Source of the DNA: Rhodohalobacter halophilus
GTDB taxonomy: Bacteria; Bacteroidota; Rhodothermia; Balneolales; Balneolaceae
Length of the DNA: 64,000 nt
Direction of reading: 5' to 3'
Assembly: GCF_001715195.1 (NCBI RefSeq)
Contig: NZ_MDWE01000005.1
Coordinates: 62,001 to 126,000 of the forward strand
Shown here: positions 1 through 64,000 of the stretch, one piece after another
How positions within the stretch are numbered: the stretch's first letter is position 1
Layout of the letters: each line of letters starts with the position of its first letter
Made by a program: the position numbers and the translations under genes
The notes under the pieces: generated by a model
What the model saw: only the letters and a program-made list of their open reading frames with translations
What the model was told of the DNA's origin: nothing
Databases searched by the model: none

Positions 1-2
1 TC

Positions 3-506
3 TTTACAATGGACATTTATCGTCCATATTTCAACAAAAATGCAACCGATAAGCAAACAGTAAATACCGGTAGAATTACGGCTGCCGTTGCACTGCTTAT
101 TGCCATTCTGATGGCGCCTCAGCTGGCCAATGTTCCACAGGTGTTTCAATATATCCAGGAGTATACGGGATTGGTGAGTCCCGGTATTTTGGCCGTGTTT
201 ATTATGGGGCTTTTCTGGAAGAAAACGACGACAAAAGGAGCGATTTACGGTGTGCTTTCATCCATTGTTGTTGCCCTGCTGCTCAAGGTACCGGCGCTTG
301 AGATGCCATTCCTCGATCAGATGTTCTACACACTCATCATCACCATTGTGATTATTGCAGGAGTAAGTTTGACTACCAATCCATCCGATGAGGATCCGAA
401 AGCGATTCATACAACTTCAGAGATGTTTAAAACCGGCCCTGCGTTCAATATCGGTGCTTATGCAATATTGATCATTGTAGCGGTTCTCTACGCTGTATTC
501 TGGTAA
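3..506 (+). CDS. Sodium/solute symporter (SSS family), C-terminal part, probable sugar transporter
   Basis: The frame is open from the left window edge, so the gene starts upstream and only about 167 codons are seen. The visible part begins FTMDIYRPY, the conserved stretch that follows the middle helices of SSS symporters. About five hydrophobic segments follow (counting from the Met at base 9, roughly residues 23-39, 54-70, 77-94, 104-121 and 150-165), which fits the last helices of a 14-helix SSS protein. galK starts 21 bp after its stop and galT follows, so Na+-coupled galactose uptake is the likely role. That substrate is inferred from neighbours; the sugar-binding residues lie mostly outside the window. 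Confidence 0.88.
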   Translation, partial: FTMDIYRPYFNKNATDKQTVNTGRITAAVALLIAILMAPQLANVPQVFQYIQEYTGLVSPGILAVFIMGLFWKKTTTKGAIYGVLSSIVVALLLKVPALEMPFLDQMFYTLIITIVIIAGVSLTTNPSDEDPKAIHTTSEMFKTGPAFNIGAYAILIIVAVLYAVFW

Positions 507-527
507 CGAAAAAAATTCAACGCATAA

Positions 528-1703
528 ATGATTGAACAGATTGAATTTGAGTTTCAAAAAAGATTCGGTGATCAATATCTGATCATCGAAGCCCCCGGAC
601 GGGTAAACCTGATTGGAGAGCATACCGATTATAATGACGGATTTGTACTCCCCGCCGCGATTGATAAGGCAATTTGGCTCGCCATGAATTTAAATGATAC
701 AGGGCGAATTCGACTCTTTTCAGTGGATATGAATGAAGAGTATGATGTAGAACTTACTTCCAGTCTCCAAAAATCAGGAATGGGTTGGCCCGATTATATT
801 CTGGGAGTAGTGGATCAGCTTCGAAAACATGGAATGAACAGCGTGGGGTTCGACTGCGTGTTTGGCGGAAATGTGCCAATCGGGGCCGGGCTTTCATCCT
901 CAGCCGCTCTCGAGGGCGGGGTTCTCTATGGATTGGCTGAATTGAATGGATGGAAAATCTCTACCATGAATATGGCTCAGATAGCTCAAAAAGCTGAGAA
1001 TGAATTTGTGGGAGTCCAGTGCGGTATCATGGATCAATTTGCCAGTATAAATGGAAAAGAATCCCACGCCTTGAAGCTGGATTGCCGTACTCTGGAGTAT
1101 GATAAAATTCCATTTCGCGACCCCGATTTTAAAATTGTACTGTGCGATACCGGAGTTCGCCGTGAACTTACGGGCTCTGAGTATAATGTCCGCAGAACAC
1201 AGTGTGAGGAGGGAGTTTCTATTATTCAAAAGTCACACCCGCAAGTGAAAAAACTTCGGGATGTAACTATTGAAATGCTGGAAGAGTATATAGATCAGAT
1301 GGATGATGTTGTTTACAAGCGATGTAAATTTGTGATTGAAGAGAACCGGCGTGTGTTGGATGCATGTGATGATCTTGAGCAAGACAACATCGGTGCATTT
1401 GGGGAGAAGATGTTTCAGTCTCATCAAGGGTTGCAGCACAAATTTGAGGTAAGCTGCAAGGAGCTGGATATCTTGGTTGAGGTTGCAAAAAAAGTGGAAG
1501 GCGTGATCGGCTCAAGGATGATGGGCGGCGGATTTGGCGGCTGTACCATCAACCTGGTACGGACCAATACAGTAGAGCAGTTTAAGCAGGAAGTTTCGAG
1601 AGATTATTTGAAACAAACCGGGCTTAAGGTGGAAATATATGAGACAACCATTTCGGATGGAACGCGCGTCATCAAGTCAACAGAGAAACAAACGACCGAA
1701 TAA
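528..1703 (+). CDS. galK: Galactokinase
   Basis: A GHMP kinase of 391 residues, the usual galactokinase length. It phosphorylates galactose at C1 with ATP, the first committed step of the Leloir pathway. The galactokinase signature GRVNLIGEHTDYNDGF is at residues 24-39, the glycine-rich ATP loop PIGAGLSSSAAL near residue 117, and the third GHMP motif MGGGFGGC near residue 330. It sits between the SSS symporter (21 bp upstream) and galT (12 bp downstream), so the three form one galactose uptake and activation operon. No galE epimerase is visible in the window. Family assignment is secure. Confidence 0.97.
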   Translation: MIEQIEFEFQKRFGDQYLIIEAPGRVNLIGEHTDYNDGFVLPAAIDKAIWLAMNLNDTGRIRLFSVDMNEEYDVELTSSLQKSGMGWPDYILGVVDQLRKHGMNSVGFDCVFGGNVPIGAGLSSSAALEGGVLYGLAELNGWKISTMNMAQIAQKAENEFVGVQCGIMDQFASINGKESHALKLDCRTLEYDKIPFRDPDFKIVLCDTGVRRELTGSEYNVRRTQCEEGVSIIQKSHPQVKKLRDVTIEMLEEYIDQMDDVVYKRCKFVIEENRRVLDACDDLEQDNIGAFGEKMFQSHQGLQHKFEVSCKELDILVEVAKKVEGVIGSRMMGGGFGGCTINLVRTNTVEQFKQEVSRDYLKQTGLKVEIYETTISDGTRVIKSTEKQTTE

Positions 1704-1715
1704 AATTAAAGAATT

Positions 1716-2759
1716 ATGAAGCTAGATCTGTCAAATCATCCGCATCGAAGGTACAATCCGTTAACCGGTGAGTGGGTTCAGGTTTCGCCACATCGCACCA
1801 AGCGACCGTGGCAGGGCAAGCAGGAGAATGTCCCTCAGGAGAAGAAACCGGAATATGATCCGAATTGTTATCTCTGTCCCGGAAATTCGCGTGCCGGAGG
1901 TGCACATAATGAGGACTACAAATCGACTTTTGTTTTTGATAACGATTTCAGCGCGCTTTTACCCAATACGCCAAATGAGGAGTACAACAAAAATGATCTG
2001 CTGATTGCCAAAGGGGAGAAGGGAATTTGCCGGGTGATCTGTTTCTCGCCTCGCCACGATTTAACACTGCCTGAGATGGAGCATTCTCAAATACGAAATG
2101 TGGTAGATCTGTGGGTAAAAGAGTATGAAGAGCTTGGTTCCCGAGACTACATTAACTACGTCCAGATTTTTGAGAACAAAGGAGAGATGATGGGATGCAG
2201 TAATCCGCACCCTCATGGACAGATCTGGGCACAGCAGACCATCCCGAATGAGCCGAAAAAAGAGTTGGTTCAGCAGAAAGAGTATTACTCAAAACACAGT
2301 CGAACCTTGCTGAGTGATTATTTAGCATTGGAAATGGAGCAAGATGAACGTATAGTAGCTCAAAATGATCACTTTGTAGTTATTGTTCCATTTTGGGCAT
2401 TTTGGCCGTTTGAAACGATCGTCATTAGCCGCAGGCCGTTTGCTCGATTTACAGACATGACGAGTGAGGAGAGAGATGCACTGGCGGATATCATCAAACA
2501 GATTACGGTTAAGTACGATAACATTTTTGAGATCTCCTTTCCCTACTCAGCCGGCTTTCATCCCGCGCCAACCGATGGGGAAGAACATCCCGAATGGCAC
2601 TTTCACATGCATTTCTATCCGCCGCTGCTTCGATCGGCAACAGTCAAGAAATTTCGGGTTGGGTACGAGATGCTGGGAAATCAACAGCGGGATATTACTC
2701 CGAAAGCGAGTGCCGATCTGATGAATTCACTTTCGGATGTGCATTACATGAATAGATAA
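1716..2759 (+). CDS. galT: Galactose-1-phosphate uridylyltransferase
   Basis: A 347-residue HIT-superfamily GalT that exchanges UMP between UDP-glucose and galactose-1-phosphate. The zinc-ligand pair of class I GalT is present as CYLC (C51, C54). The active-site motif HPHGQIW places the uridylylated His at about residue 167, and a C-terminal [14 protein letters not shown] stretch supplies further zinc/substrate contacts known in the family. It starts 12 bp after galK and ends the galactose operon. Length and motifs are typical and nothing looks damaged. Confidence 0.97.
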
Positions 2760-2782
2760 TAAAAAGTATTGGTGGCGGCATA

Positions 2783-3124
2783 TTGAAATTCTCCTATCCG
2801 GAACTTCAGGAAACCGGATTTTTTCAAAATCTTGGCTTCATTTCAGCCGGAGCTATGGTAACCGTCATCTCAACATTTGAGGTGGTTTGTGGTTTGCTCA
2901 TCATGGTGGGACTTTTTACAAGATTAGCCGTAATACCTCTCTTGTTAACCATTAGTTTTACGGTGCTGATTGGCAAGTTTCCAATTTTATTTGAAGAGGG
3001 TTTTTGGCTGATGGCTCACATCTCCAGAATTGATTTTGCGATGTTTCTGGGGTGCGTATTTCTCTTCATTACAGGATCAGGGTTTTGGTCATTAGACTGG
3101 AGGATATTGCCGAGGGAAGTGTAG
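2783..3124 (+). CDS. DoxX-like membrane protein, probably 5'-truncated
   Basis: The 113-residue product has three hydrophobic helices (about residues 22-42, 47-66 and 80-102) and resembles the last three helices of DoxX-family proteins, including a LIMVGLFTRLAVIPLLL stretch typical after the second helix. The first helix expected in DoxX is absent. The only usable start is a TTG at 2783, no ribosome-binding site is visible, and an in-frame TAG lies 10 codons upstream. It begins 23 bp after galT. I read it as a remnant whose 5' part was lost by deletion, or a short divergent member. Function is unknown; DoxX relatives are linked to quinone or thiosulfate metabolism. Confidence 0.5.
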   Translation: MKFSYPELQETGFFQNLGFISAGAMVTVISTFEVVCGLLIMVGLFTRLAVIPLLLTISFTVLIGKFPILFEEGFWLMAHISRIDFAMFLGCVFLFITGSGFWSLDWRILPREV

Positions 3125-3469
3125 AATAAGCAGACCTGCAGAATATGATCGATGAACTGCGAATGACCAATTGACGAACAACGAAATGTGATTTTTCCAT
3201 TGATATCGCGTTCACTTGTTGGTCTTATTATTTATCTATCTGTTTGGACTGCGCCTAAAAAAATTCTGAAAGGACGAACAGACAGTAGACCCGTGCGTCA
3301 GCTCTGTGAAAGGATGAATTATCAAGTATAGTCGCCGAATAGAGGGATTAGTTTGAAACTCAAAATAGCATAGAGGCGATGGTACGGCTGAATTGCTTTA
3401 CATAAATTTTCCAGAATCAAAACCTGATGATCCATGATACTTCGTGATTGGACTGTGAGCAACCTAGTC
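3125..3469. other. Intergenic stretch, nothing recognised
   Basis: This 345-bp gap lies between the DoxX-like remnant and the end of the minus-strand sigma-factor operon. I see no convincing reading frame, RNA gene, strong hairpin or repeat in it. Given the truncated gene at its left edge it may be decayed sequence, but that is inference. Confidence 0.5.
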
Positions 3470-4069
3470 TCAAACCTCCAATTCGTCTCTGATTTTTTCA
3501 AGTTCGATCTGTAATTTTTCTACCTGTTCAATTTGTCGGACACGCTTTCCTCTTGAAAAGTAGTATACACCTGCAAAGAACAGTGTTGTGAGAGCATAAG
3601 CAGTAAATGTACTAACCGGCTCTGCATCTTTAAAGGTATCTGCGTAATAGAAGTAGAAGCACACCAAGAGCAGAATCATGTAAACCGGCATAAATTTCTG
3701 CAACATAAATTTTCGAATAGTAAGTTTTTGAATGTTAGCCTGCAGGAATTCAAGGGTGCCTTTATAGGTGTGTTCGTTTTTGTACTGCACGCCTGCCCAC
3801 AAGCCTGCCAGTGTCCCTGCCAGAAGGATCGACATACTGATCAAGCTTGCGTAGAAATAGATCGTTCTGTCCGGATTTGAGCTCCAAACCCATGCCATCA
3901 CCACAAATACAATGGCAAAAGAAACCGATACAAAAAGGTTGGATAAAATGAGCTTTTTCTGATCGCTTACTAAACGTTTCATTACTTTTTCTTTCAGTTG
4001 ATGAACGTCAATTTCAGCATCATTTTGCTGAGATTTCCAATTTTGTTTTAGTTCATCAAACGTTTTCAT
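3470..4069 (-). CDS. Four-helix membrane protein, candidate regulator of the adjacent ECF sigma factor
   Basis: The 199-residue product has a charged N-terminal segment (residues 1-38, FDELKQNWKSQQ), then helices at about 40-62, 70-93, 123-143 and 153-170, and a charged coiled-coil-like C-terminus (QIEQVEKLQIELEKIRDEL). I recognise no named domain. Its start overlaps the end of the sigma-factor gene by 14 bp, which indicates translational coupling. A membrane protein with a cytoplasmic N-terminal helix directly downstream of an ECF sigma factor is the usual arrangement of an anti-sigma factor, so I infer that role; no sequence motif proves it. Confidence 0.6.
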   Translation of the reverse strand: MKTFDELKQNWKSQQNDAEIDVHQLKEKVMKRLVSDQKKLILSNLFVSVSFAIVFVVMAWVWSSNPDRTIYFYASLISMSILLAGTLAGLWAGVQYKNEHTYKGTLEFLQANIQKLTIRKFMLQKFMPVYMILLLVCFYFYYADTFKDAEPVSTFTAYALTTLFFAGVYYFSRGKRVRQIEQVEKLQIELEKIRDELEV

Positions 4070-4568
4070 AATGCTTCTCCATTAGTTTCATAATTCGTTT
4101 TTTTACCCGGTTAATACGAACTCCAATCAGGTTCGTGTTGCTGTCTAGAATATCGGCAATCTCTTTGTAGGTTAGATCTTCAAGCACAAGTGTGATCAAT
4201 AGTTTATCCCCATCACTCAACATCTGAATACAGGCGTGCATTGCATTCAGTCTCTTCTCTTTGTAAATATAATCTTTGTTATTAGAGTTCTCCTCAGCTT
4301 CTAAGTCAGACCGGATATACTTTTTGTCGTTACTATTTTTTCGTTGGAACTTAATAGCGGTATTCAATGCAATACGATAGATGTAGGTACTCCATGTTGA
4401 TTCATTCCGAAACCTGTCGATCGACTTCCAGATTTGAATCAGGATCTCTTGATAGAGATCGGGAATATCTTCCCTGTTCTTTAAATAAGAGCGGCAGATA
4501 CGATAAATTCGATCTTCGTTTGATTGAATTAAATCTTCAAACAGCCGCTCTTTTTCAGCTTTTTTCAT
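4056..4568 (-). CDS. ECF-type RNA polymerase sigma factor
   Basis: The 170-residue product has a sigma-70 region 2 (about residues 10-75, with DIPDLYQEILIQIWKSIDRF) and a region 4 helix-turn-helix near the C-terminus (LTYKEIADILDSNTNLIGVRINR). I chose the ATG at 4568 because its first bases form an ATGA overlap with the stop of the upstream hydrolase gene; a longer start at 4622 would lie inside that gene and adds residues unlike the family. The operon order is hydrolase, sigma factor, membrane protein, all overlapping. It probably directs transcription in response to a signal relayed by the membrane protein (inference). Confidence 0.88.
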   Translation of the reverse strand: MKKAEKERLFEDLIQSNEDRIYRICRSYLKNREDIPDLYQEILIQIWKSIDRFRNESTWSTYIYRIALNTAIKFQRKNSNDKKYIRSDLEAEENSNNKDYIYKEKRLNAMHACIQMLSDGDKLLITLVLEDLTYKEIADILDSNTNLIGVRINRVKKRIMKLMEKHYENV

Positions 4569-5491
4569 TGCTGATTGAATTGATTTTTTTTCATAAAATC
4601 TTTCATTGTTTCGACCATCCATTCCGGTTTGTCGTACATAATAAAATGTTTGGCGCCATCGGCAACTTCGAACTGCAGATTTTTAATATTTTGATACTGT
4701 GAAAGATAGGTTTGCTCCATTTGTTCTCTTGTAAATCCCGGAAATTGAGGATTTTCGTCAAATGCACCGATGGCCAAAACGGGGACAGTTATATTTGCAA
4801 TATCCTCTCTCAGGTCGATTCCCATCATTTCAGTGGCTGAATAGGCTTCCGTTTTTAAATCTGAATTCAACGTCCATTCGGTCAGTATTTCCCATCGTGT
4901 TGAATCGTTTGTCATTCCACGAGCCATCATCATGCGAGTGTTTTTTAACTGATCGACATCCATGCCGGAGAGTGAGCTCATATACTGTTTTGCATTGGCC
5001 TCGTTAAATCCGGTTACTGCATTGGGATTCATAGTACCGGCCAGAAAAGGTAAAGCATCTACCACAATAATCTGTTTTAACTGAGGCAGATTATCTGATG
5101 CGATCCATATGCTCAAGAATCCGCCTAAACTGTGACCGACCAGTGTGACACGATCCAGGTTTTGCTCTTGAATATACCTTTCGATTTCGTCTTTCCATGT
5201 TTCTATATAGGGTGCATCAGTCTGAGGAGGAACACCTGCAAATCCCGGCATGGTGAGTACATGGCACTCATAATTCTCAGATAGCGTGAGCACTGTCTCA
5301 TTCCAGACTTCACCGCTGCTAATCAATCCCGGAATCAGGAGAACAGGTTTTCCGTTTCCCGAAATATCAACCTTGAAACTGTAGTTCGTTTGGGCGAAAG
5401 AGGAGATGGAAAAAGCGGTTACCAATATGATAAAATAGAAGAACCTAATGGTTAATTGTTTCAGAAATAGATGTCGGTTGTTAGCTTTCAT
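4565..5491 (-). CDS. Secreted alpha/beta hydrolase
   Basis: The 308-residue product has an N-terminal signal sequence (hydrophobic residues about 16-33, ending SSFAQ) and an alpha/beta-hydrolase fold. The oxyanion region is PVLLIPGLISSGEVW, the nucleophile elbow GHSLGGF, a likely acid is in AIGAFDENPQFPG, and the catalytic His is in DGAKHFIMYDKPEWM. It is the first gene of a minus-strand operon: its stop overlaps the ECF sigma factor start by ATGA. The substrate cannot be read from sequence. Coupling of a periplasmic hydrolase to an ECF sigma factor is a little unusual. Confidence 0.85.
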   Translation of the reverse strand: MKANNRHLFLKQLTIRFFYFIILVTAFSISSFAQTNYSFKVDISGNGKPVLLIPGLISSGEVWNETVLTLSENYECHVLTMPGFAGVPPQTDAPYIETWKDEIERYIQEQNLDRVTLVGHSLGGFLSIWIASDNLPQLKQIIVVDALPFLAGTMNPNAVTGFNEANAKQYMSSLSGMDVDQLKNTRMMMARGMTNDSTRWEILTEWTLNSDLKTEAYSATEMMGIDLREDIANITVPVLAIGAFDENPQFPGFTREQMEQTYLSQYQNIKNLQFEVADGAKHFIMYDKPEWMVETMKDFMKKNQFNQQ

Positions 5492-5668
5492 GATTGTTGG
5501 ACTTTTGTTGATGTTTGAAACCTTTCTGTTCTGTTAGTACCGAAAAAATTCATTTTATTACACTTCGGATTAAAATTTCTCCCGGATGAATCGATTTCTC
5601 TTCATACTTGTTGAACATAACAGCGCTATTTTGAGACGAAATTTTAAACACTTAATTCGCGGTTTGAC

Positions 5669-6670
5669 ATGATTTTTATCGAGAATGAGGGGATTACCGA
5701 TCCACGCATCAATCTTGCCCTTGAAGAGTACGCACTTCGGAATTTTGGGGAGAGTGAGGACTACCTGTTGTTCTACATTAACGGGCCGTCTATCATCATC
5801 GGGCGGAATCAGAACACCCTTGAAGAGATTAACGACGAATATGTTCGGGAGAACGGAATTCATGTGGTTCGCCGGATGTCGGGTGGGGGGGCTGTTTATC
5901 ATGATGAAGGGAATTTGAACTTCAGTTTCATCACCAACTACAAAAAGGAGAACCTTCATAACTTCAAAAAATTCACAGAGCCGGTTATTCAGGTTTTGAA
6001 AGAGATGGGCGTGGATGCAGAAATGAGCGGCCGCAATGACATTCTTGCCGAGGGGCGAAAAATCTCCGGCAATGCTCAGTTCTCAACCGGGAAGAGGATG
6101 TTCAGTCACGGCACACTGCTGTTTAACAGTGACCTGGAGGAGGTAACCCGCGCGCTGGATGTGAAGATGAGTAAAATCGAATCGAAAGGACATAAATCCG
6201 TTCGAAGCCGTGTTGCCAACATCAGTGAGTTTTTGAATGAGGGGATGAGTGTTTCTGAATTCAGACAGCGGTTGCTGGACGGACTGTATCGGGAGCGCGA
6301 TCATTTCGAAACGTATCACCTCACAAATGATGAGTGGAAGGCCGTACACGAGTTAAAGGATGAGAAATACGGAAACTGGGACTGGAATTTTGGCCGATCG
6401 CCGGAGTTTAATATTCAGCGTACAAAACGGTTTTCGGTTGGTGAGATCGATCTTCGGCTGGATGTGAAGAAAGGCCACATCAAAAACCTGAAAATTTACG
6501 GAGACTTTTTTGGCCGGGATCCGGTAGAACGAATTGAAAACTTGCTTCAGGGAGTTCGATACGAGCCGGCTGATATTGCTGAAGCGCTTAACGGAGTGGA
6601 TGTGAAGGATTATTTTGGAAATGTAGAGCGCGAGGATTTTCTCAGTCTGGTATATGGAGAGGATGAATAA
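5669..6670 (+). CDS. lplA: Lipoate-protein ligase A
   Basis: The 333-residue product attaches lipoate, through lipoyl-AMP, to lipoyl domains of 2-oxoacid dehydrogenases and GcvH. The family hallmarks are clear: IGRNQNTLEEIN near residue 48, the lipoate-binding loop RRMSGGGAVYHDEGNLNFSF near residue 70, and GRKISGNAQ containing the catalytic lysine near residue 130. A C-terminal accessory domain follows (residues about 245-330), as in full-length LplA. It is divergently oriented from the hydrolase operon with a 177-bp gap that must hold both promoters. It appears to be a single-gene unit. Confidence 0.95.
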   Translation: MIFIENEGITDPRINLALEEYALRNFGESEDYLLFYINGPSIIIGRNQNTLEEINDEYVRENGIHVVRRMSGGGAVYHDEGNLNFSFITNYKKENLHNFKKFTEPVIQVLKEMGVDAEMSGRNDILAEGRKISGNAQFSTGKRMFSHGTLLFNSDLEEVTRALDVKMSKIESKGHKSVRSRVANISEFLNEGMSVSEFRQRLLDGLYRERDHFETYHLTNDEWKAVHELKDEKYGNWDWNFGRSPEFNIQRTKRFSVGEIDLRLDVKKGHIKNLKIYGDFFGRDPVERIENLLQGVRYEPADIAEALNGVDVKDYFGNVEREDFLSLVYGEDE

Positions 6671-6850
6671 GAAAGGGATTTTCAATGTCTGTACATCTCT
6701 TTTAAATGTCGTAACGGCCATCAGACCTGATTTTGAGTAGCTACCGCTGCATGCCGGGTGCTCGACTTTCCTGATTGAGACTTTGTTTCAAAAATTACAT
6801 TATTCGTTTTTGAAATCTTCATGTATAATGTTTGAAACAACTTATCTGGG

Positions 6851-7975
6851 ATGAATTCAATCAAATACACTCTACTATTATCAATCTTGGTTCTGTTGGC
6901 TGTCTCCTGCAGCAGCGTCAGTGAACCTGATAAAGCTGTTCATCAATTAGAGGTTACCGCTGAATTATCTGAAGCGGAAGTTGACTCGATAGCCTCTGCT
7001 CTCAGCCTTTTTCCAAACGGTACTCAATTTTCCATTGCGTTTATTTCTGATTCTATCGTTTCATTTTACGGTGCCCATCGCATCAACGACGTGTTGGAAA
7101 GTATCGACAATCATGATCGTGTATTTGAAATCGGATCCATCTCCAAAGTGTTTACATCCACGCTGCTGGCCCATGCCATACACGATTCGGCAATCAGTGC
7201 AGATCAAACGGTAAGAGACGTTTTGGATGTTGAAATGGCAGGGAATCCCGATTTTACCTTTTTGCAGCTATCCAATCACACGTCCGGTTTACCGAGATTG
7301 CCCGGAGGCTACACGTTCAACTTTTTGTGGAATATGGACAATCCCTACAAAATTTTTGATGAAGTGGAACTGAAATCCTACTTGAAAAATGATCTTACAC
7401 TATCTAGAGATCCGGGAGAAGCCCATCGCTATTCCAATTTAGGGGCCGGTTTATTAGGATTTTTTTTAAGTGAATTGGAAAACATCAGTTATGAGGATTT
7501 GCTTCAGAGAAAAATCTTTGAACCGATGGGAATGAATCGATCAACCACCGATCGGGAGAATGTTGAAGAATATTTGGTGAGTGGGGTAACGAAAAGAGGG
7601 GGATCGGCAACAAACTGGGATTTAGCGGATCTGGCCGGCGCAGGAGGTATCCTCTCAACCGCAGAAGATCTGTCCCGGTTTATCCGATCCAATTTCAATC
7701 CTGATGATCCTGTTCTTTCGCTACAGCGTGAGCCTACATTTCAGGTCAGTGATAACATGGATGTAGCGATGGGCTGGTTTATTTTGAATCGGGACAGCGG
7801 TGCCAAATGGTACTGGCACAACGGAGGCACCGGCGGATACCGTTCTTCAATTGTGATGGATCCGGATCAGAAAATCGGCGTGGTCGTTTTGTCCAATATT
7901 TCAGCCGGTCATTCAAAGGCGGATAACATTGACAGACTGAGCTTTGACCTGATGGAAACGTATTTTGCAAACTGA
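6851..7975 (+). CDS. Serine hydrolase lipoprotein, class C beta-lactamase/PBP fold
   Basis: The 374-residue product starts with a lipoprotein signal peptide ending in a lipobox (LLAVSC, Cys20). The catalytic triad motifs of the class C beta-lactamase/DD-peptidase superfamily are visible: SxxK as SISK near residue 97, a YSN motif near residue 197, and HNG as HNGGTGG near residue 323. Relatives include esterases, D-aminopeptidases and peptidoglycan-active enzymes, so beta-lactam hydrolysis should not be assumed. It is flanked by gaps of 180 and 142 bp and looks monocistronic. Confidence 0.9.
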   Translation: MNSIKYTLLLSILVLLAVSCSSVSEPDKAVHQLEVTAELSEAEVDSIASALSLFPNGTQFSIAFISDSIVSFYGAHRINDVLESIDNHDRVFEIGSISKVFTSTLLAHAIHDSAISADQTVRDVLDVEMAGNPDFTFLQLSNHTSGLPRLPGGYTFNFLWNMDNPYKIFDEVELKSYLKNDLTLSRDPGEAHRYSNLGAGLLGFFLSELENISYEDLLQRKIFEPMGMNRSTTDRENVEEYLVSGVTKRGGSATNWDLADLAGAGGILSTAEDLSRFIRSNFNPDDPVLSLQREPTFQVSDNMDVAMGWFILNRDSGAKWYWHNGGTGGYRSSIVMDPDQKIGVVVLSNISAGHSKADNIDRLSFDLMETYFAN

Positions 7976-8073
7976 GAGGGATTAATAATGAGGGGGGCTT
8001 GGTTAGAACTATAATTCTAATCTAAATCTATATAAATCAGTAATTCCCCTATACTCTATGATGTAAAATTAGA

Positions 8074-8081
8074 TAACTTTG
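8074..8081 (+). promoter_or_regulatory. Candidate Bacteroidota-type -7 element TAACTTTG
   Basis: TAACTTTG matches the TAnnTTTG consensus used by the primary sigma factor of Bacteroidota and lies 36 bp before the start of the small lipoprotein gene. No clear TTTG -33 box is seen at the expected distance, so this is only a candidate. Confidence 0.3.
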
Positions 8082-8117
8082 ATAAGTGACTAATGAATCA
8101 ATCAATGAGGTGGAAAA

Positions 8118-8528
8118 ATGAAAAACCAAGTTCTGTTACTGCTACTTACCGCTCTGATATTGGGTGGGTGTACAAGTTCAGGCGCATTTTTAGCGGCCAA
8201 TCAAACCATCGTAAATCTTGAAGATGGCAACTACACGATTGCTGCTGCGAATGTAACCGGGGAGTCAGAGTCGGATTATATTTTGGGATTAAGTTATTCA
8301 ACGGGCCTGTCTGCGTCAACGCTTGCGATTGCCAGAGTGGAAGGAACCGGAATGCTCTATGCCGAGGCACTCGAAAATCTCTGGACAAATTTTGAATTGT
8401 CGGGAGAGGAAGTTCAAGGTCAGAAACTGGCTTTGACAAATGTCAGGTACGATTCTGATTTCCTCAATCTTATTCTCTATACAAAAGTGAAAGTGACTGT
8501 TCGGGCTGATATTGTAAGGTTTGACTAA
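8118..8528 (+). CDS. Small lipoprotein of unknown function
   Basis: The 136-residue product has a typical lipoprotein signal peptide with lipobox LGGC (Cys18). The remainder is a predicted beta-rich domain starting FLAANQTIVNLEDGNYTIAAANVTG. It resembles short uncharacterised lipoproteins of Bacteroidota (perhaps the DUF6567 kind, a tentative match from memory). A GAGGTGG-like sequence lies just before the ATG. It has no functional link to its neighbours that I can see. Confidence 0.75.
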   Translation: MKNQVLLLLLTALILGGCTSSGAFLAANQTIVNLEDGNYTIAAANVTGESESDYILGLSYSTGLSASTLAIARVEGTGMLYAEALENLWTNFELSGEEVQGQKLALTNVRYDSDFLNLILYTKVKVTVRADIVRFD

Positions 8529-8608
8529 TCGAATCGATGGATAAACAGCTTATTGGCTGAATTTATTTTTGAACCGTACCTGCTTTATCCGTAATGGTGG
8601 GAGGAGCA

Positions 8609-8887
8609 ATGAAAAAAAGAGAATCCGGACGTCTTATAGTTTGGGGATTAGCACTGTTGGTGATCCCTCCCTGGTTGATCTCATTCCCGGAAACGACGGT
8701 TCGCCACAACCTGAACCCTCTACTTGTTTACGGCAGCCAAATTGCAGCATGGACCGGATTTTCACTGTTTGCTCTCACGTTTGTGTTGGTCGCCCGATTA
8801 AAATGGCTGGAAGATTATTTCGGAGGGCTTGATAGATGTACCACCAGCATCACACCATGGCACGAACGGCCTTGGTCCTGCTGCTGA
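8609..8887 (+). pseudogene. N-terminal fragment of a frameshifted ferric-reductase-like oxidoreductase
   Basis: The ATG at 8609 is preceded by GGAGG, so it is preferred over the ATG at 8594. The fragment encodes two hydrophobic segments (LIVWGLALLVIPPWLISF and AAWTGFSLFALTFVLVARL) and then WLEDYFGGLDR. After GLDR (base 8836) the frame turns to nonsense (CTTSITPW) and stops at 8887. The natural continuation, MYHQHHTMARTALV, is in the frame of the next entry from base 8836. One base appears to be missing between 8833 and 8836. The two parts together would make one membrane flavoprotein of about 430 residues. Confidence 0.7.
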
Positions 8888-9903
8888 TACACCCGATTCT
8901 GCTTGCATTTCGATTCATCCCGAGTGAATTAGATAAAGTTTTCTGGTATCTGTTTCCGGTACATCGCAGAATTTCCATTGACCTGGGAAGCTGGGCGCTA
9001 TGGGGGTTGATTCTGCTGATGCTGGTCACCATTGTTATTAAACTGCCGTATGACAAGTGGAAGATTACCCACAAATTTATGGGTCTCTTTTTTATTCTCG
9101 GTATACTCCACATCTTCCTTCTGGACCTTTCTGTAACAGCAAACCAGGCCCTTACGACCTACCTCGCAATTCTGTCAGTTCTTGGTGTTGTAGGCCGGAT
9201 CTATAAATCGATTCTGTTCGGGTGGGTCATAAACAAATCTCACTATCGGGTTGAGAAAACCGTGCGTTTGAACGAGCAAGTGATTGAAATAACGATGGCT
9301 CCGGAAAGTGAAACGGTTCATTCTGTACCCGGTCAATATTTCTTTTTCACATTTCTGCATTCGAAAATTTCAAAAGAGTCGCACCCGTTTACCGTTGTTC
9401 AAGAAACTGAAGACGGCCAGATAAAAATTATTGTCAAGGCACTGGGCGATTATACGAATCAGCTTTATTGGGAATTGGAATCCGGTGCAACGGCTCTGCT
9501 GGAAGGGCCATACGGACGATTTGATTATCGGCTTGGTAAACAAGATCAGGTTTGGATTGGAGGGGGCGTGGGTATCGCGCCGTTTATTAGCTGGGGCAAC
9601 GATCTGAAACAACAGGGAAAATCTGATTTAAATATAGATCTGTATTACTGCGTGAACACAGAACAGGAAGCGATTCACCTACAACTCTTTCAAGAGCTGG
9701 AAAGTCGGCTGAGTGGTTTTCGGGTACACCTGGTCAGAGCTGATGTAGAGGGACTTCTGAACCCGAATGACATTCCCGGTGTGAGAGAAAAGGATTTTTT
9801 TATCTGCGGACCGGCAGATATGAGAAAATCCCTATTGAAGGATTTAAAAAGTCTGGGGGTTCCCAAAAATTCGATTCATTTTGAGGATTTCGATTTTACC
9901 TGA
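8836..9903 (+). CDS. Ferric-reductase-like transmembrane/FAD-NAD(P)H oxidoreductase, frameshifted 5' end
   Basis: The 355 residues carry the rest of a ferric-reductase-type membrane domain (helices to about residue 110, with HHTMARTALVLLLIHP giving His residues spaced like haem ligands). A ferredoxin-reductase-like flavoprotein half follows: VPGQYFFFTF and SHPFTVV (FAD binding, about residues 165-195), EGPYGRFDY, GGGVGIAPFISW (NAD(P)H loop, about residue 240) and ICGPADMRKSL near the C-terminus. The N-terminal helices are in the preceding frame, so this is most likely the main part of one gene broken by a 1-bp deletion or sequencing error. It would move electrons across the inner membrane; the acceptor is unknown. 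Confidence 0.8.
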   Translation: MYHQHHTMARTALVLLLIHPILLAFRFIPSELDKVFWYLFPVHRRISIDLGSWALWGLILLMLVTIVIKLPYDKWKITHKFMGLFFILGILHIFLLDLSVTANQALTTYLAILSVLGVVGRIYKSILFGWVINKSHYRVEKTVRLNEQVIEITMAPESETVHSVPGQYFFFTFLHSKISKESHPFTVVQETEDGQIKIIVKALGDYTNQLYWELESGATALLEGPYGRFDYRLGKQDQVWIGGGVGIAPFISWGNDLKQQGKSDLNIDLYYCVNTEQEAIHLQLFQELESRLSGFRVHLVRADVEGLLNPNDIPGVREKDFFICGPADMRKSLLKDLKSLGVPKNSIHFEDFDFT

Positions 9904-9999
9904 AAACCGGAATTAGAATCACAATTCAAAATTGAACCACGCTTCCTCAAAAAGGCAGAATTTATTGATGCCGGGTCTTATTCGTGATTTAATATCCCT

Positions 10000-10539
10000 T
10001 CACTTAGGGAAGTGTGGATGAACAGAAATTCGCTCAATCTGTTTGATATGGTGATCGATATGGTCTTTCATGAAATGAATGGTTTGATGTAATGTAAGAT
10101 AGCCCGCTCTTGGATGTTTATAGATCGTTTTATTGAAAATTTCTTCATCCGCCTGAATCATTAAACCCTTCAGCTCATATCTAACAGAGTTCCATTCATC
10201 GATCATCATTTCAAAATCGGGGTACTCCTCGTTTACTTCCGCAACTTTTGGAGCTTTAAATTTTACTGGCAGCTTCAAAGCAAATTTTAGAAGCAATGAT
10301 CGTACTTTGGCACCCAATGTAACTTCGGGAATAGCTGCCGAATCGCTCATCTTCCTTTTGATATATCTGAACGAGAGAGATTCTGCCGTGACCAGGTGAC
10401 GGATCACCTGAAGCATATTCCACGAATTGGGATCAGGTTTAAAATGAAGCTGATCTTCTGAATGCGTCTTTAAAAACTTCAGGAGATCTTCTCTCTGTTT
10501 TTCAAGCCGGCTAAAAAGGTGGAGGGTCTGTTTTTTCAT
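10000..10539 (-). CDS. DinB/YfiT-like metal-dependent protein
   Basis: The 179-residue product has the four-helix DinB_2 layout: an N-terminal helix (LHLFSRLEKQREDLLKFL), NSWNMLQVIRHLVTAE with the first metal-ligand-like His near residue 48, and the C-terminal HQTIHFMKDHIDHHIKQIERI with the other His ligands. Members of this superfamily include thiol-dependent S-transferases and many uncharacterised proteins, so the reaction is not known. It stands alone, convergent with the oxidoreductase gene. Confidence 0.85.
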   Translation of the reverse strand: MKKQTLHLFSRLEKQREDLLKFLKTHSEDQLHFKPDPNSWNMLQVIRHLVTAESLSFRYIKRKMSDSAAIPEVTLGAKVRSLLLKFALKLPVKFKAPKVAEVNEEYPDFEMMIDEWNSVRYELKGLMIQADEEIFNKTIYKHPRAGYLTLHQTIHFMKDHIDHHIKQIERISVHPHFPK

Positions 10540-10715
10540 TCTATCAATGTAGCGGAGGATATTGAGATTTCTAAGTTAAAAATCACTTTTCAAGGATTGT
10601 AGGAGAAAGATCCTGTTGAATTTGTGTGAACAATAAAGAGATCAGGTTTTCCATTAATTCAAGATCGTGCTAAAACCTATGTCCGATAACGGCATATTTT
10701 TTTATCATTAATTAA

Positions 10716-10723
10716 TAGGTTTG
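10716..10723 (+). promoter_or_regulatory. Candidate Bacteroidota-type -7 element TAGGTTTG
   Basis: TAGGTTTG matches TAnnTTTG and lies 35 bp before the chosen start of the P-type ATPase. An AT-rich stretch precedes it, but no exact TTTG box is at the usual spacing. Confidence 0.35.
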
Positions 10724-10758
10724 AAAAATTGATGTGTCAATCAGGGAGAAGGAGCAGA

Positions 10759-13482
10759 ATGAATCAAGTGAAAAACAGTTCATCAGAGTCAATAACAACA
10801 GAAAGTTCTTGGTTTAACCTGGATATTGAAAATGCTCTCAAAAACCAGGGAAGCTCCTATCATGAAGGTTTGACAGCAGATGAGGCGAAAAACCGGCTGG
10901 ATCAATTTGGTCCGAATGAAATTGAAACCCAAAAGGGGATGACCAAGTGGGAGATTCTGCTTCATCAGTTTAAAGATCCGCTTATCTACATTCTCCTTGC
11001 TGCCGCATTTGTTACGCTCATTCTACAGGATTATACCGACTCGGCCGTAATTATGGTGGTGGTTCTTCTGAATGCTGTGATCGGCTATTTTCAGGAATCG
11101 AAGGCTCAAAACGCTATAGAGGCACTTTCGAAATTGGCAGCACCCAAAGTGATGGTGATTCGAGCTGGTAAAGAGATGGAGATACCCGGGCGTGATCTGG
11201 TTCCGGGCGATATTGTACTTCTTACATCCGGGGGGAGGGTAGCTGCCGATATGCGCATTTTGCACTCCAATGGTCTGGAGGTGAACGAATCTGCACTAAC
11301 CGGCGAATCGATGGTGGTTCGAAAGAAGGAAGATCCAATCGAGGACGAAAACCCTGTACCCGGTGATCAAAAAAATATGGTGTTTGCCGGAACCATTGTG
11401 GCTCAGGGAAGAGCACGGGCGCTGGTGGTACGAACGGGAAAGTCTACGGAGCTTGGAAAAATTGCCACTTCCGTAAAGGAGATTGGGATTACCAAAACAC
11501 CACTTCAGCAAAAAGTGGATAAGCTCGGCCACATGATTGGCTATGTGATTGTTGCATTTTCTATTTTGATAGCGATCATTGGTTTAGTTCATAAAATGGC
11601 ACCTTCGGAAGTGTTTATTACCGTGGTTGCTATGGCTGTCTCTGCGATACCCGAAGGCCTGCCTGTGGTCTTAACAGTAACACTCGCAATTGGAGTTAGG
11701 CGAATGGCAAATCGTCAGGCGATTATCCGGTCGCTTCCGGCAGTTGAAACTCTCGGCAGTACAACGGTCATCGGTTCGGATAAGACCGGAACGCTGACTA
11801 AAAACGAGATGACGGTTCGTAAAATCTGGGCAGACGGACAGTTTTACGAGACATCAGAAGCCGGTTATAATCTGAATGGAAAAATATTGCGTAACGGACA
11901 CCCGATGGAAGTACCGATCGGGTCGGCGCTTCATAAAGTTCTGCTTACAGGAACACTCTCAAATGAAGCCAATGCTATATCACTCTTGGATGGAGAACCT
12001 CATGGAGATCCAACAGAAATTGCTCTTCATGTATCGGCATATAAAGGAGGGCTGACTTTAATCGATGCAGAAAAGAATGAAGATGAATTGGATCTCATTC
12101 CATTTGAACCTGAACGGCAGTTCATGGCTACGTTAAATCGTTTTGAAGGAGAACGATTCATTTTTATGAAGGGCTCTCCCGAAGCAATTTTAGCTAAATG
12201 TTCACACCGGGTAACCGACAGTGGTTTAATTCCTTTAAATGAAGAGAATGCCCGAAATGCTGCAAAGAGAATGGCTGCAGAAGGGCTTCGTGTATTGGCT
12301 ATGGCCTACAGGCCAACAGATAGTGATCAGTTCGATAACGCAGAGAATATAGGAAGTGATCTGATTTTTGCCGGCCTTCAAGGGATGGAGGATCCCATTC
12401 GGCCGGAGGCTTTAGAGGCTGTGAAAGTAGCGCAGGGTGCCGGAATTCGAGTGGTGATGATTACAGGTGATCACATCGATACGGCGGTTGCTATCGGTCG
12501 CCAATTAGGGCTTGACCCTGAGGAACATGGAGCTTTAGAAGGTAAAATGATCGATCAAATGTCGGATGAGGAGTTGGATTTGAAACTGGAATATGTAAAT
12601 ATTTTTGCCCGTGTTACCCCTCAGCATAAATATCGAATTGTGGAGAGACTCAAGGTATTTGGGCATATTGTTGCCGTTACGGGAGACGGTGTGAATGATG
12701 CTCCTGCGCTTCGGGCCGCTCATCTTGGAGTCGCAATGGGTAAAACCGGAACGGACGTTGCCAGAGAGGCCTCCGATATGGTGTTGTCGGATGATAACTT
12801 TTCAACCATTACTTCAGCTATTGAAGAGGGCAGGATCGTTTTTGCGAACATCCGGAAAGTGACGTTTTTCTTGCTATCTACGGCTGTCGGTGAGGTAATC
12901 GTGATTTTGGCCGCAGTAATTATGAACTGGCCATTACCGTTTGTTGCCGTTCAGATTTTATGGATTAATTTGGTTACAAACGGTCTGCAGGATGTTGCCC
13001 TGGCATTTGAACCGGGGGAGCCGGGTATACTGAAAAGAAAACCGCGGCCGGTGAAAGAAGGAATTTTAAACGGGAGATTGATTGAGCGCCTTGGCGGAGT
13101 TGGCATTGTGCTGGCAGTTGGAACCATCGCAAGTTTTTGGTGGGCCATGAACGAAACAGGTGGTGATCTGGATACGGCAAGAACCGTTGCAATGACCCAG
13201 ATGGTCGTGTTTCAGTTTTTCCATGTGGTGAACTGTAGATCGCTGGATCGCAGCATTTTTAAGATCAATTTCTTTTCAAATAAATTTCTGTTCGTGAGTA
13301 TGACGGCCGCTTTACTGGCGCACCTTGCTGTGCTACATGTTGGATTTCTTCAAAAAGTATTCCGTACAGTACCTCTTGATGCTGGGCAATGGGTGATGAT
13401 AGTTGGAATCGGTTCACTGGTTATTATTGGCGGTGAAATTGATAAGATTGTAAATCGATGGAGAAAGAGCTTTATCGGTTAA
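10759..13482 (+). CDS. P2-type cation-transporting ATPase (Ca2+-ATPase-like)
   Basis: The start at 10759 has AAGGAG four bases upstream; an ATG 30 bp earlier has none. The 907 residues show an N-terminal cation ATPase domain, the actuator loop with NESALTGES, the helix 4 motif AIPEGLPVV, the phosphorylation site SDKTGTLTK (Asp341), and the hinge TGDGVNDAPAL. Helix 5 has STAVGEVIVIL, with a Glu matching the Ca2+-ligand Glu of SERCA. Helix 6 reads NLVTNGLQDVAL, where SERCA has Asp at the NLVTD position, so Ca2+ is likely but not certain. The next gene is a Ca2+/cation antiporter, supporting a role in ion export. Confidence 0.93.
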   Translation: MNQVKNSSSESITTESSWFNLDIENALKNQGSSYHEGLTADEAKNRLDQFGPNEIETQKGMTKWEILLHQFKDPLIYILLAAAFVTLILQDYTDSAVIMVVVLLNAVIGYFQESKAQNAIEALSKLAAPKVMVIRAGKEMEIPGRDLVPGDIVLLTSGGRVAADMRILHSNGLEVNESALTGESMVVRKKEDPIEDENPVPGDQKNMVFAGTIVAQGRARALVVRTGKSTELGKIATSVKEIGITKTPLQQKVDKLGHMIGYVIVAFSILIAIIGLVHKMAPSEVFITVVAMAVSAIPEGLPVVLTVTLAIGVRRMANRQAIIRSLPAVETLGSTTVIGSDKTGTLTKNEMTVRKIWADGQFYETSEAGYNLNGKILRNGHPMEVPIGSALHKVLLTGTLSNEANAISLLDGEPHGDPTEIALHVSAYKGGLTLIDAEKNEDELDLIPFEPERQFMATLNRFEGERFIFMKGSPEAILAKCSHRVTDSGLIPLNEENARNAAKRMAAEGLRVLAMAYRPTDSDQFDNAENIGSDLIFAGLQGMEDPIRPEALEAVKVAQGAGIRVVMITGDHIDTAVAIGRQLGLDPEEHGALEGKMIDQMSDEELDLKLEYVNIFARVTPQHKYRIVERLKVFGHIVAVTGDGVNDAPALRAAHLGVAMGKTGTDVAREASDMVLSDDNFSTITSAIEEGRIVFANIRKVTFFLLSTAVGEVIVILAAVIMNWPLPFVAVQILWINLVTNGLQDVALAFEPGEPGILKRKPRPVKEGILNGRLIERLGGVGIVLAVGTIASFWWAMNETGGDLDTARTVAMTQMVVFQFFHVVNCRSLDRSIFKINFFSNKFLFVSMTAALLAHLAVLHVGFLQKVFRTVPLDAGQWVMIVGIGSLVIIGGEIDKIVNRWRKSFIG

Positions 13483-13605
13483 TTGCAATCTTTGAATGAC
13501 AGGTTTTTGGGTTCCCTTAAGTAGAAAGTATTTTTAAAAAGGTGGATTTAATTGTAACTATGCAGTTCACCAGATTTTAAATCTTAATCGATTGAATCCT
13601 CCGAA

Positions 13606-14586
13606 GTGACAGCAATTCTATTTTTGACGGGTCTACTTCTACTTATTGCCGGTGCCGAAGTATTGGTTCGGGGTGCATCGCGTTTGGCGGCGATTGCGGG
13701 ACTTTCTCCGCTGGTGATCGGGTTAACCATAGTGGCATTCGGTACAAGCTCACCGGAGTTCTCTGTAAGCCTTAAATCGGTCTTCAGTAACCAGGCCGAA
13801 GTTGCAGCAGGCAATGTTATTGGAAGTAATATTTTCAATATTCTATTTATTTTGGGTCTATCTTCACTCATTACACCGCTCAATGTGAAAGAAAAACTGG
13901 TCCGATTCGATGTGCCGGTAATGATTGTGCTTTCAGTTGTTGTGTGGATATTCTCGGTTAATCTTATCATCGGCCAAATGGAAGGACTGCTGATGTTCTC
14001 CACGCTTTTAATTTACATTACTCTTCTGATCTATTTTGGCAGATCTACGAAAGAGGATAGAAGTGAAGGTGCTTCGATAAATACCGATTCGGATTTCTCA
14101 ATACTGCAGGTTGGGAAACACCTGGTTTTTGTAGCAATTGGTCTTGTAATGTTAATTTATGGTTCAGGTTGGTTTGTGGATGGAGCCATTGAAGCGGCAC
14201 GCTTTTTTGGAGTCAGTGAACTTGTTATCGGTTTAACGATTGTTGCGGCTGGAACTTCATTGCCGGAAGTTTTTACATCTGTCATAGCAGCCTTTCGGGG
14301 GGAGAGAGACATTGCCGTTGGAAATGTCGTAGGTAGCAACATTTTTAATCTGCTTGGTGTTCTCGGTTTTACTGCATTCATGAGTCCCGGTGGCTTGGGT
14401 ATGAGTTCTTCACTTTTATCCTTCGATCTGCCTGTTATGGTTTTTGTTTCGCTTCTCTGTCTGCCAATCTTTTTAACCGGAAAAATCATCAATAGAAGAG
14501 AGGGTGCCTTTCTTTTATTTTTATATGTGGCATATATGACCACTTTATGGGGGCTACTAAAAACTACCCGTTTTCATTTGTGTTAA
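13606..14586 (+). CDS. Calcium/sodium antiporter (CaCA family), 3' end altered by an IS
   Basis: The 326-residue frame starts at GTG 13606, with no better start in frame. It has two inverted halves with the alpha-repeat motifs of CaCA exchangers: GLTIVAFGTSSPEFSVSL with GNVIGSNIFNILFILGL, and GLTIVAAGTSLPEVFTSV with GNVVGSNIFNLLGVLG, in a ten-helix layout. A TIR-like end of an IS5-family element begins near 14550, inside the frame, so the last dozen codons (GLLKTTRFHLC) come from the element. All transport motifs lie before that point, so it may still work. It follows the P2-type ATPase by 123 bp. Confidence 0.88.
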   Translation: MTAILFLTGLLLLIAGAEVLVRGASRLAAIAGLSPLVIGLTIVAFGTSSPEFSVSLKSVFSNQAEVAAGNVIGSNIFNILFILGLSSLITPLNVKEKLVRFDVPVMIVLSVVVWIFSVNLIIGQMEGLLMFSTLLIYITLLIYFGRSTKEDRSEGASINTDSDFSILQVGKHLVFVAIGLVMLIYGSGWFVDGAIEAARFFGVSELVIGLTIVAAGTSLPEVFTSVIAAFRGERDIAVGNVVGSNIFNLLGVLGFTAFMSPGGLGMSSSLLSFDLPVMVFVSLLCLPIFLTGKIINRREGAFLLFLYVAYMTTLWGLLKTTRFHLC

Positions 14587-15823
14587 CAGTTTGAAGATTT
14601 TTTCTGAACATATCGAGAAATTTGAACCATATCGTGCTCATAAAGAGCTTCCCAAGCCCCATGTAAGGGGCGATTTTGTCCGAATTGTAGCATTTTCACC
14701 ACACCCGGACATACCTCACCCATTAAGGGTCCCTGGCAAGCAACAGGCTGGCCTGTTTCAAATTCCAGCACATACAGCTAAAGTCAAAGATCAGTGCGTT
14801 CTTGATCTGGCAGCGGGCACTGGCCTTCAGGGCTTTCGACTGGGTCTTCATCCAGGCAAACGGATGTTCCACAGCCGCTCGAATCCGTCCAAGTTTGCGG
14901 TTTCGTTTTATCTGACTCTGACTCAGCGGATAGCCCCGATACGCTTTATCCTGAATTCCATAAAACCATCCAAACTCCCGTGCCATCTTCTTAATGCGAT
15001 CATCGGCGTAGCCTTTATCGCCAAACAGCGCTTTCGCTTTCAAATCCGCCAGCTCCTCAGTATACCGGCTGTCATGGTGATTGGCCGGGCTGAAGATCCG
15101 TTTGTTGATCAGCTTGCTTTCCGCATCCAGTCCAATATGTCCTTTGTATCCAAAGTAGGTTCGATTTCCTTTTTTGGTCGAGCGGGCATCACTGTCGTAC
15201 TGCGGATTCTGTTGAACCGACTGCAATTGCTGTTTGGTCTTTTTTATCGTTCGATTGGTCGATTCCACCATCGTGGCATCGACGATGCTGCCCTTGCGGA
15301 CAAACAGGCCTTTATCATCGAGCTGGCGGTTCACTTCTTCGAACAACCGATCCGTCAGACCGGCTTTGGCCAGCTCATCCTTGAACTTCCAAAAGCTGGT
15401 GAAGTCCGGAGCTTTGTTGCCAAGGCAGAGCCCAACGAAGTGCTGAAAACTCAGACGATCGTTGAGCTGCTCTTCAAGCTGTGGATCACTCAATCCATAA
15501 AAATGTTGCAAAAACAGCGATTTGACCATCAACATGGGGTTATGCCGCGGTCTGCCGCCCTTTTTGGTTCCAGTTTGATCCAATCCGGCAATAATTTTCA
15601 TCAGAGGTACCCAGTCAATCACCGATTCCATCTTGGCCAGAAAGGCGGCTGTTTTTGTATTCTGCTTTTCGGGGTGGAAGAGCTGGTCGGCCAAGGTGCG
15701 TTGATTGTCTTTTTGGATCATGATATGGTGGTATCTCATTGGTATTTATATGCTTATAAGATACAAAAATACGAAATTAGATAACTATTAAAACGTCATT
15801 AAACAGGGTTTTTCAAAGGCCCC
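14550..15823 (-). mobile_element. IS5-family insertion sequence
   Basis: One transposase gene is bounded by imperfect inverted ends. The left end reads GGGGCTACTAAAAAC from 14550. The right end, read on the minus strand inward from 15823, is GGGGCCTTTGAAAAAC. Both then run into CC and GTTT. The span of about 1.27 kb fits IS5 elements. The exact ends and target duplication are uncertain; ATG precedes the left end and follows one base after the right end. The left end lies inside the antiporter gene. About 170 bp between the left end and the transposase stop show no gene. Confidence 0.75.
14723..15739 (-). CDS. IS5-family DDE transposase
   Basis: The 338-residue product has the IS5 layout: an N-terminal DUF772-like helix region (LFLQHFYGLSDPQLEEQL, LSFQHFVGL), then the DDE domain. 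The first Asp is in SIVDATMV (about residue 155), the second in FGDKGYADD (about residue 245), and the Glu in AAVEHPFAWMK (about residue 295), with the Y(2)R(3)E(6)K-like spacing around RNRKLGRIRAAVEH. It is complete with no internal stop, so the element may be active. A later ATG at 15721 is an alternative start. Confidence 0.95.
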   Translation of the reverse strand: MRYHHIMIQKDNQRTLADQLFHPEKQNTKTAAFLAKMESVIDWVPLMKIIAGLDQTGTKKGGRPRHNPMLMVKSLFLQHFYGLSDPQLEEQLNDRLSFQHFVGLCLGNKAPDFTSFWKFKDELAKAGLTDRLFEEVNRQLDDKGLFVRKGSIVDATMVESTNRTIKKTKQQLQSVQQNPQYDSDARSTKKGNRTYFGYKGHIGLDAESKLINKRIFSPANHHDSRYTEELADLKAKALFGDKGYADDRIKKMAREFGWFYGIQDKAYRGYPLSQSQIKRNRKLGRIRAAVEHPFAWMKTQSKALKASARCQIKNALIFDFSCMCWNLKQASLLLARDP

Positions 15824-16050
15824 AATGTATTCATCGGCATAAGGATGGATCAATACTCATGGAAAGGCGGAACACCGTGTAGGAAAAACTTGACGGTAAA
15901 AATTGCTGCTGAAGTTCTGCCTCTAATGGAGAATACCTGACAAAAAACTGAGAGAATATCCTACACAAACCTTACAGTTCAGGGACACCTTAATCTTTTG
16001 AGTTTTGTGATTTTGATAGTAGAGCAGGTTTGAAAACAAGAGAAAAAAAC

Positions 16051-16056
16051 AGGAGG
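16051..16056 (+). promoter_or_regulatory. Consensus Shine-Dalgarno AGGAGG that fixes a GTG start
   Basis: AGGAGG lies four bases before GTG 16061. The overlapping ATG two bases earlier reads only two codons before a stop, so the GTG is the start of dodecin. Such a perfect site is rare in this window. Confidence 0.75.
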
Positions 16057-16060
16057 AAAT

Positions 16061-16270
16061 GTGTCTTTAGCAAAAGTAATAGAGGTGATAGCCGAAGGGA
16101 AGTCAATGGAAGAGGCCATATCCAATACAGTAAAACAGGCGTCGAAAACGGTTCACAACATTCGCAGCGTCTACTGCGAAAACATGCAGGGAATCGTAGA
16201 AAATAATAAGGTTGTCAAATTCAGGGTGAATGCAAAAATTACCTTTGTTCTTGAAGACCAGAAAGCGTAG
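16061..16270 (+). CDS. Dodecin (flavin-binding small protein)
   Basis: The 69-residue product matches the dodecin family over its whole length: SLAKVIEVIAEGKSMEEAI, then VKQASKTVHNIRSVYCENMQ, then NKVVKFRVNAKITFVLED. Dodecins form hollow dodecamers that store or buffer flavins; they fold as a three-stranded sheet wrapping one helix, which fits this order. Translation starts at GTG with a strong AGGAGG site. The gene stands alone between the IS5 element and tRNA-Leu. Confidence 0.93.
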   Translation: MSLAKVIEVIAEGKSMEEAISNTVKQASKTVHNIRSVYCENMQGIVENNKVVKFRVNAKITFVLEDQKA

Positions 16271-16280
16271 AAGAGGTTTT

Positions 16281-16362
16281 GGATGACCGGACGGAGTAGG
16301 TACAGACTCTAAGGATGCAAAAAAGCAGAAAACTGGGTACCGAAATACCGACCGGATCATCC
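16281..16362. repeat. Imperfect 82-nt inverted repeat (long hairpin)
   Basis: The arms are GGATGACCGGACGG (16281-16294) and CCGACCGGATCATCC (16348-16362). They pair over 13 positions with one bulged A and one A-A mismatch. Inside, GGTAC (16299-16303) can pair with GTACC (16337-16341). No T-run follows, so it is not a standard terminator. It could be an mRNA 3' structure, a small RNA or a short non-autonomous element. Confidence 0.55.
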
Positions 16363-16444
16363 ACATTAAATTGATTGAGGTGTTTGATCATGTGTATCAG
16401 AGGTATTGAAGTTGTTTGTACTACAGCTTTTGCCATAAACAAAT

Positions 16445-16477
16445 AAAGCCTTGCAAGTCATGGACCTGCAAGGCTTT
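16445..16477 (-). terminator. Rho-independent terminator after tRNA-Leu (possibly bidirectional)
   Basis: AAAGCCTTGCA (16445-16455) and TGCAAGGCTTT (16467-16477) form a perfect 11-bp stem with an 11-base loop. On the minus strand it is followed by a T-rich tract (TTTATTTGTTT) just after the tRNA-Leu gene. On the plus strand TTTAAAATTTTT follows, so it may work in both directions. Confidence 0.8.
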
Positions 16478-16490
16478 AAAATTTTTACTG

Positions 16491-16574
16491 TACCCGAGAG
16501 AGGACTTGAACCTCCACGCCCGTAAGGGCATACGCACCTGAAGCGCACGCGTCTACCAATTCCGCCACTCGGGC
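16491..16574 (-). tRNA. tRNA-Leu (anticodon CAG)
   Basis: The minus strand gives an 84-nt type II tRNA. The acceptor arms are GCCCGAG and CTCGGGT with discriminator A, and the D-arm is GTGGCGGAATTGGTAGAC. The anticodon stem-loop is TGCGC-TTCAGGT-GCGTA with anticodon CAG. A long variable arm (GCCCTTACGGGC) and T-arm GGTTCAAGTCC follow. The 3' CCA is not encoded. Confidence 0.96.
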
Positions 16575-16748
16575 AACTGAATAGATTCCAAATATAGCAA
16601 CTATCCCACACAGATTGCAACCCTTGCGTGTAGAAAAATTATTTTTTTGGGGGATGTCGGTTTTATTCCTGTCACCATTTCAAGAGCTGTTTCAGTAATG
16701 CCTCAAACTGTTTGTTCTACACTTTGTTAAACCTCAAATCATACCGAC

Positions 16749-17582
16749 ATGAAAAATGTACTAACAATTCTCGCCTTTCTGTTTCTTGTTCCATCGCTGG
16801 TTTTTGGACAGCCCGAAATACCCGTTGAGGAGTGGACCGGAAAAACAATCTTGCTGATCGGGGCACATCCCGATGACGACGCCGGGCGACACGGAACCCT
16901 GGCTATGCTTCAGGACAACGGAAATGATGTTCACATTTTACTGATGACGTCCGGTAATGTAGGAACGTTCGACCCTAATATGACCCGCACCCGCCTTGCC
17001 AAGATTCGCCGGCAGGAACAACTCGCAGCTATGGCCGATCTGGGAATTCCGGAGTCAAACTACATCAATCTCGGATATACCGACGGTATGCTGGAGTTTG
17101 CCGATAAAGAAGAGGTTGTTCGCAGGCTGGTTTATCATATTCGTGACCTAAAACCGGATGTATTGATTGCTTTTGAACCCGGCTGGGGATATCAGAAGTG
17201 GCACAAAACAGATCACCGTGCAGCCGCATACCTGGCTGTGGATGCCGCGCGAGCTGCAGAGTGGTTTCTGCTTTTCCCCGAGCAAATTGAGCAGGATGGT
17301 CTGGAAGCTCACGGTATCCGGGAGTATATGTTCTGGGGCTCTGAAGGAAATAATACCACTGTGGACATTTCAGATTATGTAGAAAATAAAATCAACTCAC
17401 GGTCCAGGCATATCAGCCAGTTTACCTCTATGAGGGATAATTACATTAGTTCAAACCTTGAGGATCTGCCGGGTGATGAGGCCGAACAGTTCTTGGAAAG
17501 ACTGAGAAGAACTACGGGCCCGGAAGAGCACTTCAGGTATTACAGGGGTGCACCCGACGGAGCCGGCTCGAGAAGAGATTGA
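16749..17582 (+). CDS. Secreted PIG-L (LmbE-type) deacetylase
   Basis: The 277-residue product has a signal peptide (residues 1-20, ending VFGQ) and a PIG-L/LmbE domain. The zinc motif is GAHPDDDAG (H40, D42, D43) and the later HKTDHRAAA supplies the downstream His. Family members remove N-acetyl groups from GlcNAc-containing substrates (GlcNAc-PI, mycothiol precursor, diacetylchitobiose). Its export suggests action on extracellular or periplasmic sugars. It lies 183 bp before the NagB-LmbE fusion gene, with a hairpin in between. Confidence 0.9.
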   Translation: MKNVLTILAFLFLVPSLVFGQPEIPVEEWTGKTILLIGAHPDDDAGRHGTLAMLQDNGNDVHILLMTSGNVGTFDPNMTRTRLAKIRRQEQLAAMADLGIPESNYINLGYTDGMLEFADKEEVVRRLVYHIRDLKPDVLIAFEPGWGYQKWHKTDHRAAAYLAVDAARAAEWFLLFPEQIEQDGLEAHGIREYMFWGSEGNNTTVDISDYVENKINSRSRHISQFTSMRDNYISSNLEDLPGDEAEQFLERLRRTTGPEEHFRYYRGAPDGAGSRRD

Positions 17583-17640
17583 TATCTTGTTTTCTATAGT
17601 TGGTTGAACGGAATCTCATCATCAGGAATTTTTTTTAATT

Positions 17641-17662
17641 CTGCAGCTAATTCCGGCTGCAG
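17641..17662 (+). terminator. Weak candidate terminator hairpin
   Basis: CTGCAGC and GCTGCAG form a perfect 7-bp stem with an 8-base loop, followed by GATTATTTTATTTAT, about 60 bp after the PIG-L gene. The T-tract is interrupted, so efficiency is uncertain. Confidence 0.45.
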
Positions 17663-17765
17663 GATTATTTTATTTATGCCTGTTCTTTTTAGATATTGAA
17701 TTCAGAATGAAGACTCTACCTCTGCGAACCACATTACATCGAAATCCATTAATCAAACATTTAGC

Positions 17766-19670
17766 ATGAGCGACAACTTTGATCACATCGGGCAAAAGAT
17801 ATTTGAGAAAATTGAAACCTCGATTCTCGAGAATGCAAGTGAAGCGTCGAAGCTGGTGGCATCAGAAATTGCCGGTTTGATCCGAGCCCGAAATCAAATA
17901 GGTCAAAACACAGTACTTGGCTTGGCAACGGGATCGACTCCGATACAGGTTTACGGTGAACTTGTACGGATGCATAAGGAAGAAGGCCTGAGCTTTAAAA
18001 GGGTGATTACGTTCAACCTGGATGAGTACTATCCCATTCGTCCGGAAGAGCTGCAAAGTTACGTTCGGTTTATGAATGAGTATCTGTTCAATCACATCGA
18101 TATTAAGAGGGAAAATGTTCATATTCCGGACGGTACGCTTGACCGGCAAGAGGTGTATAAATATTGCCAGGATTATGAGCGGAAAATTGATGAAGCGGGC
18201 GGACTGGATGTTCAAGTTCTGGGAATTGGCCGGACTGGTCATATTGGATTTAATGAACCCGGCTCGCTTGAAAAAACCCGAACCCGTCTGGTTACTCTCG
18301 ATGAGTTGACCCGCTCGGATGCTGCAGCTTCATTTTTTGGCGAGGAGCATGTACCGCGCCGTGCAATTACAATGGGGGTTGGAACCATACTGAAAGCAAA
18401 AAAAATCTACCTGATGGCTTGGGGGGAGGCGAAAGCCCCGATTATTCGCCGTTCGGTAGAAGGGGATATTTCAGCACAGGTGCCGGCCACCTTTTTGCAG
18501 AAACATGAGAATACAAAAGTTATACTGGATGAAGCCGCTGCATCAGAACTTACGCGCAGAAAAACCCCGTGGCTGGTAGGTCCATGCTCTTGGGATGATG
18601 AACGAATTCGAAAAGCGGTGACCTGGCTGAGTCTTGAAGTGGGGAAACCCATTTTGAAGTTGACGGATGAGCATTACAATCAGCACGGCATGAGTGATGT
18701 GGTAACAGACCACGGGCCGGCCTATAATGTAAATATCAGGGTTTTTAACCAGGTTCAACACACCATTACCGGCTGGCCGGGCGGTAAACCAAATGCAGAC
18801 GATTCGAACCGGCCGGAACGGGAAAAACCATTTCCGAAAAGAGTTCTGATCTTCTCTCCGCACCCAGATGACGACGTGATTTCTATGGGGGGGACCTTAA
18901 TGCGGCTTGCAGAGCATGGCCACGAGGTGCATGTGGCATATCAAACAACCGGAAATATCTCGGTTTATGATAATGAAGCGCTGCGTTATGCAGATTTTTT
19001 ATCGCAGTATAGCTCCGGTAAGAACGAAAAAAACCTATTCAAAAATCTGTTGAAATCTGTAGAGGAAAAGAAACCGGGTGATACGGACTCTGAAATGATG
19101 CTCGAGATCAAAACTAAAATCCGTCAGGCAGAAGCGCGGGCAGCTTGTCGGTACTCCGGTATTCCTGAAGAGAATATCCATTTCTTGAAGATGCCGTTTT
19201 ATGAAACGGGGCGTGCCAAGAAGAATCCGCTGAGCAGTGAAGATATCACGTTGATCAAGGATCTGATGAAGAGTGTGAAACCTCATCAGGTCTATGCTGC
19301 CGGAGATCTTTCTGATCCGCACGGTACCCACAGAATTTGCTGGGACTCGATCCGTACGGCACTTGATGAATTGAAAGGTGAGGAGTGGATGAAGGAGTGC
19401 TACGTTTGGCTCTACAAAGGAGTGTGGCAGGGATGGGACATCAGCGAGATTGATATGGCCGTTCCGCTGAGTCCGGATGAACGAATGAAAAAGCGAAAGG
19501 CCATTTTTAAACACGCTTCACAAAAAGATCAGCCTAAATATCCCGGCTCTGAAAGCCGTGAATTTTGGATGATTGCTGATGAACGAACCATGAAAACTGC
19601 CAAACTGTACGATCAACTCGGGTTAGCAGAATATGACTCCATTGAGGGATTTACGAGATATAAACTCTGA
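17766..19670 (+). CDS. nagB: Glucosamine-6-phosphate deaminase fused to a PIG-L/LmbE domain
   Basis: The 634-residue product has two domains. Residues about 15-290 are NagB (LATGSTPIQVYGEL, FNLDEYYPI, GIGRTGHIGFNEPGS), which turns glucosamine-6-phosphate into fructose-6-phosphate and ammonia. Residues about 355-630 are a PIG-L domain (FSPHPDDDV with H366; SDPHGTHR). E. coli NagB has Asp in GxGxDGH; here the loop reads GIGRTGH, which I believe is common in the Bacteroidota fusion form. The 640-residue fusion length is usual for that group. The PIG-L part may supply deacetylated substrate or be regulatory; neither is proven. Confidence 0.92.
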   Translation: MSDNFDHIGQKIFEKIETSILENASEASKLVASEIAGLIRARNQIGQNTVLGLATGSTPIQVYGELVRMHKEEGLSFKRVITFNLDEYYPIRPEELQSYVRFMNEYLFNHIDIKRENVHIPDGTLDRQEVYKYCQDYERKIDEAGGLDVQVLGIGRTGHIGFNEPGSLEKTRTRLVTLDELTRSDAAASFFGEEHVPRRAITMGVGTILKAKKIYLMAWGEAKAPIIRRSVEGDISAQVPATFLQKHENTKVILDEAAASELTRRKTPWLVGPCSWDDERIRKAVTWLSLEVGKPILKLTDEHYNQHGMSDVVTDHGPAYNVNIRVFNQVQHTITGWPGGKPNADDSNRPEREKPFPKRVLIFSPHPDDDVISMGGTLMRLAEHGHEVHVAYQTTGNISVYDNEALRYADFLSQYSSGKNEKNLFKNLLKSVEEKKPGDTDSEMMLEIKTKIRQAEARAACRYSGIPEENIHFLKMPFYETGRAKKNPLSSEDITLIKDLMKSVKPHQVYAAGDLSDPHGTHRICWDSIRTALDELKGEEWMKECYVWLYKGVWQGWDISEIDMAVPLSPDERMKKRKAIFKHASQKDQPKYPGSESREFWMIADERTMKTAKLYDQLGLAEYDSIEGFTRYKL

Positions 19671-19889
19671 TCATCAAGGATGAATTCATTTTTTCCCGGG
19701 GGATGAAAATTTGTTGTTGTTCCTGGCGAAGAAAAATTCTATCTATCGGAAAATCTCTTCAAATATTTTTCATCGTTCTCGGTATAGTTTAATTGCTCAA
19801 TGTTCAATTCAGAAGGTAGTTCCCTCAATATTTGCCGATTGTGAATTCAGGTATGCGACTGACAGATAACAGCTTGGCGGTGTTCCAAT

Positions 19890-20435
19890 ATGAATAATGG
19901 CGACAATAGCTATCATAAGATTGTTGAAAAAATCCGATCGGGAGATCAGTACGCTTTTGAGAAAATGTTTCATGCATACTACTCCAAGCTATGTGTATTT
20001 TCAAACAGCTATGTAAAATCCCTGGACCTTGCCCGCGACGTGGTTCAGGAAGTGTTTATCAAAATCTGGGATAACCATCAAGAGTTTGAAATCAGGCAGT
20101 CGCTTAAAGCTTATCTCTATCAGGCTGTCCGGAATCAGTCATTAAATCAGATCGAGAAGAATAAACAGAAGAGAAGGCTGAGCGAAAGCCTGAAAAAGCA
20201 TGAAGAGATCACGGAAGAGGTTGAGTCGCCGGATCTGAATACCGAAGAGCTCACCCAAAAAATATGGAAGCTGGTTGAAGAGCTGCCCGAACGCCGCAGG
20301 TCAATATTTATACTTTATCGAAAACATGGTCTTTCCTATAAAGAGATTGCCGAAGTGATGGATATCAAGAGGAAAACGGTGGAGAACCAGATGGGCAAAT
20401 CTCTTCAGTTTTTACGTGAACAACTCGATCTGTAG
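19890..20435 (+). CDS. FecI-like ECF sigma factor
   Basis: The 181-residue product has sigma region 2 (FEKMFHAYYSKLCVF, then DVVQEVFIKIWDN, about residues 20-85) and region 4 (LSYKEIAEVMDIKRKTVENQM, about residues 145-170). This is the Bacteroidota ECF family that pairs with FecR anti-sigma factors and SusC-type receptors with an STN domain. Its next three genes are exactly FecR, SusC with STN and SusD. It therefore likely switches on this polysaccharide operon when substrate binds SusC. Confidence 0.95.
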   Translation: MNNGDNSYHKIVEKIRSGDQYAFEKMFHAYYSKLCVFSNSYVKSLDLARDVVQEVFIKIWDNHQEFEIRQSLKAYLYQAVRNQSLNQIEKNKQKRRLSESLKKHEEITEEVESPDLNTEELTQKIWKLVEELPERRRSIFILYRKHGLSYKEIAEVMDIKRKTVENQMGKSLQFLREQLDL

Positions 20436-20515
20436 AGGGTTGTTGAAAAAAATTATTTCTAAGTGGGGGGTTAGGGAATCCTCTCTGTCTAATCAGTAAC
20501 AAACAAGAAGTATCT

Positions 20516-21571
20516 ATGTCAGAAAATGAAGAAATATGGTCAGTAATCGTTCGGTACCTCGATGGTACACTGGACGAGAATGACTCAAAATTATTGGAAA
20601 ATTGGCTTGAAGAGGGCAATGAAAATCGCAGGATTTTGCACTCTGTCAGTCAGATCTGGAAAGCCTCTGAAGATCGTTCACAGGATTCGCTTATTCAGGA
20701 GTTAAACCTGGAAGAGGATTGGGGGCGGATTGCCGATCACATAAACCGGTCTGATGAGAAAGCAAAAAAAGCCCGCGTTTTAAAGTTTAAACGTCTCAGA
20801 AAACGTCAGCAGTTTTTATCTAACCTAATGAAAGTGGCTGCATTGGTATTGGTGGCACTGGCATCCGGTTTTTTAACACTTCAGTATGCTCCGGTTCAGC
20901 AGGAAAAAGTATATGAGCCTGTATTTAATGAGATTAAAACAAGCGCGGCCGAGCGGGCAAGAGTTGAGCTTGGCGATGGTTCGAAGGTGACCTTAAACGC
21001 GGCGAGCAAACTCATCATGCCGGAAACATTTAGTCAGCATTCGAGGGAGGTAGAACTGCAGGGGCAGGCTTACTTTGACATAGAGTCTGACAAAAACCGC
21101 CCATTTAGAATTAAAACACAATCCGGTTTGATTGAAGTTGTAGGTACGGCTTTTGATGTTCGTTCCTATGCAGAAGAAGATGTGATTGAGGTTGTGGTGA
21201 GAGAAGGTACGGTTGAGGTGAGTCATGAATCGGCATCATCGCAGAAACTGATTGTAAATGAAGGTTACAAAGGATCTATTGCAGTATCCGAAAGTCGATT
21301 GAATTTGGTATGGGCAGAAGACCTGGATAGCTACTTCGCCTGGATGGAAGGGCGGCTGGTGTTTAAGGAGGATCCGCTGCATAAAGTATTCCGGCATATC
21401 GAGCGAATCTACGACATTGAAATTGTTTTTAGCGGATCGGATGCATCCGTATTGGAGAAAGAGTTTTCCGCAGACCTGAAAACCAGATCTGTACGAGAAG
21501 TGATGGACGTATTGAAGATGGCCATGGATATAGAATTCGAGATGGAAGAAGATCGAGTGGTTATCTATTAA
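20516..21571 (+). CDS. FecR-family anti-sigma factor
   Basis: The 351-residue product has a cytoplasmic sigma-binding N-terminus (about residues 1-98), one membrane helix (about 105-122, KVAALVLVALASGFL), a periplasmic FecR domain (VELGDGSKVTLNAASKL, about residues 145-245) and a C-terminal DUF4974-like domain (SVREVMDVLKMAMDIEF). In the family it receives a signal from the STN domain of the outer-membrane receptor and releases the sigma factor. It lies 80 bp after the sigma gene and 54 bp before susC. Confidence 0.95.
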   Translation: MSENEEIWSVIVRYLDGTLDENDSKLLENWLEEGNENRRILHSVSQIWKASEDRSQDSLIQELNLEEDWGRIADHINRSDEKAKKARVLKFKRLRKRQQFLSNLMKVAALVLVALASGFLTLQYAPVQQEKVYEPVFNEIKTSAAERARVELGDGSKVTLNAASKLIMPETFSQHSREVELQGQAYFDIESDKNRPFRIKTQSGLIEVVGTAFDVRSYAEEDVIEVVVREGTVEVSHESASSQKLIVNEGYKGSIAVSESRLNLVWAEDLDSYFAWMEGRLVFKEDPLHKVFRHIERIYDIEIVFSGSDASVLEKEFSADLKTRSVREVMDVLKMAMDIEFEMEEDRVVIY

Positions 21572-21625
21572 ACAAATGTCTGACAGGGCATTATAACAAC
21601 TAATACAAACCAAAAACCCACGCGT

Positions 21626-24600
21626 ATGAAGACCGTTACGTTGTCAAAAGGATTGCCTTTACTGGCATTAATGGTGTTACTTACATCATTGGTACCGATT
21701 AAGGCATCCACCCAAGTACAGTCTCCGGAATCGGAGTTACCGCAACTGGTTTACTATTCCATACAGGATTACAGTGACCAATTGAGGGAGTTGAAATCGC
21801 CAATTGCTGTTGATTTTAAAAATGTCCCGATAGTGGAAGCGCTTTTTCAGGTGGCCGAAAAGGCAAACCTTGAAATTGCTTTCGATTCAGGAGTTTTCAG
21901 TGATGACAAGCTCGTAACACTGCAGCACAGTGAGATTACAGTTGGCGAAACACTTGAACAAATATTGAAAGACACCGGCTACGAAGCGGTCATAACATCC
22001 CGCCGCCAGATAGTTCTTCGGGAACGAGTAGTTGAGGAAGTTGAAGAAGAGGAGTTGATGGTGGATGTCCAAGGACAAGTAGTTGATGCTGATACCGGTG
22101 AACCGCTGATGGGTGTAACCGTATTTGTGGTGGGAACCCAGACAGGTACCACAACGAACGCCGATGGACGATTTACGTTAACTGTACCGGATGGAGGGGA
22201 AGTACTCGCATTTTCGTATGTAGGATATGTTCGGCAAGAAGTTACAATCGGCGATGAGACTGAATTTTTTATTGAGTTACGTTCTGATGTAGCCATGCTC
22301 GAAGATGTGGTCGTAGTTGGTTACGGTGTTCAAAGAAGAACGGAAGTTACCGGTGCGGTTACATCTATTCGGGCGGAATCCATCCAGAATAACCCGGGTT
22401 CCAGCTTCGAAAATGCACTTCAGGGCCGACTAGCCGGTGTAAATGTAGCTGAATCGACCGGTGAGCCGGGCGCCGCACCCCAGATTACTATTCGGGGTAC
22501 AGGTTCGATATCGGCCGGGAATGAACCGCTCTATGTGATTGACGGTGTACCGGTATCTCAGAATTTCAACCTGCAGCAAAATGTGGGTTCGCAAAATCCA
22601 AACTTTGCTGCTACTCGTGTCAACCCGTTGGCAACAATCAACCCGAACGATATTGAGTCGATTGAAGTGTTGAAAGACGCTTCGGCTGCAGCTATTTACG
22701 GATCGCGCGGCTCAAATGGTGTTATTCTGGTAACTACAAAACGCGGGCGTGCAGATAGTCCTCCGCAGATTAATTTGAGGTCTTATGTAGGTGTTCAATC
22801 CGCATTTAATGTGCCCGAGCTGATGAATGCAGAGGAGATTATTGAGTATACCAAGGATTCCAGAAATAATACCTATCTGCGCCAACAGGATCCGACCAAT
22901 CCGGCAAGTCCTTTTTATAACCCTCAGTACAATCCGGATACCAATGCCGGGCGGGAAGCATCGGGTGCTACCGGTAACCACCTGATTCCGGATGCGTACG
23001 TAAACTGGGACGGAACCGACACAGATTGGCTCGACCTTGTACTTGAACCATCGGTTCTGCAAAATTATGATATGTCTGTTTCAGGCGGTGGATCTAACTT
23101 CACCTACTTTGTTGGAGGCGGGTTTATGGATCAGACCGGTATTATCAAGGATTCAGGTTTCAACCGTTACTCCGTGAATGCCAATCTGACAACGGACATT
23201 TCTGAGAAATTTCAAATTGGTCTTGGGTTAAATGCAGCCTTCACAGAACACGACAGAAAGGCGGCAGGTGCACCATACTTTGGGAATCCGCCGGGTATCA
23301 TCTACTCAGCCATGACACAATCTCCGGTTGTAGATCCTTACAACGAAGATGGAACGTATCGTCAGTTGGAGGGAAGTCATAACCAGCTTGGCGGGGCAAC
23401 AACCACGACAAACCACCCACTGGCTGTTCGTGACTATATTGATGAGAAGATCAAAAACAACAGAATTTTCGGTAACCTGTTCGGGACGTACAATCTGATG
23501 GACAACCTTCAGTTTAAGTCTCTGATCGGGTATGATCTGGATAACTACCAGCGTTCATTCTACCAGGGTACTCAACTCTATTACCGAGGCGGAGATCCGC
23601 GGCCATACGGTGAATCGTCGTCGGCACAGGGCTTTAACTGGCTTTGGGAAAACACACTGACCTATCAGACTAACTTTGGTCAGGATCACAGGCTTGACGC
23701 TGTTTTGGGTTTCACCGCTCAAAAGCAGGAAGATGAGAGAAATCTTGTCATCGCTCAAAACTATCCGGATGATCAGGTAAAAACCGTAAATGGCGGTCAG
23801 ATTACCGGTGGTGAGCAGATGATTGAAGAGTGGTCGCTGGTATCGTACCTGGCACGTGCCAACTATGTATACAAAAACCGATATCTGCTTACAGCCACCA
23901 TCCGTTCCGACCGTTCGTCACGTTTTGGAGTGAACAATCAGACAGGTGTATTCCCTTCTGTATCGCTGGGATGGCAGATGACGAATGAATCATTCATGCA
24001 GGATCAGGATCTGTTTAACGAGCTCAAACCACGTATCAGTTACGGTGTGACCGGTAACTTCCTTATTCCAAACTACGGATCAATCGGCCTGCTTGCAGGT
24101 TCAAACTATGTGTTTGATGATCAGGTAGTATCCGGAGCGCAACCGGCAACACTGGGGAACTCCGAACTAACCTGGGAGACAACCCGACAATTAAATGCCG
24201 GAATTGACTTTGCACTGATGGAAGATCGAATTTACGGTTCACTCGACTATTACGTGAGTAGAACAGAAGATCTGTTGCTTGAGGTGAATATCCCTGCAAT
24301 TACAGGATTTACCCGTGCATTAACCAATATCGGTGAAGTGGAGAATAAAGGATTCGAGATTCAGTTGACATCCAGAAATACCGTTGGAGCGTTCCAGTGG
24401 TCAACGGACTTCAACTTTGGGTCGAACCGTAATGAAGTGATTGCGCTTGGTCCTGAAGGAGATCCAATTCTGGTGCCGGGTGCTGCAGGAGTTCGCCACA
24501 TTACCCGGATCGGAGACCCGATCGGAAGTTATTACGGTCATGTTGTGGAGGGAATCTTCCAGACGCAGGATGAGATTGATAATGCTCCCACAGACATGCT

Positions 24601-25201
24601 GGCATCAGATCCTACACCGGGTGATTTCAGATTTAAAGATATCAATGGTGATGGTGTGATTGACGATCAGGACAGAACGGTAATCGGAAGTTATCATCCT
24701 GATTTTACCTGGGGTATTACCAACCGGTTCAACTGGAAAAATGTTGATTTCAGTTTCTTCTTCCAGGGAGTTCAGGGGCGTGAAGTGTTGAACCTGACCA
24801 GCCGCCACCTTCGAAACGGTGAGGCAAACTTTGGGTCGTACGCTATTCTGAACGAACGATGGAGGTCACCGGAAAATCCCGGAAACGGAATTGATCCGAA
24901 AGCAGACCGTGTATCAGGCGGTAATAACAACCGCCCGTCATCCTATCAGGTTGAAGATGGATCCTATATCAAGCTGAAGAATATCACGCTTGGCTATACA
25001 GTACCTGTACGTCTGATCGACGGTTTTGCACGCAATGTGCGTGTGTACGGAACTGTAACCAATGTGGCAATCTGGACAGATTACATCGGGTTTAACCCCG
25101 AAGTGAATCTCTCCCAAAGCAGTGGATTGACCCCGGGTGAGGATTACGGAGCTTATCCGTTGTCGAGAGCCTTCCAGTTTGGTATCGACATCTCCTTTTA
25201 A
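21626..25201 (+). CDS. SusC-like TonB-dependent outer-membrane receptor with STN domain
   Basis: The 1191-residue product has, in order: a signal peptide (about residues 1-28); an STN secretin/TonB signalling domain (about 60-120); a carboxypeptidase-regulatory-like domain (about 148-230, VDADTGEPLMGVTVFV); the SusC plug with VVVGYGVQRRTEVTGAV and YVIDGVPV (about 235-365); and a 22-strand barrel ending in FQFGIDISF. It imports oligosaccharides with SusD, using TonB energy. The STN domain links it to the upstream FecR. Its stop overlaps the first possible susD start (TAATG). Confidence 0.97.
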   Translation: MKTVTLSKGLPLLALMVLLTSLVPIKASTQVQSPESELPQLVYYSIQDYSDQLRELKSPIAVDFKNVPIVEALFQVAEKANLEIAFDSGVFSDDKLVTLQHSEITVGETLEQILKDTGYEAVITSRRQIVLRERVVEEVEEEELMVDVQGQVVDADTGEPLMGVTVFVVGTQTGTTTNADGRFTLTVPDGGEVLAFSYVGYVRQEVTIGDETEFFIELRSDVAMLEDVVVVGYGVQRRTEVTGAVTSIRAESIQNNPGSSFENALQGRLAGVNVAESTGEPGAAPQITIRGTGSISAGNEPLYVIDGVPVSQNFNLQQNVGSQNPNFAATRVNPLATINPNDIESIEVLKDASAAAIYGSRGSNGVILVTTKRGRADSPPQINLRSYVGVQSAFNVPELMNAEEIIEYTKDSRNNTYLRQQDPTNPASPFYNPQYNPDTNAGREASGATGNHLIPDAYVNWDGTDTDWLDLVLEPSVLQNYDMSVSGGGSNFTYFVGGGFMDQTGIIKDSGFNRYSVNANLTTDISEKFQIGLGLNAAFTEHDRKAAGAPYFGNPPGIIYSAMTQSPVVDPYNEDGTYRQLEGSHNQLGGATTTTNHPLAVRDYIDEKIKNNRIFGNLFGTYNLMDNLQFKSLIGYDLDNYQRSFYQGTQLYYRGGDPRPYGESSSAQGFNWLWENTLTYQTNFGQDHRLDAVLGFTAQKQEDERNLVIAQNYPDDQVKTVNGGQITGGEQMIEEWSLVSYLARANYVYKNRYLLTATIRSDRSSRFGVNNQTGVFPSVSLGWQMTNESFMQDQDLFNELKPRISYGVTGNFLIPNYGSIGLLAGSNYVFDDQVVSGAQPATLGNSELTWETTRQLNAGIDFALMEDRIYGSLDYYVSRTEDLLLEVNIPAITGFTRALTNIGEVENKGFEIQLTSRNTVGAFQWSTDFNFGSNRNEVIALGPEGDPILVPGAAGVRHITRIGDPIGSYYGHVVEGIFQTQDEIDNAPTDMLASDPTPGDFRFKDINGDGVIDDQDRTVIGSYHPDFTWGITNRFNWKNVDFSFFFQGVQGREVLNLTSRHLRNGEANFGSYAILNERWRSPENPGNGIDPKADRVSGGNNNRPSSYQVEDGSYIKLKNITLGYTVPVRLIDGFARNVRVYGTVTNVAIWTDYIGFNPEVNLSQSSGLTPGEDYGAYPLSRAFQFGIDISF

Positions 25202-25227
25202 TGCAAAAAGAAACTATGGTGAATATT

Positions 25228-26631
25228 ATGAATAGACTAAAAAAACTATTGCTGGTACTGCCGGCATTGATTCTGGTAGTTTCGTGCGGAGATGATTTTA
25301 CCATTCTCGCTCCGCAATCGGAACGTAACGTAGAGAACTTCTATCAAACCGATACAGATTTCCGGGTAGCGATAAACGGCGCCTATGCCGGATTAGCCTC
25401 CAACAATCTGTACGGTAGAAATCTGATGCTTCTGCATGAGATGAGATCAGATAATACAACCAATGCCGGCGGTGCAACCGGGTTGGCCGAATCTCTTGAA
25501 CGTATTACTCTGTTTGAGGAGCTGCCCGACGCAACCGAGCTCGAAAATACGTGGGCAGGCGGCTACAAGGTGATTGCCAGTACCAACACGATCCTAAGCA
25601 GAATTGATAATGTAAACTTTGATAATCCTGCACTTGCCGATCGTATCAGAGGGGAAGCCCTATTTATCCGATCGCTGGTCTACTACAATCTGGCGGTTAC
25701 ATTTGGGAATATTCCAATTCAGCTGGAAGAGGTAACAACACCCAATATCGAGATCAACCAGGTAACGGCTGATGTGATTTACGATCAGATTATTACCGAC
25801 CTTGGAACTGCGGAAGGATTACTTCCTGCATCCTATTCAGGCGGTGATGTTGGCCGTGCCACAAGCGGTGCCGCAGCTACACTCCTCGGCCTTGTTCACT
25901 TAACCAATGGCAATGCCGGTCAGGCAGAAACAGCACTTCGACGGGTAGTTAACTCTCAGGAGTACGACCTTGTATCGGAGTACGAAAATCTATGGGGACC
26001 GTCTAATGAGAATAATATTGAGTCTATTTTTGAGATTCAGTATAAATCGGGCGGACAGGGTACAGGAAGCGGGTTTACCGAGTACTACTCTCCGGATCTG
26101 AGTATTTCAGGCGGTGTGGGTGGCGGAAACGTACCTCAGGGAGTAACCGACGATCTGCTGGATGCATATGATGAAACCGGAGATGATCGGTTTAACACAA
26201 TCGGCCTGGATGAAGATGGTGATGAGTACCTGAACAAGTACGATGCCATCCAGTCAATCGCATTTGATTCGGATGTAAACTTTGTCGTTTTCCGCTATGC
26301 CGATGTTCTGCTGATGCTTGCAGAGGCGATCGGGGAGAGCCCTGAAGCTTACGACCTGATTGATGAAGTTCGGGAACGTGCAGGTCTTACAACTCCATCC
26401 GCTACACTGCCGGGAACGTTTGAGGATATTCTTCTTCACGAACGCCGCCGGGAATTTGTAGGTGAGAATAAGCGGTGGCCGGATCTTCTGCGATTTGGTG
26501 TTGCACAGCAGGTGATGTCTAACTTCCTGTCTGATCAGGGAGTGACACCTTCTGATGTTCGACTCCTCTACCCAATTCCACAACGAGAGCTGGATGCAGC
26601 TCCCGGCGCATTGGAGCAAAATCCGCTGTAA
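25228..26631 (+). CDS. SusD/RagB-like surface glycan-binding lipoprotein
   Basis: The product is a lipoprotein (MNRLKKLLLVLPALILVVSC, lipobox VVSC) with the SusD tetratricopeptide-like fold: NVENFYQTDTDFRVAINGAY at the N-terminus, RGEALFIRSLVYYNLAVTFG in the middle and LLHERRREFVGENKRWPDLLRF near the C-terminus. I chose ATG 25228 because it gives a normal signal peptide; ATGs at 25201 (overlapping the susC stop) and 25216 are alternatives. It caps the SusC barrel and binds the polysaccharide fragment. A hairpin lies just after its stop. Confidence 0.95.
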   Translation: MNRLKKLLLVLPALILVVSCGDDFTILAPQSERNVENFYQTDTDFRVAINGAYAGLASNNLYGRNLMLLHEMRSDNTTNAGGATGLAESLERITLFEELPDATELENTWAGGYKVIASTNTILSRIDNVNFDNPALADRIRGEALFIRSLVYYNLAVTFGNIPIQLEEVTTPNIEINQVTADVIYDQIITDLGTAEGLLPASYSGGDVGRATSGAAATLLGLVHLTNGNAGQAETALRRVVNSQEYDLVSEYENLWGPSNENNIESIFEIQYKSGGQGTGSGFTEYYSPDLSISGGVGGGNVPQGVTDDLLDAYDETGDDRFNTIGLDEDGDEYLNKYDAIQSIAFDSDVNFVVFRYADVLLMLAEAIGESPEAYDLIDEVRERAGLTTPSATLPGTFEDILLHERRREFVGENKRWPDLLRFGVAQQVMSNFLSDQGVTPSDVRLLYPIPQRELDAAPGALEQNPL

Positions 26632-26644
26632 ATTATATGACCTC

Positions 26645-26676
26645 GGCCCGGAATGGTATTCGTATTGTTTCGGGCC
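26645..26676 (+). other. Intercistronic hairpin between susD and the PIG-L gene
   Basis: GGCCCGGAA (26645-26653) pairs with TTTCGGGCC (26668-26676) over nine positions with one G-T pair. No T-run follows on the plus strand. It may protect susCD mRNA or dampen read-through rather than end transcription. Confidence 0.5.
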
Positions 26677-26712
26677 AAATTAAAATCATTAAAGTATCTA
26701 ATTAAGAATACC

Positions 26713-27612
26713 ATGAAGAAATTCGTTCTAACTACTTTTGCGCTGCTATTTGTGATGGCATCGGCGTTAAAAGCGCAGATCAACACATCGGCTGATACGC
26801 CTCTGCGTGTGATAGCCATTTTTGCCCACCCGGATGACGCTGACTCAAAAATGGGTGCAACTGCCGCAATGATGGCAGAAATGGGCCATGAGGTGAAATT
26901 TCTCTCCCTCACAAACGGAGATGCCGGTCACCACGAAAAAGGCGGAGGAGCCCTTGCAAGAATTCGCCGGGCCGAAGCCGAAGAAGCCGGTAAACGACTT
27001 GGCTTAAAAGAGTATGAAGTTTTTGATAATCACGATGCAGAGCTGCTCCCCGATCTTCATATACGGATGGATGTGATACGTGCCATTCGCGATTGGAATG
27101 CTGATGTAGTACTGGGTTTACGCCCCAACGATTACCATCCCGATCACCGAAACGCAGGCAAGTTGGTAATCGACGCTTCCTATATGGTGATTGTTCCTAA
27201 TGTGGCACCGGACACCCCGCCACTGCGAAACAACCCGGTGTTCTTTTATATGCAAGATCGCTTCAGTAAGCCGAATCCGTTTAGCCACGATGTTGTGGTA
27301 GGTATCGATTCTCACATAGAAACCAAACTTGCCGGACTGGATGCACATACATCGCAAATGTATGAGTGGCTGCCATGGACCAGCCACCGCCTGGATGAAG
27401 TTCCGGAAGATCCTGATGAGCGCCTGGAGTGGCTGCGTCAGCGATGGATCGGTCGTGAAATGTCAGATGAGCAGAGAGCCGGACTGGAAAAATGGTACGG
27501 TTCACAGCGGGCAGCTCAGTTTAAATATGCCGAATCATTTGAAATTGCAGAATACGGACGCTATCCGACTGAAGATGAGCTTCGAATGATATTCCCGATG
27601 TTAGGAAATTAA
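26713..27612 (+). CDS. Secreted PIG-L (LmbE-type) deacetylase
   Basis: The 299-residue product starts at ATG 26713, which opens a clean signal peptide (MKKFVLTTFALLFVMASALKAQ); an earlier in-frame ATG lies inside a hairpin. The zinc motif is FAHPDDADSKMG and the downstream His motif is HPDHRNAG, both as in GlcNAc deacetylases of the PIG-L family. It follows susD by about 80 bp, so the operon appears to import or process an N-acetylated sugar that is deacetylated outside the cytoplasm. It is the second secreted PIG-L protein in 10 kb. Confidence 0.92.
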   Translation: MKKFVLTTFALLFVMASALKAQINTSADTPLRVIAIFAHPDDADSKMGATAAMMAEMGHEVKFLSLTNGDAGHHEKGGGALARIRRAEAEEAGKRLGLKEYEVFDNHDAELLPDLHIRMDVIRAIRDWNADVVLGLRPNDYHPDHRNAGKLVIDASYMVIVPNVAPDTPPLRNNPVFFYMQDRFSKPNPFSHDVVVGIDSHIETKLAGLDAHTSQMYEWLPWTSHRLDEVPEDPDERLEWLRQRWIGREMSDEQRAGLEKWYGSQRAAQFKYAESFEIAEYGRYPTEDELRMIFPMLGN

Positions 27613-27635
27613 GTATAACTCTTCATAACGTACCT

Positions 27636-27672
27636 AAGCCGTGCCGGTTTGGTAGCCGGACGGCTTTTTTTT
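27636..27672 (+). terminator. Rho-independent terminator after the PIG-L gene
   Basis: AAGCCGT and CCGG (27636-27647) pair with CCGG and ACGGCTT (27656-27666), with one bulged G, followed by an unbroken run of eight T. It probably ends most transcription of the susCD operon before the ROK kinase gene. Confidence 0.85.
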
Positions 27673-27696
27673 CATAAATTCATTTTTAGAGAACAC

Positions 27697-28572
27697 ATGT
27701 CAAATCACAAACTGAAGGAACCGGTAATAGGCATTGACCTGGGAGCAACAAACCTGCGTGTTGGTCTTGTTCGTGGCGATAGACTCGAACGTCTTGAAAC
27801 GTGTAAACTTCCCGAAGATAAATCGGTAATGTCCATTCTGAACAAAATGGAAGAAATGATCCAAACCGTTGACGATGGTGCAGATCATATCGGAATTGGA
27901 GTTCCCAGTGTTGTGGATTCCGATGAGGGGATTGTCTATGATGTTCAGAATATTCCCGGATGGGAAAAAGTTCATCTGAAAGACCTGCTGGAAGAGAAAA
28001 CCGGTAAAAGTGTTTTCTTAAACAACGATGCGAACTGTTTTGCCTTGGGTGAATGGATGTTTGGCAATGGCAGGGGGAAAAATAATATGATCGGGCTGAT
28101 TATAGGTACCGGTTTTGCCGGCGGTATCATTATTGATGGAAAGCTGTACGAAGGCCGGAATTGCGGTGCCGGTGAATTTGGCATGATTCCCTACAAACAG
28201 TCCATTTTGGAACACTACTGCAGCGGGCAATTTTTTACACGGCTGGTTGGGGTGAAGGGAGAAGAGATCTACAATAAAGCCATTAATGGTGATGCTGCTT
28301 CCATAAAACTTTTTCAGCAGTTTGGAGGCTATGTTGCGGAGGCAATTAAGATGGTTCTCTACACCTATGATCCCGAATCGATCATTCTGGGAGGATCTGT
28401 CAGTCAAACGTTCCATCTGTTTGAACGGAGTTTTGAACAAGAGCTCAAAAGCTTCGGTTTCCCTCACTCTCTCACCAATGTCGAAATCACGGTTTCAAAG
28501 ACTAAACACATTGCAGTTTTAGGGGCAGCGGCACTCTGCGCAAATCATATCAACGTTAAATACACCGAATAA
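27697..28572 (+). CDS. ROK-family sugar kinase
   Basis: The 291-residue product starts at ATG 27697; an earlier TTG lies in the terminator. The ATP phosphate-binding motif IDLGATNLRVG is near residue 10, the substrate region LNNDANCFALGEWMFGNGRG near residue 110, and IIGTGFAGGIIIDGKL follows. The ROK zinc cluster (CxCGxxGCxE) is missing; at that place the protein reads GEFGMIPYKQSILEHYCSG. ROK kinases phosphorylate glucose, GlcNAc or ManNAc; context points to an amino sugar. The ATG of the next gene overlaps its stop by one base. Confidence 0.88.
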   Translation: MSNHKLKEPVIGIDLGATNLRVGLVRGDRLERLETCKLPEDKSVMSILNKMEEMIQTVDDGADHIGIGVPSVVDSDEGIVYDVQNIPGWEKVHLKDLLEEKTGKSVFLNNDANCFALGEWMFGNGRGKNNMIGLIIGTGFAGGIIIDGKLYEGRNCGAGEFGMIPYKQSILEHYCSGQFFTRLVGVKGEEIYNKAINGDAASIKLFQQFGGYVAEAIKMVLYTYDPESIILGGSVSQTFHLFERSFEQELKSFGFPHSLTNVEITVSKTKHIAVLGAAALCANHINVKYTE

Positions 28573-31241
28573 TGATGAAAAAACTTCTCTCTTTTCTATT
28601 ACTGATTGCATGTATTCAGCTCTCATTACCAACGGTTTACGCTCAGTCAGGATCCGAAGTAACCGTTCAGGTTCAGCGGTCTGCCGAAGGTGCACCGGTT
28701 AAATTCGGCCTTCCGTTTCAGAAAGGGGAGTTGAAATCTCCGGATCATGTTCGGGTACTGAACAGCGGCGGGGATGAAATAGCCATACAAACAACTGAAG
28801 TAACGAGCTGGCAACCGGCCGATGACAGTGTGAAATGGCTGTGGGTTTTCTTTTTTGCTGATGGGTCGGAAGAGTATGTGGTACAGTATGGTGAAAACGT
28901 ACGGCAGAGTGTATTTACAGACAGCCCGATTATGTTTAAAAATAATCAGCGGGTCAATGGGTTTGCGGAAATAGAGACGGGCCCCCTAAAAATTCGAGTG
29001 GATAAAGGGGGATCAGGATTTTTGGATCGGGTCTATTTTAACCCGGATCAGGATGGGTATGATGAGGAGCATATTGTCGCAAGCGGATTAGCTGAACGGG
29101 GATCTTTTCTGGATTTGATGGATGATGCAGGAATCGATACCTCACATGCGGTAATTCATCAGCACTTTATTGAGAAGGGCTCCGGTCCCATGCATGCAAT
29201 TTTGCGAGTAGAGGGAGAGTATGAGTATAACCGAGAGGATCATGAAAATTCTCCGTTTGTAACATACATTCATACGTATGCCGGGAAGGCGTATGTGAAA
29301 GTTTTGCACACAATCACCTATACCGGAAAACCGGATCAAAGTGAACCGTTAAACGGCAGACAGCACGAGGATATCGGCACCCAGACCGAACTGTTGATTG
29401 ACGAAGAGGAGCGATCAAAAGATGAGGGGCTGACCCGGCCGAAAGACAGAATTGCATCTGCCGGATTTGGATTGAAGTACCATTTAGATCGGCAACAGAA
29501 TGCCCGGACGGCATTGGAAACCGGAAAGTGGTGGGAAGATGGTGAACCCGACTATTTTGAACAGCGGCTGACAGGTCGAAATGCCGTATCTGTCTTTCAG
29601 ACGGGACCGCAAGCCGCTAGAGAAACTCCGATGACAGTATCTGATAAAGATCAGAGGGTAGAAGGATTTGTAGCGGAGATTCGAGGGGACCGTACGTTAC
29701 GAGAAGGCGAGAAATCGGAAGGGTGGTTGTCTGTGTCCGACAGCAATAGAGGGATCACAATTGCCCTGAAGAATATGGTAGAGGAGTATCCGAACGAGTT
29801 GAGTGCAAATTCGGCAAACGGTACCCTACATGCTTATACATGGTCGCCCAATGAAGAACCCATGAGTTTTGCGAGGTTTAATACAAATCCGGACGGCGGA
29901 ATGGTGGGGAATTTTGCCCAGGGTTTAACGAAAACCACAGAAGTAATTCTCAATTTTCATGAAGGTGGAAAAAGCGCAGAATCAGTTCGTGATGAAGTGA
30001 TCTCTTTATTGAACCCTCCTGTAGCCCATGCCGGTGCGGAGTGGTACAGCCGATCCGGGGTTTACGGTAACTTTGCAGGAACCGGTACACAGTTCGATGA
30101 ACTTGAAAGATCACTTCAGTACAAATATGAGTGGATGCTCTTTAACCAGAAATGGGAACCGTGGTACGGGATGTTCGACTATGGAGATATGCGGAATTAC
30201 TATTTCAATAACACCTGGGTGCAGTGGGCAAATAACGAACCTGCAATGGATTTTCAGTATTGGATGCAGTTTATGAGAACCGGTGATGTGGATTTTTATG
30301 AGATGGCTAAAGCAATGAGCCGCCATACAATGGATGTGGATAATACCCATTGGCCGCGGGCCAACAGATATCGGGGCGATACAAACCGTTCTCTTGACTG
30401 GTTTGATTCTGAAATGCAGCCTGAGATTGATCCTTATGTTGGAATGGGACGCCGTCATGCAGGTCAGCAGTGGATTTCGATGCTGTCGGCACATGTGTGG
30501 GTTCCCGGATGGATCGCCTCTTACTATCTGGATGGATACCATCGTGGCCTGGATGTAGCCCGTTTAACCGGAGATTATTATGTGCGAAGAGAGTTCGGTG
30601 GTCATGGAGTGACGGGCAGAAGACTCTATCTCTCCATTTGGAATCTTGCGGAGCTTTACGATGCAACAAAGGATGAAATCTATCTTTCTGAGCTGGATGA
30701 TCGCTTGGAACGTATGCTCAGTTTGCAGCGCCAGCAGGGCGGTCGTATTGTGATTGATCGTTATGGCTATTCTCAAAACTATATTTCACACGGATTGTCA
30801 AAGGTACTTCAGATGTTTGAAAGACCCGACCTGGAACGTGCGTTGGTAGATAATGCACGAAGTCTCTACAATAACCCGCCTTATGATCACGATATGGAGT
30901 CTTATCTATCAAGTATTCACCCATTGATTGTAGGGTATGATCTCACCGGAGAGGAAAAGTATATACGCGAAGCGTGCTACAGAAGCCGTTATTTGCCCGT
31001 TGACGAGATGCCAAATGCGGTACTCTCCTATGATAATCAAGGGGAACTTGCAGAGGCTTTGGAGTCTGTCAGTCGTTTGCCATCAGCCGGTGAAGGCCCT
31101 TCATTCCGAGGCCGACTTCCCATCTGGACCTACTCCAATGGGCTCCGGATCTTTGGTTGGACACACGCTTTTAATGTGCCATATACGATTGAGAGACTGC
31201 AGCATCTTCAGGACCTGAGCGGTTTACAGTGTGTGGATTAG
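28572..31241 (+). CDS. Secreted PcRGLX/YetA-like protein, candidate polysaccharide lyase (PL42-like)
   Basis: The 889-residue product has a signal peptide (ending VYAQ, about residue 25). Its N-terminal domain (about 30-115, with VPVKFGLPFQKGELK-like text and VKWLWVFFFADG) looks like the RIFT-barrel of the PcRGLX/YetA group. A middle beta domain and a long Trp- and Tyr-rich alpha/alpha-toroid C-terminus follow (MFDYGDMRNYY, NTHWPRANRYRGD, MGRRHAGQQWISML). Relatives include exo-rhamnogalacturonan lyase and the PL42 rhamnose-glucuronate lyase. The family call is from memory and the substrate is unknown. It is translationally coupled to the ROK gene. Confidence 0.7.
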   Translation: MMKKLLSFLLLIACIQLSLPTVYAQSGSEVTVQVQRSAEGAPVKFGLPFQKGELKSPDHVRVLNSGGDEIAIQTTEVTSWQPADDSVKWLWVFFFADGSEEYVVQYGENVRQSVFTDSPIMFKNNQRVNGFAEIETGPLKIRVDKGGSGFLDRVYFNPDQDGYDEEHIVASGLAERGSFLDLMDDAGIDTSHAVIHQHFIEKGSGPMHAILRVEGEYEYNREDHENSPFVTYIHTYAGKAYVKVLHTITYTGKPDQSEPLNGRQHEDIGTQTELLIDEEERSKDEGLTRPKDRIASAGFGLKYHLDRQQNARTALETGKWWEDGEPDYFEQRLTGRNAVSVFQTGPQAARETPMTVSDKDQRVEGFVAEIRGDRTLREGEKSEGWLSVSDSNRGITIALKNMVEEYPNELSANSANGTLHAYTWSPNEEPMSFARFNTNPDGGMVGNFAQGLTKTTEVILNFHEGGKSAESVRDEVISLLNPPVAHAGAEWYSRSGVYGNFAGTGTQFDELERSLQYKYEWMLFNQKWEPWYGMFDYGDMRNYYFNNTWVQWANNEPAMDFQYWMQFMRTGDVDFYEMAKAMSRHTMDVDNTHWPRANRYRGDTNRSLDWFDSEMQPEIDPYVGMGRRHAGQQWISMLSAHVWVPGWIASYYLDGYHRGLDVARLTGDYYVRREFGGHGVTGRRLYLSIWNLAELYDATKDEIYLSELDDRLERMLSLQRQQGGRIVIDRYGYSQNYISHGLSKVLQMFERPDLERALVDNARSLYNNPPYDHDMESYLSSIHPLIVGYDLTGEEKYIREACYRSRYLPVDEMPNAVLSYDNQGELAEALESVSRLPSAGEGPSFRGRLPIWTYSNGLRIFGWTHAFNVPYTIERLQHLQDLSGLQCVD

Positions 31242-31265
31242 ACTCTCATAAAAAACCATAAGATA

Positions 31266-31298
31266 AATTCGTGGCTCCGATGATGGTAGCCACGAATT
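31266..31298. terminator. Terminator hairpin between convergent genes
   Basis: AATTCGTGGCT (31266-31276) and AGCCACGAATT (31288-31298) form a perfect 11-bp stem. On the minus strand TTTATC and later TTTTTT follow, so it serves best as the terminator of the DUF5916 gene. It can also stop plus-strand transcription from the lyase gene. Confidence 0.75.
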
Positions 31299-31305
31299 GT
31301 TCAAA

Positions 31306-33504
31306 TCAATAAAAGGTGTAGGTATATTTTACCAGCATCGTACGGTTTTCAAATCGTGGAAGAGTGGGAGTAATTCGATTCAAATCCCGGTTAGACAGTT
31401 CACTGTAAACGATCCAGAAATCGTGGCCTTCACTAAAATTATATCGGAATCGTGCATTGGTTCCAAACTGTTTTGAACGATGGCTGTATTGAGATAGAAC
31501 TTGCAGTGAGAGGTGAGTATTTAAAGCCATGATCGAACGAACTCTGAACAGATGAAGATATTCCGACTGATTTCTGTTAGGAAATTGAAGAAAGTTCAGT
31601 TCAGCATCAGCACTGATTTCAAAATGTTTGGACGGATTCCAGGCCGGAGAAAACGTTAAGGAATACTGATCGCCATCATAAAAAGTTCCGGCCCGGCCGG
31701 CAATGGACGTACGAACCTGTTTTGAACTGGGCATTTCGTATTCAGCTTCAAATCCCCAAAAGGTATAGCTTCCAGCATCAACAAATGAACTCTCACCGAA
31801 GTTGAGAGGAAACAGAAGATCTTCGTACCAAACAGTTGCGATAAAAGATAGTTCAGTGTCGTTCTTAAGCTCTATTTCCCACGGCTGTTCTATCTGAAAG
31901 GATTCTACCGATCGATCCTCATTTCTTAAAATCAATAAACTCTTGAGGGACGGGTTGATAATCCGAACCGGAGATTCCGGTGAACTGAAGTGTCCGTAGG
32001 CCAATTCGAGTTCAAATTGAGAATAGTTGTAACGCGGATTAAAACCAACTTCCGGGAGATAATGCTCGCCCGATCGAAGAGCCGAAAAATCGTAATAAAA
32101 ACCACTCGATGTTCTTTTCAGCAGATTGAAGCGTAACAGTGACTGTTCTAAGGCATTGGAGGGAGTGCGGTCGTCAAATGTTGTGGCAGTTTTTACATCC
32201 AGAAAGTGATTCCCTTTGTAGTTAAGCAGCAGATCGAATCCGGCGCCAACGTTGTAACTGCCGTCACCGCCAATACGATTTGTAATCATACCGCCGGCAT
32301 GTGAGTTTTGATTGATCACATTTCGTTTTGCGCGATATACTCCAAAATTTTCAGACGGCAGGGTATGTGAGTTCACTCTGTCAGTTTGTAAATTCAGAAT
32401 CCCAATATCCCAGCCTCCCGTACGCCCTGCAAGGCGAGCACCGCCAAGTATACGAACCTGCTGCCCCTGTTCAAGACCAATTCTCCTGCTGTAAAAAAGA
32501 GCGTTGTTTCCACCCAGGTTAAAATCAAAAATATCCGACCGTTCCTGGAAAAACTGTCTTTTTTCCGGAAAGAAAAGTGGGGTTCGGGATAGATTAACCT
32601 GAGCTTCATCAGCTTCTACCTGGGCAAAATCTGTGTTGAGCGTGATATCCAGGTTCATATTTCCACTGATGGGATATTTAATATCCAAACCGGCTTCAGT
32701 TACATAATCTGTTTCAGTTTCAAATGCATTTCCATTTTCATTCAACAGGTTGATTTGATCAAACCCGCCAAGCAGATAGGGGGTGACATAAACCGGTTTC
32801 CGGTACTCGATTCCCGTAAATTTAACTTTTTGAGCCTGAGTAGGTTTGGTGAATCCACGAGACCATTCCGGAGCGATATCGGGAAATATATGCCGTTCAG
32901 CTCGGCGGGCATCCCACCGGTAGGTAATCAGCCCCATTATTACTTCTTCATTCACCTCCGTGAAACCAAGGCTTGAGAAGGGGATACGCATCTCTGCAAA
33001 CCACCCTTCATCGGTTATTTGAGCAGCGGCATCCCAATAGGTGTTCCAGTCCCGATTGAATGAATTACTCCCTTCTGAATCGTTGGATATCTGCTGATCG
33101 ACTCGAACACCGGTTGGAGTGACAAAGAACCATTTTGCATTCTCATTATCATTAAAGGAATCCAAAATGATCGCAAATGTCTCATCTCCGCTATAACGAT
33201 CCCGGTAGAGAGTGTTGGCAACAATATGTTCCGGTTCAGAGTCATACAATTCACCGGCCACGTAAAGGTATTCATCATCATAAGCTACTTTGATGATGGT
33301 TTCATTCGACATATCCCCGCCATAAACCGGTTGATAAACAGTCATTGGAAATGGTTCTATCTGCTGCCAGGCGGGTTCATCGGGAATTCCATCAAGTGTG
33401 ATGGGTGAGGAGATTCTTTGTATGGAAATAGGAGTCTGTTTCTGCTCCTCCTGAACCGGGCTTTGAAACAGCAGACCTATGGTTATGGCAAGTAGTGTGT
33501 TCAT
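31306..33504 (-). CDS. DUF5916 protein with N-terminal CBM9-like domain, outer-membrane barrel type
   Basis: The product is 732 residues from ATG 33504, which opens a signal sequence (MNTLLAITIGLLFQ); a TTG 18 bp upstream would overlap the transporter gene. Residues about 25-210 match the carbohydrate-binding family 9-like domain (PITLDGIPDEPAW, VAYDDEYLYVAGELYD, GWFAEMRIPFSSLGF). The rest is a DUF5916-type beta barrel (FFPEKRQFFQERSDIFDF, YNYSQFELELAYGHF) ending in an aromatic, KYTYTFY. The function of this common Bacteroidota family is not established. It starts five bases after the stop of the SLC13 gene, so the two are cotranscribed. Confidence 0.88.
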   Translation of the reverse strand: MNTLLAITIGLLFQSPVQEEQKQTPISIQRISSPITLDGIPDEPAWQQIEPFPMTVYQPVYGGDMSNETIIKVAYDDEYLYVAGELYDSEPEHIVANTLYRDRYSGDETFAIILDSFNDNENAKWFFVTPTGVRVDQQISNDSEGSNSFNRDWNTYWDAAAQITDEGWFAEMRIPFSSLGFTEVNEEVIMGLITYRWDARRAERHIFPDIAPEWSRGFTKPTQAQKVKFTGIEYRKPVYVTPYLLGGFDQINLLNENGNAFETETDYVTEAGLDIKYPISGNMNLDITLNTDFAQVEADEAQVNLSRTPLFFPEKRQFFQERSDIFDFNLGGNNALFYSRRIGLEQGQQVRILGGARLAGRTGGWDIGILNLQTDRVNSHTLPSENFGVYRAKRNVINQNSHAGGMITNRIGGDGSYNVGAGFDLLLNYKGNHFLDVKTATTFDDRTPSNALEQSLLRFNLLKRTSSGFYYDFSALRSGEHYLPEVGFNPRYNYSQFELELAYGHFSSPESPVRIINPSLKSLLILRNEDRSVESFQIEQPWEIELKNDTELSFIATVWYEDLLFPLNFGESSFVDAGSYTFWGFEAEYEMPSSKQVRTSIAGRAGTFYDGDQYSLTFSPAWNPSKHFEISADAELNFLQFPNRNQSEYLHLFRVRSIMALNTHLSLQVLSQYSHRSKQFGTNARFRYNFSEGHDFWIVYSELSNRDLNRITPTLPRFENRTMLVKYTYTFY

Positions 33505-33509
33505 GAAAT

Positions 33510-34988
33510 TCAGTTTGCCCAATTTGGAATTGTACCGATCTCAACCCCAAATACATACGCGAAGAGCGTATAACTGGCGATACTCAAAATTACCGAAACA
33601 ATAATATTAAGCCAGATTCCGGCTTTAGCCATTTGAGGGATGGATACCTTGCCGCTTCCGTAAATGATAGCGTTGGGGGGTGTGGCAACCGGAAGCATAA
33701 ATGCACAGCTTGCTGCAATGGCCGCCGGAATAACAAATAGAAATGGGTTTTGCCCGATTCCTATTGCTGATGATGCTAAAATTGGCAGAAAAGCCGCGGC
33801 TGTGGCCGTATTACTGGTGATTTCTGTGAGAAATACCACAATCATGATCATCACAAATAGCAGGAGAATAATGGGCAAGGCATCGAGACCGCTCACTCCT
33901 TGCCCGATCCAGGCAGCGAGTCCGGTTGAACTGATAGCTGATGCCAGGCTCAGGCCGCCCCCGAAGAGAATTAAAATTCCCCAGGGCATATCACGTAAAT
34001 TGTTCCATTGCAAAAGGTTTCCACCAGAACTTTTTCCGCTCGGAATTATAAATAGGGCGACTCCAGCCGTAATTGCAATTCCTGCGTCGGAGAGCCCGGG
34101 AATTATCTCAGAGATTAACGGGCGGAATATCCAGAGCAGGGCTGTTGTTGTAAAGATAATTGCAACCCGAAATTCCGGTGTGGAGATGGATCCCAGTGCG
34201 TTTAATTGATTCGAAATGATTGTTTTACCGCCGGGTATCTCTTTCATCTTTATTGGAAAGATGAACTTGCTAAGCAAAATGTACATGATGGGCAGCATCA
34301 GCAGAACGAGCGGAACGCCAACCATCATCCAGCGGGCAAAACTGATTTCAATTCCATAACTCTCCAGCATAAACGCCGCAAGCAGGGCGTTGGGTGGAGT
34401 TCCGATTAGGGTGCCTATTCCGCCGATATTACAAGCGTATGCAATAGCCAGTAAAAGAACGATTTCGAAATTAGTGACGGTGGTTTTGCCGTCCGGCCCC
34501 TTGTTCTCTACAAACTGAAGTACTGAAACCGCAATAGGGAGCATCATCAGTGCGGTTGCCGTATTACTCACCCACATGCTTAAAAATGCAGAAGCGATAA
34601 TAAAACCAATAATAATGGATGAGGGCTTGACCCCCACAAAACTGACAATGTTGAGGGCTATTCTCTTGTGAAGGTTCCAGGTTTGCATGGCGATGGCTAT
34701 AATAAACCCGCCCATGAAAAGGAATATTAATGGATTGGCGTAAGGCGTGGTTGCCTCGGCAATGGGTGAAATTTCTAATATGGGAAACAGAACAATGGGC
34801 ATCAGCGCGGTTGCAGCAATGGGGATCGCTTCTGTGATCCACCATGTGGCCATTAAAATTGCAACGGCTGCGGTCCGCCAGGCTGCTTGATCGAGCCCAT
34901 CAGGTGCAGGCAGAAAGAATATTATTAGGAATAGTACGAACCCGAGGTATAAACCAAATCGAGATGAATCGATAGATCGTTTAAACAT
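33510..34988 (-). CDS. SLC13/DASS-family sodium:anion symporter
   Basis: The 492-residue product has about 11-13 membrane helices. DASS motifs are present: MATWWITEAIPIAATAL near the N-terminus, AFLSMWVSNTATALMMLP for the first SNT motif (about residue 135), GGIGTLIGTPPNALL (about residue 190), and the second SNT motif TEITSNTATAAAFLP near residue 390. It would take up di- or tricarboxylates or sulfate with Na+; the substrate is not readable. It heads a two-gene operon with the DUF5916 gene. Confidence 0.92.
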   Translation of the reverse strand: MFKRSIDSSRFGLYLGFVLFLIIFFLPAPDGLDQAAWRTAAVAILMATWWITEAIPIAATALMPIVLFPILEISPIAEATTPYANPLIFLFMGGFIIAIAMQTWNLHKRIALNIVSFVGVKPSSIIIGFIIASAFLSMWVSNTATALMMLPIAVSVLQFVENKGPDGKTTVTNFEIVLLLAIAYACNIGGIGTLIGTPPNALLAAFMLESYGIEISFARWMMVGVPLVLLMLPIMYILLSKFIFPIKMKEIPGGKTIISNQLNALGSISTPEFRVAIIFTTTALLWIFRPLISEIIPGLSDAGIAITAGVALFIIPSGKSSGGNLLQWNNLRDMPWGILILFGGGLSLASAISSTGLAAWIGQGVSGLDALPIILLLFVMIMIVVFLTEITSNTATAAAFLPILASSAIGIGQNPFLFVIPAAIAASCAFMLPVATPPNAIIYGSGKVSIPQMAKAGIWLNIIVSVILSIASYTLFAYVFGVEIGTIPNWAN

Positions 34989-35067
34989 AGCTCCAATGAT
35001 GTTAAAAAGTGCACTGATTTATAGACCGCTGCCAACTGCCGAACCCCTAAAAAAATACGGATGCAGA

Positions 35068-36288
35068 TCAGAAACTGGTGGAATCGAATAGAGCCTGCAT
35101 CATTTTTTTATAAGACGGAGTCAGTTTTACATTACGCCGATCCATCATTTTCTCCATTGCATCAATGGCTTTCTCGAAGTGATAGGGAACTATATTCTGT
35201 CCGCTAACCCAACTGAATGAAGGAATGAACTTTGGTGGGTATCCGTCGGAAAACAGATTGCAGCAGACCCCGCAAAGGGTTCCGGTATTTAACATAGAGT
35301 TTATGCCCGTTTTGCTGTGGTCACCCATAATTGTTCCGATAAACTGCTGCCCGGAGTCGATCTCTTTACCGGACGTCCATTCGGTCACTTTAACGGTTCC
35401 GTAGTTATTTTTCAGGTTCGATGTGTTGGTGTCAGCACCGAGATTTACCCATTGGCCAAACACTGAGTTTCCGGCATATCCGTCGTGGGCTTTATTGGAA
35501 TAGGAGTGGAAAATTACGTTTGAAATCTCTCCGCCAACTTTGCAAACCGGTCCGATGGTGGTGTCTTCATAAATTTTTGCTCCCATTTTAACCACAGATT
35601 TTTCCCCAATTGAAGAGGGACCCCGCACCACGGAATTGGCCATGATTTGGGCATTTTTACCAATATAGATCGGGCCTTTCTCTGCAATGAGCATTGCACC
35701 GGGTTCAATCACGGCATCTTCATCAATGTAAATTTGTTCCGGTTTCACAAAAAGGGTGTTTGGATAGATTTTTTCATCCCCGTAGGCAATTTTCCCTGAT
35801 CGGCGGATATCTTCCCGAATCTCGCTGCCATTTATCTGAAACAGTTCCCAGATGTTTTTCAAAATTACGCTCCCTTCTGACGAAATCTGCTGAGTAGTGA
35901 TCGACTCTTCGTCAATTCCATTTTTACACCACTCTTTGTGCATCTCGGTTGAAACCAGTGCAGCCACTAATACCGAGCCGGAAGTCAGCCCTTGAGAAAT
36001 TTCTAATTCATCAATTTGTTCTTTTAAATGTACATTCGGTAGGAATCGCGGGTTGATCCAGAGAACGGCATCGTGATCTTTATGAATAGAAGGGGGATCA
36101 AACACTCCTCTCAGGTGCTGCCTGGTTGGGCCACACAGCGGAACACTTTCAGGTATTCCAAGTACGAAAGCCCATTTTTCAGCCAGTGTATAAATACCCA
36201 CTCTCAGGTCGTAAACGGGGCGGGTAAGAGTCAGAGGATGAAAATTCTCGAGGCAGTGATCTTCAAAAAAGGAGTATTGTAATTTCAT
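35068..36288 (-). CDS. GlmU-like sugar nucleotidyltransferase/acetyltransferase (Bacteroidota type)
   Basis: The 406-residue product has an N-terminal region without the usual GxGTRM nucleotidyltransferase loop (it starts LQYSFFEDHCLENFHPLTLTRPVYDLRVG). The C-terminal left-handed beta-helix runs about residues 160-360 (IGKNAQIMANSVVRGPSSIG, GDHSKTGINSMLNTGTLCG). This is the pattern of the alternative bacterial GlmU-like family thought to make UDP-GlcNAc in Bacteroidota. It is divergent from glmS, 190 bp away, which fits a role in hexosamine synthesis. Enzyme activity is inferred from family and context. Confidence 0.85.
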   Translation of the reverse strand: MKLQYSFFEDHCLENFHPLTLTRPVYDLRVGIYTLAEKWAFVLGIPESVPLCGPTRQHLRGVFDPPSIHKDHDAVLWINPRFLPNVHLKEQIDELEISQGLTSGSVLVAALVSTEMHKEWCKNGIDEESITTQQISSEGSVILKNIWELFQINGSEIREDIRRSGKIAYGDEKIYPNTLFVKPEQIYIDEDAVIEPGAMLIAEKGPIYIGKNAQIMANSVVRGPSSIGEKSVVKMGAKIYEDTTIGPVCKVGGEISNVIFHSYSNKAHDGYAGNSVFGQWVNLGADTNTSNLKNNYGTVKVTEWTSGKEIDSGQQFIGTIMGDHSKTGINSMLNTGTLCGVCCNLFSDGYPPKFIPSFSWVSGQNIVPYHFEKAIDAMEKMMDRRNVKLTPSYKKMMQALFDSTSF

Positions 36289-36478
36289 TATATTATTATT
36301 TCCTTTTCAGGGGATTAATTTTAGTCAGATCAATTCGTTTGACGTTTTAAATAACGCAAAAAAATCTGACAATCGTTATGAAGATTGCACACCGTTTTTG
36401 AACAGGTGGGCGCAAAAGTATTAGAAAAAGAGTGAACCCGGTAAATAAAGATGCCGGAAAATTAAATAAAGGTATTTT

Positions 36479-38320
36479 ATGTGCGGAATTGTAGGTTATG
36501 TAGGTGACAGAGACGCTTCTCAGGTACTCATCAAAGGTTTGAAAAGGTTGGAGTATCGCGGATATGATTCAGCCGGCGTTGCCATTATGAACGGTGAGCT
36601 GAATATTCAAAAAGGGAAAGGGAAAGTTGCCAACTTAGATAAAAAAGTTGAAGCAAATGGGTTGGCAGGAAACATTGGGATTGGCCACACACGCTGGGCA
36701 ACTCATGGAGAACCAAATGATATCAATTCACATCCTCATCTGAGTGAATCGGGGAATATTGCGGTTGTACACAATGGGATTATTGAAAACTACACCTCTC
36801 TGAAAAAAAAGCTGACGGAAAAAGGGCGGACGTTTAAAAGTCAGACCGATACAGAGATTGTCGCTCAGCTACTGGAGGAGATTTACTCTTCATCAGATGA
36901 AATTACGTTTGAACAGGCAATTCAGTTAACTCTGAAGCAGATCGTTGGTACATATGGGCTGGCCATTGTAAATATGGAGACACCCGAAAAAATTTACATT
37001 GCCCGAAAAGGTTCACCCTTGCTGCTTGGAATCGGTGAGAATGAGATGTTTATCGCTTCAGATGCGTCACCTATTGTTGAGTACACCAACAAGGTTGTCT
37101 ACCTGGATGACGGAGAAATGGCGGTTGTGACTCGAGATGGATATGAGGTAAAAACAATTGAAGATGTAGCTCTGACCAAAGAGGTACATGAACTTGCCAT
37201 CAGCCTGGAGGAGATCGAAAAGGCCGGTTATCCGCACTTTATGCTAAAAGAGATTTTTGAACAGCCCCGTTCGCTGGCAGACTGTATGCGCGGGCGGATT
37301 GATCCGGAAAAGGGAACCGTGCAGCTTGGCGGAATTGCCGATGTGATGGATGATCTTGCAAACGCGAATCGAATTGTCATTGCAGCATGCGGAACCAGCT
37401 GGCACTCCGGGCTGGTGGGTGAGTATCTTTTCGAGTATCTGGCCAAAACACCGGTTGAGGTAGAGTACGCATCTGAATTTCGCTATCGTGATCCATTAAT
37501 CGGAGAAGGCGATGTGATGTTGGTGATCTCTCAAAGTGGTGAAACGGCAGATACTCTCGCGGCCCTTCGTGAAGCGAAGGAGCGAGGTGCGATGGTTCTG
37601 GGTATCTGCAATGTTGTGGGATCTACGATCTCCCGCGAAACCGATGCGGGGGTATTTACCCATGCCGGACCGGAAATTGGGGTAGCTTCCACAAAAGCAT
37701 TTACTGCACAGGTTGTGGTATTAACGATGATGGCGCTGGCTCTCGGTATTAAAAAAGGGCACATAAGTAATGAAAAGGCGAAAAAATATATCAAGGAGCT
37801 GAATACGATTCCGGAAAAAGTAGATCAGATTTTAAAGGAGTGCGATGATGTAACCAAAGAGATGGCGAAGATGTTTACTTATGCACCGAATTTCCTTTAC
37901 CTGGGCCGAAGCTACAATTTCCCTGTTGCGCTTGAGGGTGCTTTGAAGCTGAAGGAGATCTCTTATATCCACGCAGAAGGGTATCCTGCTGCAGAAATGA
38001 AACATGGGCCAATCGCTCTGATCGATGAAATGATGCCGGTGGTTGTAATTGCCGCAACAGATCACACAAATGACAAGATGATATCCAACATAGAAGAGGT
38101 GAAAGCACGAAAGGGACGTATCATCTCCATCATGAATAAGGGGAACAGCGATGTAAAAGATCTATCTGAGTATTCGATCTCTATACCATCTACCTATGAT
38201 GTGTTTTCACCTCTGCTAACCGTTATTCCGCTGCAGCTGCTCTCGTACTACATAGCTGTAAATCGTGGGTGTAATGTAGACCAGCCGCGGAACCTAGCTA
38301 AGAGTGTTACTGTTGAGTAG
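36479..38320 (+). CDS. glmS: Glutamine-fructose-6-phosphate aminotransferase (isomerizing)
   Basis: The 613-residue product starts MCGIVGYVG, so Cys2 becomes the N-terminal nucleophile of the glutaminase domain (about residues 2-235, RLEYRGYDSAGVA, HTRWATHGEP). Two SIS isomerase domains follow (AACGTSWHSGLVGEYLFE; LYLGRSYNFPVALEGALKLKE), and the C-terminus is the canonical PRNLAKSVTVE. It makes glucosamine-6-phosphate for cell-wall synthesis. The GlmU-like gene is divergent upstream. No glmS ribozyme is apparent in the short leader. Confidence 0.98.
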   Translation: MCGIVGYVGDRDASQVLIKGLKRLEYRGYDSAGVAIMNGELNIQKGKGKVANLDKKVEANGLAGNIGIGHTRWATHGEPNDINSHPHLSESGNIAVVHNGIIENYTSLKKKLTEKGRTFKSQTDTEIVAQLLEEIYSSSDEITFEQAIQLTLKQIVGTYGLAIVNMETPEKIYIARKGSPLLLGIGENEMFIASDASPIVEYTNKVVYLDDGEMAVVTRDGYEVKTIEDVALTKEVHELAISLEEIEKAGYPHFMLKEIFEQPRSLADCMRGRIDPEKGTVQLGGIADVMDDLANANRIVIAACGTSWHSGLVGEYLFEYLAKTPVEVEYASEFRYRDPLIGEGDVMLVISQSGETADTLAALREAKERGAMVLGICNVVGSTISRETDAGVFTHAGPEIGVASTKAFTAQVVVLTMMALALGIKKGHISNEKAKKYIKELNTIPEKVDQILKECDDVTKEMAKMFTYAPNFLYLGRSYNFPVALEGALKLKEISYIHAEGYPAAEMKHGPIALIDEMMPVVVIAATDHTNDKMISNIEEVKARKGRIISIMNKGNSDVKDLSEYSISIPSTYDVFSPLLTVIPLQLLSYYIAVNRGCNVDQPRNLAKSVTVE

Positions 38321-38355
38321 AGTACTCTCAGCTATTTTATTTCGTTTACAAGTGT

Positions 38356-38919
38356 ATGAAGTTATCAGTCAAAAATATGGTTTGTCCCCGATGCGTGGAA
38401 TCTGTTTCGGGAATTCTTGCCGGGATGAACATATCCAATGCCGAAGTAGAGCTTGGCTCGGTACATGTTGACAGAAAGTTGACCGATCAAGAGATGTTAA
38501 CTCTTAGTCAACGTCTTCAGGATAAAGGCTTTGAACTGATCTTTGACCGGGAGACGGAACTTGTGAACGAAGTAAAATCGGCTCTGATTAAATATGTTGA
38601 TCATCTGGAAAAGGAACAGAACCCGGAAAAATTGTCGGTATTTGTCTCCCGGTTAACAAACTACAACTACTCTTATCTGAGTAAGATATATTCAGAACAG
38701 ACCGGTGAAACTGTAGAGACACATCTCATTAAAATGAAAATAGAGAGAGTGAAAGAGTTGCTCGGTTTCGAAAAATGGACACTGAGTGAAATAGCTTGGA
38801 GGCTCAAATACAGCAGCGTACAGTATCTATCCAATCAGTTCAAAAAAGTGACCGGGTTGACCGTGACACAATACAGGAAGTCTGATCAAAAAGCCCGTCA
38901 GCCTTTGGATCAGATTTAA
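38356..38919 (+). CDS. AraC-family regulator with N-terminal HMA-like metal-binding domain
   Basis: The 187-residue product joins an N-terminal HMA-like domain (about residues 1-65, with a CxxC pair in KNMVCPRCVESV) to a C-terminal AraC-type DNA-binding domain (about 95-180: LTNYNYSYLSKIYSEQTG, TLSEIAWRLKYSSVQYLSNQFKKVTG). The gene lies 82 bp before copA, so I infer a copper-responsive activator in which metal binding by the CxxC domain controls DNA binding. This domain pair is different from the CueR or CopY regulators usually described. Direct evidence for metal sensing is lacking. Confidence 0.85.
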   Translation: MKLSVKNMVCPRCVESVSGILAGMNISNAEVELGSVHVDRKLTDQEMLTLSQRLQDKGFELIFDRETELVNEVKSALIKYVDHLEKEQNPEKLSVFVSRLTNYNYSYLSKIYSEQTGETVETHLIKMKIERVKELLGFEKWTLSEIAWRLKYSSVQYLSNQFKKVTGLTVTQYRKSDQKARQPLDQI

Positions 38920-39001
38920 TCCAAAAATTTTACACAACCTGCTCTTTCCGATATAACGATTCCAGTTCAGTGAGTTTGTAAGTTCATTACAGAAAGAAAA
39001 T

Positions 39002-39466
39002 GTGAAAACTGAATTGCAGAAAATGAAGAAACGTGTTCAAATAAACGGAATGCATTGTGCAGGTTGCGTCAATGCTGTTGAGAAAGTATTGAGTCGCCTG
39101 GATAACGTGAAGGATGTAAACGTTCAGCTTACCACAGAGAGTGCAGAAATTGAAGTGGAAGGGGATGACTTTCCTTATGAGAAAGTTCGGGAAGCAATTG
39201 AAAATGCCGGGTATGAAGTTGAAGAAGAGAAAACTGAATCGGTCTCACTTCAGATAGGAGGGATGCACTGTGCCGGATGCTCTTCAGCCGTTGAAAAAGC
39301 ACTGAATAAAAGAGAGGGGATTATTCAGGCAAATGTGAATCTTACAGCAGAAAAGGCTTTTGTTGAGTACGATTCTTCAATCATTTCAATAGATGAGATC
39401 CGAGAGAGTATTGAGAGTGCCGGTTACGAAGTGATCGATCAGCAAAAAAAAAAGCAAATAAGTTAG
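39002..39466 (+). CDS. Two-HMA-domain protein: copper chaperone or N-terminal part of split CopA
   Basis: The 154 residues contain two tandem heavy-metal-associated domains, each with GMHCAGC (about residues 18-23 and 86-91). The start is GTG 39002, or ATG 39023. The frame runs through an A10 tract (39444-39453) and stops three codons later at 39464-39466. The -1 frame from the same point reads [12 protein letters not shown] and continues without a stop into the CopA core. The protein is therefore either a stand-alone copper chaperone or the product made when a frameshift does not happen. A joined protein would be about 835 residues, a usual CopA length. Confidence 0.85.
39448..39454 (+). other. 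Candidate -1 frameshift site (A AAA AAG) in copA
   Basis: The heptamer A AAA AAG is exactly in phase with the HMA reading frame (codons AAA AAG at 39449-39454) and sits within an A10 run. After a -1 slip the next codons are GCA AAT AAG TTA GAT, leading into the ATPase frame. The zero frame stops after CAA ATA AGT. The same heptamer drives frameshifting in E. coli dnaX. A weak stem (GAGAG with CTCTC, 39478-39500) lies downstream. No strong upstream Shine-Dalgarno-like stimulator is seen. Confidence 0.5.
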
Positions 39467-39516
39467 ATCAAAAAAAGGAGAGAGAAGAGAAAAAGCTCTC
39501 GGCTGCTAAGAAAAAG

Positions 39517-41508
39517 ATGGTTCAGAGCTGGGTTGTAACACTCCCGCTGATGCTCTGGATGTTTCTAAGCATGGTGCTTGGAATTCATCTTACTTCTCAC
39601 CTTGTGATGGAGTTTGCAATGGTTGCCGGTGCCGGTTATGTCCTTTTTGGGCCGGGCTTAGAAACCCTTCGAAGTGCACTGATCTCCAGCCGAAATCTCA
39701 CACCCAACATGGATGTGCTGATTGCTCTCGGAACAACGGCATCACTCATTACCGGATTTGTATCCCTGGCTCATATGTTTGGGTGGGTCCACTCGCCATT
39801 CTACAGTTTTGCCGGGATTGCGGCTATGATCATGTCTTTTCATTTGACCGGCCGATACATTGAAGCAAAGGCACGTGGCCGAGCATCGGATGCAATTACT
39901 AAACTTCTGACACTGGAAGCGAAAACTGCAAGAATTATCAAAAATGGCCTGGAAGAAGAGATTGAAGTAAGTGAATTGAAAAAAGGGGATGTGATGATTG
40001 TCCGCCCGGGCGAAACCATTCCAACAGACGGTGTGGTTGTAGACGGCAAAAGTTCAGTTGACGAATCGATGGTAACCGGAGAGTCGATGCCGGTAGTGAG
40101 GGAGAAAGGGGATGAAGTCATAGGCGGGACGATAAACAGTGAAGGATCGATACGTGTTCAGGCTAAGGAGGTCGGCGAAAATACGTTCCTCAACAAAGTT
40201 ATCCGGATGGTGGAAGAGGCTCAGGGATCGAAAATACCGATTCAGGATTTTGCGGATCGGGTTACGGCTATTTTTGTGCCTGTTGTACTGGCCTTAACAG
40301 CATTTACATTTGCCGTATGGATGATCTTTCCGGAAGGGTTACGCCCGATTCTGGTCTGGGCAGACTCATTTTTGCCATGGATCATCACCGACCTTGAGCC
40401 GGTCAGTCAGGCTTTCTTTGTAGCGCTTGCAGTATTGGTGATTGCATGTCCCTGTGCGCTGGGCTTAGCTACCCCAACCGCCCTGATGGTTGGAACCGGA
40501 CTTGGTGCCGAGAATGGAATTTTAATCCGGAAAGGTGAAGCGATTCAGCGCTTGGAAGAGGTGACAACATTTGTATTTGATAAGACCGGAACTCTGACCA
40601 AAGGTGAGCCTGAAGTGACGGACTGGGTTAGTTTTACAGACGCAGATGAATTGCTGAAAAAGAGAATTGCAGCAATTGAGAACCTTTCGGAGCATCCACT
40701 AAGCAGGGCTATCACTTCTTATACCGGAATTGATGATCTGCCTGATGTAGAAAATTTTGAGTCCTTCACCGGAATGGGTGTAAAAGGAGAGGTGGATGGT
40801 GAACGAATTCTGGCTGGGAATAAAGATCTGCTTGAAAAATTCTCCGTAGCACTTACCTCTGAAGTGGAACGAGAGTCATCCAAACTGTTGGCTTCAGGGA
40901 AAACAACCATATTTTTGGTTATTGGTGAGAAAGTTGAAGCACTTTGCGGTATAAAGGATACTCTGAAAAAAGAGACTCCCGAAGTCATCGCGTCACTGCA
41001 CAAGAAAGGGTATAAAACGGTGATGCTGACGGGAGATCAAGAGAAAGTTGCTGAAATTATTTCAAAAGAGATCGGAATCAATGAGTTTTATGCTCAAGTA
41101 AAACCCGGTGAAAAGTCGGACGTTATCAGACAGCTCCAAGAGAAGGGAGAAGTGGTGGCCATGGTAGGTGACGGAATTAATGATGCGCCTGCATTAACCC
41201 AATCTGATGTTGGAATCGCCCTCGGAACCGGGACTGACATTGCAATTGAATCAGGCAGTATGATTCTTATAGATGGCAACCCGCAAGCAATATTGCGGGC
41301 TATAAACTTGAGCAGGGAGACATTCAAGAAAATTCGTCAAAATCTCTTCTGGGCATTTTTCTATAATTTGGTAATGCTGCCTGTTGCAATGGTTGGCTGG
41401 ATGCATCCCGTTCTGGCTGAAATTGCCATGGCTCTGAGTTCCATCAATGTTGTAGGAAACTCCCGAAGATTGCAGACAAAAAATATTGATGAATCAGGAA
41501 CAAAATAG
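39517..41508 (+). CDS. copA: Copper-exporting P1B-type ATPase core (CopA), in -1 frame to the HMA domains
   Basis: The 663 residues from ATG 39517 hold the whole P1B core: helices, the actuator with [13 protein letters not shown], the CPC metal site (C311, C313 in [12 protein letters not shown]), the phosphorylation site [11 protein letters not shown] (Asp355), the P1[10 protein letters not shown] motif and the hinge [10 protein letters not shown]. The last helices carry YNLVMLP and [12 protein letters not shown], the Cu+ (P1B-1) signatures. The ATG has no ribosome-binding site, and the frame is open upstream to the A10 tract at 39444. This suggests that translation normally enters from the HMA frame by a -1 shift, or that one base is wrong in the homopolymer. 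Confidence 0.92.
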
Positions 41509-41859
41509 ATGATTTCTTGTAACAAATTCCTTTCTAAAAACTCTTATTAAGTACACAACATTACAAAAGCTGTGAAAGGCTCATTCAAAAAATTGTAAAT
41601 AGTTGTGATGGTGATAAACAAAAACTTGATTTTGGCTACGGTTCTATTTAGATAGAATAGTCCCACAAAGCCACTCTTTTAAAATTTTGTGTTCTCTGAT
41701 GAAAAACTGGAAAACATTACTCTTTAAGGTAGCTCTGCTCGTAGTTATCGCAATTGTTATTTTTACCGGCTGAAAGTTTACTTTGCATGGTGTAGCCATG
41801 ACGTAGTCCACCGTAATTTTTTATACCTTCTTGAAAGGGGTAAATAGAAAAGTTTTATC
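41509..41859. other. 351-bp gap between copA and the hybrid kinase
   Basis: Apart from a 24-codon hydrophobic frame (41699-41773, listed separately) I see no gene. No convincing terminator follows copA; the stretch is AT-rich and must hold the promoter of the kinase gene. Confidence 0.5.
41699..41773 (+). CDS. Possible 24-residue single-helix membrane peptide
   Basis: ATG to TGA encodes MKNWKTLLFKVALLVVIAIV followed by IFTG: a short positively charged start and one hydrophobic helix. This is the shape of known small membrane proteins. It also resembles a lipoprotein signal peptide cut off exactly where the lipobox Cys would be (TGA in place of TGT or TGC), so it could be a decayed signal. 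No strong ribosome-binding site precedes it. Confidence 0.25.
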   Translation: MKNWKTLLFKVALLVVIAIVIFTG

Positions 41860-43809
41860 ATGAGCGGTGACATAGAATTTCTTCAAAAACATGCTACACT
41901 CATTTCTAAGCTTCTCAACTACACGTTTGATGCTTGTCTTATCTGTGAACCGTCTGATGGTGAGTTGAGGACTCTGTATGCCAATCAAACCTACTACTCA
42001 CTCACCGAACAGGCAGAAGAGGATGTTGTGGGAGCTAAACCACGATTAACAGCCAATAAAACTACTGCTGACAACATTTATCAGTCCATTCTGAAAAGTT
42101 TTAATCAGAGTGAAACGTTCGAAAAGGAGTGTTCCGGGCTGACAGCTGCCGGTAATCCATTTTGGGCTATCGTGAAGTCATACTCCATAGATGACGGCGA
42201 TGAAAAGTTTTGTGTGATTCTTATTAAGGATATCACAATTCGAAAAAGAAGGGAGAGAGAACTGACGAAGGCAGTTGAATCAGCGGAGGAGTCAAAAGTA
42301 GTGAAGGATAAATTTCTGGCGAATATGAGCCATGAGATGAGAACCCCCCTAAACGGCATACTTGGTACAGCTCAACTACTGGAAGGAACAGAGTTGAGTG
42401 AGGAACAGGCAGACTATGTAGAAGAAGTTCGGCACTCTGCTGAAAACCTTTTAGCAATCATCAACGATATTCTGGAATTTAACTTCCTGAAATCAACCCA
42501 GTTCAAGCTCGAGAACAGGAAGTTTAACCTTCAAAAACAGCTGAGCGGCCTGCTTGAGACAATAAAGGGGAGAGCCGAAGAAAAAGGTTTAAAGCTAGAA
42601 CTCGTAGTATCAGATAAATTTCCCTCACAACTTTTGGGAGATTCTGTCCGACTGACACAAATTTTAATGAACCTGATTGGTAACTCCATCAAATTTACCA
42701 ACGAAGGGACGGTAACTATTTTGGCCAGGGCCTTGAAGCCTGAAAATGGAAGGGTACCGGTTGAAATAAAAGTAAAAGACTCAGGAATCGGTATTCCTGA
42801 ATCGATGGTTGAGGATGTGTTTGAGAGTTTTAATCAGGCGTTCAAGTCCAGGTTGTACAAGTATGGAGGTACCGGAATTGGACTTTCTATAGTGAAGCAA
42901 CTGGTTGGGCATATGGATGGCCGGATTGATGTGGAGAGTGAAATTGGGAAAGGAACAACGGTGACACTGCTGTTACCGTTTGAACTTCCAGGGTCGTCCA
43001 CAGAGTACAAATCGCTGGATCAGCAGGAGTCTGATGAGGAAGAGTTTTCCGGACATAAAATCTTAATTGTGGATGACTATCCTCTGAATCGCAGAATTGT
43101 GAAAGGTATGCTGAAGCGTTTGGGGGTTGAAGTAGATGAAGCCGAAGATGGTGCTGAAGCTCTTCAATTGAGTGAGCATCACAATTATTTAGCTATTTTT
43201 ATGGATGTTCACATGCCGGGAATGGGTGGGCTAGAAGCAACCCGTAAAATTCGGGGTCGAGAAGAGAAAAAGGGAATTCACACACCGATCGTTGCAATCA
43301 CGGCATCTGTGTTGGATCGGGATATTGAAGAGTGCAGAGAGGCCGGAATGGATGGGTTTATGGCAAAGCCATTCACATACAACCAGATCTACGAAAATTT
43401 CAAAAAATATGTTGTTGACAGGGAGAGCGGTGAGCAGCTTCCAGAAGATGATGGTCAGGAGCCCGATGAATTATTAAACAATCTTGAAGAGATGACGGGT
43501 GGTGACCAGGAGCTGATAGTAGAGATGCTGGACCTATTTCTGGATCAAACTCCCGAATTGATGGATCAAATTCTTGAGTATTTTAATCAGGGCAAATATA
43601 ATCTTGTAAAGAGCAGCTCTCATACCCTTAAACCAACATTCACATATATTGGTATGGAGCAAGCCACAGAGCTGGCTAAAAAAATTGAAGAGATGGCAGG
43701 CCGTGAACAGGTCATTGAAAAAGAGCTGGCTATCTTGATAAATGAGCTGAAAGATCTATGTGATGATGCGATTAAGAGAGTAGGCAAAGTGAGAGAAAGG
43801 TACTCATAG
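41860..43809 (+). CDS. Hybrid sensor histidine kinase (PAS-HisKA-HATPase-REC-HPt)
   Basis: The 649-residue product has no membrane helix, so it is cytoplasmic. The order is a PAS-like domain (about residues 15-130), HisKA with NMSHEMRTPLNG (His158), HATPase_c (about 255-375, NLIGNSIKFTNEG, DSGIGIPE, GGTGIGLSIV), a receiver domain (about 395-515, VDDYPLNRRIV, acceptor Asp449 in FMDVHMPGMGG) and an HPt domain (about 540-645, phosphorylatable His588 in SSSHTLKP). This makes a full internal phosphorelay, but no partner response regulator lies nearby. It overlaps the convergent GNAT gene by six bases. Confidence 0.95.
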   Translation: MSGDIEFLQKHATLISKLLNYTFDACLICEPSDGELRTLYANQTYYSLTEQAEEDVVGAKPRLTANKTTADNIYQSILKSFNQSETFEKECSGLTAAGNPFWAIVKSYSIDDGDEKFCVILIKDITIRKRRERELTKAVESAEESKVVKDKFLANMSHEMRTPLNGILGTAQLLEGTELSEEQADYVEEVRHSAENLLAIINDILEFNFLKSTQFKLENRKFNLQKQLSGLLETIKGRAEEKGLKLELVVSDKFPSQLLGDSVRLTQILMNLIGNSIKFTNEGTVTILARALKPENGRVPVEIKVKDSGIGIPESMVEDVFESFNQAFKSRLYKYGGTGIGLSIVKQLVGHMDGRIDVESEIGKGTTVTLLLPFELPGSSTEYKSLDQQESDEEEFSGHKILIVDDYPLNRRIVKGMLKRLGVEVDEAEDGAEALQLSEHHNYLAIFMDVHMPGMGGLEATRKIRGREEKKGIHTPIVAITASVLDRDIEECREAGMDGFMAKPFTYNQIYENFKKYVVDRESGEQLPEDDGQEPDELLNNLEEMTGGDQELIVEMLDLFLDQTPELMDQILEYFNQGKYNLVKSSSHTLKPTFTYIGMEQATELAKKIEEMAGREQVIEKELAILINELKDLCDDAIKRVGKVRERYS

Positions 43810-44247
43810 TTGTTGTACCATCTGCAGGTGAGGAATTCCGTCCTCATCATAAACGTCGCTGCAAGGTGCAAAACCGAGCTCCTTATAGAAGGATTTCAGA
43901 TGAGCTTGTGCTTCTATAAATACACGATCATACTCCATTTCATGAACCCATTTGAGGGATTCTTTTACGACCATTTTTCCCAATCCTCTGCCCCTATGAT
44001 CTTTATGGACGACAATTCTCCCAATGTATACATCGCTGAATTTATCGCCCGGTGGCACTATCCTGCTGTACGCGATTAGATTACCATCCTCTTTTAGCAG
44101 CAGATGGTCTGAATGAGAATCTCGCCCGTCAATATCATCATAGATGCATGTCTGCTCTATGATGAAAATATCCTGTCGCAGTTTCAGAATCTCGTAAAGG
44201 TCGGTTGAAGGCATATTTTGAAGACCTTTGAATCGGGTAAATTGCAT
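43804..44247 (-). CDS. GNAT-family N-acetyltransferase, ElaA-like
   Basis: The 147-residue product matches the ElaA subgroup of GNAT: LYEILKLRQDIFIIEQTCIY at the start, YSRIVPPGDKFSDVYIGRIVV in the middle, and the acetyl-CoA loop HRGRGLGKMVV (Q/RxxGxG/A form) near residue 85. The C-terminal part FYKELGFAPCSDVYDEDGIPH is also typical. It acetylates an unknown substrate. It is convergent with the hybrid kinase gene and their 3' ends overlap by six bases. Confidence 0.9.
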   Translation of the reverse strand: MQFTRFKGLQNMPSTDLYEILKLRQDIFIIEQTCIYDDIDGRDSHSDHLLLKEDGNLIAYSRIVPPGDKFSDVYIGRIVVHKDHRGRGLGKMVVKESLKWVHEMEYDRVFIEAQAHLKSFYKELGFAPCSDVYDEDGIPHLQMVQQL

Positions 44248-44337
44248 GAATTATTAAACTTTTATGTTAAAACCCCGTAAAGCTAATCAGGTTTGTATTA
44301 GCAGAAAATTTCAGGAAAAGTACTAAATCCGATTCCC

Positions 44338-44664
44338 ATGTTAAAAATACTATTAATCAACAGCTTGGTTATTTTCTTCGGTGCCTATTTGTTAGATGGT
44401 GTAAAGGTTAAAAACTATTTAACGGCATTGGGTGTAGCCATTCTGCTGGCTTTAATCAACGTATTTATTAAACCATTCATCGTGCTGCTTACCCTTCCGT
44501 TGACGATTATTACGCTGGGGCTGTTTGTCTGGGTAATTAATGCCTGGATGCTTATGCTAATAGATAAACTTGTTGAGGGCTTTTCGTTAAAAAGTTTCTG
44601 GTGGGCTCTGTTTTTTGCTCTCTTCATCTCCATTCTTAATGGACTACTCCTGCGGATATTTTAG
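44338..44664 (+). CDS. Holin-superfamily IV-like membrane protein (YvlD/DUF360 type)
   Basis: The 108-residue product is almost entirely hydrophobic with four helices (about residues 3-18, 29-46, 47-70 and 86-106) and the family pattern ALINVFIKPFIVLLTLPLTI then TLGLFVWVINAWMLML. These chromosomal proteins are called phage holin superfamily IV by similarity only; no phage genes are near, so lysis is not implied. It stands alone with a weak terminator downstream. Confidence 0.88.
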   Translation: MLKILLINSLVIFFGAYLLDGVKVKNYLTALGVAILLALINVFIKPFIVLLTLPLTIITLGLFVWVINAWMLMLIDKLVEGFSLKSFWWALFFALFISILNGLLLRIF

Positions 44665-44701
44665 ACTATCAGTAATTGTTAAACTTCCGTTAATTTGATT
44701 G

Positions 44702-44740
44702 ACTCGGATGCTATGTGTTCGAGTAATTTTTGTTATTTTC
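44702..44740 (+). terminator. Candidate terminator after the holin-like gene
   Basis: ACTCGGA (44702-44708) pairs with TTCGAGT (44718-44724) over seven positions with one G-T pair, followed by AATTTTTGTTATTTT. The short stem makes it only moderately convincing. Confidence 0.45.
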
Positions 44741-44891
44741 TACAGTTGATCTCTGACAGTGAGAATGTGCAAATAATTGCAAAAATTTTCTTGCAGGCGA
44801 ACGATTTAACACCGTTTTTGTACTTCTTAATTGTACAGTGACAAACAGGCTGTATGATAATTTCCCCAGCCGGATTTAATGATTTCATCAG

Positions 44892-45158
44892 ATGGTAAAG
44901 AAGAAAGTAACAGTTAAAAATGAAGCCGGGTTGCATGCTCGCCCATCATCAGTATTAGTAAAAACCGCATCTAAATTTGATTCAGATTTTTACATTAGTA
45001 TGTATGGGTATAAAGTAAACGGCAAAAGTATTTTGGGGGTCATGACCCTCGCGGCAGAAAGTGGTGCCGAAATGGAGTTGATATTTGACGGCCCTGACGA
45101 AGAGGAAGCACTTAAAATTATTTCTGAGCTGTTTGAGAATAAGTTTCAACCTAACTAA
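44892..45158 (+). CDS. ptsH: Phosphocarrier protein HPr
   Basis: The 88-residue product has the HPr active-site motif EAGLHARPSS with His15, and the regulatory-serine region NGKSILGVMTLA with Ser46. HPr accepts phosphate from enzyme I at His15. Its stop overlaps the start of the enzyme I gene (TAATG), so the two are translated together. No sugar-specific EII genes are visible in the window, so it may serve a regulatory phosphotransfer system rather than sugar import, though EIIs could be elsewhere. Confidence 0.96.
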   Translation: MVKKKVTVKNEAGLHARPSSVLVKTASKFDSDFYISMYGYKVNGKSILGVMTLAAESGAEMELIFDGPDEEEALKIISELFENKFQPN

Positions 45159-46867
45159 TGGTTATGAGGAGTCGTATTGAGCTAACAGGTATACCTGCTT
45201 CAAGAGGGATTGGCCTTGGCAATGCCTATATACTGGAAGACAATACAGAAGATGTTAGCCCAGAAAAGATTCAGACCAACGAGGTGGAGGGACACCTGGA
45301 TCGGTTCAGACGCTCCATCAACTATTTGAGAGAGAAATTTGAACGTTTGAAAAAAAGTGAATCGGGAGAAGTTGCCGAAATTTTAGATGCACAGATCGAG
45401 ACACTGAAAGATCCCGAGCTGAATAAATCCATTCAGCATAAGATAAAGAATGAGCTATACCGGTCTGAATATGCGATCTACAGCACATTTAATGAGTATA
45501 TCCATGTTATGGAGAATGCTGATTCGGAATGGCTGAATGACCGAACAATTGATCTGATTGCCATTCGTGATCAGCTAATAGATATTGTGAGAAACCGCCG
45601 CCGGGAAACGGAGGTGACAGAAAACTCTGTCATTTTCGCTTCAAATATTTCACCGACAAAGATGATTGAACTGAGTCGCCAGAATATTGCCGGTGTTGTT
45701 ATGGAGAAGGGTGGACTGACCTCCCACGCGGTAATTCTATCCCAGTCACTTGATATTCCCTGCGTCATCAATGTGAAATGGAACCGAAAAAAGTTGCTGA
45801 AAGGCGAGGAAGTTTTTGTTGATGGCGATACTGGAAAGGTAATCATCAGACCCGATGAGCGAGAAAGCCGATACTATCGGGACAGAAAAGAGGAACAGGA
45901 ACGGCTCTACCAAGAATCGCTAAAGATTATTGATCAGCCCAGCGAAACTCGATGTGGCTCTCCATTTCATCTTCAGGCGAATGTGGAGTTTCTTGAAGAG
46001 CTGCCAAGAATTGAAAAACATGGTGCACACGGGGTAGGGCTTCTTCGAACAGAAACGATCTTGTTTCAAAAAACCGGCTTTGATGTTGAAGCTCAATTGA
46101 AATTTTATCGGGAAGTAGTTCAGGCCAGCGGTGGTTCTGAAGTAACGATTCGGCTGTTTGATGCCGGAGGGGATAAACTTATCGGAGACTCCGATTTAGA
46201 AGCGAACCCTTTTTTGGGGTGGCGTGGTATCAGAATGTTGCTTGACAGGCAAGATCTACTGGATAACCAACTGGAGGCCATTTATCGTTTGTCCGGAGAG
46301 TTTCCTGGTCAGATAAAAATGTTGGTTCCGATGATTTCATGCATGAGTGAATTGAATAAACTGAAGAAGGCAGCTGAGAATATCAGGACAAAACTTGAGA
46401 AGGGGTCTGTGAATATCGACTCCGAATTGCCAATTGGGATTATGATTGAGGTGCCCAGTGCGGCACTCCTCGCTGAGCAGTTCGCTGAAAATGTAGATTT
46501 TTTTAGTATCGGTACGAATGATTTAACGCAGTACACTCTGGCTGTTGATCGTGGGAATGAAAGGATTTCAGATCTTTTTCAACCAAATCACCCGGCAGTT
46601 TGGAAGCTGATTCAAATGACCAAGGTCGGTGCCGATAAACATGGAGTGCCCGTTGCGGTATGCGGTGAAATGGCATCGAAACCGAAAGAGGCCGCCTGCC
46701 TGATTGGAATGGGGATCAATAGTTTAAGTATGACTACGTCTGCACTTCCGGCAGTAAAAGCTTTTCTTTGCGATCACACTCTCGATGAGATGCAGTTACT
46801 GGCTGATTCTGTACTCAGTGCAAACTCACCCTTAGAGGCAGAAAAATTGTTAAATCAGTTTGTCTGA
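45158..46867 (+). CDS. ptsI: Phosphoenolpyruvate-protein phosphotransferase (enzyme I)
   Basis: The 569-residue product has the EI N-terminal domain (GIPASRGIGLGNAYIL at the start), the phosphohistidine site GGLTSHAVILSQ (His190) and the C-terminal PEP-binding barrel (GVGLLRTETILF, RLFDAGGDK, LVPMIS, FSIGTNDLTQYTLAVDR, CGEMASKP). It takes phosphate from PEP and passes it to HPr. The start overlaps the ptsH stop. Length is typical of EI and there is no GAF domain, so it is not the PtsP type. Confidence 0.97.
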   Translation: MVMRSRIELTGIPASRGIGLGNAYILEDNTEDVSPEKIQTNEVEGHLDRFRRSINYLREKFERLKKSESGEVAEILDAQIETLKDPELNKSIQHKIKNELYRSEYAIYSTFNEYIHVMENADSEWLNDRTIDLIAIRDQLIDIVRNRRRETEVTENSVIFASNISPTKMIELSRQNIAGVVMEKGGLTSHAVILSQSLDIPCVINVKWNRKKLLKGEEVFVDGDTGKVIIRPDERESRYYRDRKEEQERLYQESLKIIDQPSETRCGSPFHLQANVEFLEELPRIEKHGAHGVGLLRTETILFQKTGFDVEAQLKFYREVVQASGGSEVTIRLFDAGGDKLIGDSDLEANPFLGWRGIRMLLDRQDLLDNQLEAIYRLSGEFPGQIKMLVPMISCMSELNKLKKAAENIRTKLEKGSVNIDSELPIGIMIEVPSAALLAEQFAENVDFFSIGTNDLTQYTLAVDRGNERISDLFQPNHPAVWKLIQMTKVGADKHGVPVAVCGEMASKPKEAACLIGMGINSLSMTTSALPAVKAFLCDHTLDEMQLLADSVLSANSPLEAEKLLNQFV

Positions 46868-47128
46868 TCTCTTATAAGATGGTATTGCAAAGCTCTCTTC
46901 ATCTGATTTAAATTAAAAACCATAACAGTTTATGCGGTTGATGATTATCCATCGACGGAGCTTAATCAGGAACCGTTTCCATAGTTGATAATTTAAGGCT
47001 TTATTGCAAAATCACCTTAAAAATATCCGCAAATAGGATGTTTGTAAAGAAATCATCTTTGTAATAATCTTTTCTTAAGTAAAATAATTAGTTAATATGG
47101 TGAATCAACTGAAAAAAATTCAATCATC

Positions 47129-47431
47129 ATGTTAAGTAAAGCATATACACCAAAGAGAACTGTTTGTAAGGTAACGTTTACACTGCCCGGTGAGTGGGCC
47201 GATCAAGAAGTTAAGCTGGTCGGTGATTTCAATGACTGGGACCGAAAAACAGATTCAATGAAAAAGAATAAAAAAGGGAACTGGGAGATTACAAAACGAT
47301 TAAAACCTGAATCGAACTACAAATTCCGATATCTGATTGACGGTGAACATTGGGAAAATGATGACCATGCAGATCAATATGTACCCAACGAGTTTGGCAG
47401 TGAAGACTCAGTGGTAATAACCGGTAAATAA
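47129..47431 (+). CDS. Small CBM48/isoamylase N-terminal domain protein
   Basis: The 100-residue product is a stand-alone early-set domain like those at the N-terminus of glycogen branching enzymes: VKLVGDFNDWDRKTDSMKK in the middle and NYKFRYLIDGEHWENDDHAD after it. Such domains bind alpha-glucans or act in AMPK-like regulation; no catalytic part is attached. Its stop overlaps the birA start (TAATG), which suggests cotranslation but no clear functional link. Confidence 0.88.
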   Translation: MLSKAYTPKRTVCKVTFTLPGEWADQEVKLVGDFNDWDRKTDSMKKNKKGNWEITKRLKPESNYKFRYLIDGEHWENDDHADQYVPNEFGSEDSVVITGK

Positions 47432-48255
47432 TGATCATGGGGAGCAGGCCTTTTCATACCGAGCAATTTAAAGAGAATCTAAAAACGAAATGGCTCGGTA
47501 GAACTTTTCATTTTATTGAAGAGGTCGGCTCAACCAATTCCTATCTGAAACGGATCCCTGAGAATGAATTGACTCACGGAGAAGTTGTTGTAGCGAATCA
47601 TCAGACCGAAGGGCGGGGACAGCATCAAAAAAAATGGATTGCCGATCCCGGACTTAATCTGACATTCACAGCCGCCTTCAAACCGGGGAAAGCAGATCGG
47701 TTATCACTTCTGACATTGGCATTTGCCTATGGTGTTTTGACTGTTTTGAGAAGATATACATATGAGGCGGTCTTTCTGAAATGGCCTAATGATCTCTACG
47801 TGGGTTCAAAAAAAATCGGAGGTGTATTGACAGAGTGTACATTTCTGGGAGTTCGTCCTGAACGAACATTAATTGGGGTCGGGCTCAATATTTTTCAGGA
47901 GAACTTTCCGAAAGAGTTGGAGGGTGAGGTTGCCGCTTTATGTCAGGTTTCATCGAAAGAAATACATCGTGAGCAGTTACTGGCGGAAGTTTTAAATGCC
48001 TGCGAAATGATATATGAAAACTGGGCTGCCGGAGATTCTGAACTTCATAAATCGATCAGTCGAAACCTCATTGGATATGGCGAATGGGTTCGGCTGAAAA
48101 TTGATAATGAATTACTTGATGATCGGTACAAATTTTTGGGAGTTAATGAAAAAGGTGAGTTATTGGTATTAAATAACAATTTGGAGCTGAACACCTATTC
48201 ACATGAGCAAATTCGAATCATCTCCGGTAGCGAAAGCATTTCAAAAATCCGTTGA
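47431..48255 (+). CDS. birA: Biotin-[acetyl-CoA-carboxylase] ligase
   Basis: The 274-residue product has the catalytic domain of biotin protein ligase without the N-terminal DNA-binding domain of E. coli BirA. Motifs are EEVGSTNSYL, the biotinyl-AMP loop HQTEGRGQHQKKW (GRGxxxR-like), LKWPNDLYVGSKKIGGVL and LIGVGLNI. A small C-terminal domain follows. It attaches biotin to the BCCP subunit of acetyl-CoA carboxylase. A second ATG at 47437 is possible. Its 3' end overlaps tilS by 53 bp. Confidence 0.94.
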   Translation: MIMGSRPFHTEQFKENLKTKWLGRTFHFIEEVGSTNSYLKRIPENELTHGEVVVANHQTEGRGQHQKKWIADPGLNLTFTAAFKPGKADRLSLLTLAFAYGVLTVLRRYTYEAVFLKWPNDLYVGSKKIGGVLTECTFLGVRPERTLIGVGLNIFQENFPKELEGEVAALCQVSSKEIHREQLLAEVLNACEMIYENWAAGDSELHKSISRNLIGYGEWVRLKIDNELLDDRYKFLGVNEKGELLVLNNNLELNTYSHEQIRIISGSESISKIR

Positions 48256-49552
48256 TAACTTACTGCCCGACTCTTCAAAGTTGATTGCCGGAATCAGCGG
48301 TGGGCCGGATTCCATGGCTTTAATGTACCTTCTGCATCGTTTTGAGATAGATGCTGTTATGGTTCACTGTAACTATCAGTTACGGGGTGAGGAGTCTGAA
48401 AAAGATCAACGGCTGGTAGAAAAAATGAGCGTATTCTGGGGGTTCGAATGTGTATCCGTCCGACTTGATAAAGAGATTTCAGGTGCAAATTTTCAGGCTT
48501 GGGCAAGAGACCGGCGCTATGAAATATTTTCGGATTTAAAGGAGGAATTTGAGGCAGATTTTATTGTAACCGCTCACCACCAGGATGATCAGATTGAAAC
48601 AATCCTTCAGCGAATTTTAAGAGGGGCAGGGATGCAGGCATGGCAGGGAATCCAGCCGCTTGAGAATCAGCTTTGGCGCCCGCTCCTGGATCTCTCTAAA
48701 TCTGATATTCTCACGTTTGTAGAGGAGTTGAATATACCTTATCGGATTGACGGAAGTAACGAAGAGTCAACGTATGCGCGAAATTTTCTACGCCATAACT
48801 GGTTTCCTGAACTACACAATTTTTTTCCGGGCTGGAGAGAAAATATTTTAAAACTTCCCAGGCGGGCATCCGAGTATGAGCTGATGGCAAAAGAGTTGTT
48901 GAGTCAAACGCTGAACGATGGACATTCTCTGGACTTTGATTCATTCAAGAACCTGCCGGAGTTGATACGTCCGGTGATCCTCTATCAGTTTATTCAAAGG
49001 GAAAAAGCAGGAGTGGACCCGAGCAGTTCATTAACTCAGATAGCACAACAGCTTACGGAGCTACAGTCGGGCAAAGCCATTCAGCTATCATCAAAGTATG
49101 AAATCATGCGAGACCGGGATGAATTGGTTATTCGTAAAACGGCTGGTTCAACGATCTCACAGGTAGTTATAAAAAGGGAAGATCTTCAGGATCTTGGTGC
49201 TGTGTATGGAGTTCAATTCACCATAGAGAAGTATTCCTCTTCTTATGAGAGTGAAGCTCTCTACTTGGATCTCAATAAATTGAGTTTTCCGATTACTGTA
49301 AGACAGTGGAAAGAGGGTGACAGATTTCAGCCGTTGGGAATGGAGGGTACCCAGCTCATCTCGAATCACCTGACAAACAGAAAAATTTCATCAGCTCAAA
49401 AATCGGAAGCTTTCTTGATAGAATCTTTTGATGAAACTGTCAGTGCCGTTATATTCCCGCACAACACGTCAGATGATCAGATCGGAACGGTGTCTGAAAC
49501 AGTTCGATGTTCATCCGATACAGAAAAAGTACTTGTCATTCGAAATACATAA
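48203..49552 (+). CDS. tilS: tRNA(Ile)-lysidine synthase
   Basis: The 449-residue product has the ATP PP-loop SGGPDS (residues 32-37), the signature HCNYQLRGEESEKDQ, and TAHHQDDQIETILQRILRGAG. C-terminal TilS substrate-binding domains follow (VRQWKEGDRFQPLGMEGTQ near residue 370). It modifies the anticodon wobble C of tRNA-Ile2 to lysidine, an essential step. The start lies inside birA in another frame (53-bp overlap), and the hpt gene begins eight bases after its stop. Confidence 0.95.
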   Translation: MSKFESSPVAKAFQKSVDNLLPDSSKLIAGISGGPDSMALMYLLHRFEIDAVMVHCNYQLRGEESEKDQRLVEKMSVFWGFECVSVRLDKEISGANFQAWARDRRYEIFSDLKEEFEADFIVTAHHQDDQIETILQRILRGAGMQAWQGIQPLENQLWRPLLDLSKSDILTFVEELNIPYRIDGSNEESTYARNFLRHNWFPELHNFFPGWRENILKLPRRASEYELMAKELLSQTLNDGHSLDFDSFKNLPELIRPVILYQFIQREKAGVDPSSSLTQIAQQLTELQSGKAIQLSSKYEIMRDRDELVIRKTAGSTISQVVIKREDLQDLGAVYGVQFTIEKYSSSYESEALYLDLNKLSFPITVRQWKEGDRFQPLGMEGTQLISNHLTNRKISSAQKSEAFLIESFDETVSAVIFPHNTSDDQIGTVSETVRCSSDTEKVLVIRNT

Positions 49553-49560
49553 AAAATTTC

Positions 49561-50127
49561 ATGGGCCAATATCTTCCTGAAAAAATAAATGTAAAAGGTG
49601 AGAGTTTTCGCATCTATCTCACTCAAGAAGAGATTCAACAGAGAATAAAGCAGATTGGTAAACAACTGAGCACGAAGTTTCAGGATAAGCGGCCGATTTT
49701 TATTGGCGTGCTAAATGGCTCATACATTTTTCTGGCTGATTTGATGCGTTATGTAAACATTCCTTGTGAAGTGGATTTTATGAAACTGAGCAGCTATGGG
49801 GATGAAAAAGTGTCATCCGGACAGGTACACGATCTTAAACAGATCGATGCTGATATTCAAGACCGGCATGTAATCATCGTGGAAGATATTGTTGACACCG
49901 GACTCTCTATGAAATATCTGGTTGAGAAGTTAAAACAGCATCAGCCCGCATCACTGACTGTGGTTACGCTACTCCATAAAGCGGAATCCACGCAGCACGA
50001 TGTACAGATAGACTTTACGGCATTTAAAATTCCAAACCTGTTTGTGCTGGGTTACGGTCTGGATTTTGCCCAAGAGGGTCGAAATCTCGGGCAGATTTAC
50101 ATACAGACGGCCGGTGAGGACTCTTGA
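49561..50127 (+). CDS. hpt: Hypoxanthine phosphoribosyltransferase
   Basis: The 188-residue product starts at ATG 49561, just after tilS; an earlier in-frame ATG lies inside tilS. The PRPP-binding motif VIIVEDIVDTGLSMKYL is near residue 100, FIGVLNGSYIFLADLMRYV near residue 45, and the C-terminal YGLDFAQEGRNLGQIY carries the purine-contact region. It salvages hypoxanthine and guanine. The tilS-hpt order is common in bacteria. Confidence 0.95.
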   Translation: MGQYLPEKINVKGESFRIYLTQEEIQQRIKQIGKQLSTKFQDKRPIFIGVLNGSYIFLADLMRYVNIPCEVDFMKLSSYGDEKVSSGQVHDLKQIDADIQDRHVIIVEDIVDTGLSMKYLVEKLKQHQPASLTVVTLLHKAESTQHDVQIDFTAFKIPNLFVLGYGLDFAQEGRNLGQIYIQTAGEDS

Positions 50128-50276
50128 CTTCTAATTAACGGTTATTCATTAATTACAAATCAATTAAATAGTTAATCCATGCTAACTTTGAATTTATTTC
50201 AAATCAAGGTTGCAAAGGGCTTGAAAAGCTTCATATATTTGATGCTCTCAAAAAGATGAGAAATGAATTCGATCAC

Positions 50277-50365
50277 GGAGAGATGGCTGAGTGGTCGAAA
50301 GCGCTCCCCTGCTAAGGGAGTAAACCCCGAAAGGGGTTTCGAGGGTTCGAATCCCTCTCTCTCCG
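50277..50365 (+). tRNA. tRNA-Ser (anticodon GCT)
   Basis: An 89-nt type II tRNA. The acceptor arms are GGAGAGA and TCTCTCC with discriminator G, typical for serine. The D-arm is TGGCTGAGTGGTCGAAAGC, the anticodon loop CTGCTAA gives GCT, the long variable arm is around ACCCCGAAAGGGGT, and the T-arm is AGGGTTCGAATCCCT. The CCA end is not encoded. Confidence 0.96.
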
Positions 50366-50376
50366 CACTAAATAAG

Positions 50377-50411
50377 AGGATGCTGTTCCGCGAATAGCAT
50401 CCTATTTTTTT
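50377..50411 (+). terminator. Rho-independent terminator after tRNA-Ser
   Basis: AGGATGCT (50377-50384) and AGCATCCT (50396-50403) form a perfect 8-bp stem with an 11-base loop, followed by ATTTTTTTAT. It lies a dozen bases after the tRNA. Confidence 0.88.
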
Positions 50412-50429
50412 ATCCCAATCAGGTACATC

Positions 50430-51017
50430 ATGTCTTTTCTGGTTTTAGAGTTTATTCCCACCGCATTTATCCCACTGTTCATCTTCTTTGCCCGTATCCT
50501 GGATGTGAGTATCGGAACCATTCGAATTATGTTCGTTTCGAAGGGGTACAGAGGAAAAGCAACCATTCTTGGCTTTATTGAAGTGTTGATCTGGATCATC
50601 ATTGTGGCACAGATTTTTCAAAATCTTGACAACTGGATGAACTACGTAGCTTTTGCCGGCGGTTTTGCTACTGGTAACTTTGTGGGCATGTATATCGAAG
50701 AGAAGATGAAGATGGGGGTTCAGATCTACCGGATTATTGTTAACCAGGAGAACTCAAACCTTGCCGAAGAGCTGATGAACCGTGACTTTCGAGTTACCGT
50801 TGTGCCCGGCGAAGGTAAGTTCGGCCCCGTCAATGTTCTGTTTACGGTAGCAAAAAGAAAAAGATGGCAGGAGCTGTCTGATGTTGTGAATGAGTTTGCA
50901 CCGAATGCATTCTACTCGGTGGAGGATGTAAAGAAAGTATCGATGATGGATGATGAACTGCAGCCCAATCGGCTGGATGTGTGGACGCGCATGCTGAAGC
51001 TAAAGAAAAGTATTTGA
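50430..51017 (+). CDS. UPF0316/DUF2179-type membrane protein
   Basis: The 195-residue product has three N-terminal helices (about residues 8-28, 45-62 and 70-88) with the UPF0316 pattern FFARILDVSIGTIRIMFVSKG, then GGFATGNFVGMYIEEKMKMG, and a soluble DUF2179-like C-terminal domain (QENSNLAEELMNRDFRVTVVPGEG). The role is unknown; other DUF2179 proteins bind small ligands. It begins shortly after the tRNA terminator and is 52 bp before the next gene. Confidence 0.9.
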   Translation: MSFLVLEFIPTAFIPLFIFFARILDVSIGTIRIMFVSKGYRGKATILGFIEVLIWIIIVAQIFQNLDNWMNYVAFAGGFATGNFVGMYIEEKMKMGVQIYRIIVNQENSNLAEELMNRDFRVTVVPGEGKFGPVNVLFTVAKRKRWQELSDVVNEFAPNAFYSVEDVKKVSMMDDELQPNRLDVWTRMLKLKKSI

Positions 51018-51069
51018 ACCTTTTTCTGAATCATCACAAATATTGCGTGTTTCTGATTACATTTAAACC

Positions 51070-51663
51070 ATGGAAGAATCGCGCAAGAATAAGCTATTAG
51101 CAAAACGGGAGCGAAATAAAAAACTCCGGGAAATAACGGAATACTGTCAGGATCATGTTATTCCATGGCTCGATGTATATCTCCCCTTGAAGAGAGACGG
51201 TGCCGTACTTGAGGTTGAAAGTCTTGCAGTTACATTTGGCAACGAACGTAAACTTTTTGAAGAGGCTCTGATGGCGCTGCTGCCGGATGATGAGCAGAGT
51301 TTACTGTCTGATGTAACAGAAGCAGCGACACTTCCTATTCACCAAAAGATGGAAGACTATTTCCCCTCACGACAAAGCCTGAGATATTTTCCAGAAGGGG
51401 GCTCATTAAAATCCATCACATCTGATTTATCAAATATCTTGGATGCCGCTGTCACTCGACTGGATATTTCTGAAGCTGACAAGTGCCTGGTTTGCTATCC
51501 GATCTATACACCGGTTTTGTCCATGTCATTTCAAGAGATAAGAAATCACGCAGACATCTTGTTGAATCCTTCCGAATGTATTGCATTGATTCATGAAGAG
51601 TTTGATTGGATGATCTTCAGAAGTCTTGAAGATGAATGGGTTTGGGCAAGGAATTCGAATTGA
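51070..51663 (+). CDS. Hypothetical protein
   Basis: I do not recognise this 197-residue protein. It has a strongly basic N-terminus (KNKLLAKRERNKKLRE), no signal peptide and no membrane helix, and a mixed alpha/beta body. A segment resembles a regulatory or binding fold (DAAVTRLDISEADKCLVCYP), and the C-terminus is acidic and Trp-rich (HEEFDWMIFRSLEDEWVWAR). It follows the UPF0316 gene by 52 bp on the same strand. Codon use looks like its neighbours, so it is probably a genuine lineage-specific gene. Confidence 0.65.
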   Translation: MEESRKNKLLAKRERNKKLREITEYCQDHVIPWLDVYLPLKRDGAVLEVESLAVTFGNERKLFEEALMALLPDDEQSLLSDVTEAATLPIHQKMEDYFPSRQSLRYFPEGGSLKSITSDLSNILDAAVTRLDISEADKCLVCYPIYTPVLSMSFQEIRNHADILLNPSECIALIHEEFDWMIFRSLEDEWVWARNSN

Positions 51664-51669
51664 CCAGGT

Positions 51670-52101
51670 CTACTCAGAATTTTGACCGTACACTGTTATA
51701 ATCAACTTCCTCGCTCCACCCCGGTTTCTGTGCTCACACAGATAAATACCCTGCCAGGTACCAAGATTAAATCTACCGTTTGTGACAGGAACAGAAACGG
51801 AGTGTCCCAGCATGGAACTCTTGATGTGAGATGTCATATCATCCGGACCCTCCAAAGTATGCTCAAAAAGTGAGGGATCTTCCGGAACCATGCGATTAAA
51901 GTGCGACTCAAAATCCCTGCGAACGGATGGATCCGCGTTCTCATTGATGGTTAAACCGGCGCTGGTATGTTGAATGAAAATATGAGCAATTCCAGTTCGG
52001 ATATTTGTGAGTTCTGGAATTTTTTCTAAAATTTCATCTGTAATCAAGTGAAACCCGCGAGGTTTGGGTGATAAGGCAATTGATTTCTGAATGACACTCA
52101 T
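51670..52101 (-). CDS. YjbQ-family protein (secondary thiamine-phosphate synthase family)
   Basis: The 143-residue product matches YjbQ/UPF0047 along its length: GIAHIFIQHTSAGLTINENAD near residue 38, the central DDMTSHIKSSMLGHSVSVPV, and GTWQGIYLCEHRNRGGARKL near the C-terminus. Members have shown weak thiamine-phosphate synthase activity, but the true function is unsettled. The conserved His, Asp and Glu residues are present. It is convergent with the hypothetical gene and lies three bases after the SDR gene on the minus strand. Confidence 0.92.
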   Translation of the reverse strand: MSVIQKSIALSPKPRGFHLITDEILEKIPELTNIRTGIAHIFIQHTSAGLTINENADPSVRRDFESHFNRMVPEDPSLFEHTLEGPDDMTSHIKSSMLGHSVSVPVTNGRFNLGTWQGIYLCEHRNRGGARKLIITVYGQNSE

Positions 52102-52104
52102 AAA

Positions 52105-52881
52105 CTATCCGAAAATTCCTTTGATGGATCCGCCGTCATGGCTGATGGTTTGCCCTGTTACATATCCGCTGTGCGGAGAAAGAAGCCAAGCAGCAAGAGA
52201 TGCAAACTCCTCCGCTTTACCCATGCGTTTGACGGGGATATTTTCCACCATCTCTTCCTTGGCTTTATCATAAGAAATACCTTTTAGGCTGCTGTTGTTT
52301 TTGATGACCCGCTCAATAGCCGGAGTTTCGTGAGAACCAGGTGCCAGAACATTGACCGTGACTCCATTTTCCGCAATCTCAAGCGCCAGAGATTTTGCAA
52401 ATCCTACAACCCCGGCACGGAAGGAGTTACTAAGAGTCAATGCAGGTAGCGGCTGCTTTACAGACTGACTTTCAATAAAGAGAATCCGGCCATATTTCTT
52501 TTCCACGAGAAGAGGAGCTAAGCGAAGAGTAAGGTCTATTTTCCAGCGCATTACAAGTTGCCATGCGGCATCCCAGTCGGCCAGGTCTGTTTTTAAAGGA
52601 GTTCCGGTGGGGGGACCGCCTGCATTCAAAACGATTCCATGAAACGGTTTTTTCTGAACACTCTTTTCGATCTTTTTCAAGGTGTCATCATAGAGAATGC
52701 TCCCTTCAATAATATCTGTTTGATCTTCATAGTGGCCGAAATTTTCTCTAAGCAGGTTACCGCGTCGGGCTACCAATACCACATTTGCACCCTCCTTTAG
52801 CATTTGTCGTGCAATGGCTTCTCCAAATCCGCTGCTTGCTCCGCAGACGATAAATCGTTGTCCTTCAAATTGTAAATCCAT
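52105..52881 (-). CDS. SDR-family oxidoreductase with altered catalytic motif
   Basis: The 258-residue product has the SDR NAD(P) motif CGASSGFGEAIARQM near residue 13, LNAGGPPTGTP for the NAG motif, the active-site Ser region FIESQSVKQP, and a C-terminal GYVTGQTISHDGGS. The canonical YxxxK is missing: the aligned stretch is SNSFRAGVVGFAKSL, giving Ser and Arg in those positions. A subgroup of SDRs has this change, so activity may differ or be lost. It is cotranscribed with the YjbQ gene. Confidence 0.88.
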   Translation of the reverse strand: MDLQFEGQRFIVCGASSGFGEAIARQMLKEGANVVLVARRGNLLRENFGHYEDQTDIIEGSILYDDTLKKIEKSVQKKPFHGIVLNAGGPPTGTPLKTDLADWDAAWQLVMRWKIDLTLRLAPLLVEKKYGRILFIESQSVKQPLPALTLSNSFRAGVVGFAKSLALEIAENGVTVNVLAPGSHETPAIERVIKNNSSLKGISYDKAKEEMVENIPVKRMGKAEEFASLAAWLLSPHSGYVTGQTISHDGGSIKGIFG

Positions 52882-53019
52882 AAGTAAAATTGTTCTGAAA
52901 GGTTAATACAGAAATAATATCGAACTCTCGTAATAAAAGCTTATTTTAGGAAGCTGTAAACTTTTTCAATTAAATATTTCAAGAATTGCCGCAAAGTCGG
53001 CAGTTCAATTTCAATTTTT

Positions 53020-54840
53020 ATGACACAAGATATCAGAAACATAGCCATTATCGCCCACGTAGATCACGGAAAAACCACCTTGGTGGATCAGATGCTGCGG
53101 CAGAGCGGTACATTCAGAGAGAATCAACAAGTTGATGAGAGAGTGATGGACTCCGGTGACCTTGAAAAAGAGAAGGGAATCACAATCAGCTCAAAAAACA
53201 CGGCAGTGCTGTGGAACGACACGAAAATCAATATCGTAGATACACCGGGTCACGCCGATTTTGGCGGTGAGGTGGAGCGGATTTTGAAGATGGTGAACGG
53301 TGTAATTCTTCTGGTAGATGCTGCTGAAGGTCCATTACCACAGACAAAATTTGTGCTTCGTAAGTCTCTGGAGCTTGGATATCAGCCCATTGTTCTCATC
53401 AACAAAATTGACCGGAAGGATGCTCGGCCTGATGCGGTGTTGAATGAAATTTTTGACCTTTTTGTGTCACTCGATGCAAATGACGATCAGCTTGATTTTC
53501 CCGTTCTGTACGCAATTGGAATTGATGGAATCGCAAAGACTGAACTGGACGATGACAACGAAGATTTGAGTCCGCTTTTTGAACTGATCGTAAATCATAT
53601 TCCTGCACCGGAACAGGTGAGTGATGCCCCGTTTAAAATGCTGGTGAGCAGCGTGGACTGGAACGACTATGTTGGGCGAATTGCGATTGGCCGAGTGGAG
53701 CAGGGGACCATCAAAACCAACCAGGAAATTGTGCTGATGGATCGCAAGGGAAATCAGAAGGTGAAAGCAAAAGCCACAAAACTTTTTACGTTTAACGGAT
53801 TGAACCGAGAGCCGGTTGATAAAGCGCTAGCGGGCGATATTTTTGCGATGGCCGGATATGAAGATGTGGAGATAGGAGATACACTGACTCACGTTTCAGA
53901 TCCGACTCCGATTGAGTATTACGATATCGATCAGCCTACAATGGCGATGTATTTTCGTGTAAACAATTCACCTTTTGCAGGGCGTGAAGGGGATTATGTG
54001 ACATCCAACCAAATTAAGGATCGTTTACACAAAGAGATTCGGACCAACGTATCGATTCAGGTAGAGCAGACTGATAATCCGGATATTTTTAAAGTGGCCG
54101 GACGCGGTGAGCTGCAATTGGCTATTCTGATTGAAACAATGCGCCGGGAAGGGTATGAGTTTGCCGTTTCCCGACCGGAAGTACTACTGAGAGAAATTGA
54201 CGGTCAAACCCATGAACCGTTTGAAGAGGTGGTCATTGACGTCCATTCCGATTACAGCAACAAGGTGATCGATAATATTCAAAAACGTAAAGGGATCATG
54301 ACCTCCATGGTTCAGGAAGGAGAAAACCACCGTATTGAGTTTAAAGTGCCTTCGCGAGGCTTGATCGGTTTTAGAGGTGAGATGATGACCGAAACCCGAG
54401 GTACCGGAATTATGCACCAGCAATTTGATGGCTATGAGCCTTTTGCAGGAGAGATTCCGGGCAGGAATCGCGGTGCGTTAATCTCACTTGAGCAAGGGGA
54501 TGTGACACCGTATGCCCTGGAAGGGCTACAGGATCGCGGACAGTTTATCGTTGTGCCCGGAGATCCGGTCTATATGGGGCAAGTGGTCGGGATCAATAAG
54601 CGAGCTGATGATCTGGTTGTGAATGTAGTGAAAAAGAAAAACCTGACGAACCACCGGGCTACACAAACGGCCGACTCAGTAAAAATCTCACAGGCTAAAA
54701 AAATGAGTCTTGAGCAGTGCATCGAGTTTATTGATAATGACGAACTGCTCGAAGTTACACCCAAGAGTCTTCGAATCCGAAAGCTCTATCTGGATCACAA
54801 CGAGAGAAAGAGAGCTGAGAAGCAGAAAGAGTTGGTTTAA
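53020..54840 (+). CDS. typA: Translational GTPase TypA/BipA
   Basis: The 606-residue product has the G1 motif AHVDHGKTTLVDQML (about residues 12-26), the switch region KEKGITI, DTPGHADFGGEVER and NKIDRKDAR. EF-G-like domains II, III and V follow, then the TypA-specific C-terminal domain (NRGALISLEQGDVTPYALEG, KSLRIRKLYLDHNERKR). It binds the ribosome and aids growth under cold or stress and 50S assembly. A strong terminator follows. Confidence 0.97.
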   Translation: MTQDIRNIAIIAHVDHGKTTLVDQMLRQSGTFRENQQVDERVMDSGDLEKEKGITISSKNTAVLWNDTKINIVDTPGHADFGGEVERILKMVNGVILLVDAAEGPLPQTKFVLRKSLELGYQPIVLINKIDRKDARPDAVLNEIFDLFVSLDANDDQLDFPVLYAIGIDGIAKTELDDDNEDLSPLFELIVNHIPAPEQVSDAPFKMLVSSVDWNDYVGRIAIGRVEQGTIKTNQEIVLMDRKGNQKVKAKATKLFTFNGLNREPVDKALAGDIFAMAGYEDVEIGDTLTHVSDPTPIEYYDIDQPTMAMYFRVNNSPFAGREGDYVTSNQIKDRLHKEIRTNVSIQVEQTDNPDIFKVAGRGELQLAILIETMRREGYEFAVSRPEVLLREIDGQTHEPFEEVVIDVHSDYSNKVIDNIQKRKGIMTSMVQEGENHRIEFKVPSRGLIGFRGEMMTETRGTGIMHQQFDGYEPFAGEIPGRNRGALISLEQGDVTPYALEGLQDRGQFIVVPGDPVYMGQVVGINKRADDLVVNVVKKKNLTNHRATQTADSVKISQAKKMSLEQCIEFIDNDELLEVTPKSLRIRKLYLDHNERKRAEKQKELV

Positions 54841-54855
54841 GCACAGGAATTTTGC

Positions 54856-54888
54856 AGTCATCGGATGATTAAGTTTCATTCGATGACT
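54856..54888 (+). terminator. Rho-independent terminator after typA
   Basis: AGTCATCGGATGA (54856-54868) pairs with TCATTCGATGACT (54876-54888) over 13 positions with a single G-T pair and a 7-base loop, followed by a T-rich tract. An upstream in-frame ATG of the photolyase frame (54865) lies inside this hairpin, which argues for the later start. Confidence 0.85.
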
Positions 54889-54945
54889 CAATGTTATTAT
54901 TTAGGTTTTTGGAATGCCTCATTTCAAATTATCGTTTTCAACTCT

Positions 54946-56424
54946 ATGAAAAATTTCAACAGCTACAGAGTCTTTAAACGAAACGAAAGAGAACCAAATC
55001 CGGATGGAGAATATGTTCTCTACTGGATGCAGATCAACCGGCGATTCCACTACAATTTTGCATTGGAGTACGCCGTAGGCTGGGCCAATAAACTGGGAAA
55101 ACCACTTCTGATTCTGGAAGCATTTTCATGCGATTATCCCTGGGCTACAGACCGGTCTCACACATTTATGATGCAGGGGATGAAGGAGCATTTGGAGTAT
55201 GCGACGGATCTGGATTTGAACTATATCTCTTTCGTTGAAGAGAAGGCCGGTCAGTATGATAAACTATTGAGAAATCTGGCTTCGAATGCGTCACTATTGT
55301 TAACTGATGAATATCCGGTATTCATCATGCGTAAACGGAATGAACAGTATCCGAAAGAGATGATAATTCCGTATATCACTGTTGATAGCAACGGATTGAT
55401 TCCACTCGGCCTCACAGATAAAGATCCATACAGCGCCTATTTTTTCCGAAAAATCATGCAGAAGAATTTTATAGAGGCGTTTACGAATCCACCAAAACGG
55501 AATCCACTGGATGATCTGGAAAATCGTCAACAAGTAGATCTGCCTGAAGCTTTTTTTGAGAACATCCCTGATGCTGAAAATGCGTTATATAATATTCCGG
55601 GATTTATTTCTAAGCTGAATATTGATCATTCAGTAAAGCCTATTGACTGGCAGGGAGGCCGCTCTGCGGGTTTGGGGATGATGGGGCAGTTCATTAAAAA
55701 CGGTTTGCTTGAGTATGATGAAAAGCGCAATGATCCCGATGAACAGAAAACGAGTCAGCTCAGCCCCTGGCTTCATTTTGGAAAAGTTTCGGAGTACGAA
55801 ATTGTGAAGGCAGTACTCGATCATCAGCCAGATGGATGGGACCTTGATAAGATCACTTTTAATAAGGGATCAACCGGAGGTTTTTTTAACGGCAATCCAA
55901 ATATTGACGGATTTCTGGATGAGGTGATTACGTGGCGCGAAGTTGGCTTTCATTTTGCCCACCACAGGGCTGACTATGACAGGATAGACAGTTTACCCGA
56001 TTGGGTACAGAAGACAATGGATGAGCACCGTGACGACCCGAGGGAGTGGGTTTACAGCTATGATGAACTGAAAAACTCACAAACACATGACGAGATCTGG
56101 AATGCAGCGCAAACGCAGCTTCGTGAAGAAGGCATTATCCATAACTATCTGCGAATGCTCTGGGGAAAAAAAGTGATTGAGTGGACGCCCGATTATGAGA
56201 CTGCGGCTCAATATCTGATTGATCTGAACAACACGTACGCTATCGATGGGCGTGATCCCAACAGTTACTCCGGTATTTTCTGGTGCCTTGGAAGATTTGA
56301 TCGGGCATGGCAGGAGAGACCCATTTTTGGGAAATTGAGGTACATGACCAGTGAAAGTACTCGCAAAAAAGTCAAACTGAAAGAGTACCTGAACCGGTAT
56401 GGAAAACAGAAAAGTCTGCTCTGA
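54946..56424 (+). CDS. Deoxyribodipyrimidine photolyase, class II type
   Basis: The product is 492 residues from ATG 54946. The N-terminal alpha/beta domain has VLYWMQINRRFHYNFALEYA, a class II-like opening (YWMxxxxR), and LLTDEYPVFIMRKR. The FAD-binding helical domain has SQLSPWLHFGKVSEYEI, DEVITWREVGFHFAHHR, LRMLWGKKVIEW and DGRDPNSYSGIFWCLGRFDRAW. These enzymes use blue light to repair cyclobutane pyrimidine dimers, which suits a lit surface habitat. The longer frame from 54865 is rejected because it starts in the typA terminator. Confidence 0.93.
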   Translation: MKNFNSYRVFKRNEREPNPDGEYVLYWMQINRRFHYNFALEYAVGWANKLGKPLLILEAFSCDYPWATDRSHTFMMQGMKEHLEYATDLDLNYISFVEEKAGQYDKLLRNLASNASLLLTDEYPVFIMRKRNEQYPKEMIIPYITVDSNGLIPLGLTDKDPYSAYFFRKIMQKNFIEAFTNPPKRNPLDDLENRQQVDLPEAFFENIPDAENALYNIPGFISKLNIDHSVKPIDWQGGRSAGLGMMGQFIKNGLLEYDEKRNDPDEQKTSQLSPWLHFGKVSEYEIVKAVLDHQPDGWDLDKITFNKGSTGGFFNGNPNIDGFLDEVITWREVGFHFAHHRADYDRIDSLPDWVQKTMDEHRDDPREWVYSYDELKNSQTHDEIWNAAQTQLREEGIIHNYLRMLWGKKVIEWTPDYETAAQYLIDLNNTYAIDGRDPNSYSGIFWCLGRFDRAWQERPIFGKLRYMTSESTRKKVKLKEYLNRYGKQKSLL

Positions 56425-56482
56425 TCTGCCAAAAGTTTTCCCCTAACAAGGGGAGAGTAAGAGGGGTGTCAACTAATTTCAC

Positions 56483-57277
56483 TCAAAGCCTATCAATAAG
56501 CTCATTAACCAACCGCGCAAAATCTTCTTTACGGCTTTCGGCTGCAACCTTCACTTCGGAGTGATCCAGTTTCTGTTTGAGAACTCCGGCTGCCATATTG
56601 GTGACCAGCGATATGGCAGCAGCAGGTAAATTCAACCGGGATGCTTCGATTAGCTCCGGAGCCGTACTCATACCTACTACATCCGCTCCCATCACTCGAA
56701 ACGCCCTGATTTCTGCTTTGGTCTCATAACTTGGTCCTTTTGCGAATAGGTAGGTGCCGCGCTGTACTTCCAAACCGATCGATGCAGCAATTTCCCGAAC
56801 TCTGTCTGCTGTTTGCTGCAAATTATACTGAAAGCGTTCGGAGGGAGCCGGGGCTACTTTATGAAAAACCCGGAATACATCGTCGATAACCATCAGATCG
56901 CCAACCTTAAAATTGGTGTTAATGGCACCGGCCGCATTGGAAACGATTAGTTTTTTCGCATTGAACGCCTTGGCCAGGTGAACCGGCAGTACGGTTTTAG
57001 AGAGCGGATATCCTTCATAATGATGAAATCGGCCCGAAAATGCGATAACCTTCTTCCCATTCACCAAGCCCGTAAAAAGCTCACCTGCATGGCCTGCCAC
57101 GCTGGAGTGGGGAAAGTTTGGAATTTGATTGTAGGGAACCGAAAAAGGTTCATCAATTGTGGTCGAAAAATCACCCAAACCGGACCCCAGAATTACGACT
57201 GCTTCAATCTTGTCCGGGAATTCGTTATCCGTCAGAAAATTTTTAATCCCGTCAATGTAATTCGGAAGTTTCGTCAT
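56483..57277 (-). CDS. Purine-nucleoside phosphorylase
   Basis: The 264-residue product belongs to the trimeric PNP group: VVILGSGLGDFS near residue 27 (phosphate site), GHAGELFTGLVNGKKVIAFSGRFHHYEGY (His86-type region), VSNAAGAINTNFKVGD, and KGPSYETKAEIRAFRVMGADVVGMS with the purine-binding residues. It splits purine nucleosides with phosphate. It is the last gene of the minus-strand operon and overlaps the MBL gene by four bases (ATGA). Confidence 0.96.
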   Translation of the reverse strand: MTKLPNYIDGIKNFLTDNEFPDKIEAVVILGSGLGDFSTTIDEPFSVPYNQIPNFPHSSVAGHAGELFTGLVNGKKVIAFSGRFHHYEGYPLSKTVLPVHLAKAFNAKKLIVSNAAGAINTNFKVGDLMVIDDVFRVFHKVAPAPSERFQYNLQQTADRVREIAASIGLEVQRGTYLFAKGPSYETKAEIRAFRVMGADVVGMSTAPELIEASRLNLPAAAISLVTNMAAGVLKQKLDHSEVKVAAESRKEDFARLVNELIDRL

Positions 57278-58065
57278 GATACATTCTCTATGATGTAACC
57301 TTTATTTTCATCAAATCCGGTTAGTTTAAACATCGGATGGTCAGTTTCGTGGTAGGTTAAAAATGTATATCCCTCTTTGTATGCAACCTTTTGAAGTTCT
57401 TTCCGGTTTTGAGAACTCTTTTGGGGATCGAAATCGTATTTGGCTTCAAATGTGCGGTTAATTGCACTTCTTCGGCCAACCACATCACCTGCCATAATAA
57501 ATTTATTTTCTCCATTTTCATAAAAAAGTGCCTGGTGAAATTCGGTATGCCCGCCAATAGTTTTGGTTCGAACATACTCAATCGGGTTACCTTCCTGCTT
57601 CAGAAACCCTAAATCGGCATGAGCATCCAAAAAGTTAAAAAAGTCGATTTCATCTTCACTTTTATTGTCGATGATGGATCGCAGTTTTTCCCACTCTTGA
57701 CCCGAAACCCATACTTTTGCCTCAGGAAATGTCAATTCCCAATAGCCATTTTTTCTATGAGCCAATCCTCCAATATGATCGAAATGAAGATGGCTCGCAA
57801 AAATGTCTGTGATCTCAAAATCTTCCACATCCTGCTCTTCCAGGTTTTCGAGAATTGTGTCGATGGATGTATCAGCACCGAACAGATCGCCCAATCCAAC
57901 ATCAAAGAGTATGTTTCGGTCACCGTCCTGTATGAGGAATGGATTGATTGAGAGCTTAAGTGCACCTTGGTTTGGCGGATCATCCCTGTTTATTCGTTTG
58001 AAATCTTTATCGAGTCCCACAGAAAATGTTCCTTCATATAGCGGGGTTACATGTACACGGCTCAT
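57274..58065 (-). CDS. MBL-fold metallo-hydrolase
   Basis: The 263-residue product has the metallo-beta-lactamase fold: NILFDVGLGDLFG, the metal motif SHLHFDHIGGL (HxHxDH, near residue 91), a further His in GGHTEFHQALF, and AGDVVG supplying the Asp. The final His is likely in TYHETDHP. The substrate is unknown; this subgroup includes lactonases and quorum-quenching-like enzymes but also many uncharacterised hydrolases. It lies between phoH and the PNP gene, sharing a four-base overlap with the latter. Confidence 0.92.
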   Translation of the reverse strand: MSRVHVTPLYEGTFSVGLDKDFKRINRDDPPNQGALKLSINPFLIQDGDRNILFDVGLGDLFGADTSIDTILENLEEQDVEDFEITDIFASHLHFDHIGGLAHRKNGYWELTFPEAKVWVSGQEWEKLRSIIDNKSEDEIDFFNFLDAHADLGFLKQEGNPIEYVRTKTIGGHTEFHQALFYENGENKFIMAGDVVGRRSAINRTFEAKYDFDPQKSSQNRKELQKVAYKEGYTFLTYHETDHPMFKLTGFDENKGYIIENVS

Positions 58066-58102
58066 GGTGATGAATGTTTAAAAATGAATTTGGTGAGCGG
58101 AC

Positions 58103-59128
58103 TTACTTGTTTTCAAATTTTTCGTAGGCATCAATGATGTCGCGAACCAGCTTATGGCGCACAACATCCGACTGATCGAGATAGACAAACGAAATACCTT
58201 CAATGTCCTTTAAGATTTTTTGAATTGAGATCAGCCCCGATTCTTGTCGTTTGGGGAGGTCTGTCTGTGTGATGTCTCCGGTGATGATCGCCCTGCTGTT
58301 GAATCCGATACGCGTCAGAAACATCTTCATTTGAGTATTGGTAGCGTTCTGAGCCTCGTCCAGAATAACAAAGGCGTTGTTGAGTGTACGCCCGCGCATG
58401 TAGGCCAGCGGAGCAATCTCAATCGTATTTTTTGCAAGCTGAAATTCCAGTTTGTCGAACTCAATCATCTCTTCCAATGCATCGTACAGAGGGCGAAGAT
58501 AAGGATCTACTTTCTCTTTCAGATCTCCGGGGAGAAAACCGAGATTTTCGCCGGCTTCTACGGCAGGTCTTGCCAGGATAATTTTCTTCACTTTTCGCTC
58601 TTTAAGTGCCTTTACGGCCAAAGCTACAGATGTATAGGTTTTCCCGGTTCCGGCCGGTCCGATGGCGAAGAGGATATCATTCTTTTCTGAAGCCCGAATA
58701 ATATTTCGTTGACCGCCGGTTTTGGCTGTGATGGCCTCTCCGGTGTGGGTGTGAATGATCACATCTCCTTTGTCCTCAATAAATGGTTTTCGCTGAGAAG
58801 CGGATCCAATATCACTTTCAGATTTATTGGCAAGGGCAAGCAGGGTAGAGAGGTCTGCCGGCTTGATATTGCCGGTCTGACGAGCAATGGAAATCATTTC
58901 ACCCATTATATCTTCTATGGCACCAACTTCTGCCTGCGGGCCGAGTATTTTAATACGATTTCCCCTCGCAGTTATTTTTGTTGAAGGGAAAGCCCGGTCA
59001 AGCTGATTCAGATGTTCATCTCCAAATCCGAGAATGACAACCGGATCGAGATCTTTAATAAAGATCGTTTTTTCGATGAGTTGTTGAGATGTTTCGATAG
59101 GTGATAACTGATTTAGTGAGTCTTTAAT
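58103..59128 (-). CDS. phoH: PhoH-family ATPase, apparent ATT start
   Basis: The first ATG of the frame (58906) gives only 267 residues and cuts the N-terminus. The frame is open a further 90 codons and encodes typical PhoH text upstream: KTIFIKDLDPVVILGFGDEH, AFPSTKITARGNRIKILG. No ATG, GTG or TTG lies there; the best placed codon is ATT at 59126-59128, giving 341 residues. The ATPase core has FAIGPAGTGKTYTSVALAVK (Walker A), FVILDEAQNAT (Walker B) and ITGDITQTDLP. PhoH proteins are ATPases linked to RNA metabolism. Start choice is inference. Confidence 0.85.
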   Translation of the reverse strand: MKDSLNQLSPIETSQQLIEKTIFIKDLDPVVILGFGDEHLNQLDRAFPSTKITARGNRIKILGPQAEVGAIEDIMGEMISIARQTGNIKPADLSTLLALANKSESDIGSASQRKPFIEDKGDVIIHTHTGEAITAKTGGQRNIIRASEKNDILFAIGPAGTGKTYTSVALAVKALKERKVKKIILARPAVEAGENLGFLPGDLKEKVDPYLRPLYDALEEMIEFDKLEFQLAKNTIEIAPLAYMRGRTLNNAFVILDEAQNATNTQMKMFLTRIGFNSRAIITGDITQTDLPKRQESGLISIQKILKDIEGISFVYLDQSDVVRHKLVRDIIDAYEKFENK

Positions 59129-59159
59129 TTGAAATGTAAGAAATCTATGTGAAGTTGAT

Positions 59160-59849
59160 TTAAACGACTTTCTCCGAACCTTTTAGAGCCAGACTATTCA
59201 ACTCTTCAATTCGCTCAGATATGTTTGGTGCTTTAAAAACACTGCTTCCGGCAACAAGCACATCTACACCTTTTTGAACAAGTTTTTGGATGTTTTTGGT
59301 TCCGACTCCACCGTCAATTTCAATTAGGAAATCGGCACGTAGTTCACTTCTGAGATCACGAAGCTCTTCTACTTTATCAAAACTAGCCTCAATGAACGAC
59401 TGACCGCCAAAACCTGGATTTACACTCATGATTAGAGCCAGATCCACATCAGGTAAAATGGGCTTTAACAGTTCAACACTTGTTGCCGGATTGATCACTA
59501 CACCGGCCATGCAGCCGTGGTCTTTAATATTCTGAATGGTACGATGTAGGTGGGGACACGCTTCGTAGTGAACCGAAATCAGGTCAGACCCGGCATCGGC
59601 AAAATCTTCTATATATTGATCCGGATTTTCAATCATTAAGTGAACATCCAGAAATGCTTCGGGGACGGTTTGGCGAACCGCGCTCACAATTCCCGGCCCA
59701 TAACTGATATTGGGAACAAAATGGCCATCCATAATGTCGCAGTGGAACCAATTAATTCCGGACTCAGAGCAGGTATTTAACTCTTCTCCAAGTTTCGTGA
59801 AATCAGCGGCAAGAATAGAAGGTGCCAGGATCGGCAGGTCAAAATTCAT
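59160..59849 (-). CDS. rpe: Ribulose-phosphate 3-epimerase
   Basis: The 229-residue TIM-barrel protein has APSILAADFTKLGEELN at the start, FHCDIMDGHFVPNISYGP (metal His and Asp), VHLMIENPDQYI, LIMSVNPGFGGQSFI near residue 140 and EIDGGVGTKNI near residue 178. It interconverts ribulose-5-phosphate and xylulose-5-phosphate in the pentose phosphate pathway. It lies five bases after the PASTA gene and 31 bp before the putative phoH start. Confidence 0.97.
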   Translation of the reverse strand: MNFDLPILAPSILAADFTKLGEELNTCSESGINWFHCDIMDGHFVPNISYGPGIVSAVRQTVPEAFLDVHLMIENPDQYIEDFADAGSDLISVHYEACPHLHRTIQNIKDHGCMAGVVINPATSVELLKPILPDVDLALIMSVNPGFGGQSFIEASFDKVEELRDLRSELRADFLIEIDGGVGTKNIQKLVQKGVDVLVAGSSVFKAPNISERIEELNSLALKGSEKVV

Positions 59850-59854
59850 AGGAA

Positions 59855-60691
59855 TTAATTTTCAGAATTATCAATTTGTGATGTATCGGGTGGAGTAGAT
59901 GATGTGGTATCATCGATAATAGCTCCTGTTTCTGACTCTTCGCGTGCGTCGAATCTTTCTGCAACAACAAGTTCAATGGTTTCACCTTCCTGAAGTTCAG
60001 CTACATTCGGGCTGAAAGAGAGTACTGTATTGGGGGTTACATCTCTGGATGGCTCAAAGCGAATGGGGCCTACACGTAATCCGGCTCGCATTATTTGTTG
60101 CTGAGCTTCAGTCAGCCGTAAACCTTCCAGCTGCGGGACATCCACGATGCGGGCACCGAGTCCGTCACTGACAACAAGGTTTATGGCCGTGCCTCGGTCC
60201 ACCGTGTCACCGGGGGCCACAGACTGGCGAAGAATGGTATTTTTAAATCTATTGGATTCGTAGCTTGTGGAGCCAATGGTTAGCCCGCTGTTTTCGAGCT
60301 GAAGTCGTGCATTTCTATATGACAGATTAACCACATTTGGAACTTCAACCTGGGGAGTAGACTCAGTGTTTACCGTTAAATAGACTTTCCGGTTCGGCTT
60401 AACGAGTTGCCGTGGCGAGGGAGACTGGTCGATTACATAGTTGGCGGGATATGCAGAATGGGCTCTCCGGTCATGAACTTCAAAGCGGAGTCCATAATCA
60501 GTAAGAAGTGATTCAGCTTCCTCCAGTGAAAGTTTGGTTACATCAGGAATGGTTACTCCTTCATTGTAATTTGTGTACTTCGGCATAATGACAAAGTCCA
60601 TCAACAGTACAAAAATTACCCCGGCTGAAATCAACCCGCCGATTGAGAGATAAAATGTTTTGCTTGTGAGGAGTTTTTTCAAAGTTTTCAT
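59855..60691 (-). CDS. Membrane-anchored PASTA-domain protein
   Basis: The 278-residue product has one N-terminal membrane helix (about residues 15-36, LSIGGLISAGVIFVLLMDFV) and then three PASTA repeats: TIPDVTKLSLEEAESLL (about 45-110), EVPNVVNLSYRNARLQLE (about 112-180) and DVPQLEGLRLTEAQQQI (about 183-250). A polar Ser/Thr/Asp-rich tail follows. No kinase or transpeptidase domain is attached. PASTA domains bind peptidoglycan-like ligands, so a role in cell-wall sensing is possible. Stand-alone PASTA proteins next to rpe are seen in Bacteroidota. Confidence 0.92.
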   Translation of the reverse strand: MKTLKKLLTSKTFYLSIGGLISAGVIFVLLMDFVIMPKYTNYNEGVTIPDVTKLSLEEAESLLTDYGLRFEVHDRRAHSAYPANYVIDQSPSPRQLVKPNRKVYLTVNTESTPQVEVPNVVNLSYRNARLQLENSGLTIGSTSYESNRFKNTILRQSVAPGDTVDRGTAINLVVSDGLGARIVDVPQLEGLRLTEAQQQIMRAGLRVGPIRFEPSRDVTPNTVLSFSPNVAELQEGETIELVVAERFDAREESETGAIIDDTTSSTPPDTSQIDNSEN

Positions 60692-60720
60692 GGGTCAAAA
60701 ATACGATTTTCAATCTGTTC

Positions 60721-61683
60721 TTAGAAACGAACTGTCATACTAATTTGACGGCCCGGTACAATACTTGGAGTTGCTTCTATACGGTTTTGTTTCAGTTGAA
60801 CGGTGAACAGTGCATCGAGCGCAGATACAACATGATTTGCCACCAGAAGCATTTTAAAAGATCGTCCCGATCTGTACAGATCATTAAAACGTTCGGCATC
60901 ATCAGCAAATTGCCAGAAAAGAGAACTTGCGTGTGATCCGTTTCGGTCGAAAAGAAACCGCCGGTTATAGCGATTACCTGTGTGGCCAAGCTGATCATGG
61001 AAATCGTGGTAATCTCTCCATCCGGACTGATATTGATAATATTTGGCAATCAGCTCATAATATTGCTGAGAACCGTATGCGGGCAGAGCGTGAGAAAACC
61101 GACTGGCTGACTGATCATCTGTCGTCATATACCGAGTGTTTCGTTCACTCTCTCTGAGCAGTGTGATGTCAACTGCCTGCCAGTCAACAGATGGATCAAA
61201 TGCCGGTGTAACACCTTCAATTTCGTCTCTAAGCTCATCAATATGTGGATTGGACAGATTGTGCACTTCATGATACTCAACCAGCCAGTGGGCATACTGA
61301 ACCACGCTCCAGTTTTGGTCAGCCTGCTCTTCATACCTTGTTTCTAAACGTCCGGCGCGGTTATACCTGTCGATGGTCAGGATGATAGCCGAAACTTCAA
61401 GGGCTGCAAATAGGCCGGCACGAAGCCAGTTTTGGTTCACTGCCTGAGCTGAACCCGGAAGAAAGGCGGAGCTTAAAAATGCAACACCGGGATCGGTTCG
61501 GATCTGATGTTTTAGAGAAAATGAAGTTCTATTTTCTGATGCCAGTACATTGGTTGACGGCAGCAGATCTCGCACCGAAATTTCTGCTTCCGAAGTCGGC
61601 TGCACAACCACGCTTACGGCCTCTTGAGAAAGCGCGCCGTATGGAAAAACGATCATTATAAAAAGAAGCAGCCATTTGCTCAT
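60721..61683 (-). CDS. DUF5683-like secreted or membrane protein
   Basis: The 320-residue product has a signal peptide (ending GALSQ, about residue 20). The stretch AFLSSAFLPGSAQAVNQNWLRAGLFAALEVSA (here quoted in two parts: AFLSSAFLPGSAQAV and NQNWLRAGLFAALE) resembles the DUF5683 core of Bacteroidota. A later hydrophobic part (FKMLLVANHVVSALDALF) may be another membrane segment, and the C-terminus ISMTVRF ends in Phe like outer-membrane proteins. Function is unknown. Its start overlaps the stop of the upstream TolB-like gene by four bases. Confidence 0.75.
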   Translation of the reverse strand: MSKWLLLFIMIVFPYGALSQEAVSVVVQPTSEAEISVRDLLPSTNVLASENRTSFSLKHQIRTDPGVAFLSSAFLPGSAQAVNQNWLRAGLFAALEVSAIILTIDRYNRAGRLETRYEEQADQNWSVVQYAHWLVEYHEVHNLSNPHIDELRDEIEGVTPAFDPSVDWQAVDITLLRESERNTRYMTTDDQSASRFSHALPAYGSQQYYELIAKYYQYQSGWRDYHDFHDQLGHTGNRYNRRFLFDRNGSHASSLFWQFADDAERFNDLYRSGRSFKMLLVANHVVSALDALFTVQLKQNRIEATPSIVPGRQISMTVRF

Positions 61684-63998
61684 AGAACATCAAAATCGAA
61701 GGTTAAGCCAAAGTAAAACAGTAGTTCATTTCCGTAACGAATACGATTTGATTCTGATGTTGTAACAAATTCTGACGGTAGCGTTACTTCAAACCGATTC
61801 AACCCGTAGGAAGTATTCAGGAAAAATTTCATGGGGAAAAGATAGGCATTGTTGAATGCAAATCTCAGCTCAGCTCCAATACCTGATTTTAATTGGTTTC
61901 CAATATCAAGCGGGCCGCCCCAGCCGTTCCCAGTTTCAGCGTAGAGATGGGCGTATAGTTTGTCAAGCGTGTATGGGCCAATCTGTGTGTAGATTTCCTG
62001 AATGAGCGGTGTGATAAATGACGTTCGTAAAAATGCTGTGCGTTGTCCGCCAACAGCAAAAAATGGATAGGAGCGCAGTCCGGACAATCCTCCGTTGTAG
62101 TCAAGATAGAAGTAATCTTCAGGACTGTTCAAGTAGGCAAATGCTCGAGAGGTAATGAGCCCGGTTGATTGACCCATTAATGGAAAACCAAGTGCACTTA
62201 TTAACTCGAGGGAGTGGTTTTGGGTTTGGTTATAGGCGGGGGAGAGTGTTCCATCTTCTACTTCAAATCTGTCGAGAAGCCGCCCCGGCTGGTACTTATA
62301 ACCAAGTGATGCTTTAACGCCTTCTGGGGCGATGTCTGAATGTCGTGTCGGTTTGATTGCTTCGGTGTACCAGGTTGCGGATAGTGTCGTTCCTTTGAAA
62401 TACTCTGAAGTGGACCCGGGGATAAATTCTCTATATTCTTCAGAGAAGAAGCCATCACTTGAAACGGTATAGGGGGAGTAGGAAACTCCCAGTTCCAGCA
62501 AGTTCCAGCGATTAATTTTGCTTCTCAAAAACAGATTTGCTTCCCAGATGGAGTATCGTGTATCGATAAAACGGGATTGGGGAAGACAGGAAGTGCATGC
62601 AAATTCCTCTATTTCGAGCCCGTTTTTAACATTCCGTTTCATGTTATAAAGTTCAATCGACAGGGTAGGCGACCAGCTTCGTTTTATGAACGGTAATCCA
62701 CGGTAATCTGCAATCAGAAAAAGGTCGCGATCGAGATGATTGATTCTGGCCGGACTAAAGTATCCGGAAAAACTGTCTGCCAATCTTGAACCCGGACCCA
62801 TTAAAGCTCCTGCAAAAATTGCCAGGTTTTCAGTTACATCACGTATAGAAAAGTAGGCGCCAACTTTTAAATCTCGCCATAAATTTTGTGTGAGAGAGCC
62901 AAACTTACCGGATCGGATGAGTGCTCCATTGCCTCCGTTTAATTGCGTGTAGTTATCAAACCGAACGACAGGGTAGACGGCCAGGCCGGTCGATGTTTCC
63001 TGATAAGGTTCAATGGAAAATTTCTCTGCTGTGTCCTCATCAACCGATCTTTCATTTATTGAAGTGAGCTGAGACTCGTCGGACTGCCAGGCGGGATTCA
63101 ACTCAAAATGCGCGTTTTTCAATTCTGTTTTGGCAATTTTGTAACCGTCTGGTCCGTACCCAGAAAAGTAGAGCTCACCCTCATGTACAAATGGCATAAA
63201 TGCACCCCCGTGTACTTCCGTCATTTTCTCCATTTGATGGTTTGTCAGATTGAGCCGGTAGATATTAAAAATGCCGTTCGGATCTGCTGAAAAGTAGAGA
63301 TACTTTCCCACTGAATCGACCCATGGATCCCTGAAATCAACGAACCGATCCTCTAAAATTGTGTGCATGCGGGCAGTTGACAGATCGTATGAGTAGAGAT
63401 TTCGGGATGTGCCTTTTGCAGCAGAAAAATAGATGATTTCACGGCCGGGGTGCCAAATCGGTGAAAAGATCGTTTCACGATCCTGAAAGTCGGTTAACGT
63501 CTCTATACTGGCCGTTTCCGGATCAATTATTACGAGATTTTGAGTGCCATTTTTCAACTGAATGGCTGCAATTATATCTGCGCTTTCAGACCATGCCGGA
63601 TCCTGAAGCCGCTTGTCAAAAGTGAGCTGTTTACTTTTCCTGTTGGCGATGTCATATAGATAGAGATCGTTATAAAACTCACCATATCGGTTTTTTTCGC
63701 GCTTGCTAAAGATAATCTTCGAACCATCCGGAGAGAACGAAAATCGGCTGCTGATAAGATCGAGCGATGCATTACTGCTAAAACCGTGACTGATTTGGTA
63801 CTGCTCACCTTGTGTAAAGTTAGACTCACGGGATTGATTTTCAAGCTCCATGATTTCACCATTATCATTGATAATCAAGGATGTGTTCCCTGAATCCCTG
63901 CCTCGGTTTGATAGGTAGGCGAATCGTTCGCCATCTGAACTCCACTGTGGATAGAAGTTGAAAAATCCCTTCTTTTCAACCGTAACGGTTCTTGTAAT
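61680..63998 (-). CDS. TolB-like beta-propeller protein with C-terminal outer-membrane barrel, 5' end outside the window
   Basis: The frame is open through the right window edge: upstream of the TTG at 63878 it continues PQWSSDGERFAYLSNRGRD, so the gene starts beyond 64000. About 773 codons are seen. The N-terminal half has WD40-like/PD40 repeats as in TolB (FSFSPDGSKIIFSKRE, DPAWSESADIIAAI, SPIWHPGREIIYFSA, LYFSADPNGIFNIYRL). The C-terminal half (from about residue 300) looks like a surface-antigen or Omp85-type barrel ending FYFGLTFDFDVL. Role unknown; the ATGA overlap ties it to the DUF5683-like gene. Confidence 0.85.
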   Translation of the reverse strand: MTRTVTVEKKGFFNFYPQWSSDGERFAYLSNRGRDSGNTSLIINDNGEIMELENQSRESNFTQGEQYQISHGFSSNASLDLISSRFSFSPDGSKIIFSKREKNRYGEFYNDLYLYDIANRKSKQLTFDKRLQDPAWSESADIIAAIQLKNGTQNLVIIDPETASIETLTDFQDRETIFSPIWHPGREIIYFSAAKGTSRNLYSYDLSTARMHTILEDRFVDFRDPWVDSVGKYLYFSADPNGIFNIYRLNLTNHQMEKMTEVHGGAFMPFVHEGELYFSGYGPDGYKIAKTELKNAHFELNPAWQSDESQLTSINERSVDEDTAEKFSIEPYQETSTGLAVYPVVRFDNYTQLNGGNGALIRSGKFGSLTQNLWRDLKVGAYFSIRDVTENLAIFAGALMGPGSRLADSFSGYFSPARINHLDRDLFLIADYRGLPFIKRSWSPTLSIELYNMKRNVKNGLEIEEFACTSCLPQSRFIDTRYSIWEANLFLRSKINRWNLLELGVSYSPYTVSSDGFFSEEYREFIPGSTSEYFKGTTLSATWYTEAIKPTRHSDIAPEGVKASLGYKYQPGRLLDRFEVEDGTLSPAYNQTQNHSLELISALGFPLMGQSTGLITSRAFAYLNSPEDYFYLDYNGGLSGLRSYPFFAVGGQRTAFLRTSFITPLIQEIYTQIGPYTLDKLYAHLYAETGNGWGGPLDIGNQLKSGIGAELRFAFNNAYLFPMKFFLNTSYGLNRFEVTLPSEFVTTSESNRIRYGNELLFYFGLTFDFDVL

Positions 63999-64000
63999 CT

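Follow-up and report, generated by a model that had tools for sequence, protein, structure and literature searches.

The copA locus of Rhodohalobacter halophilus raises a simple question: how is a copper pump made from a gene whose two parts lie in different reading frames? The earlier note on this DNA had proposed that copA is split at a run of ten A, and that a programmed frameshift there gives a chaperone and a pump from one gene. The window (the whole stretch of DNA analysed) is 64,000 nucleotides long, and in its coordinates the features of the locus are as follows.

38356..38919, + strand: AraC-type regulator with an HMA-like N-terminus (HTH_18, E 2e-13; CopZ-like N-terminus, E 1.4e-4, below the cut-off)
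39023..39466, + strand: CopZ-like frame-0 product with two HMA domains (CXXC, CXXC), 147 aa, stop TAG at 39464-39466; matches to Pfam HMA and NCBIfam CopZ
39444..39453, + strand: A10 slippery tract, read in frame 0 as ..CAA AAA AAA AAG, with an in-phase A_AAA_AAG at 39448-39454; 20 congeneric species have A9-A10 here
39454..39516, + strand: linker in the pump frame (-1), under purifying selection in that frame and without a start codon
39454..41508, + strand: Cu+-ATPase core, frame -1 with respect to the HMA part; P1B-1 type (CPC, YNxxxxP, MxxSSxxVVxNS)
39463..39466, + strand: T-TAG frame-0 stop, in which TTA (39463-39465) is a rare Leu codon of the pump frame and G follows

The split was confirmed as described, with the HMA domains in frame 0 and the ATPase core in the -1 frame. 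The frame-0 codons round the tract are CAG CAA AAA AAA AAG CAA ATA AGT TAG, and the base after the tract is G. The heptamer A_AAA_AAG is indeed in the exact phase for a -1 slip. Frame 0 is open back to GTG 39002, and the start of copA is most likely ATG 39023, which we preferred because it is conserved in relatives. Counted from this start, the joined HMA and pump product has 828 aa, and this corrects the earlier estimate of about 835 residues. The pump frame opens 29 nt upstream of the tract and runs to TAG 41508.

Each of the two HMA domains carries GMHCAGC. The HMA part matched Pfam HMA in two stretches (E 4.7e-39) and NCBIfam CopZ above the cut-off (E 3.7e-33). In addition, the ATPase core scored 566 bits against TIGR01511, copper-translocating P-type ATPase (cut-off 397), and matched CopA entries of the PDB (E 1e-144). 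With the CPC, YN and MxxSS signatures present and the family score over the cut-off, the pump is classified as a P1B-1 Cu+-ATPase (CopA). Thus, one copA with an HMA N-terminus encodes both products here. A scan of 34-46 kb of the window with Rfam returned zero RNA families.

To place the split in its genus, we used 28 species of this Balneolaceae genus, and the copA junction was readable in 22 congeners. In 13 of these 22, the gene was split with an identical -1 register and neither part was disrupted; the tract was A10 in 12 of the split species and A9 in one (G015). Seven in-frame species (G007, G013, G008, G014, G004, G002, and G025) had A9 or A10 at the same site, and in two more in-frame species (G022 and G010) an A9 lay farther down the linker. 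Thus, the tract is 9-10 long in all 20 species with this site, across all three codon phases. All 22 readable orthologs of the genus had A9-A10 in the linker, versus 5 of the 35 copA loci from the rest of the family (Fisher test, P = 2e-11, species taken as independent). Similarly, the split was found in 13/22 loci in the genus versus 0/35 elsewhere in the family (P = 2e-7, species again taken as independent). The 3.12-Mb genome studied here has just three stretches of ten or more A, counting both strands. The scarcity of such runs, together with the enrichment in the genus, indicates that the A tract in copA is more than chance. Furthermore, KKK stretches elsewhere in the same genes were encoded with A9 in only 2 of 11 cases. 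For the in-frame species alone, the retention of A9 or more exceeded the expectation from codon usage only moderately (joint P about 0.01, species taken as independent). As a side observation, two of the in-frame species (G007 and G013) have a second A9 run (GAT AAA AAA AAA CTT) in the same linker, about 45 nt past the main tract.

The frame-0 stop just past the tract is conserved as well. In most split species it is T-TAG, built from the linker Leu codon TTA. Among 19 species, with the in-frame ones counted in, this Leu codon was TTA or CTA in 18, and the 19th species (G024) had TGA at the same place. Only 3-24% of the Leu codons in these genes end in A, and the Leu that comes next in the linker never did. 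Meanwhile, the general excess of early off-frame stops in the linker was not significant, so the argument from the stop is carried by this site-specific Leu result. By this comparison of codons, the out-of-frame stop is conserved through a rare Leu codon.

Evidence for a change of frame comes from the linker between the tract and the ATPase core. In the split species, pN/pS of the linker was 0.29 in the pump frame versus 1.04 and 1.58 in the other frames, and the pump-frame linker aligned with the linker of the in-frame congeners. Across the 13 split species, the opening of the pump frame ranged from 48 nt ahead of the tract to 1 nt within it (the latter in G015). In addition, none of the 13 had an ATG, GTG or TTG in this frame up to the end of the conserved core of the linker, LEEKRxR, and a TTG followed the core in G021 and G001. 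Since the pump-frame linker is under selection and contains no start codon, ribosomes must cross frames at the tract. Recoding, namely a frame change at the tract that yields the joined pump, is therefore very probable. The comparison shows that the frame change takes place at or beside the tract and has been kept in 13 species, and that the joined product is what selection sees.

Three explanations without recoding were weighed against this. If the HMA protein and an HMA-less pump were initiated separately, the pump would start at ATG 39517, and an ATG is present at the end of the linker in 10 of the 13 split species. However, this ATG is absent in G021, G001, and G003, its Met is also found in the in-frame and sister-genus proteins, and the linker ahead of it is conserved as protein in the pump frame. 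The conserved linker without a start and the missing ATG in three species cannot be explained by independent initiation, and a frame change at the tract can explain both; a separate start at 39517 is thus largely refuted and very improbable. The earlier note had pointed out that ATG 39517 lacks a ribosome-binding site. This observation carries no weight, because the ATG of the chaperone and those of the relatives also have no evident SD. The second explanation, a sequencing error or a decaying gene, could appeal to a homopolymer in a draft genome of 92 contigs. This is refuted by the conservation in 13 species, which include assemblies of 7 and 20 contigs (G023 and G003), and by purifying selection on both parts of the gene (pN/pS of 0.41 and 0.26), and we consider it negligible. 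The homopolymer error that the earlier note had kept as an alternative is excluded in this way. That note had also held that an error or a strain-specific mutation would be indicated if relatives had one unbroken frame without the A run; 13 species do not bear this out, and the in-frame congeners keep the A9-A10 run too.

The tract could also vary in length in the DNA itself, so that replication slippage would switch cells between chaperone only and full pump. It is consistent with such phase variation that a single A can separate split from in-frame congeners (A10+G versus A9+G), and that the split or in-frame state changed about 4 times on the tree of the ATPase core. However, all 8 species of one grouping share the split register, as do G021 and G001, which are separate assemblies 96.75% identical to each other and both have A10. 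Random switching would mix the registers rather than leave all of these in the same "off" state, and the conserved stop in the linker better suits a steady use of the tract. Phase variation is therefore improbable, though less so than a separate start.

The remaining question is whether the frame is changed by the ribosome or by RNA polymerase. The two products could be made by -1 ribosomal frameshifting on A_AAA_AAG or A_AAA_AAA, like in E. coli dnaX or IS elements. The in-phase X_XXZ_ZZN heptamer of programmed -1 ribosomal frameshifting is present: it is A_AAA_AAG, a strong ribosomal heptamer, in 7 of the 13 split species and A_AAA_AAA in the other 6. In addition, one tRNA-Lys gene was found in this genome, and it reads UUU, as in E. 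coli, where copA itself relies on ribosomal frameshifting (PMC5009743). However, a conserved stimulator was not found. Simple, pseudoknot-free folding gave no excess stability of the downstream sequence over shuffles (mean z near 0), there was no consistent signal of a hairpin before the tract, and an SD-like element lay upstream in only 2 of the 13 split species, in a group whose own start codons have no evident SD. Furthermore, the best heptamer phase is not conserved, and 9-10 A is longer than a heptamer requires. In E. coli, heptamers that lack stimulators stay within about 10 times the background of 0.055%, that is, well under 1% (PMC4066793). We thus regard ribosomal frameshifting as rather unlikely here, though much less so than the explanations without recoding.

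Slippage of RNA polymerase fits better. Conserved overlapping ORFs together with a conserved A9 run were proposed as a sign of used slippage (Baranov 2005, PMC1088944), and both are found here: the overlapping ORFs are conserved in 13 species, and the overlap holds a conserved run of at least 9 A/T. At this length, selection against slippage is seen in many bacteria (PMC1088944). In tssM1, an A11 run without stimulators gives about 20% by slippage (PMC4256274). We favour polymerase slippage because neither a hairpin nor an SD-like stimulator is conserved, the phase of the heptamer differs between species, and the run never falls below 9 A. As the mechanism of the recoding, it is likely, and a mixture with ribosomal frameshifting is possible. 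On the whole, the best explanation of the locus is that the copA products would be set by RNA-polymerase slippage at the conserved A9-A10 tract, and we give this reading a probability of roughly 0.7. The programmed frameshift of the earlier note thus stands as a conserved frame change that would lead to a two-HMA protein and a full pump; a ribosomal slip on A_AAA_AAG is not specifically supported, and the transcriptional slippage that it had named as an alternative is the better fit.

Under polymerase slippage, faithful copying and reading would give a soluble two-HMA copper-binding protein that ends just past the tract. If the mRNA gained one A (or lost two) by slippage, for which RNA polymerase on the rA:dT tract is the most likely agent, the ATPase core would come into frame and the 828-aa Cu+ pump would be made. 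The result would be a constant mix of chaperone and pump messages in a fixed ratio, and the benefit may lie in the ratio of chaperone to pump. The short product is probably a CopZ-like chaperone, judging from its domains and from the HMA content of the genomes described next. Where the gene is in frame, gaining or losing one A would end the protein soon after the tract, so that both products could be made in these species as well, with the opposite default.

The distribution of other HMA genes suggests how this arrangement arose. In genomes with a readable split gene, we found no Pfam HMA besides the one or two in the split gene itself, and three congeners without this copA carry short free HMA ORFs. 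Meanwhile, a separate CopZ-like HMA ORF of 76-105 aa lies directly before a one-HMA copA in G030, G061, G080, G081, G083, G086, G094, and G115. Both arrangements have a CopZ-like HMA; unlike in the copZ-copA pairs of sister genera, the two HMA units are joined in one ORF in this genus and the A tract separates them from the pump. The two-HMA copA of the genus looks like a copZ-copA fusion. A likely history is that copZ was fused to copA and that the slippery tract was gained afterwards, so that a pump-free HMA protein would be available again. However, four sister-genus genomes (G028, G096, G100, and G102) have neither the A tract nor a separate HMA gene. Thus, the absence of CopZ does not demand slippage and the chaperone is not strictly required, which weakens the absence of a separate CopZ as a proof of need.

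According to reviews and later papers, frame 0 of E. coli copA encodes the pump and a shift gives a 70-aa chaperone, helped by a slippery site, a pseudoknot, and the nascent chain (Meydan 2017, Drees 2017; via PMC5009743, PMC9548414, PMC7558416). The likeness to this CopA(Z) system is that a single copA would give a copper pump and an HMA copper chaperone by a frame change after an HMA domain. In contrast to E. coli, frame 0 here is the two-HMA chaperone, a shift would lead to the pump, and the site is A9-A10 with no stimulator seen. The reversed default that the earlier note had described is borne out in 13 species; the default is E. coli-like in the 7 in-frame species with the same site, in which a shift would truncate.

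A closer parallel in mechanism is the tssM1/tssM3 pair of Citrobacter and Yersinia, in which a slip gives the long form of tssM1 and the short form of tssM3 (PMC4256274). Like these, copA would make two products at an A run without stimulators, and the homologs can be reversed. However, tssM1 and tssM3 are single cases in type VI secretion, and the present tract is found in about 20 species of a genus and in a copper pump. In addition, dnaX is reported to use a ribosomal frameshift in E. coli (A_AAA_AAG) and transcriptional slippage in Thermus (Larsen 2000, cited in PMC3711429, PMC5009743). As in dnaX, one kind of gene would obtain its two products by either mechanism, but here it is the long product, not the short one, that needs the shift in most species.

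Two copA products by a frame change (E. coli) and the reversal between homologs (tssM1/tssM3) were thus already known; what appears new is the reversed copA default in 13 species, the long A-run site, and the flipping of the default within a genus. We found no report of copA with transcriptional slippage in the literature searched, which mostly lacked subscription papers, and the main text of Antonov 2013 mentions neither ATPase nor copper. The widest form of the reading is that RNA-polymerase slippage, selected across the genus, gives copper chaperone and pump from one gene, converging on what E. coli achieves with the ribosome, and that the default was flipped several times by one-A indels while the tract was kept; to this we give even odds. 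If true, it would be a second, independently evolved route to CopZ and CopA from one gene, parallel to dnaX. The 13 split and 9 in-frame natural variants, all with at least 9 A, form a set for measuring what selection maintains, be it the product ratio, the default direction, or only frameshift rescue. In addition, copA genes of MAGs that look "frameshifted" should not be labelled pseudogenes.

Linker runs between the HMA and the core were also observed in in-frame copA genes of other genera, namely A9 in G033, G072, G077, and G076 (one genus) and A10 in G098. In all five, a slip either way would end the product soon after the tract. These runs are possibly independent gains of the same device.

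An AraC-type regulator (38356-38919) with an HMA-like CXXC N-terminus lies directly upstream of copA. From its domains and position, it is probably a metal-responsive regulator of the copA locus, possibly a copper-sensing activator. A similar AraC-type C-terminus is encoded upstream of copA in G033.
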